Part shown: piece after piece, positions 1 through 64,000 of the stretch | Layout: every line of letters starts with the position of its first letter | Position numbering within the stretch: the first letter of the stretch is position 1 | Source: Bryum argenteum | Taxonomy: Eukaryota > Streptophyta > Bryopsida > Bryales > Bryaceae | DNA: 64,000 bases | NCBI GenBank assembly: GCA_037043015.1 | Contig: CM073323.1 | Span: 1,116,001 to 1,180,000 of the forward strand | Direction of reading: 5' to 3' | The notes under the pieces: model-generated | What the model was told of the DNA's origin: nothing | Seen by the model: the letters and a program-made list of their open reading frames with translations, nothing else | The model's database searches: none | Translations under genes and position numbers: made by a program

Positions 1-349
1 TGAATTGGTAGATTGCAAATTCTTAAATTCCTAACAAGTGTCTCATTTGCTTAAACAACTTTGGTTTGAGTACATTCTTTATTGTATTGACACAAAACTC
101 TTAGGAATTAACTAGTATATACTCGTGTCCTTCAAAAAAAAAATAGTATTTGGTTAATTCGTGAGTAAGGTCCCTCATCCTGATGAGTGAGCTTTTTATT
201 TGGTGCTTTTTGAAAACTACCCTCTATCCTTGGCTCCCCCGTTGATAGTCCTCCTGGTCAGTTCTAAAAACAATTAGCGTATTCTTCGTTCGCTTCTTTT
301 CGATTGCCCATGCTTTTTTAGATATCAATTTCCTGTCTTCTCTTCTGCT

Positions 350-620
350 CTTCTTCCCCATTTTCCATTTTTTTGTTACTCGTTCCCTATCACCAAAGCC
401 CTAGTCCCGATTCCATCTTTTGTTCCTAGTTCATCGTCCCACAACTCTCCTTCTTGGTTTTCATCATTCGTTCCCGGTTCACATCAATTTCTTTCTAATT
501 CCCATCATTTGTTCCTTGTTCTCATTTTTTGTTCTTGGTTCCCATCCTTCGTTCCCGCTTTCTATTGTCTGTTCCCAGTTCCTAGTTTCCCTCCAATGTT
601 CCCCTGATCTCCTGTTCACG
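350..620. repeat. Degenerate minisatellite of the GTTCCCATC-TTTGTTCC type
   Basis: Short, poorly kept repeats of a motif near GTTCCCATCATTTGTTCC run through this stretch. The same motif returns at 2690-2840 on this strand, and inverted at 9880-9965 and 10250-10530. It belongs to a larger dispersed repeat that surrounds the transposon at 2980-9455. The open frame across it has only low-complexity Phe/Leu/Ser content, and I do not regard it as a gene. Confidence 0.7.
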
Positions 621-639
621 CTGCCTTTGCTCCCATTTT

Positions 640-865
640 TATGTTCCATACTCGTTGTCCCTTCGACTCTTTCTTATATTAGAGGGATCTAGTAAAATCT
701 TAATAACAATCAGATACCAATACGGAAACTCTTCAAAATCTTCCAACTCTTCATGGCGTGTATACATGACTAAATGACGATGGCCATGACCATAACCATG
801 CATGTGTGGATCGCCAAAGATAGACATACAAATCGTATTCATTTATATATAGAGATTATTAGTTG
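640..865 (+). repeat. Uninterrupted copy of the dispersed repeat
   Basis: This copy reads through a segment that is cut in two elsewhere. Its left part matches 2870-2971. Its right part (GGATCGCC followed by CATTTATAT and TAGAG) matches 9464-9515. It therefore serves as an unoccupied paralogous site for the DNA transposon at 2980-9455. The central portion also matches 9720-9850 in inverse orientation. Confidence 0.7.
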
Positions 866-1047
866 TTGTAAACATATACTCTTAGGCTATGAGTATATTT
901 TTCAAGATATGAATAGTTTTAAACCGTGTATGGTGTGAAAAAAGATTGTACTGAAAGGACGATGAGATCAAAGCAAGTAGGATTGTACTGAAAGGATGAT
1001 GATATAAAAGCAAAAAAGAGGAAGATAAAGAAACGATAAGATAGAAA

Positions 1048-1050
<3 letters not shown>

Positions 1051-1083
<33 letters not shown>
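1051..1083 (+). repeat. Poly-A tract, 33 bases
   Basis: An unbroken run of A. It could be the tail of a retroposed sequence or a simple homopolymer. No matching target duplication was found around it, so its origin stays open. Confidence 0.95.
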
Positions 1084-1085
<2 letters not shown>

Positions 1086-1400
1086 GTGATGAAGGACGAT
1101 AAGGTAAAAGCGAAAAATGGATCGTTCTGAAGGACGATGATAGAAAAAAATGGATCGTGCTGAAAAAACGATGGAAGCGTAAAAGGGATCGCGTTGAAGG
1201 ATGATGAAAGCAAAAAATGGATTGTGTTGTAGGACGATGAAAGCCAAATATGGATCCTGAAGGACGATAAGATGAAAGTAAAAAAAGGATCGTGGTGAAG
1301 GGACGATAAGATGAAGAAAAAAAATAATCCAGGTGAGGAAGATGAGATGAAAGCGCAAAGATATCATACTGAAGGGACAATAAGATGAAAGTGTTGTTGG
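1084..1400 (+). repeat. Purine-rich tandem repeat, unit about 35-45 bp
   Basis: Degenerate tandem copies of a unit containing GATGAAAGCAAAAAATGGATCG follow the poly-A tract. The unit length varies. The minus-strand open frames here (Phe/Ser/Ile/His-rich) are products of the repeat composition. Confidence 0.75.
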
Positions 1401-2034
1401 TAGGTAGAACGCAAAGGAGGTTGTGCATTGACCATGTTTATAATAATAAAGACATGGCTACTAAGACAAAAGACTTATTTAGAATCTTTTTAGATTACAA
1501 CAAGATACTTTGGAGTGTCAATGAAAATTGGATTTCATGCATCGTAATGTATTGTAGAGCGACAAATGTCCCTTTGTCGACTAAGTTATGTTGCTTGTGA
1601 CAACTTAACTCACTTGAAACTTGACAATTGAAGAATAGGAGGTGTAAGCACCAATATTGAGAACCATTAGATGCCATGACAAGGTTTTTAAATAAATTTC
1701 CTATAAAGCATGTGCCATTTAGAAAAACATGTGACTAGGTGGTTGTTCCAAAATCTTTTATACACCACTAGTATATATTGTGTTCTCCATACATGCAAAC
1801 CAAAAAGTATATACTATTCGATTAACTTGTGAGTAATTTCTTGAAAATAGTTCCCTATCTCCAAAATATCATTACCCATTCCCATCATTTCTTCCCATTT
1901 CCTCGGTCCCCCAATGTGAAAGTGGTATTCTTCATACCCCTCCAAATACCTTACCTATGATGTTGTAACTCTTTGAAACCCTATAAATTCTATATACTGT
2001 CATACCTTACTACCCCCAACACTGCTACCCGAAA

Positions 2035-2215
2035 CTGCTCCTAATACTGCTCCCAACACTGCTTCATAATACTGCTCCTAACATTGCTTCCCAATACTGC
2101 TCCTAATACTGCTCCCAACACTGCTTCATAATACTGCTCCCAACACTGCTTCCCAATACTGCTCCTAATATTGCCCCCCAATACTGCTCCTAATATTGCC
2201 CCCAACAAACACTAA
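2035..2215 (+). repeat. Minisatellite of ACTGCTCCTAAT / ACTGCTCCCAAC units
   Basis: About a dozen copies of a roughly 12-17 base motif centred on ACTGCTCC(T/C)AA alternate with a CACTGCTTC variant. It has no coding potential. Confidence 0.85.
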
Positions 2216-2509
2216 CACTGAAATCTCCACACTTAAGTTTAACACATTTACATACAAATCCATTCATAATGTCATTGAAAAAAATGATGGTGGTACAGAC
2301 ATTTTCTGCCTTGGTAGTGCTACCTGGTCCTTCCAGGTACCATGAACTGACCTAAGCAGTAGTTCGTGCCACTATCCAACACTCCACACACACACACCAC
2401 ACACGCTCCTAGCTCCAGCACCAGAGAGGGTGAGAGAGAGCTTCCAAACCTCCTCCAAACCCTGGCCGCCAAACCCTAATCTCCAACCCTAGTCGCCTTC
2501 ATCCATTCA

Positions 2510-2603
2510 CAAGATTTCATCCCAGGACACGATTCCATCTCAGAACAGGATTTCATCCCAGGACAGGATTTCATCCCAGAACAGGATTTCATCCCAGGAC
2601 TCT
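2510..2603 (+). repeat. 20-bp minisatellite (GGATTTCATCCCAGRACA)
   Basis: Four to five consecutive units of about 20 bases read GATTTCATCCCAG(A/G)ACAG with a few changes. It sits within the left repeat region just upstream of the transposon insertion. Confidence 0.85.
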
Positions 2604-2971
2604 AAAGTCTAGTGGTCTTAATAGGCTACTAGCAGATTTACTCTTTTACTGGCTAGGTAAATCCCCGGTTAACACCCAACTCCCCATCTTGGTTTCCATA
2701 ATTTATTTCGTTTCCATCATTTGTTCCTGATTCCCGTTATTTATTCCTGGTTCTCATCCTTTGTTCAGAGTTTTGATCATTTGTTCCTAGTTCCTAATTC
2801 CCCTCCAATGTTCCCGTGATCTCCTATTTACTCCTTCTTTGCTCTCATTTTCATGTTCCATATTCCTTGTCCCTTTCACTCCTTATATCATTGGGATCTA
2901 AAGAACTCTTAATAACAATCAAATACCACTTATAAAAACTCTTCATACTGTGTATACATGACCATGACCAT

Positions 2972-2979
2972 GATCCTAC
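2972..2979. repeat. Left target-site duplication (GATCCTAC) of the DNA transposon
   Basis: GATCCTAC here and GACCCTAC at 9456-9463 differ at one of 8 positions. They flank the element at its CGGGGGGGCAC termini. The inner five bases, CCTAC, are identical on both sides, so a 5-bp duplication cannot be excluded. Joining the flanks gives the layout of the related uninterrupted copy at 640-865. Confidence 0.7.
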
Positions 2980-3572
2980 CCCGGGGGGGCACAGTGCGTC
3001 AACTTAGAAAGTACTTGAGTTCAAAGATATGGGGGTTTTAATTCTTTCGAGGTAAAATTTATATTTTTTTTTATTGTAAGATAACATGAATTAATTGGAA
3101 GTTTACATCTTAGAAGAAAATAATGGTAGCGTAAAATACCTCCACTTTGTTTTTTTTTAGAAATAATATATGGCAGGCAAAAAAATTAAGAAAATGAAAA
3201 TATTAATGGATCAACGTTGATGATCTTGAGATCCTGTGATGGATGAAAAGAGTGAAGAATCTGTCCAAAACTCTTGGATGAGATCCAGATGGCGGGGGTA
3301 TTGATGATTGGGGTTTACTGTTGAGCTTCTTCATTTTCTCGAATCTTTCCTCTTCTTTCCCGCTGTTTAGATTTTGGAGCTCGGTTAGGGTTTGCTTCGA
3401 AGTCTGTAGAGTAATTTTTGGAACTCTCTGCGTTGCGGCAGTGCTTGTGCGCGTGTTGCCAGGGTGGAGAGACACAGTTGTGGTTGCAATTTAGCGATTC
3501 ATTGAGTGTGATTGCGAGCTTTGGGTCGGTTGCGGTGTTGGGTTTCACGATTAAAGAAGACATTGTTGGTAA

Positions 3573-3870
3573 GTTTTTGCGACCAAAGGGTTTCATTGTT
3601 GCTGGTGCTTTTAGTTCATTGTTGTGCGTGTGCGTGGTTTGGCTGCACATGCGTGATTCTCAGTTTTTGCGACCAAAGGGTTTCATTGTTGCTGGTGCTT
3701 TTGTTCATTGTTGTGGGTGTGCGTGGTTTGGCTGTGTGTGATTTTGAGTTTTTGCGACCAAAGGATTTCATTGTTGCTGGTGCTGTTGTTCATTGTTGTG
3801 TGTGTGCGTGGTTTGGCTGTGCATGATTCTTAGTTTTTGCGACCAAAGGGTTTCATTGTTGGGTATAGTC
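3573..3870 (+). repeat. Subterminal minisatellite, unit 85-90 bp, four copies
   Basis: Units begin GTTTTTGCGACCAAAGGG at 3573, 3663, 3748 and 3833 (spacings 90, 85, 85). Each contains CATTGTTGCTGGTGCT and then GTTCATTGTTGTG followed by GTGCGTGGTTTGGCTG. A partial unit recurs at 4185-4220. The array lies between the left terminus and the transposase reading frames. It could be a transposase-binding or promoter array; that role is inferred from position only. Confidence 0.9.
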
Positions 3871-4346
3871 TTTGCTCATTGGATGTGTAGGAAGTCATTG
3901 ATCAATTCTCACAGCACGTTTCCTTTCGCGAGGTTCCTGCAAAACTAGAGAGGTAAGTTTGCTATTTAAATGGAATCCATTTACACAATCAAGCGACGGT
4001 ACAGTAGAATACTCTATCTGTAAGATAGTTCACAATCATGCATGTTGAATGAGAGGATATAGCGATTGGACTAATACCTTTACAGTCCGATCACTTCCAA
4101 GTGTGCATGAACTCTTTTATGCCAGACCCCATATTCTCCCTGAAAAAGCCTTCCTCGATCACGGTCCACAAGCAATGCCTACTAGTGCTTTTGTTCATTG
4201 TTGTGCGTGTGCGTGGTTTCTCAATGGTGTTTCTCAATGTTGGGTTCTGAGTTGAATTGAGTTTCGGGTTGAATTGGGTTTCTAAATGTACAAGCTTGTG
4301 TTCGTGTGTTAGGGTTGAAGAGTTCCTCTTTGGTTTATTGTTTCGC

Positions 4347-7300
4347 ATGGCGTTAAGGATCAAGATTTACGCTCTTGACTACGAAGACGCGGGACCAAGG
4401 TTTATTGGGCCTGTTCGGGCTGACGATGGTGCGTCTTACAGCAGTCTTCGGGAGAGGTTGGAGTCCGTGGGGATTCTGCCGTGGAAGTTCCAATTCTGGG
4501 ATATTGAAGACAGTTGCCGTATCAACGTGAAGTTGGAGAGTTTGAACAGTATTGCAGCAGTTGTTCATGTTATCCCACCAAGGTGAAGGCGGTGCGGGTT
4601 TCAAGCGCCAACGCATCGACAATGACGACATTGAGAGTGTAGGGGCCGCCTTGAGCAGTGTGGAGTTGGAGGGGATGACCAACCAGGTCGAGGGATTTGT
4701 TGGCGTTATTTCGCATCGACATCTAGGGTTCTTGGATCGAGTGCGAGAGAGGCACCGCCCGTTGTGCGGAGATTTGGTTGCAATCCACCTTAATTTCTCA
4801 TGGAGATAATGGACAAGTACATCTTGGAGGAGGAGAACCCGAGATGGAAGTTGAAGGGAATTTCACCGGGAAGACCACGATTGGAAGCTAAAATCTTTTG
4901 ATCACAATGGCGTGGGGGTCGTGAAGATCTACTGCCTCGAATGTAACAAGCATCACGGAGGAATTAGTGGGGATCACACAAGTCATGCTATCCAGAATCT
5001 CTTCAACAATTTCAAGGGCAGCCATCTAGGGAGCACGGCACATGATAGGAATTGGTGCAAGAGACACAATGTTCCATTCGAACACCATCCTCGATCAGAA
5101 GCGGGTAGACTTGGAAAAGGAGTGATTATGACTCTTGAAGATCATGCGAAGCTGATAGCAGATGGCGTCGAGATAGTGAAGAAAGTGAATGCTTCGAAGG
5201 GGATGGATCAGCCCTGTTTCGAAGTGGTGAAGAATCCGTTAGCGACTCAGGTGAAGTGTTTTTGGACGAAGGTGAAGTGCGTAAGCTGCAACCAGTTCTT
5301 GCAATTGTGTCCGCCGAAGAGAAATCTTGAACATACGTTGACTGCCCATGCTGCCGGTTCGAAGCACAAGGAGCTGCTTGAGAAAGCCCAAAGAAAGACA
5401 CTAGGAGTGCCACTGTCCGCAGGAAGCGAGGGAGACCGAGTCGCACTGCTGGATTTTCAGAGAGCCGGAGTCAAACCAGTCTACATTCCTGGTTCCCTCA
5501 CAGCGGTGAAGGATCTCAGGTAGGTGACTTTACTTCATGGGATAGAGGGGCTGGGCTTAGATACATTTGCTGGGGATTTAGAGGTCCATCGTGTTCGTAT
5601 GGAGGTAAGCCCTACAATATCCGTGCACTTATCAATGACACTCACCCAGGAAAGAATTGGTTTGCTGAACCTTGTGTGCGTGGTGATGTAATGCTGGAAG
5701 GGGGTTTGTTGAGTATTGAGGGTACTTTTAGGCATAGAAATTGTTTGCGGATCTCTGCTTCTGATGATGGATTTGAGAATCTAACATGTACGAAGTGCGC
5801 GTCTATTCCCTCAGAGGATGACTTTAGGATGCGGGTACTTCGTGAGGATCGAGCAGTTGAGAAGAGGGGCACGAGATCGACAGGGTCATGTCGCCGAGTA
5901 GGGTACCTTCACCTGCTAGAGGTGAATTCGCATAGTCGTCAGTTGTTGAAGAAATTCAGGAGAGAGAGGTCGCTGCATTGGGCAGCAAAGGCTCGGATAG
6001 TGCAGCTTAAAGTAAAAAGGCCGACGTTGAAAGAGTCGGCAAAATTAGCATCTGATGAACACGATCTAATGAAATTTTGCAGTAACATTCTTGCTCCTCA
6101 CCGGTCTGGGGTCTTCGGAGGTAAGCCAGCGTTATGGGACTTCATGAAGGACTCTGCAGCAAATCTTAATCGAAAGAATTCTGCTCACCGATTTAGTGAT
6201 AACAGTAAGGCTTTTGCACACGCCATGAAGATGTACGGAGGGAAACGAATGTGTGACTTATTTGCGCTGAATTATGTTGGACTTGGATACAGCACAGTGA
6301 AACGAGATTGTAGAAAAGGGGTTCAGTTTGTCCCCGGTGAGCACTCTCAGATTTTTAAGGCCGTTGCTCAGATTTATGCGGATGCGAAGAGAGTCCACGG
6401 GATTACAGGGCCAGTCCATGTGATTCTAGCGGAAGATGAAACAAAAGTGAAATCCAGAGTCACGTATGAGCAGAAGTGGGACTCTTTGGCCGGATTCTGC
6501 GGGCCCAAGGAGAATCATGTGTGTGTTTCTGACTATAAGCTACTTGTCGGATCTGGAGACGAAGGCTATAGCCGAGTAGTCGAAGGGTTCGGTTCTAACA
6601 AAGTTGGCGGTTTTGCCAGGGTGGTAGTGGTTAATCCTCTACACAACAAATTGCCCCGTCTAGTCCTCGTCGTTTCGTGTACGTGCAATTGTTTCAATGC
6701 AGCGTGGGTGCGGGCCCAGTGGTCTACAATTGAGCGGCTATGGGAGAAAGATTGCAAAGGGGAAGTTGGCCCCATCGTTGGACATGCAAGCGACGGAGAC
6801 AGTCGCAAGCGGCAGTTGATGTTGGCAGATTACAAGGAGACCGGGGGAGCGAGACTGAAACTGGACTGGGAGGGATGGCTATTCTCTGCTGGCGTCGACA
6901 ATAATGGAGATGCATTTGGTCTGCATGACCAGGATTACATCCACAACGGCAAAAAACTCATAAACCCGATTGATCAAGGAGGGCGAACACTGATGCTTGG
7001 TGGTGATGTTTGTATCTTTGGAGCATGTCGGAGCGATTTACAATAAGTTTACTCAAGATGAGCATGGGTCATGACAAGGTGACATTGACCGCACCGATCG
7101 CCAGAACTGGGCGTCTGCTCAAAGACTTTGCCAGAAAAAAGTGACGAACTGTTTGGCGAAGGTGCGGCTGGCACGTGATGTGCAATGAGAGCGGACTATT
7201 GGTACAGAGTACTACCTCTCTGTTGTGGGAGATTACATAGATATTTTTGCATCCCCGTCATTGGATCTCCGTTCTAGATTAGTATTAGCATCGAAAGTCT

Positions 7301-8811
7301 CTTTCTTCTTTAGATTATGGAAGTTGTGGTTTAAATACGGAGATCATTCAGTACTTGGCAATACAACTTCTTTCTCTGTGAAGGAGAACTTCATTAGTCA
7401 GCAGTCATTTATTGATGTGCAATTGTCCTGTAATTTTGTAGTGTTACTAATCTGTCATTTTCGTGATAAATACTCTCACCTCCTCAAGCCGCATCATCTT
7501 ACAGCAGCGATTCATTCGAGATCTTTTTCAGTAAGATAGGGGGAATGGTTGGCTTAGAACGTGCGTATGATTTTCACGAGCTTGTAAATACAGCTAATAC
7601 AGTAAATAGATTAGCAGCGGTTGAGTATGGGGCAAATGGTCTGAAATTTAATAGGGTCCATAACAAAATGACGAACGTCTGGGCTGATTTGCATCCGTTG
7701 GCACCAGAGGAGTCTCCATGCGACTTGGGGAACTATTCCCTCATTTCTACTAATGATGATGTCATTGCAAAGACCGAAAAAGAAGGGTTGAAAGAGGCTC
7801 AACGTCTTCTCGGGGCTCTCAATATGGGTCCTCGTCCCGGTGCAAATGCTCAAAGTTCAAGGTGGTTCAAGATCCTTGGACTGTGTGAGTTAAGCGACCA
7901 AGCACTTTGCTTTTGTGCCGAACAAGAAACCAGTTGAAGGTGAGGATGGCGACTCGGAGGTAATGCGTGAGATAACAACCCTGCCCGACCGTGAAGAAGT
8001 GGAATCTGATGAGGAAGGCGATAAGGAAATAGCGCCGGAGAATGATCAAGACGATGAGCAAGACGGATTGCCCTGCATCGCTGAGCGGAGACCCGAGATG
8101 TGATCACTGAGCTCCTAAACGAGTCTGAGGAGCAGATCAGAACACCTGCAGTGAGTGTGAAGATACTGCCCTATGTCATGTACGCTTGCAAAACCATCTA
8201 CAAATCCACTTTAGTATCTCAGTTGAATGCGAACCCATTCCTTTCGAAGGACCGATTGACACGAGTGAAGAATTCAATATTTTTCAACAACGCTGACGAC
8301 TACCTAAGTGCCGCCTCATCGAATTCGAAGATGCTGATAGGGTGTGGTAGCGACTGTGGCATCTACTTCTTAGGTGCAGGATTACCACAACGTTCCTCCA
8401 CTGTGACCACTGCTCAAAAACGAACCAGGGGAAAACAGTCGCGAGGTGTTGCAGTAGTCAGAGTATCCCAAGCGGTGGAGGAGGGATCCTGGTGGATAGG
8501 CCGGGTGCAAAGGATCAGAAGACGCAAAGGACGAGGTTATGGTATTCTCAAACATCCAATTGACTTGATGAATCTGCTATCGTCAACCGGGAAGAAAGGA
8601 GAGCTTGGTCCGGCATCCGGTTTACTTGAACTATTATTCGAGGGGCCCAGGTCGGCTCAAATTCAGGTATGATGTCAGTGACTCTAATTGGGTGGACGTT
8701 GAATCCATTATATCAAGTGTAGTGTTAACGTATAATTCTGCTACGAAAATGTACAGCCTGTATTCTGAAGATGCAAGTTCTTTTGATACCTTTGTTTCCA
8801 ACAAAAACTGA
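4347..8811 (+). pseudogene. Decayed transposase of the 2980-9455 element (DDE/RNase H-like, possibly P/THAP9-like)
   Basis: Reading frames follow one another on one strand with frame changes and stops. 4347-4586 is an N-terminal domain (IKIYALDYEDAG...). 4855-5523 has Cys/His-rich zinc-finger-like segments (CLECNKHHGG; CVSCNQFLQLC with following His residues). About 5470-7046 is the core, which is open upstream of position 5676. 7100-7200, 7225-7539 and 7545-7937 continue the core, and 8100-8811 is a C-terminal domain. Candidate catalytic acids lie in VILAEDETKVKSRVTYEQKW, GHASDGDSRKRQ and LHDQDYIHNGKKLIN. This order of a first acid in a strand, an SDG segment, then an HLLKN-like stretch resembles P/THAP9 transposases, and FFSKIGG near 7530 resembles their C-terminal motif. 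Sequence conservation across the frame breaks points to simple indel decay. Some breaks have GT donors and might be introns (for example 5519, CAG|GTAGGT). Confidence 0.65.
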
Positions 8812-8895
8812 TTGACTCTTAAGGATTAGAGCTCCGGGGATAGTTCTAACTTGTCCTTTTGGAGGACAAGTTTTGCGTAGGAGTTGTTAGGAGAA

Positions 8896-9040
8896 GATTC
8901 ATGAGGAACAATTTCTCTTGGTGTGACCTTTCAGAACATTGCATTTGTAAATGCCACTATAAACTGTAGCGGATTCATGAGGAACAATTTCTCTTGGTGT
9001 GACCTTTCAGAACATTGCATTTGTAAATGCCACTATAAAC
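8896..9040 (+). repeat. Two near-identical 69-bp direct repeats
   Basis: Positions 8896-8964 and 8972-9040 are identical as far as I can read. They start GATTCATGAGGAACAATT, end GCCACTATAAAC, and are separated by seven bases. They lie between the end of the transposase frames and the right terminus of the transposon. The near identity contrasts with the decayed transposase, so the duplication is recent. Confidence 0.9.
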
Positions 9041-9455
9041 CTTTAACGTGCAATGCATTTTGAATTTCAGAGGTTCCAAGAGAACCCTTGTTTGGGAAGT
9101 AATTAAGGCCAATTAAAGGTCTTTACTTCCAATTTGCCTTTCTTTGCCATTGTGTATGTTTTTTGTGAATGATTTCATCCATACGAATGAATGATAAATT
9201 TACGTGTGTTAACAAAGATCTTTATCTTCTACTGGTATGGTTGTTTTTCTAAGATTCATATAAGTAATATATGGTGCAAAAAATAAGTCAGCCTCAGTTT
9301 TTACAAGTAAGATATGGTCTGAAATATGCTCTTCAAACCGTTTTTTTTCTAAGTTAATGGTCTGATAAATTCAAAATTAGGTGCTAAGTAACTCCCCATA
9401 AAATACCCTCTGAACGCAGGTGGTACCTAACTTACACATGTAGTGCCCCCCCGAA

Positions 9456-9463
9456 GACCCTAC
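9456..9463. repeat. Right target-site duplication (GACCCTAC) of the DNA transposon
   Basis: It pairs with GATCCTAC at 2972-2979. It is followed at once by ATGTATGGATCGCC, the continuation of the interrupted repeat also seen at 803-816. Confidence 0.7.
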
Positions 9464-9719
9464 ATGTATGGATCGCCAAGGACAAACTTATTGTTTTCAT
9501 TTATATGTAGAGGTGAAGTTTGGTTTCTTTTGTCAATCTAGATGCAAACAAGAAGATTCAAGACTACTTCTAGGCAACAATCTTGTATGTATATTGCATC
9601 TTCCATAGTATAAAGAAAAATTTTACAAAGCTCAAAAGGTTGTATCATATTTTCTCCAGAAATTCTTGACTACAAATTTCGCATTCCATTTTAGTGTGAG
9701 TTGCTTCTAAAAGTAAACA

Positions 9720-10540
9720 TCTATACATACATGGTCATGACCATTATCATTTAGTCATGTATACATTGCGTGAAGAGTTTCAAACATTTTAAAGTGTTTT
9801 GGTTAGTGATATTTGATTGTTATCAAGAGCTTAATATATATCAATAATACAACAAGAAGTTGAAGGGACACGGAATGTGGAACATGAAAATGGGAGTGGA
9901 GAAGGAGTGAACCGGAAAAGGAGGGAACATGGGAGAGGAACTTAAAAGGTTGGAACGAAGGATCACTAGTAGAAAATGGCACTAAAAATGACAAACGTCA
10001 TGCCTTGACCGTAATGACACAAAGTGTAAGTTTTAATTGTGCTTCTAATAACATCAATATAAATTATGATATTTGTCACTTTTTCTTAGATTTGTTTTGG
10101 TTGTGATAAGCATACCACACTCTAATAGATTAGTAAAGAAAGTAAGAAAAAGTGACAAATGTAATAAATCATTGTGATGTCATCAGAAGCACAATAAAAA
10201 AATGCACTTACGGCCGTCACTTCTAGTGCCATTTTTTACTAATGGATGGAAACCGAGAATATAGGATGAGAGCCAGGAACGAATGATGTCAAACTAAGAA
10301 AGGGAGTTGGAGGATGGGGAAACGGGAACAAAGGATGGGAACGAGGAACGAAGTACAAAAACTAGGAAGGGGAGTTGGGGGGCGGGAAACCGAAAAAATA
10401 TAGAAAAATAAAAATGCAACCACACAGGAAATATGGAACCAATAAGGGGAGTTAGGGGACTAGGAATTGGGAACAAAAGATGGGAATGAGGAACGAACCC
10501 GAATAGATGATCCATTTAGAAGACAAACTAAACACTTCTT
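9720..10540 (-). repeat. Inverted copy of the dispersed repeat, split by a CACTA element
   Basis: Read on the minus strand this segment carries the same string of GTTCCCATC-type motifs, then TAATAACAATCAAATA, CTCTTCA and ATGTATACATGAC, as 350-830 and 2690-2970. Together with those plus-strand copies it brackets the DNA transposon with inverted repeats. The 281-bp CACTA miniature element at 9964-10244 sits inside it. Confidence 0.7.
9964..10244. mobile_element. CACTA (EnSpm/CMC) miniature element, 281 bp
   Basis: The left end is CACTAGTAGAAAATGGCACT. The right end, read inverted, is CATTAGTAAAAAATGGCACT, so the termini are long and imperfectly inverted. Similarity extends more than 100 bases inward on each side, including a shared TTGTCACTTTTTCTTA block. 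A three-base duplication, GAT, flanks the element (9961-9963 and 10245-10247), as expected for the CACTA superfamily. There is no coding capacity, so it is non-autonomous. One terminus has C-A-T-T-A in place of C-A-C-T-A. Confidence 0.92.
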
Positions 10541-10544
10541 CTGG

Positions 10545-12242
10545 GAGAGAGGGAGCATAATGTACACAGATCATGTAAGGTCATTCAAGAATATTTCGCT
10601 TGTCACAAAATATATCGAAAATAGGTCTATCAGCTCATAAAAGCACAAAAATTGTATAAGAAAGTGAGGAAGATGCCACTTGGGTTGTCTCTTTACAAAA
10701 ATAGCTCATTTGAGAATATTCTAATCACCACCTCCAAAGCGCAACATCAGCCCTACACAGTAACAGAGATATTTGCGTGTTTCTAAAAATAGACCACACA
10801 CACACATTTCAAGGATGAAGTGCATGCTTGTTGAAATTGTTTTTTTGAGAGGTTTGCATACCATGTGGCAGCCTCTGATATGAATGGAGTATAAACGTCA
10901 ATCTGCATAACAATATATTTGGTGGCAATGATTTTGTGGCTGCAACCTGATATGATAGAGTATCAGTACTTCATCAGTACAAGGTACTATGTTAAGCTTC
11001 CATTCTTATTTGGGTTCAGTTTGTGACTAGGTCCGTGCTTTGAGATGAGTGATGCACGTACAACTTTGTGGCCACTGTTGGATGTGTAGCAGGGCGGTAT
11101 TTTTATCCTCTAGATTCTTTGTAAGGTAAAACTCGTGTATGATAAGGTAGAGTGTGCTCCATAATGGCTCATATATGTAGCACGGGAAATTTGTAATCGT
11201 GTAAACAATTTTTGCTCATGGGCAGTAAGTTGAAGAATAGACCAAGTGAAATTGTCATCTTCTGACTCTTCTACAATTTGTTATTGATTGTTTTATGTTG
11301 AACTTGTAGGTGTGTGCTAAAATGTTCATTGTGAGTACTTGAATTGGGAAGCTCCAATTATTATGAAATTGAATTGGGAAGCTATCATGTACATCCCGGT
11401 GAAAAAGCCTAATGAGCCATTAGGCTAGTGCTCCATTTTTGCTCTACCTTAGAGGCACCTACTTGTAACCATTTGATTTTGCATGAGCCAATGAAATGTA
11501 CATTTGGCCTTCATTTAGGAATACATTTCAAGGATGAACTACACAGCTTGACTTTTTTAATAGAACATGTTATACACTTACGAATTTCCAGATTGAAAAC
11601 GTGTTCATGCTATGAACTCGGTTCTCTGCTTTAATACCTACTTGAACGAGGCCAACTAAATTCTTGTGAGGCATATAGTGACTTGTATGTTGTAGCTCGC
11701 TCGCACTTCAGAATCACTAATCGAGTGTTTTCATGTACAAAACATAAGGAAGCCAAAAAATGAGATGAAATATCCAATTTCCTGAAAAGGAGAAAACGGA
11801 GGTCCTTACTACATACTGCAACAGAGGTGCAATACTGCAAGATGACAACTTATTACTTCAGAAAATGCACGTCTTTGTGTGTACAGAAGTCATGAATCAT
11901 GGGCCCACTCTGTAGATTCAAAAACAGAAGCATACTGCTAATACTTTGTACCTTCAAAGTGGCGCAAAAATGAAGTCACACGCCACAAAGGCGGTGGCCT
12001 TACGAAATGACGGTGCCATCTGACAACTCAGTTTCAGACAGAGACGGAGCCTACAAGCTCAGTGTAAGCTATACCTTCAAAATGAGCATTTAATCTTCTG
12101 CTAAGACAAATGATGAGTAATATAAGATATATCAGGCTCCATCCTTCAACCCAAATTGATACCAGAGCTGAGCAATTACCTCGGTGTTATTAAGCTTGGA
12201 GTTCTACAAGTGAGACTGACAAAAGAACATGTTGCAAGGTTT
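10545..12242. other. Spacer and probable 3' UTR, no gene recognised
   Basis: AT-rich sequence without a convincing open frame, tRNA or element end. The last few hundred bases before 12243 may include the 3' untranslated region of the minus-strand PYRR gene. Confidence 0.6.
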
Positions 12243-15200
12243 TCAGGCACTCGAGACCGAAGTGGCTGCTGATTCGGTTACTCTGGAGTTTCCATTCAAG
12301 TCCCCTGATTCTTTAAGAAACTGTGATCGCAAATGCATGAGAAGTTGGCCCAGCTTGTTTTCTCCGTTCCCACATCGTCCTGCTCCCCAGAAGTGGTCGT
12401 TTTGAGAAGCTTCCATAAGCACTGCTCCAGCCGTAGAGAGGAGCAGATCTCGAAGTGCAGGGTAAGTTGAAAATTTAGCCTGCAAGGCTATCTGCATTGC
12501 GCTTATCTTTGCCTCTGCCCAATCATCTCGCACCTGCATCAGCAACAGTGTTGATACTAAGCTTGATATTTTAAGGTAGAAGCTACCGCTTCGACAAGGT
12601 CAAATAGGAGCATCCGACACATGCAATGCCCTTCACTCAGTCTAGTGATATGAAGATCTGTCGCTATAAAATATATGATCAATGACCTTATCGAATCAAT
12701 CTTAAGAAAACCAAGAAGTTTTTATCCTTGAAAAACAAAAGTTCGAATGTCCGAGATTATTATCTACATTGAGCATTCATTTCGAAGATTGCAAAGTATA
12801 AGAGACTCCAGACAGAAACTCACCAAATTAGGTTGCTTCCGAGCAAGAGTTCTTCCTAATCGAGCTGCTTCTTCAGGACTCTGGGCCTTCCGAATTTCGT
12901 CAACACAGTCTTGAGCTTCTTTATCCTTAACGCCATAATACTTCTGTGCCTGGAAAACCAGAATTGCCAAGTAAGGACCCGGAAGAACCTCTCTCAAGAA
13001 GTTCAGCCCACGAAACGTAAACAACACAAACGTCGACTGACAATTAAGTAACTCCCAGTTCAATTAGCGAAACGTAGATCAATATCCAGTAACTCCAAGG
13101 TGTTAGATGTCAAACCGGTTCCGAACAGTGAAAGCTATAAGTACCTGATAATAATGCTCAACACTATTCCATGACACAAGAGCTCCGGTCTCATCAGAAA
13201 TAGAGATGGGGTGCGGGGAGAAGTTCGAGAGTGCGCCATAAGGGTCCCAAGGCTTATAGAACGGGATCACTTGAGGCCTTTGGAGTGGAGAAGGTATGGT
13301 GGGGTCTATTACTTCTCCTACCGGAACTGGGACATCGGTTTGCCAGCTTGGAATTGGTTGTAGGAACCCTGTCATGAGCATATCTGGTCCTACCTGGATA
13401 ATATAATCAACAAGAACAATAATAAGAACAATGAAAGAATCAACAAGAACAGAGAGATGCTGAGCCAAAACAGCTCATTGTAGACAATCGCTTACTGCTC
13501 ACTGCTTATGATCGGAAATTTCCAGTGTTAGTTCTCACGCCATGTGCAAATGACAAGAAATGCGATGCAACGAGAACGAAACTCAAATCGTGCAGGGTTC
13601 TGTTAGAATGGTCTCATCGAGAACCCAACAAAAAGAAACGTCTCAAATGATTCCCTTACCCTACTCACATACCAAAACATTGTATGGTGATTCCTTTTCG
13701 AACCAAAAAGATGTATATAAGATGGGAAGGGGGAGGGCCAGACATGCCTGCTGAAATGCAACATCTGATAGTTCGAGAGCTTGCGTCATCTCCACCATTC
13801 CCAATTCTCCGACTGGGGTGGGTGCTGTGGTGCCTCCAATGATCTTAGGAGATATGAATGCCATCACCTGGAGCAAATTCAACAATTTGAACATCAGAGA
13901 GACTACGTTCAAGACAATGGAATTATACGAGGCAAGCTTGATGAGAGGAAATTACCTTTTGTATCACACCTGAGGCAATGGCTGGTGCGGACAGCAAGCC
14001 TCCACATTCCCACATGACTGACAAAAAGCCACGGTCGTAGCAGTATTCCATCACTGAGCGTGGAGTCAGAAAATCAAATTCCACCACTTCCACACCTTTT
14101 GATCTCAACATTTTTTGGAAGTCCTGACGAGCGCCCTTTTGTGTTGTGACTATAGTCTGCGTGTTGGAGACGTCCCATAGCTGGGCATCCTCAGGAAGAT
14201 TCAAGCACCGTGACATTACAACACGAACAGGAAGATGGCCCGTATCTTTCCTTGTCGTCAGACGTGGATCTGCTCATGCAAAGTGTTCGTAGTAAAAACC
14301 CGACTCGTCTTGATGACAAAAAACATAAGGAAAAGAGTGGCAGTGCTTACTGTCCCGACGAACAGTGTTGCCTCCCACGATTATTGCGTCACTTTGAGCT
14401 CGCGTTTCGAACACAATTTCCCGAGACAGCGAGCTGGATACCCATGCTGAGTGGCCCGAACTGGCTGCAATCTTTCCTGATCAAAAACAATAACACAATT
14501 CCTGCATGTTTAGGAATACTCAACGAGGGACTTGGGTCCTGAGTTCATATTTATAAACTGGTGCCTTGCCATCAAAAGCATGCAAACTAGAAATAACTCG
14601 TACCATCAAGTGTCATGGCGTACTTCAGCACTGAGTAAGGCAGGCGATTGGCAGCCCGATAAAGGAGAGGTGCGTTCACTAATTGACATGCTTTAAGAGC
14701 TTTCTGCGTAACAAACAACTGCTGATTAGGTACTCGTAACTAGAGTAATATTCACAATAGCATCTCGTGGCAGAAAGTCTCGTATCTTATAGCAACAGAA
14801 ATGCTTGGAGAAGCTCACAGACTTCGATCACGCTATACCTGCATGTCAAAACCAGTGTCTTGTAAATTAAATCCCCCAACTTCCACACTGGCACCTCCCT
14901 GCCGAAGAGCACCAATGGCCTTGCCCTGCAAATGCTGCAGTGGATGAGGCATTCCGACCACTACCCTCGACACCCCTGCCTGCCATCAACAGCGATGTTC
15001 AGAGCCAGTCACAGGAGCAGATTATAATTGTAAACCTACACAACTCTCTTGAGCTTATGATTATGCAACAGAAATCGCACGATCGATATCCGCTCCTTGA
15101 GTACACTCAACTCCAACTGCATATTCAGAATCTGTCTTGAGGAATTTCACATAGCAAGCTCCTTCATTCGAGGCAGGGTGTGAATATTCTGATTCGGAGT

Positions 15201-15636
15201 ATGAACTCGCCTGTCTAAGAGCGCGAACAGCACTATCATCGCCATGGCAATCGCCAGGCTCCAAATTCAGATACGCTGTGGCGTTCTTGGCGAACTCTCC
15301 AGCTCGTTCGACGGCTTGTACTTCGGCGCTTTTGGTGCCTTGGGCATAGAGATAGCCCTCCCCGACCACTTTCGGTCCATGGGCAATCACGCAGCCAAAA
15401 TTCGGATGCGGAGCACTCCATCCCGCCGAGGAACCGGCAATCTCCGCGGCTCGTAGCAGATGGCGAGTATCATCCGATGACGCAACCGGACTATGTGTTG
15501 GAACACACGCTCGCAACGAGAGAGCTGGTACGTGCATACTTGAAACCCGAAATTGACTGAGGATACCTATACCAGTGCTCGCTAATGCATCCCTGACCTG
15601 AAGCGAGCGAACACTAGATCGAATGTCCGAAACCAC
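12243..15636 (-). CDS. PYRR: Riboflavin biosynthesis protein PYRR (reductase + NADAR domain), chloroplast
   Basis: Nine exons: 15211-15636, 14839-14979, 14604-14703, 14351-14476, 13956-14269, 13748-13867, 13145-13393, 12824-12949, 12243-12533, giving 630 residues with phase kept throughout. Residues 1-45 are Ser/Arg-rich, fitting a plastid transit peptide. About 50-190 is a deaminase-like domain whose zinc ligands are lost (SAEVQA where an active enzyme has HAE; EPGDCHGD in place of the cysteine motif), as is normal for plant PYRR. About 195-410 is the NADPH reductase domain (VLKYAMTLDGKIAAS, IIVGGNTVRRDNPRL, WECGG, KIIGG). About 425-605 is the NADAR domain (FYKPWDPYGALSNFS, SVEHYYQAQKYYG, DHFWGAGRCGNGENKLG). 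In plants PYRR reduces the deaminated pyrimidine intermediate of riboflavin synthesis, and NADAR N-glycosidases break down reactive early intermediates. Introns 1 and 6 use GC donors. The ATG at 15636 follows an in-frame stop 23 codons upstream. Confidence 0.95.
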
Positions 15637-16353
15637 ATGAAAGCGCGCAATTGAGCCAATTTCGCGGCAATGCTGCGATTCTGATTCTCTATTTCCACAA
15701 ACTCAGAAGTGCCTTCATGTCATGGGGGCCCTAAACCCTGGATTGGGCAAGAGGCGCTTAAACCCAGGGGACCACAGAAACTCTAGCGAAACTACCTCAT
15801 CATCGATTTAGGAACCCCCGAGCGAAAGAGAGACAGAAGTTTCAGTAGAAGTGGAGAATTCAAAACCGGCAGAATTCCCAGAATGGAACAAAGATTCGAG
15901 TGGCATTCGAGGCAGAAGCGCACGGCCAAGAGGACGGCGTTTTTGACTCTGGAAAATGTCGTCGTCGTCGTCGTTCAACCGACGTTCTTCGCGACAATAT
16001 CGTTTCCGTACATGGATTTTAGGGTTTTTCACCTCGGTTAGGACGTTACTTTTAATTTGGAACATAAACTTTTCTCATGTATTCTTAAATTGCTAGTCTT
16101 GAAACATTGATGTCAAAACGATGTTCAAAAGAAGAGGATGGTGTGTTTATGAGCCTCTGTTCCAATTACCCCGTCCATGTTATTTATTATGTAATTTTTT
16201 AACTTACATAGATTTTAGTCCATTTCATTTATAAGTTCAACCAAATGTCTAGATAAGTACTAGAGTGGTGAAGAGAATAAGGATATATCACTTATACTTA
16301 AACAAGGTGAGCAGAAAACAAGAGAAAAGTAACAAAAAATAGAGAATTAGTAT
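15637..16353. other. PYRR 5' region and AT-rich spacer
   Basis: The first few hundred bases are GC-richer and should hold the minus-strand promoter and 5' leader of PYRR. A minus-strand frame at 15808-16065 has charged, low-similarity content and lies in the leader or promoter, so it was not called a gene. Nothing else is recognisable. Confidence 0.5.
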
Positions 16354-16366
16354 TATCTTAACAAAT

Positions 16367-16504
16367 GCCCTCAAGATGGGGGAAGTAGTATTGTTGAGAT
16401 TTCCCCTTATCCGGTGGCCATCGTGATGTTAGCATTACAAATGGACATTTCATTCATGTCAAGCCCTTTACAAAGGGACCGGAGTTTCTATCCAGCTTTC
16501 TATC
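16367..16504 (+). mobile_element. SINE-like retroposon, copy A (138 bp)
   Basis: The insertion is bounded by TATCTTAACAAAT (16354-16366) and TATCTTAAAAAAT (16505-16517), 12 of 13 bases matching. Its 3' half (CATTCATGTCAAGCCCTTTA, then a GGGACCGGAGTTTCTATC block) aligns with copies B and C, and it ends in a CTATCTATC-type tail. The CCCTTT-ACA-AAGGG segment near the 3' end can form a hairpin. It is the longest of the three copies. Confidence 0.75.
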
Positions 16505-17021
16505 TATCTTAAAAAATAAAACTTGCTTCAGTGAGTAAGAATGTTGTATTGACTTTTTTCAATGTAAAAAATCATATGCAAGTGCAATATGCAAATATAA
16601 ACAACTTATGACTTTTATGAGTTATTCAGTATAAAACAATAAGGATGAGATTTTACTTGAAAACGTCGCCTATTGCCCAAGTCCTAAGAAATCTTAAGCA
16701 AGTATATGAATCGCTTGTGCTAAACACATGATACAAAAAATGAAGTGTATCACCCATTGAGTGTATCCATGTAGAGACAAAAACCCACAAACCTATTTCA
16801 TAGAGTAACTTACTTAGTGTGAATGGTTTTGCCTTCAATTTCGAGTTGCCTTCGATGGTTCACTTTCTTTAGCCTCTTCTTTTCTCTAAATACTAAAGTA
16901 AACTACTCTCAAGAGATTTTTCCTTGTAAATAAAAACACAATAAAAATGCATGGGAAAAAAAATAAAACATCACATGATGCCTATCACCACCCACTTTGA
17001 ACTATGTACTTACCCATAAGT

Positions 17022-17129
17022 AGTCCTATACCACTGTTGTTAGGCCCTGCGGGCATATCATCAAGGGTAGGTCGAACAGACACTTTATTCACGCCAACCC
17101 TTACGGGTCTGGTGTTCTTCTTCTTCTTC
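17022..17129 (+). mobile_element. SINE-like retroposon, copy B (108 bp)
   Basis: Perfect 15-base target duplications (TACTTACCCATAAGT, 17007-17021 and 17130-17144) flank the insertion. The body contains GTCGAACAGACACTTTATTC, then ACGCCAACCCTTACGGGTCT, and ends in a (TTC)n tail. The ACCC-TTAC-GGGT segment occupies the same place as the hairpin of copies A and C. Probably 5'-truncated relative to copy A. Confidence 0.85.
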
Positions 17130-17255
17130 TACTTACCCATAAGTGCTAATTGCATTCCATAGAATGTTAACACATAAAGGCCCGAGGGGTTTGAAGAAAA
17201 ACTTAGATGTGTTATAAAATATGAATTCCATAACTTTTATGATGTAGCACTCCAA

Positions 17256-19870
17256 TGTATGGGATCGATGGTCTGTTGCTACCAGACGGCTCGTCAGTAC
17301 GCACACAATGCTTTGCGGACGACACAGCACTCTTCCTCAAGGGCAACAGAGAAAACCTTCAACGCGCATTTGACACCATCGACCTCTTCTGCAAAGCCTC
17401 GGGCGCAAAACTGAACTGGGATAAATCGTACGCAGTGTGGGCTTCAGAGAAAGAGCGTGACTGGGGATGGGGTGACCATCTCGGCATCAAATGGTTGAAG
17501 GACGGGGAATCTACTCGCTACCTAGGTTTTCCTTTCGGTCGAGGCCTCTCCACCAAAGATATCGATGCCAAGGTGATGTTACAGACTCGCTCGAAGCTCA
17601 ACATCTGGGCCAGAAGGAGCCTCTCCCTAGCAGCCCGAGTTTTGGTCTCGAACCAGGTAATTCTCGCCAGCATTTGGTACTTCGCTTCTTGTAGCGCGGT
17701 GACGGCGAATGTTCTGTTACGAATTCGAACCCTGGTTCGCAATTTCATGTGGGGCGGTTGCCCTGACCGCCGCGCTAGAGCCAGAGTGGCCTGGGATACA
17801 GCGATAGTACCCGTGCTGAGAGGCGGACTGAAGATCTTCGATCCAGTCATTCAAACCAGAGCCCTTTTAGCAAAGATGATTCATCGTGCCCTTTCTCCAG
17901 GTGGCGAACCATGGAAAGCGCTAGTTCGGCACCGTATCTCCCAGTTAGCTCTAAGACGTGACGGTGACTGGGGGAAATCCGCAGCTTGGCTCCTCTCATC
18001 GCCAAAAGTCACTCCACAAGGTTCCCAGCTGTGGAACGCTATGTGGGTTGCGTGGCAGGCTGTTCGACCGGGGGCGTGCAAGCAAACTCCAACCTCGCAG
18101 GCGGAATGCCTCAGACAACCCCTTTACTTGAACCCGCTCATCAAGGTCTCCGGCTCCCCGATAGGTGTGAAACGGAACTCAAAATTTAGAAACTGATCCC
18201 TCAAAGGTATCCAGTTCGTGAAGGATGTTTGGTGCAGCGAACGTAGAAGCTTCATCCCAGACAAGGAGATGCACCGCATCACCCGCTCCCACCATATTGG
18301 AAGGCTAACAGACTCGGTACGCGAAGCCTGCAATCAAGCCTTCGACCTGAACATTTCAACTCCCTTCGCCGCAGGCACGTGGCTCGCGTCGGATTCATCT
18401 GATCTTGAGCAGCAAGTTTTTTATCTACTTAAGGAGTGTTCCGCCGATTCTTGGCTGGGTTGGGAATTTTCCCGCCAGAAAAGCTCAGACAGATTGATAC
18501 TCACCGCAGGACTACCTGTCCCCATTCTGGCTAGACCTCTCTTTGAAGCTAGGACACTGCTGAAGTCCAAGAAAGGAGTGGTAACAGGCTTTAACCCATC
18601 TCAGGTCGACACTACCTCAAGCATCTGGACGTGCAGCACAGGAAAGATTATTGACTTGAGTATCGATCCCAAAGAGTGGAGATGGCGTCGGCATGGAAGA
18701 ATCCCAGCAGGACACTTCTTCGAATATTCGACGAAGAGAGGCTACCGGATTATCCTGGAAGCTCAGTGGAAACACATGCGGTTTGAAAAACTTCTCACCA
18801 GTAGAGGTTATTCTATTTCGCAGCGTTCAAAGTTTTACAAACGACTATGGCATCATTGGACGCCAAGAAAAATCACGTGCATGGTTTGGTTGGCGCTTGC
18901 GGGAGGTTTACCAGTGGGCGAGTGGAGAACCCGTACAGGTCTTCCAGGTGAGTGCACAGTCTGTGCGGGTGGAAGCCTACAAACAACGGAGCACGCTCTC
19001 TTTTCATGCCCGGAGGTCCACCCAGCGTGGGTGAGAATGAGGTATCTTCGGCGAATCGCAGGTATGCCCCCCAGCCTTCGTGACTGGGAATCCGTATTAT
19101 TTGGAGACTTAGGCCCTCCCCACCAACTCGATCTGGAAGAGGAGGAAGCTCCGTGGGACGAATATGCTAAAGTAACGATCGATGAGGAAACACCGTGGCA
19201 CGTCCTGCGCTCGGCGTTACTCTGGACAATCTGGGGGCAACATTGCGAACACGATCTCAATTCAGGCGTGTTTCACCTTGGAGTAGCCATGTTCAAGGCA
19301 TGGAAAACCACCATACAGGTGGGAATGGGAGCTTGGAACGAACTTCAACGTTATAGCGCCAAACGGAAGGCAGACAGACACGCGGCGATGGAAGTCCGTT
19401 TTCTGGATATCTGGGCTAAGGGCGAGATCTTCTGTAGCGACAAGAATGGTTATCCTGCCTGGAACCCAGCCCCTCATTACCAATTCTTACCACAAGAGTC
19501 CAGCCGACACTTGTCATCAATCCGGATAGATAGGAACACGAACCAGGGTGCTTGTGACAATCAGCAAGCCCCAGCCCACTCTGAGTCAGAGCTTGGGGAA
19601 TCGGGAGCTTCGGCCCCACCCACTCCGAGGACATGGGCGTGTAATCCCACCCCATTGGACTCGCGACCAGCAGAGATTCTCCCTGCCATTGAAGCAGCCC
19701 CTAGGGCTTCTCGTCGACACGAAGAAGCTGAGGAGTTGGCAGCTCGCATCCTACAGCAGATCATCGCGGACATCACACGCGACGCCGCCGCGGACGTCGC
19801 CTGCGACCTTCCCTCCGACCTCCAGTCACCGAGTGACCTGGCAGATCAGGCCCGTTTCTGGGTCCAGTAA
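17256..19870 (+). pseudogene. LINE ORF2 remnant: reverse transcriptase C-terminus and zf-RVT domain
   Basis: One reading frame runs from the left boundary to 19870, broken only by a TGA at 18194-18196. Before the break is the RT palm motif CFADDTALFL (catalytic FADD) and thumb-type sequence (KLNWDKSYAVW, STRYLGFPFG, LAARVLVSNQVILASIWYF). After it come a zf-RVT-like region (RLWHHWTPRKITCMVWLAL, CTVCAGGSLQTTEHALFSCP) and an Ala/Ser/Pro-rich tail. The sequence on both sides of the stop is continuous in frame (KFRN, stop, SLKGIQFVKDVW). The break is therefore a single nonsense change, with Trp a likely ancestral codon. Few other lesions suggest a fairly young insertion. Confidence 0.9.
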
Positions 19871-20000
19871 CTTGGGTCAGTCGATGACCCGTAGCACTTG
19901 GGTTAGTACATGACCCGTAGATGACAGTTCTCCCCTGTCCACCCACGCTTAGGCTGGGTATGTAACTTTTTCTTCTAATACGGCCCGAAAAGGGATTTAA
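17256..20000 (+). mobile_element. 5'-truncated LINE (non-LTR) retrotransposon, 2.7 kb
   Basis: Identical 17-base target duplications (ATGATGTAGCACTCCAA, 17239-17255 and 20001-20017) define the insertion exactly. The element starts in the middle of the reverse transcriptase domain, so the endonuclease and N-terminal RT motifs are missing. This is the usual result of incomplete target-primed reverse transcription. There is no poly-A tail; the 3' end is a short CGGCCCGAAAAGGGATTTAA sequence able to form a CCC-GAAA-AGGG hairpin. Two near-repeats of TTGGGT(C/T)AGT followed by GATGACCCGTAG-like sequence occur in the 3' UTR (19873-19920). Confidence 0.93.
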
Positions 20001-20017
20001 ATGATGTAGCACTCCAA

Positions 20018-20645
20018 AGATAGTATAAAGACCTTAAATTCTAAACTAGATCTATACAATTGAATCCTTAAAATAGAATAAATTTGTTCTACAATGAATC
20101 AAAAAGGCTAAAACTTTGGAAATCAATATAAAATACAAATTTTATTATTAGTAGTTGGAAATTGATACGATTGGCAGAAATCACATATTTTATTCTATTC
20201 AATTTCTGATGAGATATAAGATATATTCCTGCTGAAAGTATAATCACAAATCTCATCATTGCCTTACCTTACTTTACCTTATCCATTCTTGGTGATGGGC
20301 CATGACTCCATGTGCCTATGGCAGAGAACAGATACATGACACTAGACGGATGAATGAATCTGTCCATGCCGGCGCTCACTCCTTTTCTGTTGATATTCGA
20401 TGGGTCGGGTGTGGTGGGGTTCCGATTGACCCGGCCCGGCCCGGCTTGACTCCTGGAGTTCGGAGTGTGCCTTCCATCCCCTGTCGGTTTCTGCCGAGAG
20501 GCTATGTAGCTGCGAATTGTTCGACTTTTGTCTGCGCTTGACCTTTTGGTTCGATTGTCTCGTTTGCGAAGTACTGGGCATGGTGGTAACAGAAATTTTC
20601 TAACAGAGCTAACCCTAGGGGCATTGGATTTCTTGGTCGCTCGCA
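20018..20645. other. Spacer and promoter region of the PUB49-type gene
   Basis: The first 250 bases are AT-rich. From about 20300 the base composition becomes GC-richer up to the ATG at 20646, as expected for promoter and 5' leader. Short open frames here have no recognisable product. Confidence 0.5.
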
Positions 20646-23116
20646 ATGGGGAAGAAACAGCATAGCAAGGATCGTATGTTCATAACAAGCACGGAATGGA
20701 AAACTGAATGGGGAGGAGCTAAGTCGCGCGATTTCAAGACGCCTTTCAAACGCTTGCCCTATTACTGCTGTGCACTTACTTTTACGCCCTTTGAAGATCC
20801 TGTTTGCACCAAAGAGGGCCACGTCTTTGACATTTTGTAAGTCGCTCTATAATTCGTGCATTATACCCCTGGTCACGTTTATCGTCTTCTCCCTGCAGAC
20901 TCCGAATCGGAGTAACTATGCTTTTGGAGCAATTCTCAAGGTTTAGGGTTTAGGTTCTACTGATAAATATGATATGCTTGTTCCTGTAGCTGATTGCGTT
21001 TTCTTGACGCTATTGCAGGAATATTGTCCCTTACGTTACAAAATTTAAGAAGAACCCGGTAACTGGCAAGCCTATGGCAGTTAAAGACCTCATCAAAATC
21101 CAGTTTCACAAGAATGCAGATGGCGAGTACCAGTGCCCCGTGCTTCACAAAGTGTTCACAGAGTTTACACATATCGTGGCTGTGAAGAAGACGGGGAATG
21201 TATTTTCGTATGAAGCCATTCGAGAATTAAACATCAAGTCAAAGAACTGGAAGGAGTTACTTACAGACGAACCTTTCACAAGAGACGATATCATCACTAT
21301 TCAGGTCAGCACTCTTATACTCGATGCATACTCTGCGGTATGTCCTACGTTGCAACCACAATTCCGATCTTATTTGCGGTTGTTGTACGTCGAATTTAAA
21401 TTAACACTGTTTTTATGTGATGTTCCGGCAGGACCCTAACAATCTGGATGCGAAGGTGCTGTCTGATTTTGACCACGTTAAGAAAGAGGTAGATCTTGAC
21501 TCAGACGAGCTGAAAGCGCTGAAAGATGATCCTGCTTACGGTATTAATATGACTGGCGATACAAAACGCATACTGAATGAGCTAGGCACTGAGAAAGGTC
21601 GAGAAATTGCAGCCGCTGGTGGCGGTGGTGACAGGACTCAGCGTGAGCATGCAGCGGCTGTTGCCGCCTTGAAAAGAGCAAAAAAGGTACAGTTATTTGT
21701 TTCGGTGCCTTTGCTTCCCTTCTAGCGTGTTGTTCAGATGCTTGATATCATTTTAAATCGCTAGTTTGATATCGATTATATTTCAGACGACTACCTTCGA
21801 TATTCACCCCGGGCTGTTGTCTTGGTGAAACATCAGAGAGCACAAGACCATCCAGAGGAAGAGAAGAAAGAAGCACCCAAACCAGTAGCATTAAGTGTGG
21901 TAGATATTGCTTCAGCAGCAATCAACGGGCGCTCTGCTTCTGCTGCCTTGGCAGGCTCCGCAGAAAAAACCGCCGCCCATGTGGCAGCTCATACAGCGGG
22001 TTCACTTGCTCCTGTCAATTCCAGATTGGTATGATCTCTTTCTCTGCAAGTGGTTTCTTGTATGACTTGTTATGGTTCCACGTTTGTAGCATCTTACGGG
22101 TGCTTTCCTTGCGGATGCTTTCCTGGCTCTTCAGACTTCCCTTGCTAATAAGTCAGGGACAAAGCATCTTCTGAAAGTAGGGTGCTCAGGAAGACTATTT
22201 GTGTCATCCACCATTTCTGAATAAACTTTCGATTGTGTAGGTCAAGAGCAAGTACACTTCGGGCGCCGCATCCCGCTCCTTCACGTCAACTTCTTATGAT
22301 CCTGTCACCCAGAATGAGTTTGAGTACGTGCAAGCTGAGCGAAACCCGAAGAAGAAGGGATATGTGCGGATGCACACTTCTCATGGCGACTTGAATATTG
22401 AGCTTCACTGCGATATTACACCACGGACTTGTGAGAATTTTCTGACGCTATGTGAACGAGGCTATTATGACAACGTGGTGTTTCACCGAAGCATCAAGAA
22501 CTTCATGATTCAAGGGGGTGATCCCACGGGTACAGGGAGAGGAGGAGAGTCCATATGGGGCAAGCCATTCAAGGATGAGTTGAACTCGAAGGTAGTGCAC
22601 AGTGAGAGGGGTGTGCTAAGCATGGCCAATAGTGGTCCTCACTCGAATGGCTCCCAGTTTTTCTTCTTGTACAAGTCAGCGAATCATCTAAATTACAAGC
22701 ATACTGTATTTGGTCGAATAGTTGGAGGGTTAGAGGTGCTATCGGCCATGGAGAAAGTTCCTGTTGATGACGATGACCGACCCTTGGAGGAAATTAAAAT
22801 ATTGCGAGTATCAGTGTTCGTGAACCCATACGCGGAGATGGAAGAAGAAGAGAAGAAAGCTGCTGCTGAGGCTGCTGCCAAGCCTGCTGACGCCGAGGAG
22901 GAGGCTGAAAAACTTGGCACCTGGTATAGTAACCCAAGTGCAGGATTGGCGCCTCAAGCGTATGGTACTGGTGTTGGAAAGTACTTGAAAAGTGTTGTGC
23001 CGGGAGTCGTTCGGAAAGAGATCGACGTAGCTGAAGCAGAAGAGGATGTCCCTACCAAACGGAAGAAAGTTGAGAATACAAATGGTGTACAGTTTAAAGA
23101 TTTTTCAAGCTGGTAG
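20646..23116 (+). CDS. PUB49: U-box peptidyl-prolyl isomerase, PUB49/CYP65 (PPIL2-type)
   Basis: Five exons: 20646-20836, 21019-21304, 21432-21686, 21837-22028, 22241-23116, giving 599 residues. Residues about 35-110 form a U-box (YYCCALTFTPFEDPVC, then VTKFKKNPVTGKP). A helical, charged linker follows, including SVVDIASAAINGRSASAALAG, and then the VKSKYTSGAASRSFTSTSYDP segment typical of this family. Residues about 349-505 are a cyclophilin domain (VVFHRSIKNFMIQGGDPTGT, SMANSGPHSNGSQFF, LNYKHTVFG). The Trp that binds cyclosporin in CypA is Tyr here, as in PPIL2 relatives. The acidic/Ala-rich tail ends KDFSSW. Relatives are nuclear, spliceosome-associated proteins with E3 ligase potential. 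Exon 4 was started at CATCAG|AGAGCA because the upstream AG would put a stop in frame. Confidence 0.95.
20940..20954 (-). promoter_or_regulatory. Telobox in intron 1 of the PUB49-type gene
   Basis: GGTTTAGGGTTTAGG contains two copies of the plant telomere-type motif (AAACCCTAA on the minus strand). Such boxes near plant transcription starts bind Myb/TRB factors. The placement in the first intron is compatible with a regulatory role, but this is inference. Confidence 0.5.
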
Positions 23117-23817
23117 CGTATGTAGCTGAGAAAGACCCCTTCTTAACCCTGTTTGCCCAAATTATTTTGTAACATATTTAGACCTGAGAATAGAGATGAC
23201 TTGTGGTGTGACGTCTTGCACTAGTGCTTGCTGAGATTTATGCACTGTAGGTGCCGAGGAGTGATCAATGACACGAATGTGTTTAGTGAGGACAGAATAC
23301 GGTATGGATCTGCGAGCTCATAGAACTTTTAAAATGAGGCACATGTACAACACCATGATCAAGGAATTTTGTTTGTGCAGTCCATCATTTCAGCATTTAA
23401 GGATTTCTGTTCATTTTGGAATAACAAATGTATTCGTCCCTTTATCATTTATTGTAACATTCTTATCACTATTTCAGAATACAGTAGAATGATTTCTGAA
23501 ACCAGGGACAATTATTCACAAAAACTGCGATACTGTAACAAGTCCCTCATCACAAGTGACATTCTTCTTTGGAGCTACAATATGAAATCAGAAGAAATTA
23601 AGAGGATAAGAGAATACGAGGAATTACAAATGGTGATAAGACCTCATTCATGGGGAGTTCCCCATTGTCGTGTAGAATGTATGCCAGAGCCACAGGACAG
23701 AGGGGGAAGGAGAGTTGCATACCAAAAACAGGTTCGACGGTATCTGAATACAATATGAAAACGTCCATATACAAACTCAAGACAAGTTGAGCATCCAAGT
23801 ACGACAGACTTGGATCT

Positions 23818-25657
23818 CTAAGCAAAAAGATCAATTTTCCAGAAGCACTCGGGCTGGTTAGTGCGCAGCTTCTTGTCAAGAGACTTGATGGTCTTCATGT
23901 CTTCCTCGCTCAACTCAAAATCGAACACCTCGAAGTTCTCCTTGAGTCTCGCAACTCTGTTAGACTTGGGGATGACCACACTCTGGCGCTGAATTCCCCA
24001 CCGAAGCGCAACTTGCGCTGCCGTCTTGTTGTACTTGTTGGCAATTTCCTTCAAAGCGGGATCCTCAATTGCGGAGATGGATCCAAATTGTTGCACATTG
24101 GCAGCTCCCCCACCCAAAGGCGTGTGGGCAGTGATTGAAATGCCGTGCTTCTGGCAGAACTTGACCAGAGATTCACGTTGGAAATAAGGGTGGGTTTCAA
24201 TCTGGTTCACCGCTGGCTTGATCTTCGAGTACGCAAGGCAATCCCGTGTCAAGAAAATATCGTAGTTGCTGCGAAGCAATCAATACCGTTACAACCAGGA
24301 CACGTACAACCATCAAAAGAGAAGAACACCGCTCTCAAAATGCTTCAATACGACCTTGAACAACGAAGACGCAAAATGTAAGTCCCACTTTTTCTTCAGA
24401 GTCTACGTATGCTTTACAGATATATGAAGCATAACGCGCAATGCTCGTCAACGTATCTAGAAAAAAATCAATCAGCCCAATTTTTCATTAGCCAGAATTG
24501 TCATCTCATAGTTCGAATTTATTTTTTCCTTGATATAGATTACTGAAGGCCATGCAAACTTGTTACACTATCCTTGAGTACACGGTACTGTCGAACTCTG
24601 TCTTATGGACCCCAGGTAGTCAGATTGAAAATGTAGAATTCAAACCTGATGCCAATACTCTTGACAAGGCCAGCAGACACGAGATCCTCCATGTTATGCC
24701 AGGTAGTCTCCAGAGAGATGGTCACGTCAATATCGAGGATTCCATCATCAGCTAATGCACTGCCCGTTGTTCCGATTCCTGAGAATGAAAGAAATGTCAT
24801 GAGTACATCCAACATAAATGAATTGCTAGCATGAGTTACAAGCTAGAAGAACATCGGATACAGGCTGCAGACGTATGAAAATGGCATACCTGTATGGCGA
24901 GTTGCTACCGGAAAATGAACCAAGTAAAGGTCCAAGTAGTCGATCTGCAAGTTCTTCAAGCTATCTTCACATGCTTCCCTCACATGACCGTGATCGCTAT
25001 TCCAGAGCTGTCAAAACGCACAACCACCCCGTCAGCGAGGTTCTGTATCATAGTTGTTGAAGGTTTCGATGATCGATGATTTGTGGGGCTTTCCTTAATA
25101 GTCGCACACACACAAACAGAATAGTACTTGACGATATCAAGTGCTAAATTCAGGACGTCAACAATAACATTGCTATCAGAGAGGATGGTACCATAAAGAA
25201 ACTCCAGTCTAATTGTACGTCAACGACAAAAAAGCCTACACAAGCATTACATGCTTTGCTGAATAGGGTTGATTGAGACCTTGAGCTATAAAGCGATTGT
25301 AAACACTCAATCACTAAGTGAATGAAGATCACCTTTGTGGTGATGAACAACTCCTCACGTTTGACCAGCCCCTGTTTGAAGGCATCCGCAAGAGCAACTC
25401 CTACCTCTTTCTCATTGCCGTAGTCAGCTGCATACAACGCCAACACTCTTCAGTTACCAACACCACTAAAAAACATCAAATGCGCACCTATGATTCTACT
25501 CAAGCTGATAGTCACCTGCACAATCGAAATGGCGGTAGCCAAGCTTGATGGCCTCGAGAATGAGGTCGTGGATCACCCCAGGGTCCGCACGCCACACACC
25601 CATTCCTACAACTGGCATCGAGTGCCCGCTGCTCAGCTTCACTGCCTTCTGCGCCAT
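23818..25657 (-). CDS. Aldo-keto reductase, mannose-6-phosphate/aldose-6-phosphate reductase type
   Basis: Five exons: 25516-25657, 25333-25427, 24890-25007, 24646-24778, 23818-24268, giving 312 residues, the normal AKR length. The catalytic tetrad is present: Asp45 and Tyr50 (HFDCAADYGNE), Lys79 ([13 protein letters not shown]) and His110 (LYLVHFP). C-terminal motifs [30 protein letters not shown] and VIPKSNR form the NADPH site. The sequence closely follows plant NADP-dependent mannose-6-phosphate reductase and sorbitol-6-phosphate dehydrogenase, which reduce sugar phosphates to polyol phosphates in the cytosol. The exact substrate cannot be told from sequence. The gene converges on the PUB49-type gene with about 700 bp between stop codons. 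The ATG at 25657 begins the conserved barrel strand almost at once. Confidence 0.94.
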
Positions 25658-28140
25658 GGCTTCACCCTTTCTTATCTACCAAAACCCACCGACAATTCAG
25701 TGCTCGCCCGATAAAAGCATCATAACATCGTCCCAAACATCAATAAGCCAATTCAGAGCAACAACTCAATAAACGCCAAAACAGAGTTCCTTCATGTCTC
25801 AAGGGGAACAAAGAATCTATCAAGGCAACTCAAAGCGGAGCAATCGAAGCAAAGCAACCAATCGACCCAAAAGCAGAACTCGCTCCTATCATCCTGCATT
25901 CGAACACCGAACTACCCAGCTTCACAGACAGAGAACTCATTCTTCAATCAAAAGTGAAAGAGATCGCTCTACATGCACAACGCATCAACGCACAACCCAT
26001 CCGATTACACAACAGCCCTGATCGAAAACTGGAGAGGACCACAAAAGGTCAGCATCTCATCGGAACAACGCAATGGAAATGAAAGCGCATACCTTGAAAC
26101 AAATGGTCTAACAATTCGCGCAGCTTCAGACGGGGAAAAAATTTGGGGAATGAGGGTTAGCGGGATCCGGCCTGGGCTTGGCAGCACGGAGGAGAAGGTT
26201 TGATGCTCGGGTGCTCTGTCACCCCTTCGCTTCGGTGTCAACAAAAGTGCAGATCAATTGACGAGAGTAATCCAGATGCTCAATCATCCAAGATGAATGT
26301 GCCACTTCATCCACACCTTTAGAAATTCAGGAACTTTATTCCATTACATTCCCCACTATTCAACACTTGAACAGTATCAGGGAGGACTGTTGCATTACTG
26401 TTCTAGATTGAAATTTCGTTTTATGTAAGAAGTCAAGATAGGGAGATTAATTAAATTGAGCAGATTAGTGATAGAAGTTTGTGCCTCATCAGCTGATGAT
26501 GAGGTCAGTCGTGTAGGAGATGCCCATCACTGTACAGTACAGTACTGTATTGACCGGCTCTTGCTCCACCATGCACAGTGGCCTTTTAGTGACGAAGAAT
26601 ATTCTTTCCTCCCGTACATGGGTGCTTCCACTTTCTATAGGGCAATCACCTGCGACGAGGGTAGGGTGGAAAATAATCCGTGACTAGGAGTGTGGAGCGT
26701 GACAATGGGAGGGATTATTTCCCGCAATGCCCTCATCGCAAGTGATTGCACATCGTAAACTTCTTCGAGAAAGTATACTGATGAAATTTGGAATCACATG
26801 CATGAAGTTCTTCTATCAACTTGTGCGAGGGAAGTACCGTGTAACTAGCAATTACGAGTTGTATCCGTCCGTGGTACAAAGGGGACTTTTCAAAGCAGGT
26901 GTTTACGGCTTGATCACGGAACAACTCATGCCTCTTGAGTGGTTGACATGTTTAGGGTTGAAGAGAGTGATTGTTCCACTCTTGAGCCCATAGTTACACA
27001 TTAGAATAAGGTTTGTCAAAGGAAGTCATCATCCATTAGAAGATGAGGTTGTACAAGCTAAATGAGCTCTTTACTATTTAAAATCTTTTGGTGTATATAG
27101 TACTACAATGTTTTCAAAACAAGTGTTGGGACAGTAAGTGGCAACTGAAACCAACAATTTTTTCCTTTGAGACATCATTACTTTTGACTTTTTAGTCTAC
27201 GTTTGAAGAAATCTCAAATGTTGTTATATTCATAGTATTTGTTTGTATAAAATTAACACTACACAAGTTGATTTCCGAAACCTCGACAAAGCGTGAGTGT
27301 TTTATAGAGATTCCGAGCTGCCCTAGAGAAGCATAGGGAAGTAAGGTCTCCTTCCTCAAATAGAAGTTGCCCACATTACAGAGGCAAGTGGGACTCTTAC
27401 ACTATGGACATGTAGGAATGTCTCATTTGAATCAATATAATTGAAGTTGATTGGATCACGATACTATGTAACATGTGTTCTATTATGAATCTATTATTTA
27501 AGGCATGTAGTTTGTTTTGTGTGTGAGTGAGCAACACCGGTCGATTACAATCTCGGGCACCGCCGGTCGATTTGAGGTGAATAAGGTGTTGTTGAAAGTG
27601 TTTTTTTTTTTAAGGAGATGCTAGCAACAAAAGGTTCACATTCTTGGTCGATGAATCTTGAGATCATGAATTACTAAGTATTTATGGCCTCAACAATATG
27701 AGAAATTATTTGGATGAGTATGACAATGCAACGGAGGAATACTAGTAGTTAGAAAATTTTGAATTTATTGCAAAAATATTCACATTTCCTTTCCTTGCAC
27801 CTCTTAAAATAACTCGCTTTCAACGACACCTAATTTTCTACGACACCTGAATGACGTTTCCCAAAAGCATAATGTGACAACACAAAGCAAACAATATGCC
27901 TTACATAATAGATTAGTATGTCTACCCAGCTTTGCCACGCTCATACACATAATTTTTAATATTTATAGGGCGGACACTTTGAAAGTCAATATCTTCGGAT
28001 CGGTCAACCCAATTGTTACATGCACCCCTATAAAAAAACCCGCCTACAATGACACCTCATACGCCCTAATCAGACTAGGGGTGCCCCAGATCATAATGTC
28101 ACTCACTAAACAACACAAACTAGCAATGTAATTATCTTGT
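25658..28140. other. AKR promoter and long AT-rich spacer
   Basis: About 550 bases upstream of the reductase start are moderately GC-rich and should hold its promoter. From 26250 on the sequence is AT-rich, with short open frames that lack codon bias or recognisable domains. I see no tRNA or complete mobile element. Confidence 0.5.
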
Positions 28141-28154
28141 TTATATATCATCAC

Positions 28155-28320
28155 TTGAACTAGCAATGTACCTGTCGTCCCGATAGGAAAACTCTTTATA
28201 TGGTACTTTTATAGAATTATCCCGTGTATACCATTTCCTCATACTATATTTATTATTTTTATATAGTAAGGTACCCGTCGTCTTGACAGAAAAGCACTTT
28301 ATATGGTATTTAAAAAAAGT
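28155..28320 (+). repeat. Imperfect direct duplication, spacing about 105 bp
   Basis: A block beginning AATGTACCTGTCGTCCCGAT (about 28163) and one beginning AAGGTACCCGTCGTCTTGAC (about 28268) each continue with AAAA and CTTTATATGGTA. They are diverged tandem copies. The origin is unknown. Confidence 0.65.
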
Positions 28321-28427
28321 ATATGTGTCTACCATTCCATAATAATTTTATATATGCCCATGTGTTTTTTTAAATATATTTTTAATTTAATTCATTCTAA
28401 TTAACATAATCCAAAAAACATAAAGGT

Positions 28428-28600
28428 AGATAGGTTGGTTGGTAAGTTCGTAAGATGGTAGGTTGGTACGTTGGGTAGGAAGGTTTGGTGGGTAGGAAAG
28501 TTTGGTGAGTAGGAAGGTTTGGTGGGTAGGAAGGTTTGGCAGGTAGGAAGGTTGGTAGGCAGGAAGTTCGGTAGGCAGGAAGGTCAGGTAGGTAATAAGG
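28428..28600 (+). repeat. GGTAGGAAGGTT-type microsatellite/minisatellite
   Basis: Degenerate GGTAGGAAGGTTTGGTGGGTA units of about 16-20 bases fill this stretch. The minus-strand open frame is a Pro/Thr/Tyr-rich translation of the repeat and is not a gene. Confidence 0.85.
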
Positions 28601-28682
28601 ATCGCCGAACAATATTATGTTATAGAAGTAGATATCACAAGAAATAGGCTAAATTCCTTAAGTGTTCAATAATATCTTGCAC

Positions 28683-28783
28683 CAAGGTCCTTCTGACCGA
28701 TGGGCTTTAGGTCGTTGGCTTGACGAACAAACACTCTAATCACGCCGGTCCTGAAAAAGGATTGGAGTTTTTATCTATCTATC
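28683..28783 (+). mobile_element. SINE-like retroposon, copy C (about 101 bp)
   Basis: Flanked by TGTTCAATAA at 28673-28682 and 28784-28793. The body (GACGAACAAACACTCTAATC, then ACGCCGGTCCTGAAAAAGGA) aligns with copies A and B. It ends in a TTATCTATCTATC tail like copy A. The TCCT-GAAA-AAGGA segment is the equivalent of the 3' hairpin. Confidence 0.8.
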
Positions 28784-28793
28784 TGTTCAATAA

Positions 28794-29301
28794 GAAGTGT
28801 TTTGACATCACCTTGAAGGAATCACTTACATCCGCCTTTCCTGAATCTGCTCCTGTTTTCATCCATTCATGTCCCAGACAACTATCGCTCGTTCATCCAA
28901 AATGCTGACGCACCAAGATCCACATCCGCCTGCTCTTGAGCCCGTCCGTTTCGACTTCTTGGGCGTTCTACCGATCCTTCAGTTTCTCTGATTTTCGATC
29001 ATTGTTCTAGTTCTCGAATTGCATTGCTAAAATCCGAATCTCTTTCTTCTCCTGCCAATATCATCCCATCAATCCTCTTCTCAGCATTGCAAAGTTTGTA
29101 TTAACCGAGCATCATTCCAACCTGCTCCTCGCAATCAACCTGGAGAGCTTGAGCTAGCTTGCGATCGTGGAATATTGGAATCGAGCTTACAGCGAATTGA
29201 ATTGGTCGAAATTCGCTTCATTGAGCAGTTTGTGCTGTAGGATTGAGGACTCGCAGCAGTGCAGAATTAGGGCTTGTGATGTGGAGGTAGCGCAGAGCAA
29301 A
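28794..29301. other. Promoter and 5' leader region of the importin alpha gene
   Basis: Pyrimidine-rich sequence leading to the ATG at 29302. No TATA box is obvious close to the start. A frame open upstream of the ATG (from 29167) has no similarity and is taken as leader. Confidence 0.45.
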
Positions 29302-32300
29302 ATGATGCACGGTTTCGGAGGCTCAGAATCGGTCGGTGCAAATCCGCGCCGGGATCCGTTCAAAACATCAGGTATCTACAAATTCAACTTTTACCGTTTT
29401 TATTGTGCTTCCTTGAATTTTGACTCTAAAGAGCTCACGAATATAGTGTTGTCCGACTCTTAAGAGCTTGATACTTAGGGACTTCTTTTGTGACGGATGA
29501 AATTCTTACTGCAGGTTTTAAGATGCAAGGTTTTGTTATTCTAGGGTTGTGAATTTTGTGAGTTATAGAGCTGGTGCAGAGGATGATGAGAATGGAGTGT
29601 GTGTGCAGTGGGGAAAGGCGCGGGGCAGAGGAGACGGCAAGCTGCGATCACGGTTGGCAAGGATAGGCGGGAATCGGTAGTGCGAGCGAAGCGGCTTCGA
29701 AGAGCCGATCCTTCCGACCCCAGGGCCGATGACTCCATGCAGCTTGTCACAGCTGGAACAGATGACGAGGCAGCTTACAAGGCCCTTGAGGACAGCACCG
29801 TTGCCGCGGTCCTTAATCTTAAGAGCATGTACTATTTCTTAGCCCTTGCATCGAATTCTACGTCCTCTTAAGTTGCCATATTCAGTCGTGATTATTGATG
29901 TTTCCATATGTACGACACGCCAGAGTCCATCAGCGAGATTGAGCTCATTGGATCACCTTCGATATTGACTTCATTAGCATCGCTACTTTAGAAAGTCTGT
30001 TGAGAACATTCTTTTAGAGTATGTTCTATTGTCGCTGCTTTGTGGCAATACTGAATAGAAAGCATTCTTTATTCCTTGAGTTGTTATATCCCGAGTTGAC
30101 GAAGCTTCTTGTGGCACCGTGAAGAGGAAAAGGAGCCACTGCGAAGAAAGTAGAGGCACTGCAGGTCCTGAGGCGATTGCTATCGTGCTCCGCTTATCCA
30201 CCAGTTCATGTTGCTGTGGAAGCTGGTGTCGTGCCTCTTCTTGTGGATTGTCTGGCATTTGGTGCTTCTGAAGATCAGGTAAAAGCTTGGCTATCTGTCG
30301 TTTTAAATATTTCTCAGAGAGATCTCAAATTAGTAATTCAAGACCGTCGAGGTGATTATTCGAGGAAAAGGTCCGGCACTAACGCAGTTCGCGACGTTGT
30401 ATTGTTTGGCAGCTATTTGAGGCTGCATGGTGCTTGACGAACATTGCCTCTGGAGATCCTGAACAAACACGTGCTGTGGAGCCAGCTTTGCCTCTTCTTA
30501 TCCTTCATCTTGGAGGTCAGTTTCACCTCCTGGGCCAACTTAGAAATAGTAGGGTTAAATAACTACAGAATGATCAAGTTGTCTTTTTTGCATTCGTAAC
30601 AAGGTTCGATGAATTTTTGGGGCTGAGACCGCGTGTATCTGTATAATGCGATTTGGTTTCAGGCAGCATCTACTAAAAAAGTATTGTGGAAGCCTTTGCT
30701 TTGATGTCATGGACATCTGAATCTAAAGTCTTGTTGACCTGAAATATGGCGTCATGAAGGTCGTGGAATTGTTGCGCTTGATTCACAGTTTTAACTTATG
30801 TATTTTGCGGATTTTGTGGGGACAGAAAAAAACCCAGCCCAAGTGGTAGAGCAATGTGCTTGGGCAATCGGCAATGTGGCTGGGGAAGCTGAAGACTTAC
30901 GCAATTTGTTACTTTTGCAAGGAGCCCTTCCAGCACTAGCCCGAAACTTCTTCTCTCCTAGTATTACTCTGGCCCGGACAGCTGCCTGGGCTTTGTCCAA
31001 TCTCATCAAGGTAATAGAGGTTCTCTGCGTTTAATGTTTAAGCAAGGTTCATTGCGTTGAATGTTTCCATACATCTCGAGAACATGTTATTCCCGAAGTC
31101 ATGCAGAGCAATTATGTTCAGTCGCTGAACTAGACTACATCACGACTCTTATGTTTGTGGCCTTCTTGTAGGGACCCAATCCCAAAGCAGCGACAGAACT
31201 TATGAAAATTGATGGCATGGTTGACACTCTTGTTCGATATTTATCAGATGGGTATCTTTCTTGAAACCCTCCGTAGTTTTTGAGATTCATCTTCCCTCGG
31301 ATCACGGTTGTCCTGTCCAGATAGGCTTTGGTAACATTGAATGTGATTGACCATGAGTGTACATATGGAGGTGTTAGTCTACTGAACCTCGCGAATCGGT
31401 ATTTAAGCTCCATCTCATTTGAAGTCAGCTGAATGTTATTTGATGAATGTAGGGATGAAGAATTGGTAGTGGAAGTTGCATGGGTTCTCGTCTATGTGAC
31501 ATCTATGTCGGATGTACATTCAAACCAGTTGATACATGCCGGCCTTCTCCCACCCATTGTGGCCCGCCTAGCCCTCTCCCGCCATCTCCCTCTACTGACA
31601 CCAGTACGTGATCACAATTTCTGCTTCCGTACGTGTGTCGGATTCAATTGTATTTTCGCATTATGTAGCAATATGTAGGTTCTAGTAATGCCGATGTTGC
31701 TTCATTAACTTTCATACCAATGTGTTCTGGAATGAATGTGCGAAGATCCTTCGAAGCATTGGTAACATCGTCGCCAGTGACAATTTAAAGTGCGATGCGG
31801 TCTTAATTGCTGGTCAGCCTATTCCAGGTAAGCCTTTCTCAGTGATACTTTATTCCGTTGCACGTCAAGGCCGTTGACTTCTTGCATGTTTTCTTGCTGT
31901 TGTCAAGACTGTTGTATATGTGATGCCCCTTGTATCCTTGTCAAGTTGTTGTCATTCTGAGGTCGAGATCACATAAACGATAACTGTTCTTGTGAACAGG
32001 TGGGGTCATCGGTGCGCTTGCTAGAATCTTGGAGAGTGAGACTCGCACGCTGCAGAAGGTGCTCTCACGAACTCTTACGTACTCTTACGAACTTTTGACG
32101 AGCTGATCTCAACTTCACTCGTTTCTCAAAAACAATATTCCTAAGTCCTCAAATGCCCACTTTTGTAGTTCAATATAGCACTCTTTTGACAATGGAAGGG
32201 ATGATTTCTTTCTTCTATTGGTACATCTTGATACATTTTAATTGTTTCAGTTACTATTGCTGGAGGGTGTTCTTTAGCATATTGCGCGAGATTGTCATAT

Positions 32301-33374
32301 CTTCTTGCTCATTGCATCAATCAGTTCATGACTGTCTTAGGGTGCATCTTGACTATCACACCTTCGGGGATGTAGATTTCAAATCAACAAGAAGAATAGG
32401 ACGCTTGAGTGGGACAGAGAGCGTATATCCACTCTTATAAATATGGAAGTAACCAATGTTGTTCATTTCAGTAGTTGATCATGCAGTTGAGTAGAAACAT
32501 ATGGTCTTGTTAACAAAACCGTAAGTTCAACTTGCATCCAATTGTTTACTGCAGGAAGCTGCGTGGGTGGTTTCCAATTTAGCGGCCGGTACTTTAGCAC
32601 ATAAACGAGCAGTGTTCAACGAAGGGGCGGTTCCTCCACTTCTGCATCTGCTTGCGACTTCAGCATTTGACGTAAGAAAAGAGGCAGCCTATGCACTTGG
32701 GAATTTATGTGTGGCACCACGCGATCAAGGATCACAAGGGAAGCCCATTCTGGAGCATTTATTAGTTCTGGTTGACCGAGGCTGCCTCATGGGCTTCATA
32801 GCTCTGGTCAAGTCTCCTGACTTAGAAGCTGCTAGATTGGGCCTTCAGTTCCTAGAGCTGGTAAGCGCTGTGAACAAGCTTTCTGATTTCCATCTTCCAT
32901 CAACAGGGTCTTTTTCATATATACTAGTTTCTAGACAGAAAAGGAGCGCTTTGCACAATCCATTGAGGGAGGTTTCTCTATGGTCGTACAGTAACCTTCT
33001 TATTATCACTGTGATGATCTTTTGAAACAACATAATCATGCTGCAAGCACTGACAACCGAGTCCTCGAGAATATTCGGGCTTCTTACATATGCAGAATAA
33101 CTGATGAAGAGCCTTGTCTTGTGGGACTGTGCAGGTCATGCGCGCCCTCCCAGATGGGAAAGGGCCGAAGCTAGTTGAGAAAGAGGATGGTATTGCAGCT
33201 ATGGAAGAGCTCCAGTTTCACGACAATGAAGAGCTTAGGGTTATGTCCAATGACTTAATTGATAAGTACTTCGGAGAGGACTACGGCTTAGAAGAGGAGT
33301 TTGGATCAGGTGCTATGAGTGCACAAGATGACTCTGACTATCCACCTTGGCGAAGGGGCGGGTTGACTGCTTAA
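29302..33374 (+). CDS. IMPA9: Importin subunit alpha-9 (IMPA9 type)
   Basis: Eleven exons: 29302-29371, 29609-29828, 30125-30278, 30413-30515, 30826-31010, 31172-31251, 31453-31603, 31746-31827, 32000-32058, 32555-32860, 33135-33374; about 549 residues. The N-terminus (PRRDPFKTSVGKGAGQRRRQ, AKRLRR) resembles the divergent basic IBB-like region of plant IMPA9 more than the IBB of canonical importin alphas. Armadillo repeats follow, with the characteristic W-x-x-x-N ladder: AAWCLTNIASG, CAWAIGNVAGE, AAWALSNLIKG, VAWVLVYVTS, AAWVVSNLAAG, AAYALGNLC. The C-terminus is acidic (YFGEDYGLEEEFG). It should carry cargo through the nuclear pore with importin beta. The boundary between exons 2 and 3 is the weakest: the chosen donor (AT|GTAC) and acceptor (GAAG|AGG) keep frame but are not strong sites. 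Confidence 0.92.
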
Positions 33375-35162
33375 ATCTTGGAGGAATTCATTATGCCGAG
33401 AGCCTGAAACTCCATTATATCAAATGCAAACTTGTACAGGGATCACATTTCAATAAGAGCAGAAACGTATAAAATTGATTCTTCGACTCTAAGGTTATGC
33501 TTTACTGTGTGTGGAATAATCTGAAGTAGCCACAACCTTACTAGCTGTGACAGATGAAAGCATGGTTGTCCTAAGGTACTATGTTCATTGCAAACTTTTG
33601 CGTCAGTCATGATTGAAACATGGGAGATTGGGAAGCACAGTTGTCGCATGGGAAAGAGTTGCAAACGTAAGTTACAGGCCTCCACAGAACTTAGGGGGTC
33701 ACGCACAGAGAACCCCACACCAGCTCATTGGATCTGGAGGCACAATTTTGCTAGGACAGGCTTTGATAATATCAGATTTGATGCAATTGTCATATTTCGG
33801 TTTCGGTTTATCAGAACTTCGTGTTTACACTTCAAACTAAAAAGTCAATGCTCCGAATTCAGCGTCTCTCCTTCAGCATCCCAGCAGGTCGATGACACCA
33901 GACCGAGGCATCTCGTCCAAATGCGTCAATAGGAAGCCTCATACCCGACTCGTTGCATACGTATGGACCTTCTGTAGCAGCAATGAGGGTACACAAAACC
34001 GGCAACTTTACATGTCTGGGTTTGAAGTTTTAGTACAAGACGAGGGCAGTTGGACTTACAGGCAATTTTACCAGATAAGCTTATTCTTCGGAGGAAGTCC
34101 ACATACTTTCATGTCCAAGGACCATGCATTTTCAGTATATATCGTTGTAGATAGATCTAAGAAATATACCACAAAACTGCACTTGATTCGGACCTAAACC
34201 TAAAAATATCATCAAAGAAGAACTCTTCAGAGTTTCATCTTTCCATACAAAATGTTGAATTCTGACATCAAGCACGTAAACACTAAAAAATTTTCAGTCT
34301 AAGACTTTCGAAATGAACAAGATTTGGCCCTCAACGTGAGTATCTTCAGACTCGCTAACACCCAAGTACCGGATCGCTATAAAAGCATGGACGCATGCAT
34401 ATTAATAGTAGTTTTTTACGAAATTTGGGGATGCCTTGAGTGGTTGCTATACGTAACGCTGATCCCAGAAGTCATTGGGTGGAGGACTGGTAGCGAGCCA
34501 CTTGGCGCGACGACGTCCCACGGACAACACCTTCCCCTCCACGCCACTCTAACTTATTCAACAATGTCCACTGGACGCTGCGACAACATATCGTCGACCA
34601 GCGGTCGGAAACTAACTCGTCTGTTACCCGTTTTTCAGACGAAATCTTCACCGCCTTCTTCCACCCACGTTAATTTACCATTAGGGTTCATCCTTTGGCA
34701 AGAATCCACATCTGGTGCAGACTGGATCATCGATTCCTCGATCATTCGCAAATTGTACTGTGAGTCTATTCCACAATCTGTCCGAATTCGGTACAGTATC
34801 CGATTGTCCCTTGTGCGGAGTCCAACCCACTTCCTGTAGCTGAGCTTGGAGTTTTGAAACACTCCACGTACGATACTTGAATCCGGCGCCTTTTGGACTT
34901 TTACTGTGATCGATATTGTCTCTGCACGCTCCGAACGTTGAACGAAAAATCTAATTCCTTCCGCCTTTGAGTGGTTCGAGGCCGGTTTCCATTTCAATTC
35001 CAGCAGCACACAAGCGGAGGACACAGAGCCTTGAGATTTGGGAGAGTGGCTGGTAGGGATTTGTTTGTAGTGAAGAATTTTTTGGTTCCTCAATTCGGTC
35101 AAGACGCTGAGGCCATTGAGGCTGTTTCATACTGATGTGAGCTTTGGGAGAGGTTTACAACT
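33375..35162. other. Spacer between importin alpha and the NlpC/P60-like gene
   Basis: The 3' UTR of the importin gene lies at the left. A minus-strand frame at 34635-35102 (155 codons) has no recognisable domain and runs into the probable promoter of the next gene, so it is not called. No repeats or RNA genes are evident. Confidence 0.5.
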
Positions 35163-37866
35163 ATGGAGCGGCTTTCAGCTGTACTTTTCCTCTTGGTTAT
35201 CAGTTTAGCAAATGGGAGTGGTGCAAATGCGTATCAGTTGCCGTTTCATCCTCGGGACTTAATACCGCTCTTGCCGGGATCAGTTGCTTTGCCGGTGCTC
35301 AATAAGCTCCACGGTGCTGTTGATCTGCTGCCGCAATTCGTTGGCGCCGTGTCCTCTGGCAACGACACGGTTGTCTGGAATGGGACCTGCTTTTATCAGA
35401 ATGAGGCTTACATGGAGTACGTTGAGCCGAAAGAGGACGGCCAACCCGGTGGCGGCATTCTGCACATCCAGGTATCGGTTACTCATTGAGCTTTTTATAG
35501 AAATCACCCTTCCCAGATCGGTTGTCCAGAATTGGCATCCCTCATCAAGGTACTTTTGACTCAGAGTTACATTTGTTATTGACTCAATGTGCACAACCGG
35601 ATTATGACAATGTCAATGTCATGAAGTTAATGGCAAGTACACATTATGTTATCTATCATTATGAGTTCAACTATGTAACAGTAAGAGCTTGTCCTCTAAA
35701 TGTCGCTTTTGTGAGTATTTGTCAATGCAGACATGTAGTGAATCAATGTCGTACTTTATATATTCTTTTAAGGATTTTATTGAGCACATGCTATCGTGTA
35801 TGTTGGAAGTGTTTGCGCTGACAATCAATATTGGGGTTATCTGATGCTTGGCACTTGGTTTCTTCATTTTGTCCTCACCTGGTATCAGTTGATGATGCTC
35901 AATCAGTTGTGGTTCTTCTTTGTATTTGCAGACAAGTAATGCTCATAGTTGGACGTGCTTGGATCTTTACGTGTTTGCAACACCATATCGAGTGACTTGG
36001 GACTACTACTTCACTGCCCGAAATCACACACTGAAGATTGATGAGTGGAATGAAGGAGAGCTTGAATACGTAATCTCAATAGCTCTCCTCTGATTGTTTT
36101 CCTGATTGTCTAATTGGAATCCTTCCTTGTCCTATAATCTTTAATGGGATTTTTTGCATCGCTGCTGTCTCTTATCGTTCCAAACTCTTTCTTCTTGGAA
36201 ACAGGTGAAGAAGAATGGCTTCTCAGTATTTTTAATGCCAGCGGGCATGTTAGGAACTTTACTGGCACTATGGGACGTCGCACCATTATTCTCCAACACA
36301 GGATGGGGACAGAACTCGAATATTGCTTTCTTGGAATCTCATATGGGAGTTGAGTTTACGAAGCGCCAGCAACCACGGGTGACTAACATCACTGCCGCCG
36401 ATTTGAAGTCTGGAGATTTTCTAGCCATGTCGAAAATCAGAGGTCGATGGGGAGCATTCGAGACTCTGGAGAAGTGGGTGACCGGGGCACAGGCAGGGCA
36501 CACTGCCGTCTGTCTGCGTGATGAAGATGACAAGCTCTGGGTCGGCGAATCTGGTCATGAAAACGAAGCAGTAAGTTTTCTGTTCCAGTAGATCATCATT
36601 GTAGACAGTTCCTGAAGTTGTTTATCTTCTCTTTTATGAGCCTCACCTTTTTGTTTGTGACCAGGGCGAGGAGGTGATCGTGATAATGCCGTGGGAGGAG
36701 TGGTGGGAGTTTCAAATTGCAGACGTTGCAAATTGTCATGTAGCAGTCCTGCCATTGCACCCTGATGTGCGGGCCAAGTTCAATGTCACAGCCGCTTGGG
36801 AATATGCTCGCCGTATGAGTGGCTTGCCTTATGGCTATCACAACATGATCTTCAGCTGGATTGATACACCGACTGACAATTACCCTCCTCCTCTCGATTC
36901 AAACTTGGTAGGTCCTCGTCGACAGAGTTTTATCATTTCTTTCAAGTTTCGACGATCTTGGTACTTCAAGTGGTAAGACTTAGGTTCGAGATGTTGGGTG
37001 ACCTAACAGTATGCTGATGCAGGTGGCTGCTGTGATCACAATGTGGACCCGTTTACAACCTGCCTATGCAGCCAATATGTGGAACGAAGCTTTGAACAAA
37101 CGCCTTGGCACCGAGGTACAAGGCTTGCATTTCCTCATCGCTGTACTATTGCATTCGTTTCTTATCAGTAGCGTCTAACTGATGTATTCTATAACTATGA
37201 TAGCATTCGCTTTTGACCCGATGTTGTGCTATCGATTGCGAATGGCGGAGGTATTCTCAATGGTTTCATTGGCTTGCAGGGGCTAGACTTACCAGGGGTG
37301 TTGGTGGAGGCTGAGAAGCGAGGAATTGCATTTGAGAAGCTTCTGGCTATTCCAGAGCAGGATAATTGGGAATATAGCGACGGTTTCTCGACCACTTGTG
37401 TAGCTTTCATTCTGCAGATGTACAAAGAAGCTGGACTCTTTGGGCCCCTTGGAAACTCGATTCAAGTCACAGAGTTTACGGTATGTTTGGACTTACTAAG
37501 CATTAACTTACTATCATTTACTGGAGGCTCTGCTGTTGATATTGCAATTTATTTCAGCGGGTTAGATTTGGGATGCTTTATCAGCAAATTTTATGTTCAG
37601 AGGGTGCCATTCGAAGACCTGATTTTTGTTTTGCATATTTCGATTGATTGCAGATAAGGGATGCTTACATGCTGAAGTTCTTCGAAGACGATGTTTCTCG
37701 ATTGCCAAGCTGGTGCAACGCCACAGAAGCAGCCACTCCAGTCTGTCAAATTCTAGGAGACTATGAGATGCAGTTTCCCGGTTACAATACTATCGAGCCC
37801 TACGCTCATATGAACGAACGGTGCCCTTCGCTGCCTCCGTCTTACGACAGGCCCAAGACATGTTGA
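35163..37866 (+). CDS. Secretory-pathway protein with permuted NlpC/P60-like (papain-fold) motifs
   Basis: Seven exons: 35163-35471, 35932-36069, 36205-36570, 36665-36907, 37023-37115, 37280-37480, 37654-37866; 520 residues. Residues 1-23 form a signal peptide (MERLSAVLFLLVISLANGSG). Putative N-glycosylation sites occur (NDTV, NGTC, NHTL, NVTA). It matches a single-copy plant family of no assigned function that I recognise by its very conserved core (AHSWTCLDLYVFATPYRVTW, GFETLEKWVTG, YNTIEPYAHMNE-type motifs). Motifs suggest a circularly permuted NlpC/P60 or YiiX-type fold: SGDFLAMSKIRGRWG, then AGHTAVCL (His248), then WVGESG, and much later FSTTCVAFILQMYKEAG (Cys423). In that fold His precedes Cys. 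If the fold is right it would be a thiol peptidase or amidase of the secretory or vacuolar route; this is inference. All introns are phase 0. Confidence 0.9.
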
Positions 37867-39811
37867 TATTTGTGCTATGTTCTTGTATATTATGACCGGT
37901 AGAATGTGACAATTATCGGAGGCTGAAGATTGCCGGGGTTGAAAAGCTGTAATTTTGTTGCAAAAGACCCTAGTCGCGATTTAGGCATTGATAGCTTCGA
38001 GATAAGCTCTTGCAGCATAGTGCTACAGTAAGTATAGTTGTACGCCTGATTCATTGGCACTTATAGCATTCATTTACATGGAGAAGTAGGGATCGTAAGA
38101 ATTGCATTTCCTGTCAAAGGAGCGCACTTGGATGTAATATGTGAGATACTGCATGTTGGGGTTGGGGCTCAACACACCCCAGACTCAATACTATTATGAA
38201 AGATGCAAGAAGTTCTACCATAAACTGGCTGCATGGCCTATGTTGTTTGAATTTGAGCTGGATGGCCTATGTTATGTAAATTTGATTTGGAGCATAAGAG
38301 ACATTATTTTGAAGCATGTGTATACCTTGTAAGCGTGGAAGGAGTGAATTTTTCTATAAGAAAGCACTATTAATAGATTGTATACTAGTTCTAGAATTAG
38401 TGTAGAAATACTTCAAATCAGCACAAATTAGCCTTCAAAACAACTACTATAATCTAATCTTCCTCAAATGGTGAATTTGTACCTTGATCCTTGAAGTTCT
38501 TGGGAGGTAGCAATCCTCAACTTCCATCAGCTTTTTGGCCAATGCAATAAATTAATATTTAAATATTTAATCAGATGATTTGTAAGTTCAGTGTTGGATC
38601 TTGTAGAGTATGAGTATGAAAAGTTTCCCAGGTTTTATTTATTTATTTTCAGCAATTAGGAGATAGATGATCTTGACTAAAAATGAGCAATAAGAACTTT
38701 TCCAGGCGTCGAACTATGACCCAAGATTACAAGAGAATAGACTTTTATGTCTTTTGTCTTTAGTTTTTTTATTACTACAAAGGCAATGTCTAATTGAAAA
38801 TCAGTGGTCATCAACATTTTCAAAACTTCTAATAAGTTTCCAATATAAAGATTTCTCAGAATTCACAAAAAATGAGTGCTTGTGACCAATTTGGTTAATG
38901 TGCACAATAGTTTTTTAGTTGCTTTTGTAAAACAGATAACATACTCTTTCTAATTATAAGGGTTCAAATGAACGGCGAATAACATTACTTTTTGATTTCC
39001 TTACCGGATACATGTACCAGTAATCAATTAAACATAGTAAATAACAACCATTCTAAACACATGAAACTATATTGGCAGCATCAAAAACGATTACTTTTCC
39101 CAAACATTCAAAAGAGATGAATACTTTACAAGTTCCGTTCCTCTTTGGATAAATTCATCCATCATCGACGTATTTCATCTCCATTATCTGTTCATCGGCC
39201 CATGAATGCTGATTCCAATCCGGCTCTAAAACCCTAAACCCTAAACCCCTCTAGGTTCAATCGAATTGCTCTGTTGCGGTGTTCACAGGATCGTCAATTT
39301 TAGTGCTCACAGCCTCACACTGGGGTTGAAGGCTCGACCTCATAATTAAGCGAACAGAAGATTGTTACCGTATGTACGCCGCTCACGCTCTTGTATCAAT
39401 CATATATTTCCATCGCATTTAGGAGCTTCTATCCTGCGATTTATTGCCAAAGGCATGAGCGGTCTGTCTAGAAAGTGATCATTTCTGCAACCAATGAGGT
39501 GGTTGTATGATCAATAATCAATCTGAAATCGATTACCTCAAAATTTGATCAGTTTGTGGTGATATCTCTCTGGAAGCTTCTTCAATTTATGCATGAGAAA
39601 TTACAACTTCCACTGCTGCACGGAGAATTTTATCTTCCGTGCATAGTTTTGGGGAGGTTTTCGGTTCTACAGCAAATTTGCTTTTGCATTCTTTCGGGAA
39701 AACTGGAGGAATGCAGATTCGAAGACACTCCGCTGAATCTTATTTCGTTGTGTGATAATATTGCCTTCAGGAGGACGCTGTCTGCCAATCCGCACAAGCT
39801 TCAGTTTTGAG
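37867..39811. other. AT-rich spacer, 3' UTR then upstream region of RH13
   Basis: The first few hundred bases are the probable 3' UTR of the preceding gene. 38340-39200 is very AT-rich with no recognisable feature. From 39200 there are telobox motifs leading towards the helicase gene. Confidence 0.5.
39226..39249 (+). promoter_or_regulatory. Telobox array upstream of the RH13-type helicase
   Basis: Three consecutive plant telomere-type units (CTAAAACCCTAAACCCTAAA and one more CCC) lie about 560 bases upstream of the first candidate start. Single AAACCCTA boxes follow at 40048-40055 and 40228-40236, and an inverted one at 40774-40782. Teloboxes are typical of plant promoters for ribosome biogenesis genes, which agrees with the predicted role of the downstream helicase. 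Three units is too short to be a telomere remnant of much length. Confidence 0.55.
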
Positions 39812-42800
39812 ATGGAAGTAGAAGAAATCAATTTGGCTGCCTTGGTCGGTGTTGCTGTAAAGGTGAGAATCAGGACTTCTAGCTTTCGAGTGATTTGTGT
39901 GCCTGCAGTTGACGATCGAATTACTGCGACACTTTTGATTTCTTAGCGTAATGCCGGGATTGTTCGCACCCGAGACCAGATGGTTCGCGATGCCATACTC
40001 TCACTTTTCTGATTTAGCAATGCCATTCTTGAATGTAGGGTCTATCTAAAACCCTAGTAGAGAGGACTGGTTAAGCAGAAGGTGTGCATTTAGTAGAAAA
40101 ATATTTGGGTTGTGATTTTGAGTTTATCCAAAACCCCAATAATGGATTGGATGGACCTAAGGTACCCAATTCTTAGAACTAGAATTGGGGTTGTCAATTG
40201 CTGTTGGGTTGAATCTATAATTTAGCCAAAACCCTAATGAGCATCGACTAGAGAGGACCGATTGTTCGTAGCCGCGTTTTGTGATGTAAGACTTGGGTTG
40301 TCAGTTGTGGTAGTAGCAGAGATGAGGTTTTATCCAAAACCTTTACTTTCCACATTAAAGGACGACCTATTAGAGAGCAAATATCCCTTCCTGATTTTCC
40401 GCGCAGGAGAACTATACTATACCCTGTTTAATTGTTCACGGTTGTAGGACCTCCTTCCACCTCTGTATATAAACTTCTCCCGCAAGTCGTTTGTCACTCC
40501 TAAAGTTTACTGCCATGGCGAATTTCAACACCGTCTCGACGCAAGCTTACAATCCTAATAAATCATTCGAGGTTCGATTCTCTTACTCGCACTTCGCAGT
40601 GCTGCAATGTATTCGGGTATCATTACTGCTTGACTCTAGTATAGGTGATGAACTGCTCTTGATCATCACAGTATCGATTCAGAACTTCGCTCTGTGGTTT
40701 GCTACTATGAATTGAGTCTGCACACAAGAAGGCAATTTCAATAGAGAAATCTGCCGAGTTCTTTGAGTGCCGGGGTTTAGGGTTTTAGAACTTAGGGCTC
40801 AGAAGTACGTGGCGAGGAAGATGAACGGTAGATTTATGTATTTTTACTACGTTCTTGGTTTCTATCACCAATTTAGCTTGTGTAACTAGCCTCATATCGG
40901 TCGGGTCTAGTCCGCAGAGGAGCTTCAACTAGTGGTCTGATTTTGGTGCTTGTTGACACCAAGCGGATGCTTTTATGAAGAGGATTAGTTACACCAATGT
41001 CGGTTGCTACCGTAGCTAGAGAATGGAGACTACTTGAGCTTCAATCCTCGACACTACTACTGTAAAAGCAATACCTGCAGTCTTAGGTCTTCGGACTCTG
41101 TTACTTTCGGCCTTGTGCTCGGACCCTTTTGCAGTCGCGAAGGCTGCTCAGCTTGGTGCCTCGTAAGGCGGTATCGATATCGGCAGGAAGCATTGCGCTA
41201 CTTGTTACAAGTGAATCTTCATCGAACAAGCCTCTTTCTCATTAAGCAAGTCGTATTTGGACTTCTTTATGTTTCTTTTACTGTTATTTGCTGATCACGG
41301 TTACTGAAAAGGAAGCCATCTCGTTGGTGAACGGTTTATGTAGTTTCATGTGACCTGTTTTTCTGTCTTCTTCTGTCGATTGCAGCCAACGAAAGTCATT
41401 GTTCAAGAGGTCGCCTCCTCCGCTGTCAAGTCCAAGACCGGAAGCAAGAAAAGGAAGAGAAAAGGAGAAAAAGGTAAGTCAGGTCTTGGCCGATGAATTT
41501 GTTACCATGTCAGAATGAGTGCAATTGTCATCACTGAGATTTGATAATACTCGACGACATTCTTGGGGCGTTTCAAGACAATTCTTTTGGGCAAGTGAGT
41601 AAAAGTGAGTACTGAACTAAATTCGTGATCTTCTATTTCAGCGTCAATGCAGAACCTCAAGAATGGGAAGGTGAAGTCTGAAGTGGACACACCTAAACTG
41701 GGAGTCATTGTTCAAGAGGTCGCCTCCTCCGCAGTCAAGACCAAGCCTGGAAGCAAGAAAAGGAAGAGAAAAGGAGAAAAAGGTAAGTCAGGTCTTGGCC
41801 GATGAATTTGCTACCATGTTAGAATGAGTGCAATTGTTATCACTGAAATTTGATTTTACTCGACGACTTTCTTGTGGGCGTTTCAAGATGATTCTTTTGG
41901 GCAAGTGAGCAAAAGTGAGTACTTAACTAAATTCGTGATCTTCTATTGCAGCGTCAAAGCAGGACCTCAAGAATGGGAAGGTGAAGCCCGAAGTGGACAC
42001 ACCTAAACTGGAAGGCATGGAAATAGAACAATTACCTTCTTTTGAAAACGTCCAGTTACCTTCGACCAATGGTAGTTCAAAAAAGAAGCCCAAGCTCGGT
42101 TCTAAAGCACGGAAACTTCTCAAGTTGCAGAAACAGCAGGGACAAAAAGGTTCGGAAACGCTTTTGTGTTCTCTTTTCCTAGTGCTCTGTTTCGATGGGT
42201 TAAGGAATTAAGGTCCCAACTAAAGTGGATGTCGTTATGCTCAGGGACCGACAAGAATCTGATAAACGAGAAACAAATAAACGGGAAACAGATAAACGGG
42301 AAGGAGATTTCTGAGGAGGACCTACTTAAACGTGAAGATATGGAATTAGAGAGGTTAGAGAATGTACCATCTTCGGAAGACGTTGACGTAGAAGAAATTG
42401 ACATGTCCGGTTGGTCTCGACTAAGGCTTCACTCGCTTCTAATGAAAGCTTTGATGAAGTTGAAATTTTCGAATCCTACTCCTATCCAGGAGGCCTGCAT
42501 TGGTGCTGCTGCTTTTCAGGGAAAGGTACGTTGACAGTATTCCCTTCGCATCTTTTCATCTGTTTCAGTAGGGGATCTCCGTTTTAATCATTATTTGCTT
42601 CGAATATCAGTTCCAGTACATGCATTGAGCCTGGAGTTTTGTTATGACTGCTCAGGATGTCATAGGTGCCGCTGAGACAGGATCAGGGAAGACCCTCGCA
42701 TTCGGCCTCCCAATATTGCAACGACTTCTAGATGACCAAGAAAAGCAGGGCAGGAAAACAGGCTCCGATATGGCCAGCAAGAAACAATCTGGGGGTCCCT

Positions 42801-45800
42801 TACGTGCTCTTATCGTTACTCCTACCAGGGAACTTGCGTTGCAGGTGCGGGCTCACCAAGCGAATAGAAGATACTCTGCCGAAATGCTGCTGTCTTTAAT
42901 TTTTGAACATTTTAATGATTATGTCTTCGGCTTTGTAACTTGACAATGAGTACTCCTAAGATCACCTATTTTTGAACATTGTGTTGTATATTTTGTTGCA
43001 GGTGTGTGATCACATTAGGGCAGTTGCTCAGTTCACAAATGCGAATGTGGTGCCCATAGTTGGGGGAATGGCTCTTCAAAAGCAGCAACGACTACTTGGA
43101 TACCAGCCACAGATTGTGGTTGGTACACCTGGACGTTTATGGGAGCTTATGAATGCCGGTGAAAAACATCTGCTTGATGTAAGTTTCTAAAACTCGAAAT
43201 TTTTACAATGTTGAAGAGTAGGGGGGAATTGTTTGTCCTTTGCTAGCATATGCTTATTATAAACTCATAACTTGCTTAGTTAAGCTCTAGAGAAAGTTTG
43301 AGATGATTTGTTTGCTTTGCGAAACGAACATGTGCTCAATGCGCTGCAGATTAGAGGGATGCGGAACTCGATACTTTCTTAGCCTTCGTCACTCGGTTGA
43401 TGACTTCTGATTCTGTGCAATGCAGCTGTCTCAACTTTCATTCTTCGTCCTGGATGAGGCTGATCGTATGGTCGAAAAAGGCCACTTCAGAGAGCTACAG
43501 ATGATTATGGATTTGCTGCCAAAGTCACAAAATGAACTCGCGGCGGAAGCTGAAAAGGCTCAGGGGCGTAAAAGGAGGAGAGAAAACAACCGAGAAAGTA
43601 AAGGTGAAGACGAGCAAGGGGACGACGATGAGCAGGAAGAGGAGAATGTTGAGGTTTATCCCGACTCCGATGACGATGAGCAAGAAGAGGAGAATGTTGA
43701 AGTTTACCCCGACTCTGATGATGAGGATGATCTTGAAAATGGTGATGAAGAGCAAGAAGAAGATGTGGAAGATGATGATGATGATGATGACCTCGAAGGG
43801 CAAGAGGTAGTTGATGGTGAGGTAGGAGACGAAGGGCAAGAAGGAGATGACGAGGACGGAGCTGAAGAGGACATAGGAGATGGTTTCTTTCCAGCTTTCC
43901 CAGATGAGGAGGAATCCGATGCAGATCAGCAGATAGAAGCAGAAGACATATCCATGGATGCAGTCTTCCCAGGCCGTGTTAACGTCGAACCATTGAAAAA
44001 ACGGCAAACTCTTGTGTTTTCAGCTACATTAGCGCTGCCTCCGGGCTTCAAGAAGAAGCTGAAGCGAGGGTTTTTTGAAGATAAAAGCTTGTCGAAGAAG
44101 AATGAATACTCTGTAGCCTCTCTAATTCAGAAGGCGGCCATGAGAAGCAACGCAGCGATTGTCGACCTCACCACTAAAGACATCCTTGCTAAGAAGCTTG
44201 AAGAATCCGTGATAGAGTAAGACCTTTACACCTTTCGATACGTGGAGGTTCTGAAGTCCATATATCATTTTTGTTGATGATGGTGTTATTCCTGTGCAGA
44301 TGTCGTGATGAAGAAAAGGACGCATATCTCTATTACATATTGAAGGTTCATGGTTGTGGGCGAACATTAGTCTTTTGCACATCAATTGCAGCTCTCCGGA
44401 GGGTTACAGCGATCCTTAAACTCTTGCAAGTCAATTGTCGGCCGTTGCATGCCCAAATGCAACAGAAGCAGCGGCTAAAGGTGGCAGTCTTCTCTTTTTT
44501 CACTCCTGTTCGGGATCGGGAGCCTCAGTAAGAGCAATTCACGTTTCATGGTTTACCTCAGTATGTAAACCATGAAATTAAATGGCTGTGCATTATTCCT
44601 AGTAATTCAGTTTTTATATTATGGTTCACGGTTTGGTGAGGAAGAACTACTTCTGATGAGAAGTTCGGTGTGCACAATCAGGCAATGGACCGTTTCAAAG
44701 GTGGTGAAGATTGCGTGATGGTGGCAACAGATGTGGCTGCTCGAGGTCTAGATGTAACTGGTATTCGAACTGTGATTCATTATCAACTGCCTCATTCTGC
44801 TGAGGTAATACGGTCTCTGCATGTCCCTATTAAGTATTTACAAGAGCAATGACATCTCGAAACCTTTTTTTCCATCAAATCGACAAAACTACCAATGGTA
44901 GCTCTAGTGTTGATCTAGTAGGACATAAGATCAGCATCAGGATGTTATTAATCGAATGCCAAGTAAATGGTGCTCGAGTATTTATGTACAGATTACTTCT
45001 GTTGGTTAATGTGAATTAGTATCAACTGATATCCTTTTTCTTTGTAGATGTATGTTCACAGAAGTGGGAGAACTGCACGTGCAGATACTGATGGTATTAG
45101 CATTGCCATTATTTCCCCATCAGATCGAGCGAAGTATACAACTCTCTGTCGCGCCCTTGATAAGGTAATTGTTTGCTGTTCTGGTTCTCCATCCTGTGTT
45201 GCCTGTTTGATGCAGATTTTTTAGATCTGAGGTTACTTGATTACTATTATGCTGTATTCTTTGCTTAGTCTAGATGTTGGATGATCCTCAACTCAACCGA
45301 AAACCTTGAGTTGGCTACTAATTTTGCGTGATTTGATTGCAGGCGAATGGATTGCCGTCTTTTCCAATTGACCCGACCTATGTACCAGCAATTTTGAAGC
45401 GTATCAGTTTAGCGAATCAAGTTGATAGAGTCTTGCGGAAACACCAGCAGGTAAACTAGTTAGTTCCTGGGTTTGATGATGTTATATCATGGTAGCTTGG
45501 TGTACAATGATCATGTCCAGACCTTGCTCAATCATTGAGGGAGCTGTTCTCATGCGCTCTGTGGAACTGGTGTTCAAACATGTGCGGTGCTAAACATGAC
45601 AGAACAAAGTAAAGCAGTCTTGGAAGAAGCGAAATGCTGAGGCTCTAGAGCTAGATCTTGAAGACAGTGATGATGATCTTGAAGAGGATTCAGTGAAGAT
45701 GCCTGTGGAAAAGCGGGAACTCATGAGAGTTCAGAATCTACAACAGGTAAACAGACTTCTTAGAGGCTCCAGTCCAATATCATATCACATCATCTCATAT

Positions 45801-46393
45801 CTGTTAATTTGGAGTATCATAACATCCTAGAGTATGGGACTCTAGCATCAAAGCATTTGTGTCATGGTTTTTCGTTTTTTTCATTCCCAAAGGCGCTACA
45901 AGTCAACTTCTTTGATGTGATGTACAGGAGCTGCAGGAGCTTTTGAAAAAGCCACTGGAACCGAAGGCATTCTCCCGGCGATATGTTACAGGGGTATGTG
46001 TCCTTCAAGCAGCCTTCGATTTCAATCACTTTGCATTACTGAACTGAAATATGTCTGCATTTGTTCACAGACCTAGTTATACTGACATCCGTTCAACTTT
46101 CTTTGTCTGTGTAGTCGGGAATTACGCCGGTGCTTGCAAATCAACTGAAGGAGTACACGACCCCAAAAGTAGCAGCAGCCAAGAAAGGTGGCAAGGCAGC
46201 TGTTAGTCCAGTAAACAATGTGCCTACAAAGGGGAGGCTGCTTGTGATCGGTCAAGAGGCAGTTGAACCTTTGGATGCCCTTCGTAGATCAGTTTTGAAT
46301 ACTTCTTCGTTGAAACCGAATACCTCGCCTGCTCCAGCTCCCAAGTCTCATAAGGGGAAGGGCGCTTCCAAGTCTAAGCGGCGGAAACGATGA
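39812..46393 (+). CDS. RH13: DEAD-box RNA helicase, RH13 / MAK5 type (ribosome biogenesis)
   Basis: Fifteen exons: 39812-39862, 41386-41473, 41642-41782, 41952-42149, 42245-42525, 42656-42844, 43002-43178, 43426-44216, 44300-44480, 44682-44804, 45048-45164, 45343-45450, 45603-45746, 45928-45993, 46115-46393; 977 residues with phase kept. The basic N-terminus has KKRKRKGEK nuclear signals. The helicase core has the Q motif ([15 protein letters not shown], ~240), motif I AETGSGKT, Ia PTRELALQ, Ib TPGRL, II DEAD (~386), III SAT (~574), [19 protein letters not shown] and [11 protein letters not shown]. An acidic insertion of about 150 residues separates motifs II and III, as in MAK5 relatives (human DDX24, yeast Mak5), which act in 60S subunit assembly in the nucleolus. 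Exon 1 is uncertain: a start at 40515 is an alternative. Everything from 41386 on is firm. The region 41395-42012 holds a tandem exon-intron duplication. Confidence 0.9.
40466..40476 (+). promoter_or_regulatory. Candidate TATA box for an alternative first exon
   Basis: GTATATAAACT lies about 45 bases upstream of an ATG (40515) in a good context (GCCATGGCG). That short frame ([19 protein letters not shown]) ends at a GAG|GTTCG donor in phase 0. It could splice to the exon at 41386 in place of the 39812 first exon. The evidence is positional only. Confidence 0.4.
41395..42012 (+). repeat. 309-bp tandem duplication of an exon-intron unit inside RH13
   Basis: A segment starting GTCATTGTTCAAGAGGTCGC at 41395 is repeated from 41704 with over 90 percent identity by eye, across exon, intron and the start of the following exon. 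It yields two protein repeats of the form [12 protein letters not shown](S/T)K, (T/P)[13 protein letters not shown](M/K)Q(N/D)LKNGKVK, (S/P)EVDTPKL. Because the unit is 309 bp and carries a whole intron with both splice sites, the reading frame is kept. Confidence 0.93.
43624..43719 (+). repeat. 48-bp in-frame tandem repeat in the acidic insert of RH13
   Basis: Two 48-base units (43624-43671 and 43672-43719) encode two copies of [16 protein letters not shown]. They lie in the acidic insertion between helicase motifs II and III. The repeat adds 16 residues without disturbing the fold and is a typical site for length variation. Confidence 0.9.
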
Positions 46394-47102
46394 GCTCTAT
46401 ATTTGCTCAACCCAGTTTTGACACTAATCTGAATTCCTATTTTTTAGCAATAGTTGCTTTATTAAAGAGAAACACAGCTTGTTTGAGGCGCCTTACATTT
46501 CTTTCTTAAGGTACGAAATTGATCCTTCTTTTCGTGGTTGCTCTATTCATTTTATTGAGCAGAAGCACACCTGTGAAATGACCTCAGCATTCTTGCTGGC
46601 GTCATCTTCGAAAGATTCTGATGTTGAAAGTGAGCATGTTGATTGATCATTTGGCGGATTTCAAGCTTTTTTTTATCAGTGTTTGGTTGACGATCATTGC
46701 GTGTGTTGATTGCAATAATATGTGTACCCTCGCAACTGCTCTATCATAACGTTCGAATGTACGATGCATGCCGTGCCGGCCGGATTTTTTAGTGTTCATT
46801 TACCTGGATGTTGCACCTCTGTGTCCGGAGGGAATCAATGCGCGGGTCCATCGTTACTGCGATGATCATTCAACCAATGCAGTTGGTTGTCATCGGCATC
46901 TATTAGTCCGAGATTAGGAGCAACAGTTGTCTACCCAAGGATCGTAGGCAGGATATCGGAGATTCTGAATTCGAAACAGCGGTCACGATTTACTGTAAAC
47001 AGGCCGTTGCATTCCCACGCACCTGCGGAGATTCTTCCACTGAACTGTCAACAGAAAAATAGTATGTATTGTACTCAGCATTTCGCATTTACATTTCAAA
47101 AA
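46394..47102. other. 3' UTR of RH13 and spacer
   Basis: No open frame with recognisable content. The frame at 46887-47252 crosses the tRNA gene on the other strand and is not coding. Confidence 0.55.
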
Positions 47103-47176
47103 TGTCTGATCCCAGGTTCGAACTGGGGACCTCTAGTGTGTGAGACTAGCGTGATAACCGACTACACCAACCAGAC
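47103..47176 (-). tRNA. trnV-CAC: tRNA-Val (anticodon CAC)
   Basis: Read on the minus strand, a 74-base cloverleaf starts GTCTGGTTGGTGTAGTCGG and ends ATCAGAC plus discriminator A. The acceptor stem GTCTGGT/ATCAGAC pairs over seven positions with one G-U. The D arm has the A-box-like GGTGTAGTCGG. The anticodon stem-loop is CTAGT-CTCACAC-ACTAG, with CAC as anticodon. The T arm carries GTTCGAA (B-box). A TTTT run follows directly at the 3' side as a pol III terminator. No CCA is encoded and no intron is present. Confidence 0.96.
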
Positions 47177-49110
47177 GAGCTCGTGTTGTTGTTACGGGGC
47201 GCTGTTCTGCGATTCATATATGGAACTTTATGTCGGTACAGGAACTTCATGATTGTTGAGAATAATGTTTGATTCTGAGTGCATTATTGATCGTAGAATA
47301 TGAAAAAGGTCTCCATTGTACAATTCATCTCTCGTGAGCGTGCTTGCTCTCGATTCTCTTTTTCTTCAACATCAGCTGCTTTTAATAGACTGTGTGTCGC
47401 ATCTTTTTGAAATAATGTCCAAACATTGACGTCAGTTATCATGCATAACTGCCACGAGCTATATGCTTGGTCCTCCTCGAAGAAATAAAGTTGGTGGTCT
47501 TCAAATACAATGGGGTGTTCTAGAAGTCCTTTTGAAAAGAAGGATGTTTCTAAAGAAGCGTACGGAAACATGGGAAGGTGGTCTTCCTCCTCAAGTACTC
47601 TCCTTTACTTATATTATAATATATTGTGTGGGAAGGCAATCGTGTCAAAAAGATGGTATACCATATGTCATTTTTTCACACTGGAGGCAATCTTGTCAAA
47701 AAGGTGGTTTTTATGTACCTACGAAATCAAGTATACTATGATATCTTTATCTTTTTTCTACAAGATCAATATTTTCTATAATATCTACAATAAACATTGT
47801 AATACCACCTTGTTCTAAGACAACTGTCCTCGAAGTAATTGTTCACAGAATTACCGTCAATCTCAATGAATTTAGGGTCGTAGATCGAAGTATGTCCTAA
47901 GCTTTGCTACAAGAGCACTGTAGAATGTCGTAGTTAGTTTCAAGACTGTAAGTGAGAGCAATAAACTGTGCTTGTTTTATTGATAAAAACTTCGCCTTCA
48001 TCAAGCCCAGGAACAAGTTCTCGACCATCCACATAAAAAGAAGTTGATTCAAAGTGACTTTTCTTTTGTCCGCCTGCATATAAACGAATCTCACAAACGA
48101 CCCTCAGAAACGGAAGTGTGACTGAGCTCAAGCTGCAACTCAATGCAGAAGTTTCGATTCCATTCTAGCATCAGGGATTCAAGCGATTATATGATAGGGA
48201 GTAGTTTAATCTACCCATCTGATTTTGTCATACTTTGATTGAGAATCCTCAGTTACTTCTGAGCTCTGATGATTTCAGAAGTATGACATTATTGTTCTCA
48301 TGGCACCTTTTGAAGTTGACATGTTCTCGATCGTCGTTCTGGATATTTTCAAGCCTTCTTGCCAAAAAGCTCTCACACTTTTCAATATAACCTCCATCCC
48401 CACAACTTTTTGTTTCAGTATGGAAGAGATCAATCGAATGTCAGACTTATTGAACCGAATAATGTGAGACCTTTTCAGTTTCAAATTGCGAGACACATAT
48501 CATTGCAAAAGTATCTTGACGAAGACGTCACAGTTGGCAATGAGACTTACTCAACAAGCATGCAAACCTTATTGGCTCGATCCAGCTGTAATTCTTCTCT
48601 GATTGCATATAATGCCTGCAGACATCACTCAAAGAATTTCTTCGCCTTCCGCGAAACATCACGTCGAAAAATAGCAAAAGTTTGAGGTATTATAGCAGTA
48701 TTCATCCTTAATCGCTGCACCCTTACCATCACGAAGTTACTCGTAGCTTTTTCATCCTCCCTGCGGTCCTTCTCTCTATGCACGTCTACGTACCTTTGCT
48801 CGTACACCCACATACTTTACTCATAAATCAATCATCGTACTTGAGATCTAAAAACGTAGATCATCACGACGTTGTAGTACAGTAAAGTCTGGTCTGCAAG
48901 GAAATGCAGCTCAGGTCCATTATGGATATCCAGATGTTCAAGGCATCGTGTTGCCTTCAGCTTACTTTCGTACCGACAGAAGGTATTCATGGTACATGAC
49001 CACATCTACAGACGTTGTAAAGTTGACTTTGTCCTTAAAAGCTGGCTACCGATCAGGAGATTGAGACTTTGGGTTATAATTGCTTGAGGAGGAAGGACTC
49101 TGGTGGGTTG
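47177..49110. other. AT-rich spacer without recognised genes
   Basis: Several frames of 60-110 codons on both strands have no domain, no splice context and no codon bias. Nothing else is recognisable. Confidence 0.5.
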
Positions 49111-49116
49111 CTTTAA

Positions 49117-49213
49117 GGTAGAGTGTCCTAAAAGCGCCACCTTAAGAGATCTGACCTATTTTTAGCACTAGTAAATCGCTTTTGGGTACAGAGCGCTTTT
49201 AGGACTGCCTACC
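49117..49213. repeat. Imperfect inverted repeat (21-bp arms), fold-back remnant
   Basis: The arms 49117-49137 (GGTAGAGTGTCCTAAAAGCGC) and 49193-49213 are inverted copies matching at 18 of 21 positions around a 55-base centre. The centre includes GCACTAGTAAATCGCTTTTGG. CACTA-like and AAAGCGCTTTT-type sequence suggests a degraded CACTA-family miniature element, but no target duplication could be fixed. Confidence 0.5.
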
Positions 49214-49624
49214 ATAGCGTGCTTTCAACGGCCGAAACGTTCTGTACTTTCAAACGAATCTAATCGTATAGTACATGTACACATTCTTGAATGCTCCGAT
49301 ATTTATTGCTGGGAAGAATTGCTATGCTACCATCGATGTAAGAAATGGTCATCTCTATCAAGAATTTGTCAAGGTATTTGATAAAATGGGGTGCACGTGT
49401 GGTGGAAACCAAAAATTCACCAAGAATTGTGCAACAGAGATGAGTGAGGATCTTTGCAGATATACCACCTTGAGATTTCCGTTGAAAAGTTTCTAAGTTG
49501 CTCTTATTTCAATGCACTTATGATCCCCTAATGTTTGATCCACAGGTCCTCTATTGTATATACCCTCAAGGGAATGTCCAGCATAAATCCTACCTTATCA
49601 ATCTCTCCAATTTTGCATTGTTCC

Positions 49625-50150
49625 GAGCTCTTTTGACTCCTTCGTATGCATGATTGTATTTTTTACAAAGCTTCTAAGCCTCATGTGAATCTTCTTAGTC
49701 TCATGTGAACTCTTTTGACTCCTTCATATGCATGATTGTATTTTTTACGAAGCTTCTAAGAATCATGTGAATTTCCTAAGCCTCATGTGAATCGTACAAC
49801 TCGAGAACCATGGACTTAGTTGGGATATTCAACATCTGAAGAATCAAAAGCGCCCATATCATCCTTTTGTGGTTCACTTTTAAAACCTTGCTCCGAGCTC
49901 TTTTGACTCCTTCGTATGCATGATTTTATTTTTTACAAGCTTCTAAGCCTCATGTGAATCGTACAACTCAAGAATCATGGACTTAGTTGAGCTCTTTTGA
50001 CTCCTTCGTATGCATGATTGTATTTTCTACAAAGCTTCTAAGCCTCATGTGAACCGTGCAACTCAAGAACCAAGACTTAGTTGAAATGTTCAACATGTGA
50101 AGAACCAAAAAGCGCCCATATCATCCTTATGTAGTTCACTTTTAAAACCT
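49625..50150 (+). repeat. Irregular tandem/dispersed repeats with CTCTTTTGACTCCTT core
   Basis: The core GAGCTCTTTTGACTCCTTC, followed by ATATGCATGATTGTATTTT-like sequence and CTTCTAAGCCTCATGTGAAT, recurs at 49625, 49707, 49898 and 49989. A block with AACTCGAGAACCATGGACTTAG recurs between them. Spacing is irregular (82, 191, 91), so this is a shuffled higher-order repeat. It is not coding. Confidence 0.8.
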
Positions 50151-51225
50151 TGGTAATCTCAAACTAATGGGTGTTATCCTCTTCATCGATGAGACCTAAG
50201 AACTTAAATTTTGCCAAAAGGAATAATTACATTACCTACATCTAATGGAATTTTTTCAAAAAACACTACTGAGTGATATATACACAATTAAATTCACATG
50301 TTCCAATATGGTGTGACACATGGCAAACAATTGTACATTCTGTCAGTTTCAATACCTTATAATAATGTTTGCACATTGTATCCATCCTAGGAAAAAAAGA
50401 TGCAGAAAAATTGGTAGAAAGACCAACTCAAAACCATACTCCAACATTCTAAAGCTCTCAAGAAAAGACAACAATGTCAAGTGCTTTCTATAACCATTTT
50501 AAAAGTAGTACATAGAAAACTACGTAGGTCTATCAAAATGTTGAACCTTTGCTAGTTAGCAAGTCAACGTCTGAGTAACAAGCAAGGGTTTTGTGCACTA
50601 CTAAACAATTATGAAACTCTTCCTTTTTAACAATCCAGAATATGTACAACAGATTCTTTATTCGTTCCAACAATGGATAACTTATTTCTCTGAAGATTCC
50701 ATGAGATTCTAGGCAAGCCAGCACTGTATATGAAACTGTTCCGAGATGATAGGATTGAATTCCTTGTTTGTTGATATGTCCGAACATTGACAAAATGTTC
50801 TCCAACAACAGGACAAATTGTCGTTAAAGCAGTTATCAACTTCTTACAGGACATCATGGAAGATCTATCTGCGAGAGATTCTGTGACAGAAGATTTATCC
50901 GGAAGAGATTCTGTGGGAGATCTGATAACTACTAACGAGAAGATATACTTGTAATCGGCATTTTGAGACAAATATTCTACCAATTATCTTTACACTGTAC
51001 AAGCAATCTTTAGTAAAACCGGCTTTCAGAGAAATGTATGCATTAACTCTTACTCCTGACGAGAGCTCCCAGTCTTAGAATTCGTTGAAGTTCAGAAATC
51101 ATAACATCTACAGTGACAAGTATTTTTCAAAACTGCTGTGTTTCGTTTCGGGGTAAGATACACGGTCTCTTGTGTAACTTTTAGGGCTACCAAATAATAC
51201 TATATGAAATGAGTTGTTTTCGAAT

Positions 51226-51460
51226 AGCAGGAGCCCCCGAGGGGAGTGTATTCCGATGGGGGAGATACCTCACGTAAAGGGTACCTCCCCGCCGGAATAC
51301 CTGAGTATTGGTGGCTTTTGCGGCGTTACACACTTTCCGGTTTCGGCTGCCCACGTTCTTTTTTGTGAGGTGCGTCATGTCTTAATCCCCTCTCTAGAGT
51401 GGGCATTAACAGAGAGCTCCCGTCAAATGAAACCGGAAAGTGTGCTACGTTAAGGTATCT
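51226..51460. other. GC-rich island with two adjacent hairpins
   Basis: This 235-base stretch stands out from its AT-rich surroundings. Hairpin 1 has arms 51248-51269 (GTATTCCGATGGGGGAGATA...) and 51279-51300 (...CCTCCCCGCCGGAATAC), with a loop of about nine bases. Hairpin 2 has perfect 15-base arms CACACTTTCCGGTTT (51329-51343) and its complement at 51430-51444, with an 86-base loop. No tRNA, rRNA or organelle gene is recognised. It could be a miniature element or a structured RNA gene. Confidence 0.6.
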
Positions 51461-53073
51461 ATACAAACTCAAAGAAAATTATCATGTGTTTCAGGCATTT
51501 CGTTGTGAGCAATGGTTTATTGTTGTGATATAGTTCTTTTGTATATTGATACTAGTGTGATGTGACATTCGTCAAGGTTAAAACTTGTTTCCTAACAAAT
51601 TCGTTGCAGATTCCTAAAAGAATGCATGCATGTAGAAGTAAGATGTGTTTATTTAGAGAACAAGTCATTGTTTTCATGAACAAGATTCTTGCAATTTAAA
51701 TACTTAGTCCAAGAATTCTCCTTCATCGTATCATTTTCTTTCATGAGAATTTAAACATATGATATTTCAAATTTCATGTTTGTCAAGGACCTTAAGTGTA
51801 AAGTATCTCTTACTTATTTCATTGAGACACCTTAATATGTCTAACATTGATTATATATTTGAAGAACTCATATTCAATACAATCAAGCAATTCTTTTAGT
51901 AAATGCATTAGATTTCAATTACTTTAACTTTCCAAAAAAAGACTCTCAAAACAATATACTACAAATAATTGTTCTTGACATATTACATAACAATAATATT
52001 CAAAGTATGCTTCATTAAACTTTATGTTCAGCACCATGTAACCATGCAAGACTTTGAGTATACTACATTGAAATAATAAAGATTCATAAACATCTTGAAA
52101 TGACCCAAAACTTGGTATGTACACCGACTGAAGAACCTCAAAAATACTCTCAACATTCCACAAAGTTGGACCCTATCAATGCCATGATCATGACATTACC
52201 TTCTGGCGATAATGTGTTCTTGAGCATGTTCCAGAGCATGTTCCATAGATAAGCGTAACATCTTGGTGCCAAGCCAAAGAACATTGGTCTTCTGCAAGAC
52301 AAGTAGTTTTTCAAAACCCCATCTTTTTCATGGAGTTCATAAATGTATCTTCATATCAACAACATTGCCTACAGATAGCTCATCATATACTTCCTTACAG
52401 TCACTTCTTCACAAAAAACTTTGGATGAATCAAAAGCCAAATTGGAGTCGCTTCATTTTTGCTCCATGTCACATTCTAGATAACTAACATAGTCATATGA
52501 TAGCCATCAATTTCAACACACAAAATCATCATACACAAACTCTAACACACAATAATCTTTTCTATTTCTTTGAGACCCTTCAAGAAACATCAACAATGTC
52601 GGAGATTTAGAGAAAACAATAACCACCTTAAACTAGACACACATACTCTATCAGAAAACCTACACTCATATTCTCTAGCTAAAGAGTACCATCTTTGCCC
52701 ATCGACAAAGATTCTCAATTCTAACCGCTAAAAATTTCTATTATCATAGGGTCTAAATGTGGTCATTGGAAATGAACCAATTCTCACAACTTCAAACCTA
52801 GAAACATGAATGAATTCTAATGAATCATGAAATGAATCATACCAAAGTGAATGAATTGTGTGAAATTTTGCAAAAATCCTTAGATGAAGCATTTCTCTCT
52901 AATTGTTGGAAATGCTCACCTTCCCTCCTCCTCGCTTCAATGTAGTGGTTGCACATGGCAACTCATGTCGCAAAAGAGTGAAATGAGTGATAACATTCCC
53001 GTTGACAAATCAATATCCATCTTCATCTCTTTTGAACAATATTCCAAATGCACTTCAACTTTCAAATGACAGC
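51461..53073. other. Very AT-rich spacer
   Basis: Long A/T-rich stretches with no credible open frame, RNA gene or repeat boundary. Confidence 0.5.
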
Positions 53074-53505
53074 TTTGAATGCCTCCATTTGCACTCCTAT
53101 CACCCATTTTGTACATTTAAACATGCTCTATCTTGCAAACTTAGAGCATACAATCCACCTTCTCCATCTTGCCACTTTGAAATTCAAAATGTTCAACCAT
53201 GTTCTAGAATATTTCATATTGAAACCCCTATTGCATCATCCTTCCAGGGTAATTCAAGGCACCACTTGTCAAATTCCTTTGAATGCCTCCATTTGCACTC
53301 CTATCACCCATTTCGTGCATTTGGACATGCTCCATCTTGCAAACTTAGAGCATTCAATCCACCTCCTCCATCTTGCCACTTTGAAATTCAAACATGTTCA
53401 ACCATATTCAACGATATTTCATATTGAAACCAACGATATTTCATATTGAAACCCCTATAGCATCATTTCTCCAAGGCAATTCAAGGCACCACTTGTCTGA
53501 TTCCA
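53074..53505 (+). repeat. Tandem duplication, unit about 204 bp
   Basis: TTTGAATGCCTCCATTTGCA begins at 53074 and again at 53278. The similarity continues through CTTGCAAACTTAGAGCAT, TCCATCTTGCCACTTTGAAA and CAATTCAAGGCACCACTTGT-type sequence to about 53505. Two adjacent copies of ACGATATTTCATATTGAAAC (53410-53450) lie in the second unit. It sits just downstream of the minus-strand F-box gene, perhaps within its 3' region. Confidence 0.85.
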
Positions 53506-53672
53506 TTTCTTGGAAGCAATGATCATGCAAGAGTTTCCTTTCTTTTCCCTTTCTCGACTCTCGTATAAATTGATCAAACTTCTTCTCGATGGTCTTAAAG
53601 CATACCTCAATAATCCCCTCTTCCGATCGGTCTTCATTCCTCCCTTTGCACCCTCCTGCAGAGGCTCCTCGA

Positions 53673-56334
53673 TTAGAAAGAAAAGCATGTAAAATCAAGG
53701 TGTTTCTCCCATTCCTCTATACGAAGCTCAATCTCCAATCCCGTGCTCTGTTTACGATGCTCAACAACTCCTTCAATTCTTGAGGACATGAGTTCCTTCG
53801 TCATGGGACTGCTTTTGTGGATAAATACAATCAAGCTGGTTACTGACTCTCGTACAAGCATTCGCAATACACTTATGGCTGCTTCCATATCATGAGGGAT
53901 CATGTGAACAATCAACTCCTTCATTATTGGCCATCTTATTTCTCTTTGAACATTCCCAACTTGGGTTTCCATGCTATACCATAGCCCCGGGCCTATATTA
54001 AGGACTTCTAACTTCTCACATTCATGTAGAGTGCTAAAACTTGGAAGAAGCAATGTTGTATCCTTCAACACTCCCAAGAATCTCCCATCCTCTGCCAAAG
54101 CCATGCAGGGAATGTCTACAAACACCTTCTGCAAGCTTCTCATATTCTTTTCTACGAGAGATGTGAGAGTTATAAAACTCGTCGCGCCATATAGAAGTTC
54201 TCTCAACCCTGTCATTGTAAACATTTCCACACTAGAGTCGTCCATGACGTCCATGTTGAAGGCAACGTATTTCAAATTGTGTGCCCTGATGATCAACTTC
54301 CTTGGACATTGCATCTTCAACTGTAACTTCACCAACTCAGGACACTCCAATATAACATCGGCTGCAGGAGTAGATAATCCCAAGCATAGCACCGTCAAGT
54401 GTTTGAATTCGAGATTTCCTCCTTTGGCACCAAATACCCCAAGTAATGCTAATGTTTGTAGATTTGGCATCGCGGAATTCAAGTCTTTTAGTGTCCCACT
54501 TATAACTTTGACACACCTCAATGTCAAATTCTCCATTTTCTCCATTACAGCACAGTCACTTGTATCGATAAATAAATTCCTTAGATCCAAAGTCTTCAAA
54601 TTCGGACCTACGTACACAATCCAAAGTATATAGTTAGCAATACAATCTTCGCCATTTTCACTTGAAATGCAATTATTGACAAAGATTCCCACATATATTA
54701 TCAACTTGAACTTCAGATGTGAACACTACACAACTCATCATATTAAAAACACTATGAATGAGTATTGAGATCTATCCCACAAACATAAAGACGTAATACA
54801 AAAAAAACCTTCTTTGATAAGTTCATCTCTACATGTTTGACCACCATGTCATCTCATACAAATTCAACTTCATCATGTTTGTGTAACCACCATGTCATCT
54901 CATACAAATTCAACTTTGTCATGCGTGTGTAACTAAATGTTCCACTATCGAAACAACTGTCAAGCATGACAGCATTACATGGAGTAAGGATCTCCTCAAC
55001 CATACTAGCAAACAACAATGCACATCACCTAAGCAGAAGTGAAAGTAGTACCACAGACTAAGGTTCTCCTTAACCATACTAGCAAACAACAATGCACATT
55101 ACCTAAGTTCAAGTGAAAGTGGTACCATGGACTAAGGTTCTCCTCAACTATACTAGCAAACAACAATGCACATAACCTAAGTTCAAGTGAAAGTAGTACC
55201 ATGGACTAAGGTTCTCCTCAACCATGCTAGCAAACAACAATGCACATTACTTCAATTCAAGTTACAGCTTTACCTTGAAGTAAGGTTCTTCTCAACCATA
55301 CTAGCAAACAACACTACACATTACTTGAAATGAAGAGAAAGTATTACCATGGACTACGGTTCTAATCTATGGACATGGCACAACTGTGATTATAAGTGTG
55401 ATGAATGTTACGTTTATCTCCTATACACATGTACCATCGCAAATCTTCACCTTTTCTATCCTCAGGAATGCACGCGAAAGAGAAAGAAGGGTAAATTGTT
55501 CATGTACTTTTTCGTTTAAAATATTGTAAAAGGATATATTTTTTCTTTTATTTTTATTTATTTTAGTTTATTTTACTCTATTATTTTAATTTTAAAATAC
55601 TAAAAGACTTCCTCTTATTAGACTGCCTTGTAAGAATGGAATCCACATGCACATCAATTGCAATCGTGGTTGGTTATACCATCACTCAGCAATCTTCTTG
55701 TTGTATGCACGTATTGCATACTACCATGCTGAAGTGTATTTTCATGGCCTGTTAGATCCTCGAGCAATGCGAATAAAATATGTGGTAAGGTCCAAGGAAA
55801 GCACTCACAATTTTCTGATAAGAGCTTGACAATCTTGGATCTCCGCATGATGGCTTGTTGCCCGTAATCGACGATACACAGATGAAGTAAAGTACGTCCA
55901 ACAAATGGAAGCCACTTGCTTAAGTGATTACTATCAGTTATCCAGAAATCTGTTCTTCGTCTCTCCGGCTCTTGAACCGACTTCGACTGCAGCGCTGCGT
56001 CTACCTCGATACGAAGTTGCACAAGATTGAGCTTTCGTTTGATGATACCCACAAGCACGTCTTTCAAAGATAGAGGCTCATTCAGGGTTCTTGTCGGCCA
56101 TCCTACATAATCTTTGAAAGGCTTCCCATCGTAGCTTGGATCGTTTCTTGCTCTTTCGTGGATATCGTTCGAGATCGTGAAACGCAACGATTTAACGTTA
56201 TAACCTGCTGTTCTCCAATCCTTGCACACACACATCAGTCTGGCAACATCACTTGCATCCTCCAGGTTGTTGAAGATTTCGAACAGAATGTATAGCGGTA
56301 ACGACTGCACACAGCCGGGAAAATCCATTAGCAC
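53673..56334 (-). CDS. F-box protein with leucine-rich C-terminal region
   Basis: Two exons: 55809-56334 and 53673-54607, joined by a 1.2 kb intron; 486 residues. The join was chosen because AAAATT|GTGAGT and GTACGTAG|GTCCG keep frame and give SENCPNLKTLDLRNL, a normal leucine-rich repeat. Residues about 11-42 are an F-box (SLPLYILFEIFNNLEDASDV, then MCVCKDW). The rest holds irregular leucine-rich repeats (NLTLRCVKV, NLQTLALLGV, HLTVLCLGL, ELVKLQLKM, LEVLNIGPG). F-box proteins bind Skp1 and deliver substrates to SCF ubiquitin ligases; the substrate here is unknown. The start may be Met at 56334 or the second Met two codons on. The intron carries a 74-bp tandem repeat. Confidence 0.85.
54960..55350 (-). 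repeat. 74-bp tandem repeat, about five units, inside the F-box gene intron
   Basis: TCTCCT(C/T)AACCATACTAGC begins units at 54991, 55065, 55139, 55213 and, diverged, 55288. The period is 74-75 bases. Each continues AAACAACAATGCACAT, then AAGTGAAAGTAGTACCA. It lies wholly within the intron 54608-55808. Confidence 0.92.
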
Positions 56335-56952
56335 AATGTAGAACCGTATGAGATAGGACTAGAGATGTATGTTGCATAGTCTCTTCCTGTGCAGACAAAT
56401 CGTCGGTAAAAGGCAGTTCAGCCGGCTACGAAGACACAGGACGACTGCGAACTCCAGATTAAGAGACTTTGACTATACATCTCCAAGCACGGTTAAGCGT
56501 TGACTTGGCTGCACTAGGGGACAAATTAATTGGGAGAACCGGCAACAGCCGATTCACTAATTACACACGGTAAGACGAGTTACCGGCTGTTGAGCTTTCG
56601 ACTGTACACAGGTTTATCATGACGATGACATGACCGAGCGGTGGGAGGGCATGGCTGGATGTCTTCTAGACAGATGAAAAAGCTATTCCCATTTAAATCC
56701 TCACCGGACGCAACGCTGTAGAAAACCAAGTCGCAGACCGCAGGGAATCTACCGCTCAAATCTTTGACCTCGAAATAGAGCGCTTAGGATCCTCCGTCTC
56801 GGGATTCTATCGCTCTAGTAGACAAGAAAACCGGCCCTGTGTTCCATCTGCTCCGTTTGACCTGACCATAATGAGTTCGGCTCGACCTAACTCTCAAGTT
56901 GACCTTGGAGGTATCTGCGTGAAAAACTCGGAAGATGCCCTCAACTCACATG

Positions 56953-57042
56953 GGGACAAAAGTGACAAAAGGGACAAAAGGGACGCAAGGGACCCGAGGG
57001 ACACAAGGGACCCGAGGGACACAAGGGACATAACTGACATGG
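56953..57042 (+). repeat. 9-bp repeat (GGGACACAA/GGGACCCGA)
   Basis: About ten units of GGGAC(A/C)C(A/G)A follow each other. In the plus-strand frame 56871-57123 they read as alternating Arg-Asp (RDKRDARDPRDTRDPRD). The frame may be incidental. Confidence 0.85.
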
Positions 57043-57964
57043 AGACACAAGGGACTTGGCTTTCAGCGCAGAAAGAAGCGCTAGAATCACTCCACTCACA
57101 GCAAGGAAGAACTCGATCGAAGTGACAAGTCGAGCCCACTTTTCACTACGAGAAGTCGAACTGGTGCCCTGGGCAGAGCAACGGAGCAGAGAATAGGTAC
57201 CGAAAATGCCAGGCCTAACGAAACAGAGCGAGTACTACGGACACGAGATCTTGACATGTACCGACAGATACATGAGAGGACTTCACAGGAAGCCCTAGCG
57301 AATGACTCAACTAAGTCCCACTTTCAAGCTCTACACCAGAGAAAAAGCGAGTTATAACATAACGACCTAGCACCTAGCTCGAGTAAAAGCAGTGTCTAAA
57401 GACCCCATAGGATAAGAACAACCTCCACACGAAAACCCCTGCTTTGAAAGGCAGACAGAAGGCAGACAAGAAAATCCGAACGTAAGACGAGTAAGACATC
57501 CTATCAAGTCGTTTGCACAAAGTGTGAGACCTCCCCGACAATGAAATCGGAGAGCTACAGTGCCTCACCGACAGAGACAATTCAAACCGAGGTTTGCATG
57601 CACTCACCAGCCACGAAGGAGGCGATGTCGAAGGAGGATAAGTGGACGAACTTGCCACGTGATCATTCATGGTCCTTTGCTCGGCAACCGCTTCCGCAAA
57701 ACAACTTAAAGAGAAGCTCTGGCGACCGAACCAAACTCACCAAGCACTCTCCGAAAAGGTACCCAAGCAACCCTGAATATGTTGTTTTCGTTTGCCGCTC
57801 CGAACATGGAAAGAGCAGTTTCACTATTGATGTCACCTCGAGAATAATCTTGGGGCGCCAATTTCTCACCACGCATAGCAGACCTTGCTTTAAATCGAGA
57901 GACCCACCTTCGAAAATCAAATACACACCGCCTTCGATTCTGGAACGAAAACCCAGTAACAGAT

Positions 57965-58062
57965 AATCCTCCTCGCGTTGGGGGGGAAAAGCCAGCAACG
58001 TAGATCCTCCTCGCGTTGGAAGGGAAAAGCCAGCAACGTAGGTCCTCCTCGCGTTGGACGAC
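57965..58062 (+). repeat. Minisatellite, about 38-bp unit, 2.5 copies
   Basis: Units of TCCTCCTCGCGTTGG followed by GGGAAAAGCCAGCAACGTAG start near 57967, 58005 and 58043. Confidence 0.85.
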
Positions 58063-58820
58063 GGTGAACACCCAAAAGTGAATATGGCGGTACGTGCCGA
58101 TTACTATACACTAGGCGATTAACTCGTACAAAGTACACGTGGCCATCAAAGATAGGCTCATGACAGGGCTTATGACGCTTCGCTTATGAATTTAGAATAA
58201 TCAATTTTGGGATACAACTGTCGTTATCTACAGTTTGAGCCGAAGTTGTGAGCCCAACTGCGCACCAGGAAAGCTCGAAGGTAACGTGATCTTTCAGAAG
58301 CGGTGCTTGCACCTTCTACTTGCTGGCGCAAGCCAGTGAATTGGAAACTCCACGAGAGCCTGCCTAACGCTGTTAATAAGGAGCGAAGAGCGGCGGGACA
58401 CTATCGTAGGACATGTCCAGAACGATCGAGGCATCTGGGCGAACTACCCAAGGATATCAGAGACTCGCCATCGAGGCCTCGGAAGCTGATACAACGCTGC
58501 TTCTCCAACATCGGTCATCAAGACTTCGCTGAACTTTGTAAACTTTCTCTGAGCTTGTTGCGCAATCGAACTTTTTCAAAACGATAGACCAGAGAATATC
58601 TCTAGCATTTGTATATATGATCATACTTTGTTCCCAATTATGTTTTTAATGAGCACATACTCTGTGCAAGTATTTGATGGGGAGGGTTTGCTCAAACATG
58701 TTGCGAAAAGTCTGTGAAGAAGAGGCTTCGCAAAACCGGAAGTTGAAGGTGTTTCAATTTCCGTATCATAGACTACGTACAATTCATCCATTGATGACAA
58801 ACCAGGACCGTACCTGAAGT

Positions 58821-61572
58821 CATTGATGATCACGCCGTAAGTGTTTGCTGTTGGCACGCAGCAAGCATTGTACGCATGTCCTGCTGGTCCTGATGCTTGT
58901 CATAAATTTCAGCCTGAACTAGAGGACAATTCGTGCAGATCACGTGAAGTTGTTGATTTAAATGACTCAGGTACAGTAGCATTGTGCGGATCCGACAAGG
59001 CTCCAGAAGTTGCAGTCTGCTGTAATGGGTGCTCCGTATTGATCTGCCCAGCTTTGCCAGGCTAGCTTCTCGTCTGTTTGTTCGCGCAGCGTGATGCCCA
59101 TAATCTCTTTCCTTGTGTGAGTTCAGTCACAGACCGTAACTGCTGTGCACCCTACGTTAGTCAGCTTCGGCCACGGCCACGGCAACGGCAACACGACATG
59201 GTTTTCAACGTTACGTAAACGTCAAGATAACTTGCTATACTTTCACTTAGGGCCGGTCTTTAAGGATGGTCTGTACGATATGTATGATGGTATGTCTGAT
59301 GGTAGAAAAATTGCCCGTTGTGAGTGTAGTCCATATATAGACCTAGATCCATTGTTCTGCGGTGATAAGCACTTGGGGAAAGAAAGTATAGAAGCGATAA
59401 ATTATCAACGCTGGCCCTTGGTCTGCCAGAGGGAAAACTGAAAGCTAGGAGCACTGGTCTATGAACTACGTGACCAGAACGGTGATTGTTCCTCCAGATT
59501 AGAGGGTGATTTAACGTCCCCCGGGAGGTGAATTTCCTCCAGAATCATAGGAAGTGCGAGGTGACTTTGTCAGTGTCTGCGCCCATCTGCAGAGGAGTGA
59601 AGGGGGGGATTCCCGATCCGTCCACAATTGACTTAGATCCATTGTTACACTTCCACTATGAACACACTAACACCTTCGACGTACCATTGATGTATCAGTG
59701 TTCGATCCTACAGAGTCTTTTGTGTGCCTACAGACGTTTTAGCTCAGACCTGCCTCTGTGTGTTTGGCAGCTGAAGTGCTGTAACTCCTTCCATCAGTCA
59801 TCTCGATTAACAGGTGAGTACACTTAATCGAGTCGTCGATTGAGAGTGCGGCAGACGCACAGCGTGATTTCAGCTGAAGGGTCTGTTCGTTACATTGATA
59901 CTCTTTTGCTGCGGTAGGTGCATGCTTTCACGGCAAGTTTCTGGATCAGCGGCTTGTTTTGATACAGTCACCGTGCAAGTACCGGAAGTTCCTCGAATGA
60001 CCCCTTGATCGGTGGATTCAGCAACTCGATCAGTCTGTCCACCACGTTAATTCGGCATTCTACGTCGGATCGTCACTTCACGCAAAGAATTAACTCCTAA
60101 CGCACCACTGAGGACGGATGATGGATAACGGAGACACAATTGTATCTCCAATATCCATCATTCAATTTCAACATTATTTGCTCTATGGATTGTGTGCTAT
60201 TGCTAATTGATGCAGTATTAATATAATCTTATTCCAAAATGCTATAAAGACATAGAATGCATTTTTGTGCAAAGGGTCTATTTTCCGACTACGCTACATT
60301 TTGTTCAAACCAAAAACAAGAGCTCCTTGAACAGCTATATATCTCAATAGTTCACAGTGTCTTCAATGGATTCTTTTATTTTTTCGAGTTTCAGTTTTGT
60401 ATACTTGTTAAAGAGGTACCAAGGCATGATCTCACCGTTTGGATCTCTAATCAAATTATTCTTCACATGTCATTTTATTGTTTAAGACTTGCTTTTGTAT
60501 TTGAATTTCAACAGACCTCCGTGTGAGAAATCAAGCACTTCCTTGGGTTTTATATGTTGTATGAGGACTATAATTGCATAGACATCACTTAGGAACAAAA
60601 ATCTGAAGAACCCGAGTTCAAATTCACTCTTAAAATTGGTTTTCAGGGCTCACAAAAAACTTCAAACCCATTTTGCAAGACATGAAAAAAAACCTTTTTT
60701 CAACTTTGAGATGTTACATTCTCAGAATTGGTAAGTAATTTGAAACTAAGTTTTGATACATACATACATGGACAAGTTAGGTTTGAGATCTAATGGTTAC
60801 ATACTTGAGATTACGTCAAAAGTTCAAAACCGAAAGAGGGTGGTTATGGAGGCTTTCGACTTTAGTGGTTAATTATTCTTCGCTTCATGAGATCACAATG
60901 GTCATTGTTGGTTGGATATTTTTCCATTGAGAGGTTGAACTGATCGATGAAGTTGATAGAAAGCGGCCACTATGTACCTTTTCAGAGATTTTTTTGATTA
61001 TTATTAGAAAGTTCCCACAAGTTTCTAGTGAATGACTATGGGCGCACGGATGCATGGACAAATGGTGCATTGCAATAGTCCCCCCGTGCAAAGAAAACCA
61101 TCTAGATTCTTCCATTACATTGTCCCCAACTTTCCTACTGCTCACTTGTCCCTTCTTGTGCGAAGATCCGTCTTTCTACGCATTCCAACTTCCAAGCCCC
61201 CGGGTGATAAGCTTTATTGCTGATGATATCCCAAGCACTGGCCCCCAGGGATGTTTTGAAGGAGGGCCTAGTTATTTTGGTCGGTGGGGATTCGAGAATA
61301 AAGTCGTTCGCATCATCCAAGGTGCACAATACTTACTGTTTCTCGACCACAACAGAAAATATCTCGTACATGAGCCAATGCGTGGACACAATTTGATCCC
61401 ACATCTAAAACTTGGTGTTCACTGGTGCATATCTGATAGAAAGATCACTTTTTAGCCATGCAGCATATTTTATGGGAAAGTTTCACCTAATTTCATTATA
61501 GCTCTTCCCAAAAGAATAATAATACAGTGTAGAGTACAGGGGTAGTGTAGAGTGCAGGGGTGAGCTTAACCC
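58821..61572. other. Spacer without recognised genes
   Basis: Frames at 58841-59065, 59145-59441 and 59528-59827 are Cys/His/Asp-rich but match no family I know. Two of them share an IDLDPLF/IDLDPLL stretch from a similar DNA segment (59338 and 59632). A frame at 61054-61455 (133 codons, including GPQGCFEGGPSYFGRWGFEN) is the most protein-like; it has no recognised domain. Any of these could be gene relics. Confidence 0.4.
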
Positions 61573-61576
61573 TTAA

Positions 61577-61938
61577 CCCTTAAACGCCCGAGCAAGCCCG
61601 AGGGGCTTGATTCCAACAGAATCTTCCCTGTAGCTCTCATTGTACTCAACGTTTCACTTATATTTTGATGTCAAACTGGTCACCTTCTTCTGATGCATTC
61701 AAAAAGTGAATTTTCACAATTCAAATCACAATTTGTATGAATGATTATGTGCTTTGAAAGGATTGTGGTAGGTAGGTTGGGGTGGTACATAACCTTGTAG
61801 GAGGTTGCAAGCTCATCATTGATTGGTTCATTCATGATGCCCAAGTTCAAAAAGTGCACTATTCATGATGCCCAAGTCAAAAGATCTTTGTGATCCAATT
61901 TTGGGCTGCCCGTTTTAGACCCCAAGGGCGTTTAAGGG
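61577..61938 (-). mobile_element. TTAA-flanked miniature element C1 (362 bp)
   Basis: Bounded by TTAA at 61573-61576 and 61939-61942. Inverted termini are CCCTTAAACGCCC on both sides, 13 of 13. The interior matches C2 and C3 in opposite orientation. TTAA targets with CCC-starting ends are the hallmark of piggyBac-type elements; Kolobok elements also use TTAA. There is no coding capacity. Confidence 0.8.
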
Positions 61939-61942
61939 TTAA

Positions 61943-62307
61943 CCCTTAAATGGCCTTCCACTCCCCCAATGGGCGGCCAAATTGGATCTCAAAGATCTTT
62001 GGACTTGGGCATCATGAATAGTGCACTTTTTTGAACTTGGGCATCATGAATGAACCAATCAATGATGAGCTTGCAACCTCCTACAAGGTTTTGTGCAACC
62101 CCAACCTACCTACCACAATCCTTTCAAATCACATATCTCTCATACAAATTGTGATTTGGATTGTGAAATTTTACTATGTGGATGCATCATAAGAAGGTGA
62201 CCACAATGATATAAAAATATAAGCAAAAAGTGAAGAATCAAATGAGCTACGAGAGAAGATTCTCAGAGGGAAAACGACCTAGAAATTTGACAGGGGCCGT
62301 TTAAGGG
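61943..62307 (+). mobile_element. TTAA-flanked miniature element C2 (365 bp)
   Basis: It shares the left TTAA with C1 (61939-61942) and ends at TTAA 62308-62311. The termini CCCTTAAATGGCC and, inverted, CCCTTAAACGGCC match at 12 of 13. With C1 it forms a large inverted repeat around the perfect palindrome TTTAAGGGTTAACCCTTAAA at 61931-61950. Confidence 0.8.
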
Positions 62308-62311
62308 TTAA

Positions 62312-62664
62312 AGGTCCTTCCACTCCTCAATGGGCAGCCCGAAATTGGATCTCAGCATCTTTTGGACTTGGGTAACATGAACGTGCACTTTTTGAACTTG
62401 GGCAGCATGAATGAACCAATCAATGATGAGTTTGCAACCTCCTACAAGGTTTTGTGCAATCCCAACCTACCTACCACAATCCTTTCAAAGCACAAATCAC
62501 TCATACAAATTACGATTTGAATTGTAGAATTTCACTTTCTAGATGCATCACAAAAAGGTGACTAGAATGATATAAAAAAATAAGTGAAAATTTGAGAATC
62601 AAAAGAGCTACATGCAAGATTCTGTTGGAAAACAGCCTGAGGGACTGACAGGCACCTTTAAGGG
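62312..62664 (+). mobile_element. TTAA-flanked miniature element C3 (353 bp)
   Basis: It lies between TTAA 62308-62311 and TTAA 62665-62668. The interior is a direct copy of C2 (CAATGGGC(G/A)GCC, TTGGACTTGGG, CAATCAATGATGAG, CAACCTACCTACCACAATCC). The left terminus has lost about seven bases (starts AGGTCCTTCC), while the right terminus keeps TTTAAGGG. Confidence 0.75.
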
Positions 62665-62668
62665 TTAA

Positions 62669-63246
62669 CCCCTAAAGATCCTTGGGTGTTTTTGGGAGCT
62701 TAAAACCTCAAAACTCCAATTCTCTACCTCTATGCACTTCAAGGGGTGCGAAACAATTTTTTTATTCTTTTCTTAACTTCCAACCGTAAGATCTTGTACC
62801 TAAGCCAATTTTCAATATCTGATATAAAAATTGACCGTTGGATGTTTACCATTTGAGAGATTATAACATCCAAAGTTTGTCTACGAAGTTTTTTTGGGCA
62901 TTGTTGAGATTATTTTTGACACTTTTGGAGGCTGCCCTTGTAAAATTGGTACACTTTTTGACTTGGGGCCCTTTGGAACTTAAGTAGTGATTTGGTCATG
63001 AACATATTTCCAAAAAAAAAATTCAAAAAAATACTAAATTTAAACTGCCCCAGTTCGGCTCGCAAACCAAGAATTGTTGTAGACGACTCAAAAATTGGAA
63101 TTTGGCTTTGTAACTTTTACCACATACACTTTGCAGTATAGGGAGCACCCATTAAAAAATTTAGGCAAAAATATTACTTTTATCCTATTCATCTAAGCTG
63201 CCCAAAATAGCAAAAGCCCGATTTGGTCCTCTTGGATCTTTAGGGG
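62669..63246. mobile_element. TTAA-flanked element C4 (578 bp), different interior
   Basis: Flanked by TTAA at 62665-62668 and 63247-63250. Inverted termini CCCCTAAAGATCC are perfect over 13 bases. The interior is unrelated to C1-C3 and has no open frame. The end sequence is a variant of the C1-C3 ends (CCCCTAAA compared with CCCTTAAA), so related transposases could have moved both. Confidence 0.8.
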
Positions 63247-63299
63247 TTAAGGGTTGAAGCAGGCCAGCGAGCTGGTCACCGAGCCCCTCGACCCTACCT

Positions 63300-63314
63300 G
63301 CCCCCCCCCCCCCG
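63300..63314 (+). repeat. Poly-C tract
   Basis: A run of about 14 C closes the TTAA element cluster. This kind of sequence is prone to assembly and sequencing error. Confidence 0.9.
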
Positions 63315-63802
63315 ATCCCCTGCCCGGCCATTATTTTTTTATTTTTTTAAAATTATTGTATTTTTTTAATTTATTTTGCGTTTTGGGGTGCCCTCTTATG
63401 TTTTTTTTAAATTTTTGAGTTTAAAATTGGACACTACAACCCCACTTTGATTTGGGGGTGCCTCATGGAGCAATGGGTGACATCAACCATTAAAAATTAG
63501 GGGGCAAATATACCCCAATTTTTATTTGCTGGGCAAGGATTATTTGCCCCAAGGTTCTGTTTCAACACTAAACGACAAGTGATCTGTTTTTTTTAGGCGC
63601 TCTGACCGTAAAGTGCACAGGCCGTCATGATTCGAGGGTTGCAGGTCGGTGTCAATTGCGTGTTCAGCTGACTGTCGTGCATATTCCTAAATATATTTTT
63701 CTTTTTTCTGGTTTAACTCCTACTATAAATGTTATTTAGAATTTAAAAATTTATTGAGATAATTACATACAACCCGTTGTTTCAAGGCCTAATGTCAGTT
63801 AA

Positions 63803-64000
63803 CCCCTAAAGTCGACTTACATCAAGAATGCCAGAAAGATTAATTAATTCATTAAAACAAAAGTGTCAGAAAGTTTCAAAAGTGTCAGAAACTAGCCTCT
63901 CTGGATATAAGGTGAATTTTTTCAAATTTTGACGTATTTATGGGTATGTCACCGTAGGATCTAGTACTTGACTTGTATACATATATGTATATCGAATCTC
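63803..64000 (+). mobile_element. Possible left end of a fifth TTAA element (C5), cut by the window edge
   Basis: TTAA at 63799-63802 is followed by CCCCTAAAGTCGAC, sharing CCCCTAAAG with the ends of C4. The right end is not inside the window, so the element cannot be confirmed. Confidence 0.4.

Follow-up and report, generated by a model that had tools for sequence, protein, structure and literature searches.

A decayed DNA transposon and its relatives in the land plant Bryum argenteum, with a predicted P element-like transposase

A stretch of 64,000 nucleotides of the Bryum argenteum genome (assembly GCA_037043015.1, contig CM073323.1, forward strand positions 1,116,001 to 1,180,000; hereafter, the window) contains a DNA transposon which we interpret, with a probability of about 0.6, as a decayed, once autonomous cut-and-paste element of the P element/THAP9 fold group in a land plant. 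The copy in the window is dead and has better-preserved relatives in the same genome; judged from structural models, their enzyme looks most like that of the fruit-fly P element. The element has paired inverted ends, target site duplications, dispersed copies and a paralogous repeat free of the insert, and its relatives contain long open frames with conserved acidic residues.

Results

Boundaries, ends and target site of the element

The element spans window positions 2980–9455 (6476 bp), exactly where a preliminary description, made from the sequence alone, had placed a 6.5-kb transposon with inverted C/G-run ends. It starts with CCCGGGGGGGCAC and terminates with GTGCCCCCCCGAA. The inverted CGGGGGGGCAC ends are real and recur genome-wide; in most copies of the window family the left terminus is CCCGGGG.. 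and the right one CTCGGGG... The 8-mers flanking the window copy differ by one mismatch. The following non-coding features were mapped (window positions).

478..854, + strand: paralogous repeat without the element, a probable unoccupied site, from flank similarity
2972..2979, no strand: left target site duplication GATCCTAC, 7/8 identity with the right copy
2980..2992, + strand: left terminal inverted repeat CCCGGGGGGGCAC; 10 such ends genome-wide with up to 3 mismatches
3572..3861, + strand: array of 3.4 tandem 85-bp repeats in the 5′ leader; other copies match it in repeat register
8896..9040, + strand: 76-bp subterminal tandem duplication, 1.9 copies
9443..9455, − strand: right terminal inverted repeat, reverse complement TTCGGGGGGGCAC; 9 such end regions genome-wide
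9456..9463, no strand: right target site duplication GACCCTAC, 7/8 identity with the left copy

Matches of the 76-bp duplication to other copies are shifted in register, which suggests that its copy number there differs.

The repeat at 478–854 is 78% identical to the left flank of the element (478–735) and then 80% identical to the right flank (801–854). Between the matched pieces there are 33 bases in the joined flanks versus 65 in the repeat. At the level of sequence comparison the repeat supports an insertion event, with a junction that is not fixed to the base.

Copies and relatives in the genome

The genome searched comprised 258.8 Mb in 25 contigs. It gave 57 GRAS family matches, whereas none of 14 control genomes gave any, in keeping with a land plant, of which GRAS is a marker. 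At least 44 matches were obtained in a DNA search with the element: pieces of approximately 10 copies at 88–100% identity, short 5′-repeat pieces on C4 and distant relatives at 63–68%. With up to 3 mismatches allowed, the window family has 10 left ends and 9 right ends, which belong to nine elements with both ends and one place, C1:9899310, with a left end only. Apart from this solo end, the end-pattern searches located no short derivatives with internal deletions. The window copy, L009, L011, L012 and L013 are 96.2–97.5% identical to each other and 91.2–92.0% identical to L016; copies with internal insertions (L010, L014/L015 and L017) were left out of this comparison.

The survey of target site duplications covered 18 insertions for which both termini could be read, nine in the window family and as many in relatives; L018 (left end only) and L028 (without paired ends by the pattern used) were left out. 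Duplications of 8 bp were perfect at 14 insertions and matched at 7 or more of 8 positions at 16, which bears out the duplication length proposed in the preliminary description. As a control, the remaining 8-mer pairs from these 30-bp flanks were compared, and 10 of 9504 attained 7/8. No duplication was present at L009 (0/8) and L013 (3/8). Paired CYCGGGG... ends and perfect 8-bp duplications are present in nine of the ten relatives inspected; paired ends were not found at L028 with the end pattern used. All five transposase groups with ends read (the window family, L019, L020–L025, L026 and L027) have CYCGGGG...CAC termini in common.

A protein search with the 1402-aa open frame of L019 returned at least 42 matches at at least 33 places in the genome; 33 of 141 first-look candidates were scored, so these counts are a lower bound.

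Transposase coding region

The window gene is broken by six frame changes and two stops over the part comparable with P0001, the protein whose residue numbers are used throughout. Since the frames of relatives are open over 1402 and 1413 aa, the long multi-frame transposase noticed earlier is one broken protein. The longer of these frames, in L029, is 1413 aa in the piece examined and 1502 aa in the genome protein search. The 1402-aa frame of L019 (stop to stop) is enclosed by 15-bp ends and by target site duplications, all of them perfect. The following coding pieces were recognized in the window.

4347..4586, + strand: conserved N-terminal coding piece from an ATG, resembling an L019 piece by eye; no Pfam match
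4855..5523, + strand: piece of the transposase with a pair of zinc-finger-like CxxC...HX5H motifs, seen by eye; 46% to P0001 86–275; no Pfam match above cut-off
5382..7046, + strand: piece with putative catalytic first Asp (6435–6437), second Asp (6792–6794) and DxxH (6933–6944); 61% to P0001 268–804
7189..7539, + strand: helical insertion between β5 and α4; 65% to P0001 863–969, helical in models
7470..7937, + strand: piece with the putative third catalytic residue, Glu (7518–7520); 65% to P0001 969–1086
8085..8672, + strand: C-terminal domain piece of the transposase; 49% to P0001 1161–1349
8572..8811, + strand: last C-terminal piece in another frame, an ORF matching P0001 1340–1401 by tblastn

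In L019 the similar N-terminal piece starts at 2364, upstream of the 1402-aa frame and in a different frame. The offset could stem from an intron or a frameshift, and for this reason we do not call L019 intact.

A single frame is kept on both sides of the insertion in L017 (tblastn). Of 75 frame-breaking indels counted across eight copies 67 were private to one copy, but the count is noisy (L017 scored 14 although its frame is open on either side of the insert) and was not relied on. Because of this noise, decay of the copies after insertion is, from the sequences, likely and no more than that.

Conserved core and transposase groups

The alignment of the conserved core, A2, contains 28 rows, fewer than the 41 pieces in the candidate list. 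Its sequences fall into at least nine groups, with identities of 44–73% between groups and at least 80% within them: L019; L027/L029; the window family; L028; L033/L034/L036/L038; L026/L031/L032/L035; L030; L020–L025; and L037. Putative catalytic residues are conserved in all rows that cover them (D612, 18/18; D731, 23/23; D778 and H781, 23/23), and E973 is present in 19 of 20 covering rows, L012 being the exception. We infer catalytic roles for the conserved acidic residues from this alignment.

The core has the layout D-D-DxxH-E with a helical insertion. The DxxH-to-E spacing is 195; by the residue numbers in the available text of PMC8230255 it is 192 in the P transposase of the fly and 199 in human THAP9. 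The first-to-second Asp spacing is 119 versus 73 in the fly, and the second Asp is 47 residues from DxxH versus 36.

Predicted fold

Two AlphaFold2 models were obtained, one of 831 residues (mean pLDDT 52.6) and one of 681 residues (mean pLDDT 59.5). In the latter D612 follows strand 607–610, D731 follows strand 725–729, DxxH (778–781) comes after strand 762–765 and is succeeded by helices, and E973 is on helix 970–979, within a stretch with pLDDT below 50 in both models. The order of strands, motifs and insertion in the model matches the P superfamily plan as laid out in the available part of PMC8230255.

In Foldseek searches of the PDB the fly P element transposase (6p5a) ranked first for both low-confidence models with probability 1.00. 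The E values were 0.010–0.013 for the 831-residue model and 0.003 for the 681-residue model, with TM-scores of 0.26–0.46 and rmsd of 18–19 Å. The next different proteins were RAG1 (probability 0.13, 831-residue model) and histidine ammonia-lyase (0.08, 681-residue model). A second P entry, 6pe2, ranked second for the 831-residue model and was absent among the best 50 matches listed for the 681-residue model. No hAT transposase was among the best 50 PDB matches listed for either model, and no match to a viral structure library exceeded probability 0.10 among the best 50 listed. With E values, TM-scores and rmsd as weak as these, the P fold match is a specific lead toward kinship with P, not proof of it.

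Profile, sequence and literature searches

Scans with Pfam, PHROGs (four window pieces) and NCBIfam (two relatives) revealed no family above cut-off, and P0001 had no listed Pfam match at E up to 10. The P-type RNase H profile PF21787, the one P transposase profile among the listed matches, gave E 0.11 in 2 of 24 members and 0.07 in 1 of 28, both below cut-off; genome-wide it had no match, and its positive control was silent too. PDB sequence and profile searches returned no P element and no transposase; their matches, at E 0.12 or worse, were judged chance. A THAP domain was not found in P0001 or in the window pieces, including N-terminal piece 4251–4583; according to the accessible text of PMC7776569, THAP domains have not been found in plants.

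The best scan score, Thioredoxin_4 (E 0.0069, L030 alone), was below its own cut-off and judged chance; Ish1, SPOC, DUF5610, BofA, DUF3881, DUF7892 and PF1197-like_C scored weaker still.

Profiles of hAT, MULE, CACTA, Harbinger and KDZ gave no match for the proteins scanned. In particular, neither the hAT dimerisation domain PF05699, nor a BED domain, nor the MULE domain PF10551 was detected in window pieces or relatives scanned. Elsewhere in the genome the same profiles do work: PF05699 had at least 150 matches (150 of 476 candidates scored) and PF10551 had 52, none of either inside the family loci by eye. The nearest PF10551 match was approximately 3.8 kb from a partial relative, C1:35307922, whose ends were not read. 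The view that the element fits no common plant family was thus upheld, with no clear best match to hAT or MULE.

No relative was confirmed in IMG/VR and GTDB contigs, where one search had no pattern hit and two others had 29 and 85; at that sensitivity, an origin from a virus or a prokaryote is unsupported. Among the papers listed in literature searches, no title or abstract start described such elements in land plants; an entry in Repbase, Dfam or nr may already exist. In the available parts of PMC9033089 the land plant elements are Tc1-Mariner, hAT, Sola, MULE, PIF-Harbinger and CACTA, and those of PMC10741241 add Ginger; P is not listed in either.

Discussion

Placement of the lineage

The suggestion of a P/THAP9-like element, made in the preliminary description, was supported by fold rank and catalytic layout, which favor a "P-like" assignment, but not by sequence profiles or a THAP domain. 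For the latter reason we file the element as a P-like variant, not a P element proper. Going by the models, the lineage may be either a deep P branch or a superfamily sister to P. One version of the latter, to which we give slightly less than even odds, is a separate land-plant superfamily, a THAP-less sister of animal P with its own zinc-finger N-terminus and large C-terminal domain, at least nine groups and open frames of approximately 1400 aa.

A rather unlikely alternative is a new superfamily within the hAT/P/MULE/Kolobok/Dada supergroup, with a DxxH-bearing RNase H fold, that is not the specific sister of P, the latter being simply the nearest solved fold. DxxH is common to five superfamilies, as described in the available text of PMC9587614, and the lack of a Pfam family above cut-off and of a detected THAP domain, the distinct termini, the extra zinc-finger-like N-terminus and C-terminal domain and the weak scores for P would all agree with such an origin. 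Against it, P leads widely in probability with both models, no hAT protein is among the best 50 matches listed, and the DxxH-to-E spacing fits P.

It is improbable that the element is a divergent member of KDZ (Kyakuja-Dileera-Zisupton), of Zisupton type, or of another superfamily with no solved structure to win the search. KDZ transposases are large and KDZ elements are present in green algae; the accessible parts of PMC9297572 and PMC8226300 describe Zisupton proteins of up to approximately 1400 aa and green-algal relatives. However, Zisupton genes are multi-exonic (PMC9297572, same parts), whereas here one open frame holds most of the protein. The KDZ domain PF18758 had no match for P0001 (E up to 10) or for A1 and A2 members, and none genome-wide, where the positive control was silent too. 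The two Kyakuja families covered in the available text of PMC12730594 differ in having 7-bp duplications and CA..TG ends that form no inverted repeats.

That the element is a strongly diverged hAT appears more improbable still. The 8-bp duplications are shared with hAT, whose transposases also have the D-D-DxxH-insertion-E layout. Yet hAT termini follow a YARNG pattern which the CYCGGGG ends lack, and neither the hAT domains, in spite of the abundance of PF05699 elsewhere in the genome, nor a hAT structure appeared among the matches listed. Finally, a reading without any transposon, in which an inverted repeat flanks a broken gene by chance, has in its favor only the low complexity of the G-run ends and the one mismatch in the duplication of the window copy; it is refuted by copies elsewhere in the genome that have these ends and differing duplications.

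Proposed transposition and meaning

For the P-like element, we propose that one transposase of approximately 1400 aa would recognize the short inverted CYCGGGG...CAC ends, and probably subterminal sequence too. The element would be excised by a DDE active site within an RNase H fold that the helical insertion domain interrupts, and would then be joined to the target with an 8-bp stagger, as for P elements; repair would therefore leave the 8-bp duplications. Movement would thus be by cut-and-paste rather than copying.

P elements are the animal transposons of the textbooks. In a land plant, a P-like lineage that has diversified and contains long open frames would widen the range of the P fold and be relevant to how P and THAP9 arose. 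Plant annotation would gain an element class that Pfam misses, with its large transposase encoded at at least 33 places without a match above cut-off.

Comparison with known superfamilies

MULE/MuDR elements are common in plants and also encode a DxxH-bearing DDE transposase. They leave duplications of approximately 9 bp, unlike the 8-bp duplications seen here next to ends of approximately 13–15 bp, and their domain was not found.

The fly P transposase has 751 aa, and the fly P element ends with CATGATG. The protein described here is longer, at approximately 1400 aa, and the CYCGGGG ends also differ from CATACC in Pdre2. Further differences from the P superfamily (Drosophila P, zebrafish Pdre2/THAP9) are the longer first-to-second Asp spacing, the missing THAP domain and profile match, and the land plant host. 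The same in both are short inverted ends and 8-bp duplications, which P elements leave according to the available part of PMC7776569. By the low-confidence models, the RNase H plan would likewise be shared: an Asp on or after β1, an Asp after β4, DxxH after β5, a helical insertion between β5 and α4, and a Glu on α4, in a helix modelled here with pLDDT below 50. The element has the D-D-[C/D]xxH-E motifs and the β5/α4 insertion of the P superfamily, a motif set that is common to other DxxH superfamilies as well.

Sequences flanking the element

The decayed P-like transposon at window 2980-9455 is flanked by a 27-nt inverted repeat, 85% complementary, whose arms (2936-2962 and 9754-9780) both lie outside the element, the left one close to it and the right one about 290 bp off. 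The motif on the side of the right arm (about query positions 247-337 of the search) has matches at 39 further genomic sites. Because of this recurrence the element probably lies within or beside another repeat.

Related elements elsewhere in the genome

Six related elements of the same genome (L020-L025), outside the family of close copies to which the window element belongs, share 98.2-98.9% mutual identity. Perfect 8-bp duplications flank all six, and their frames are broken despite these duplications. The group looks like a burst younger than the window family.

The largest among the contigs seen in this genome, C1 (44 Mb), could represent a chromosome rich in repeats or a sex chromosome. 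By eye, an estimated half or more of the 150 hAT dimerization (PF05699) matches listed were on C1.

Other features of the window

The following features were recorded, resemblances of frames being judged by eye:

17243-19870, a pair of neighboring open frames, 317 and 557 aa long, resembling LINE reverse transcriptase
22241-23116, 291-aa frame resembling cyclophilin-type peptidyl-prolyl isomerase
43411-44220, frame resembling a piece of DEAD-box helicase
54978-55363, 74-bp tandem repeat, 5.2 copies

A FADDTALFLKG motif was read by eye in the reverse transcriptase-like frames. The helicase-like frame contains a long acidic stretch with a 48-bp tandem duplication inside it.
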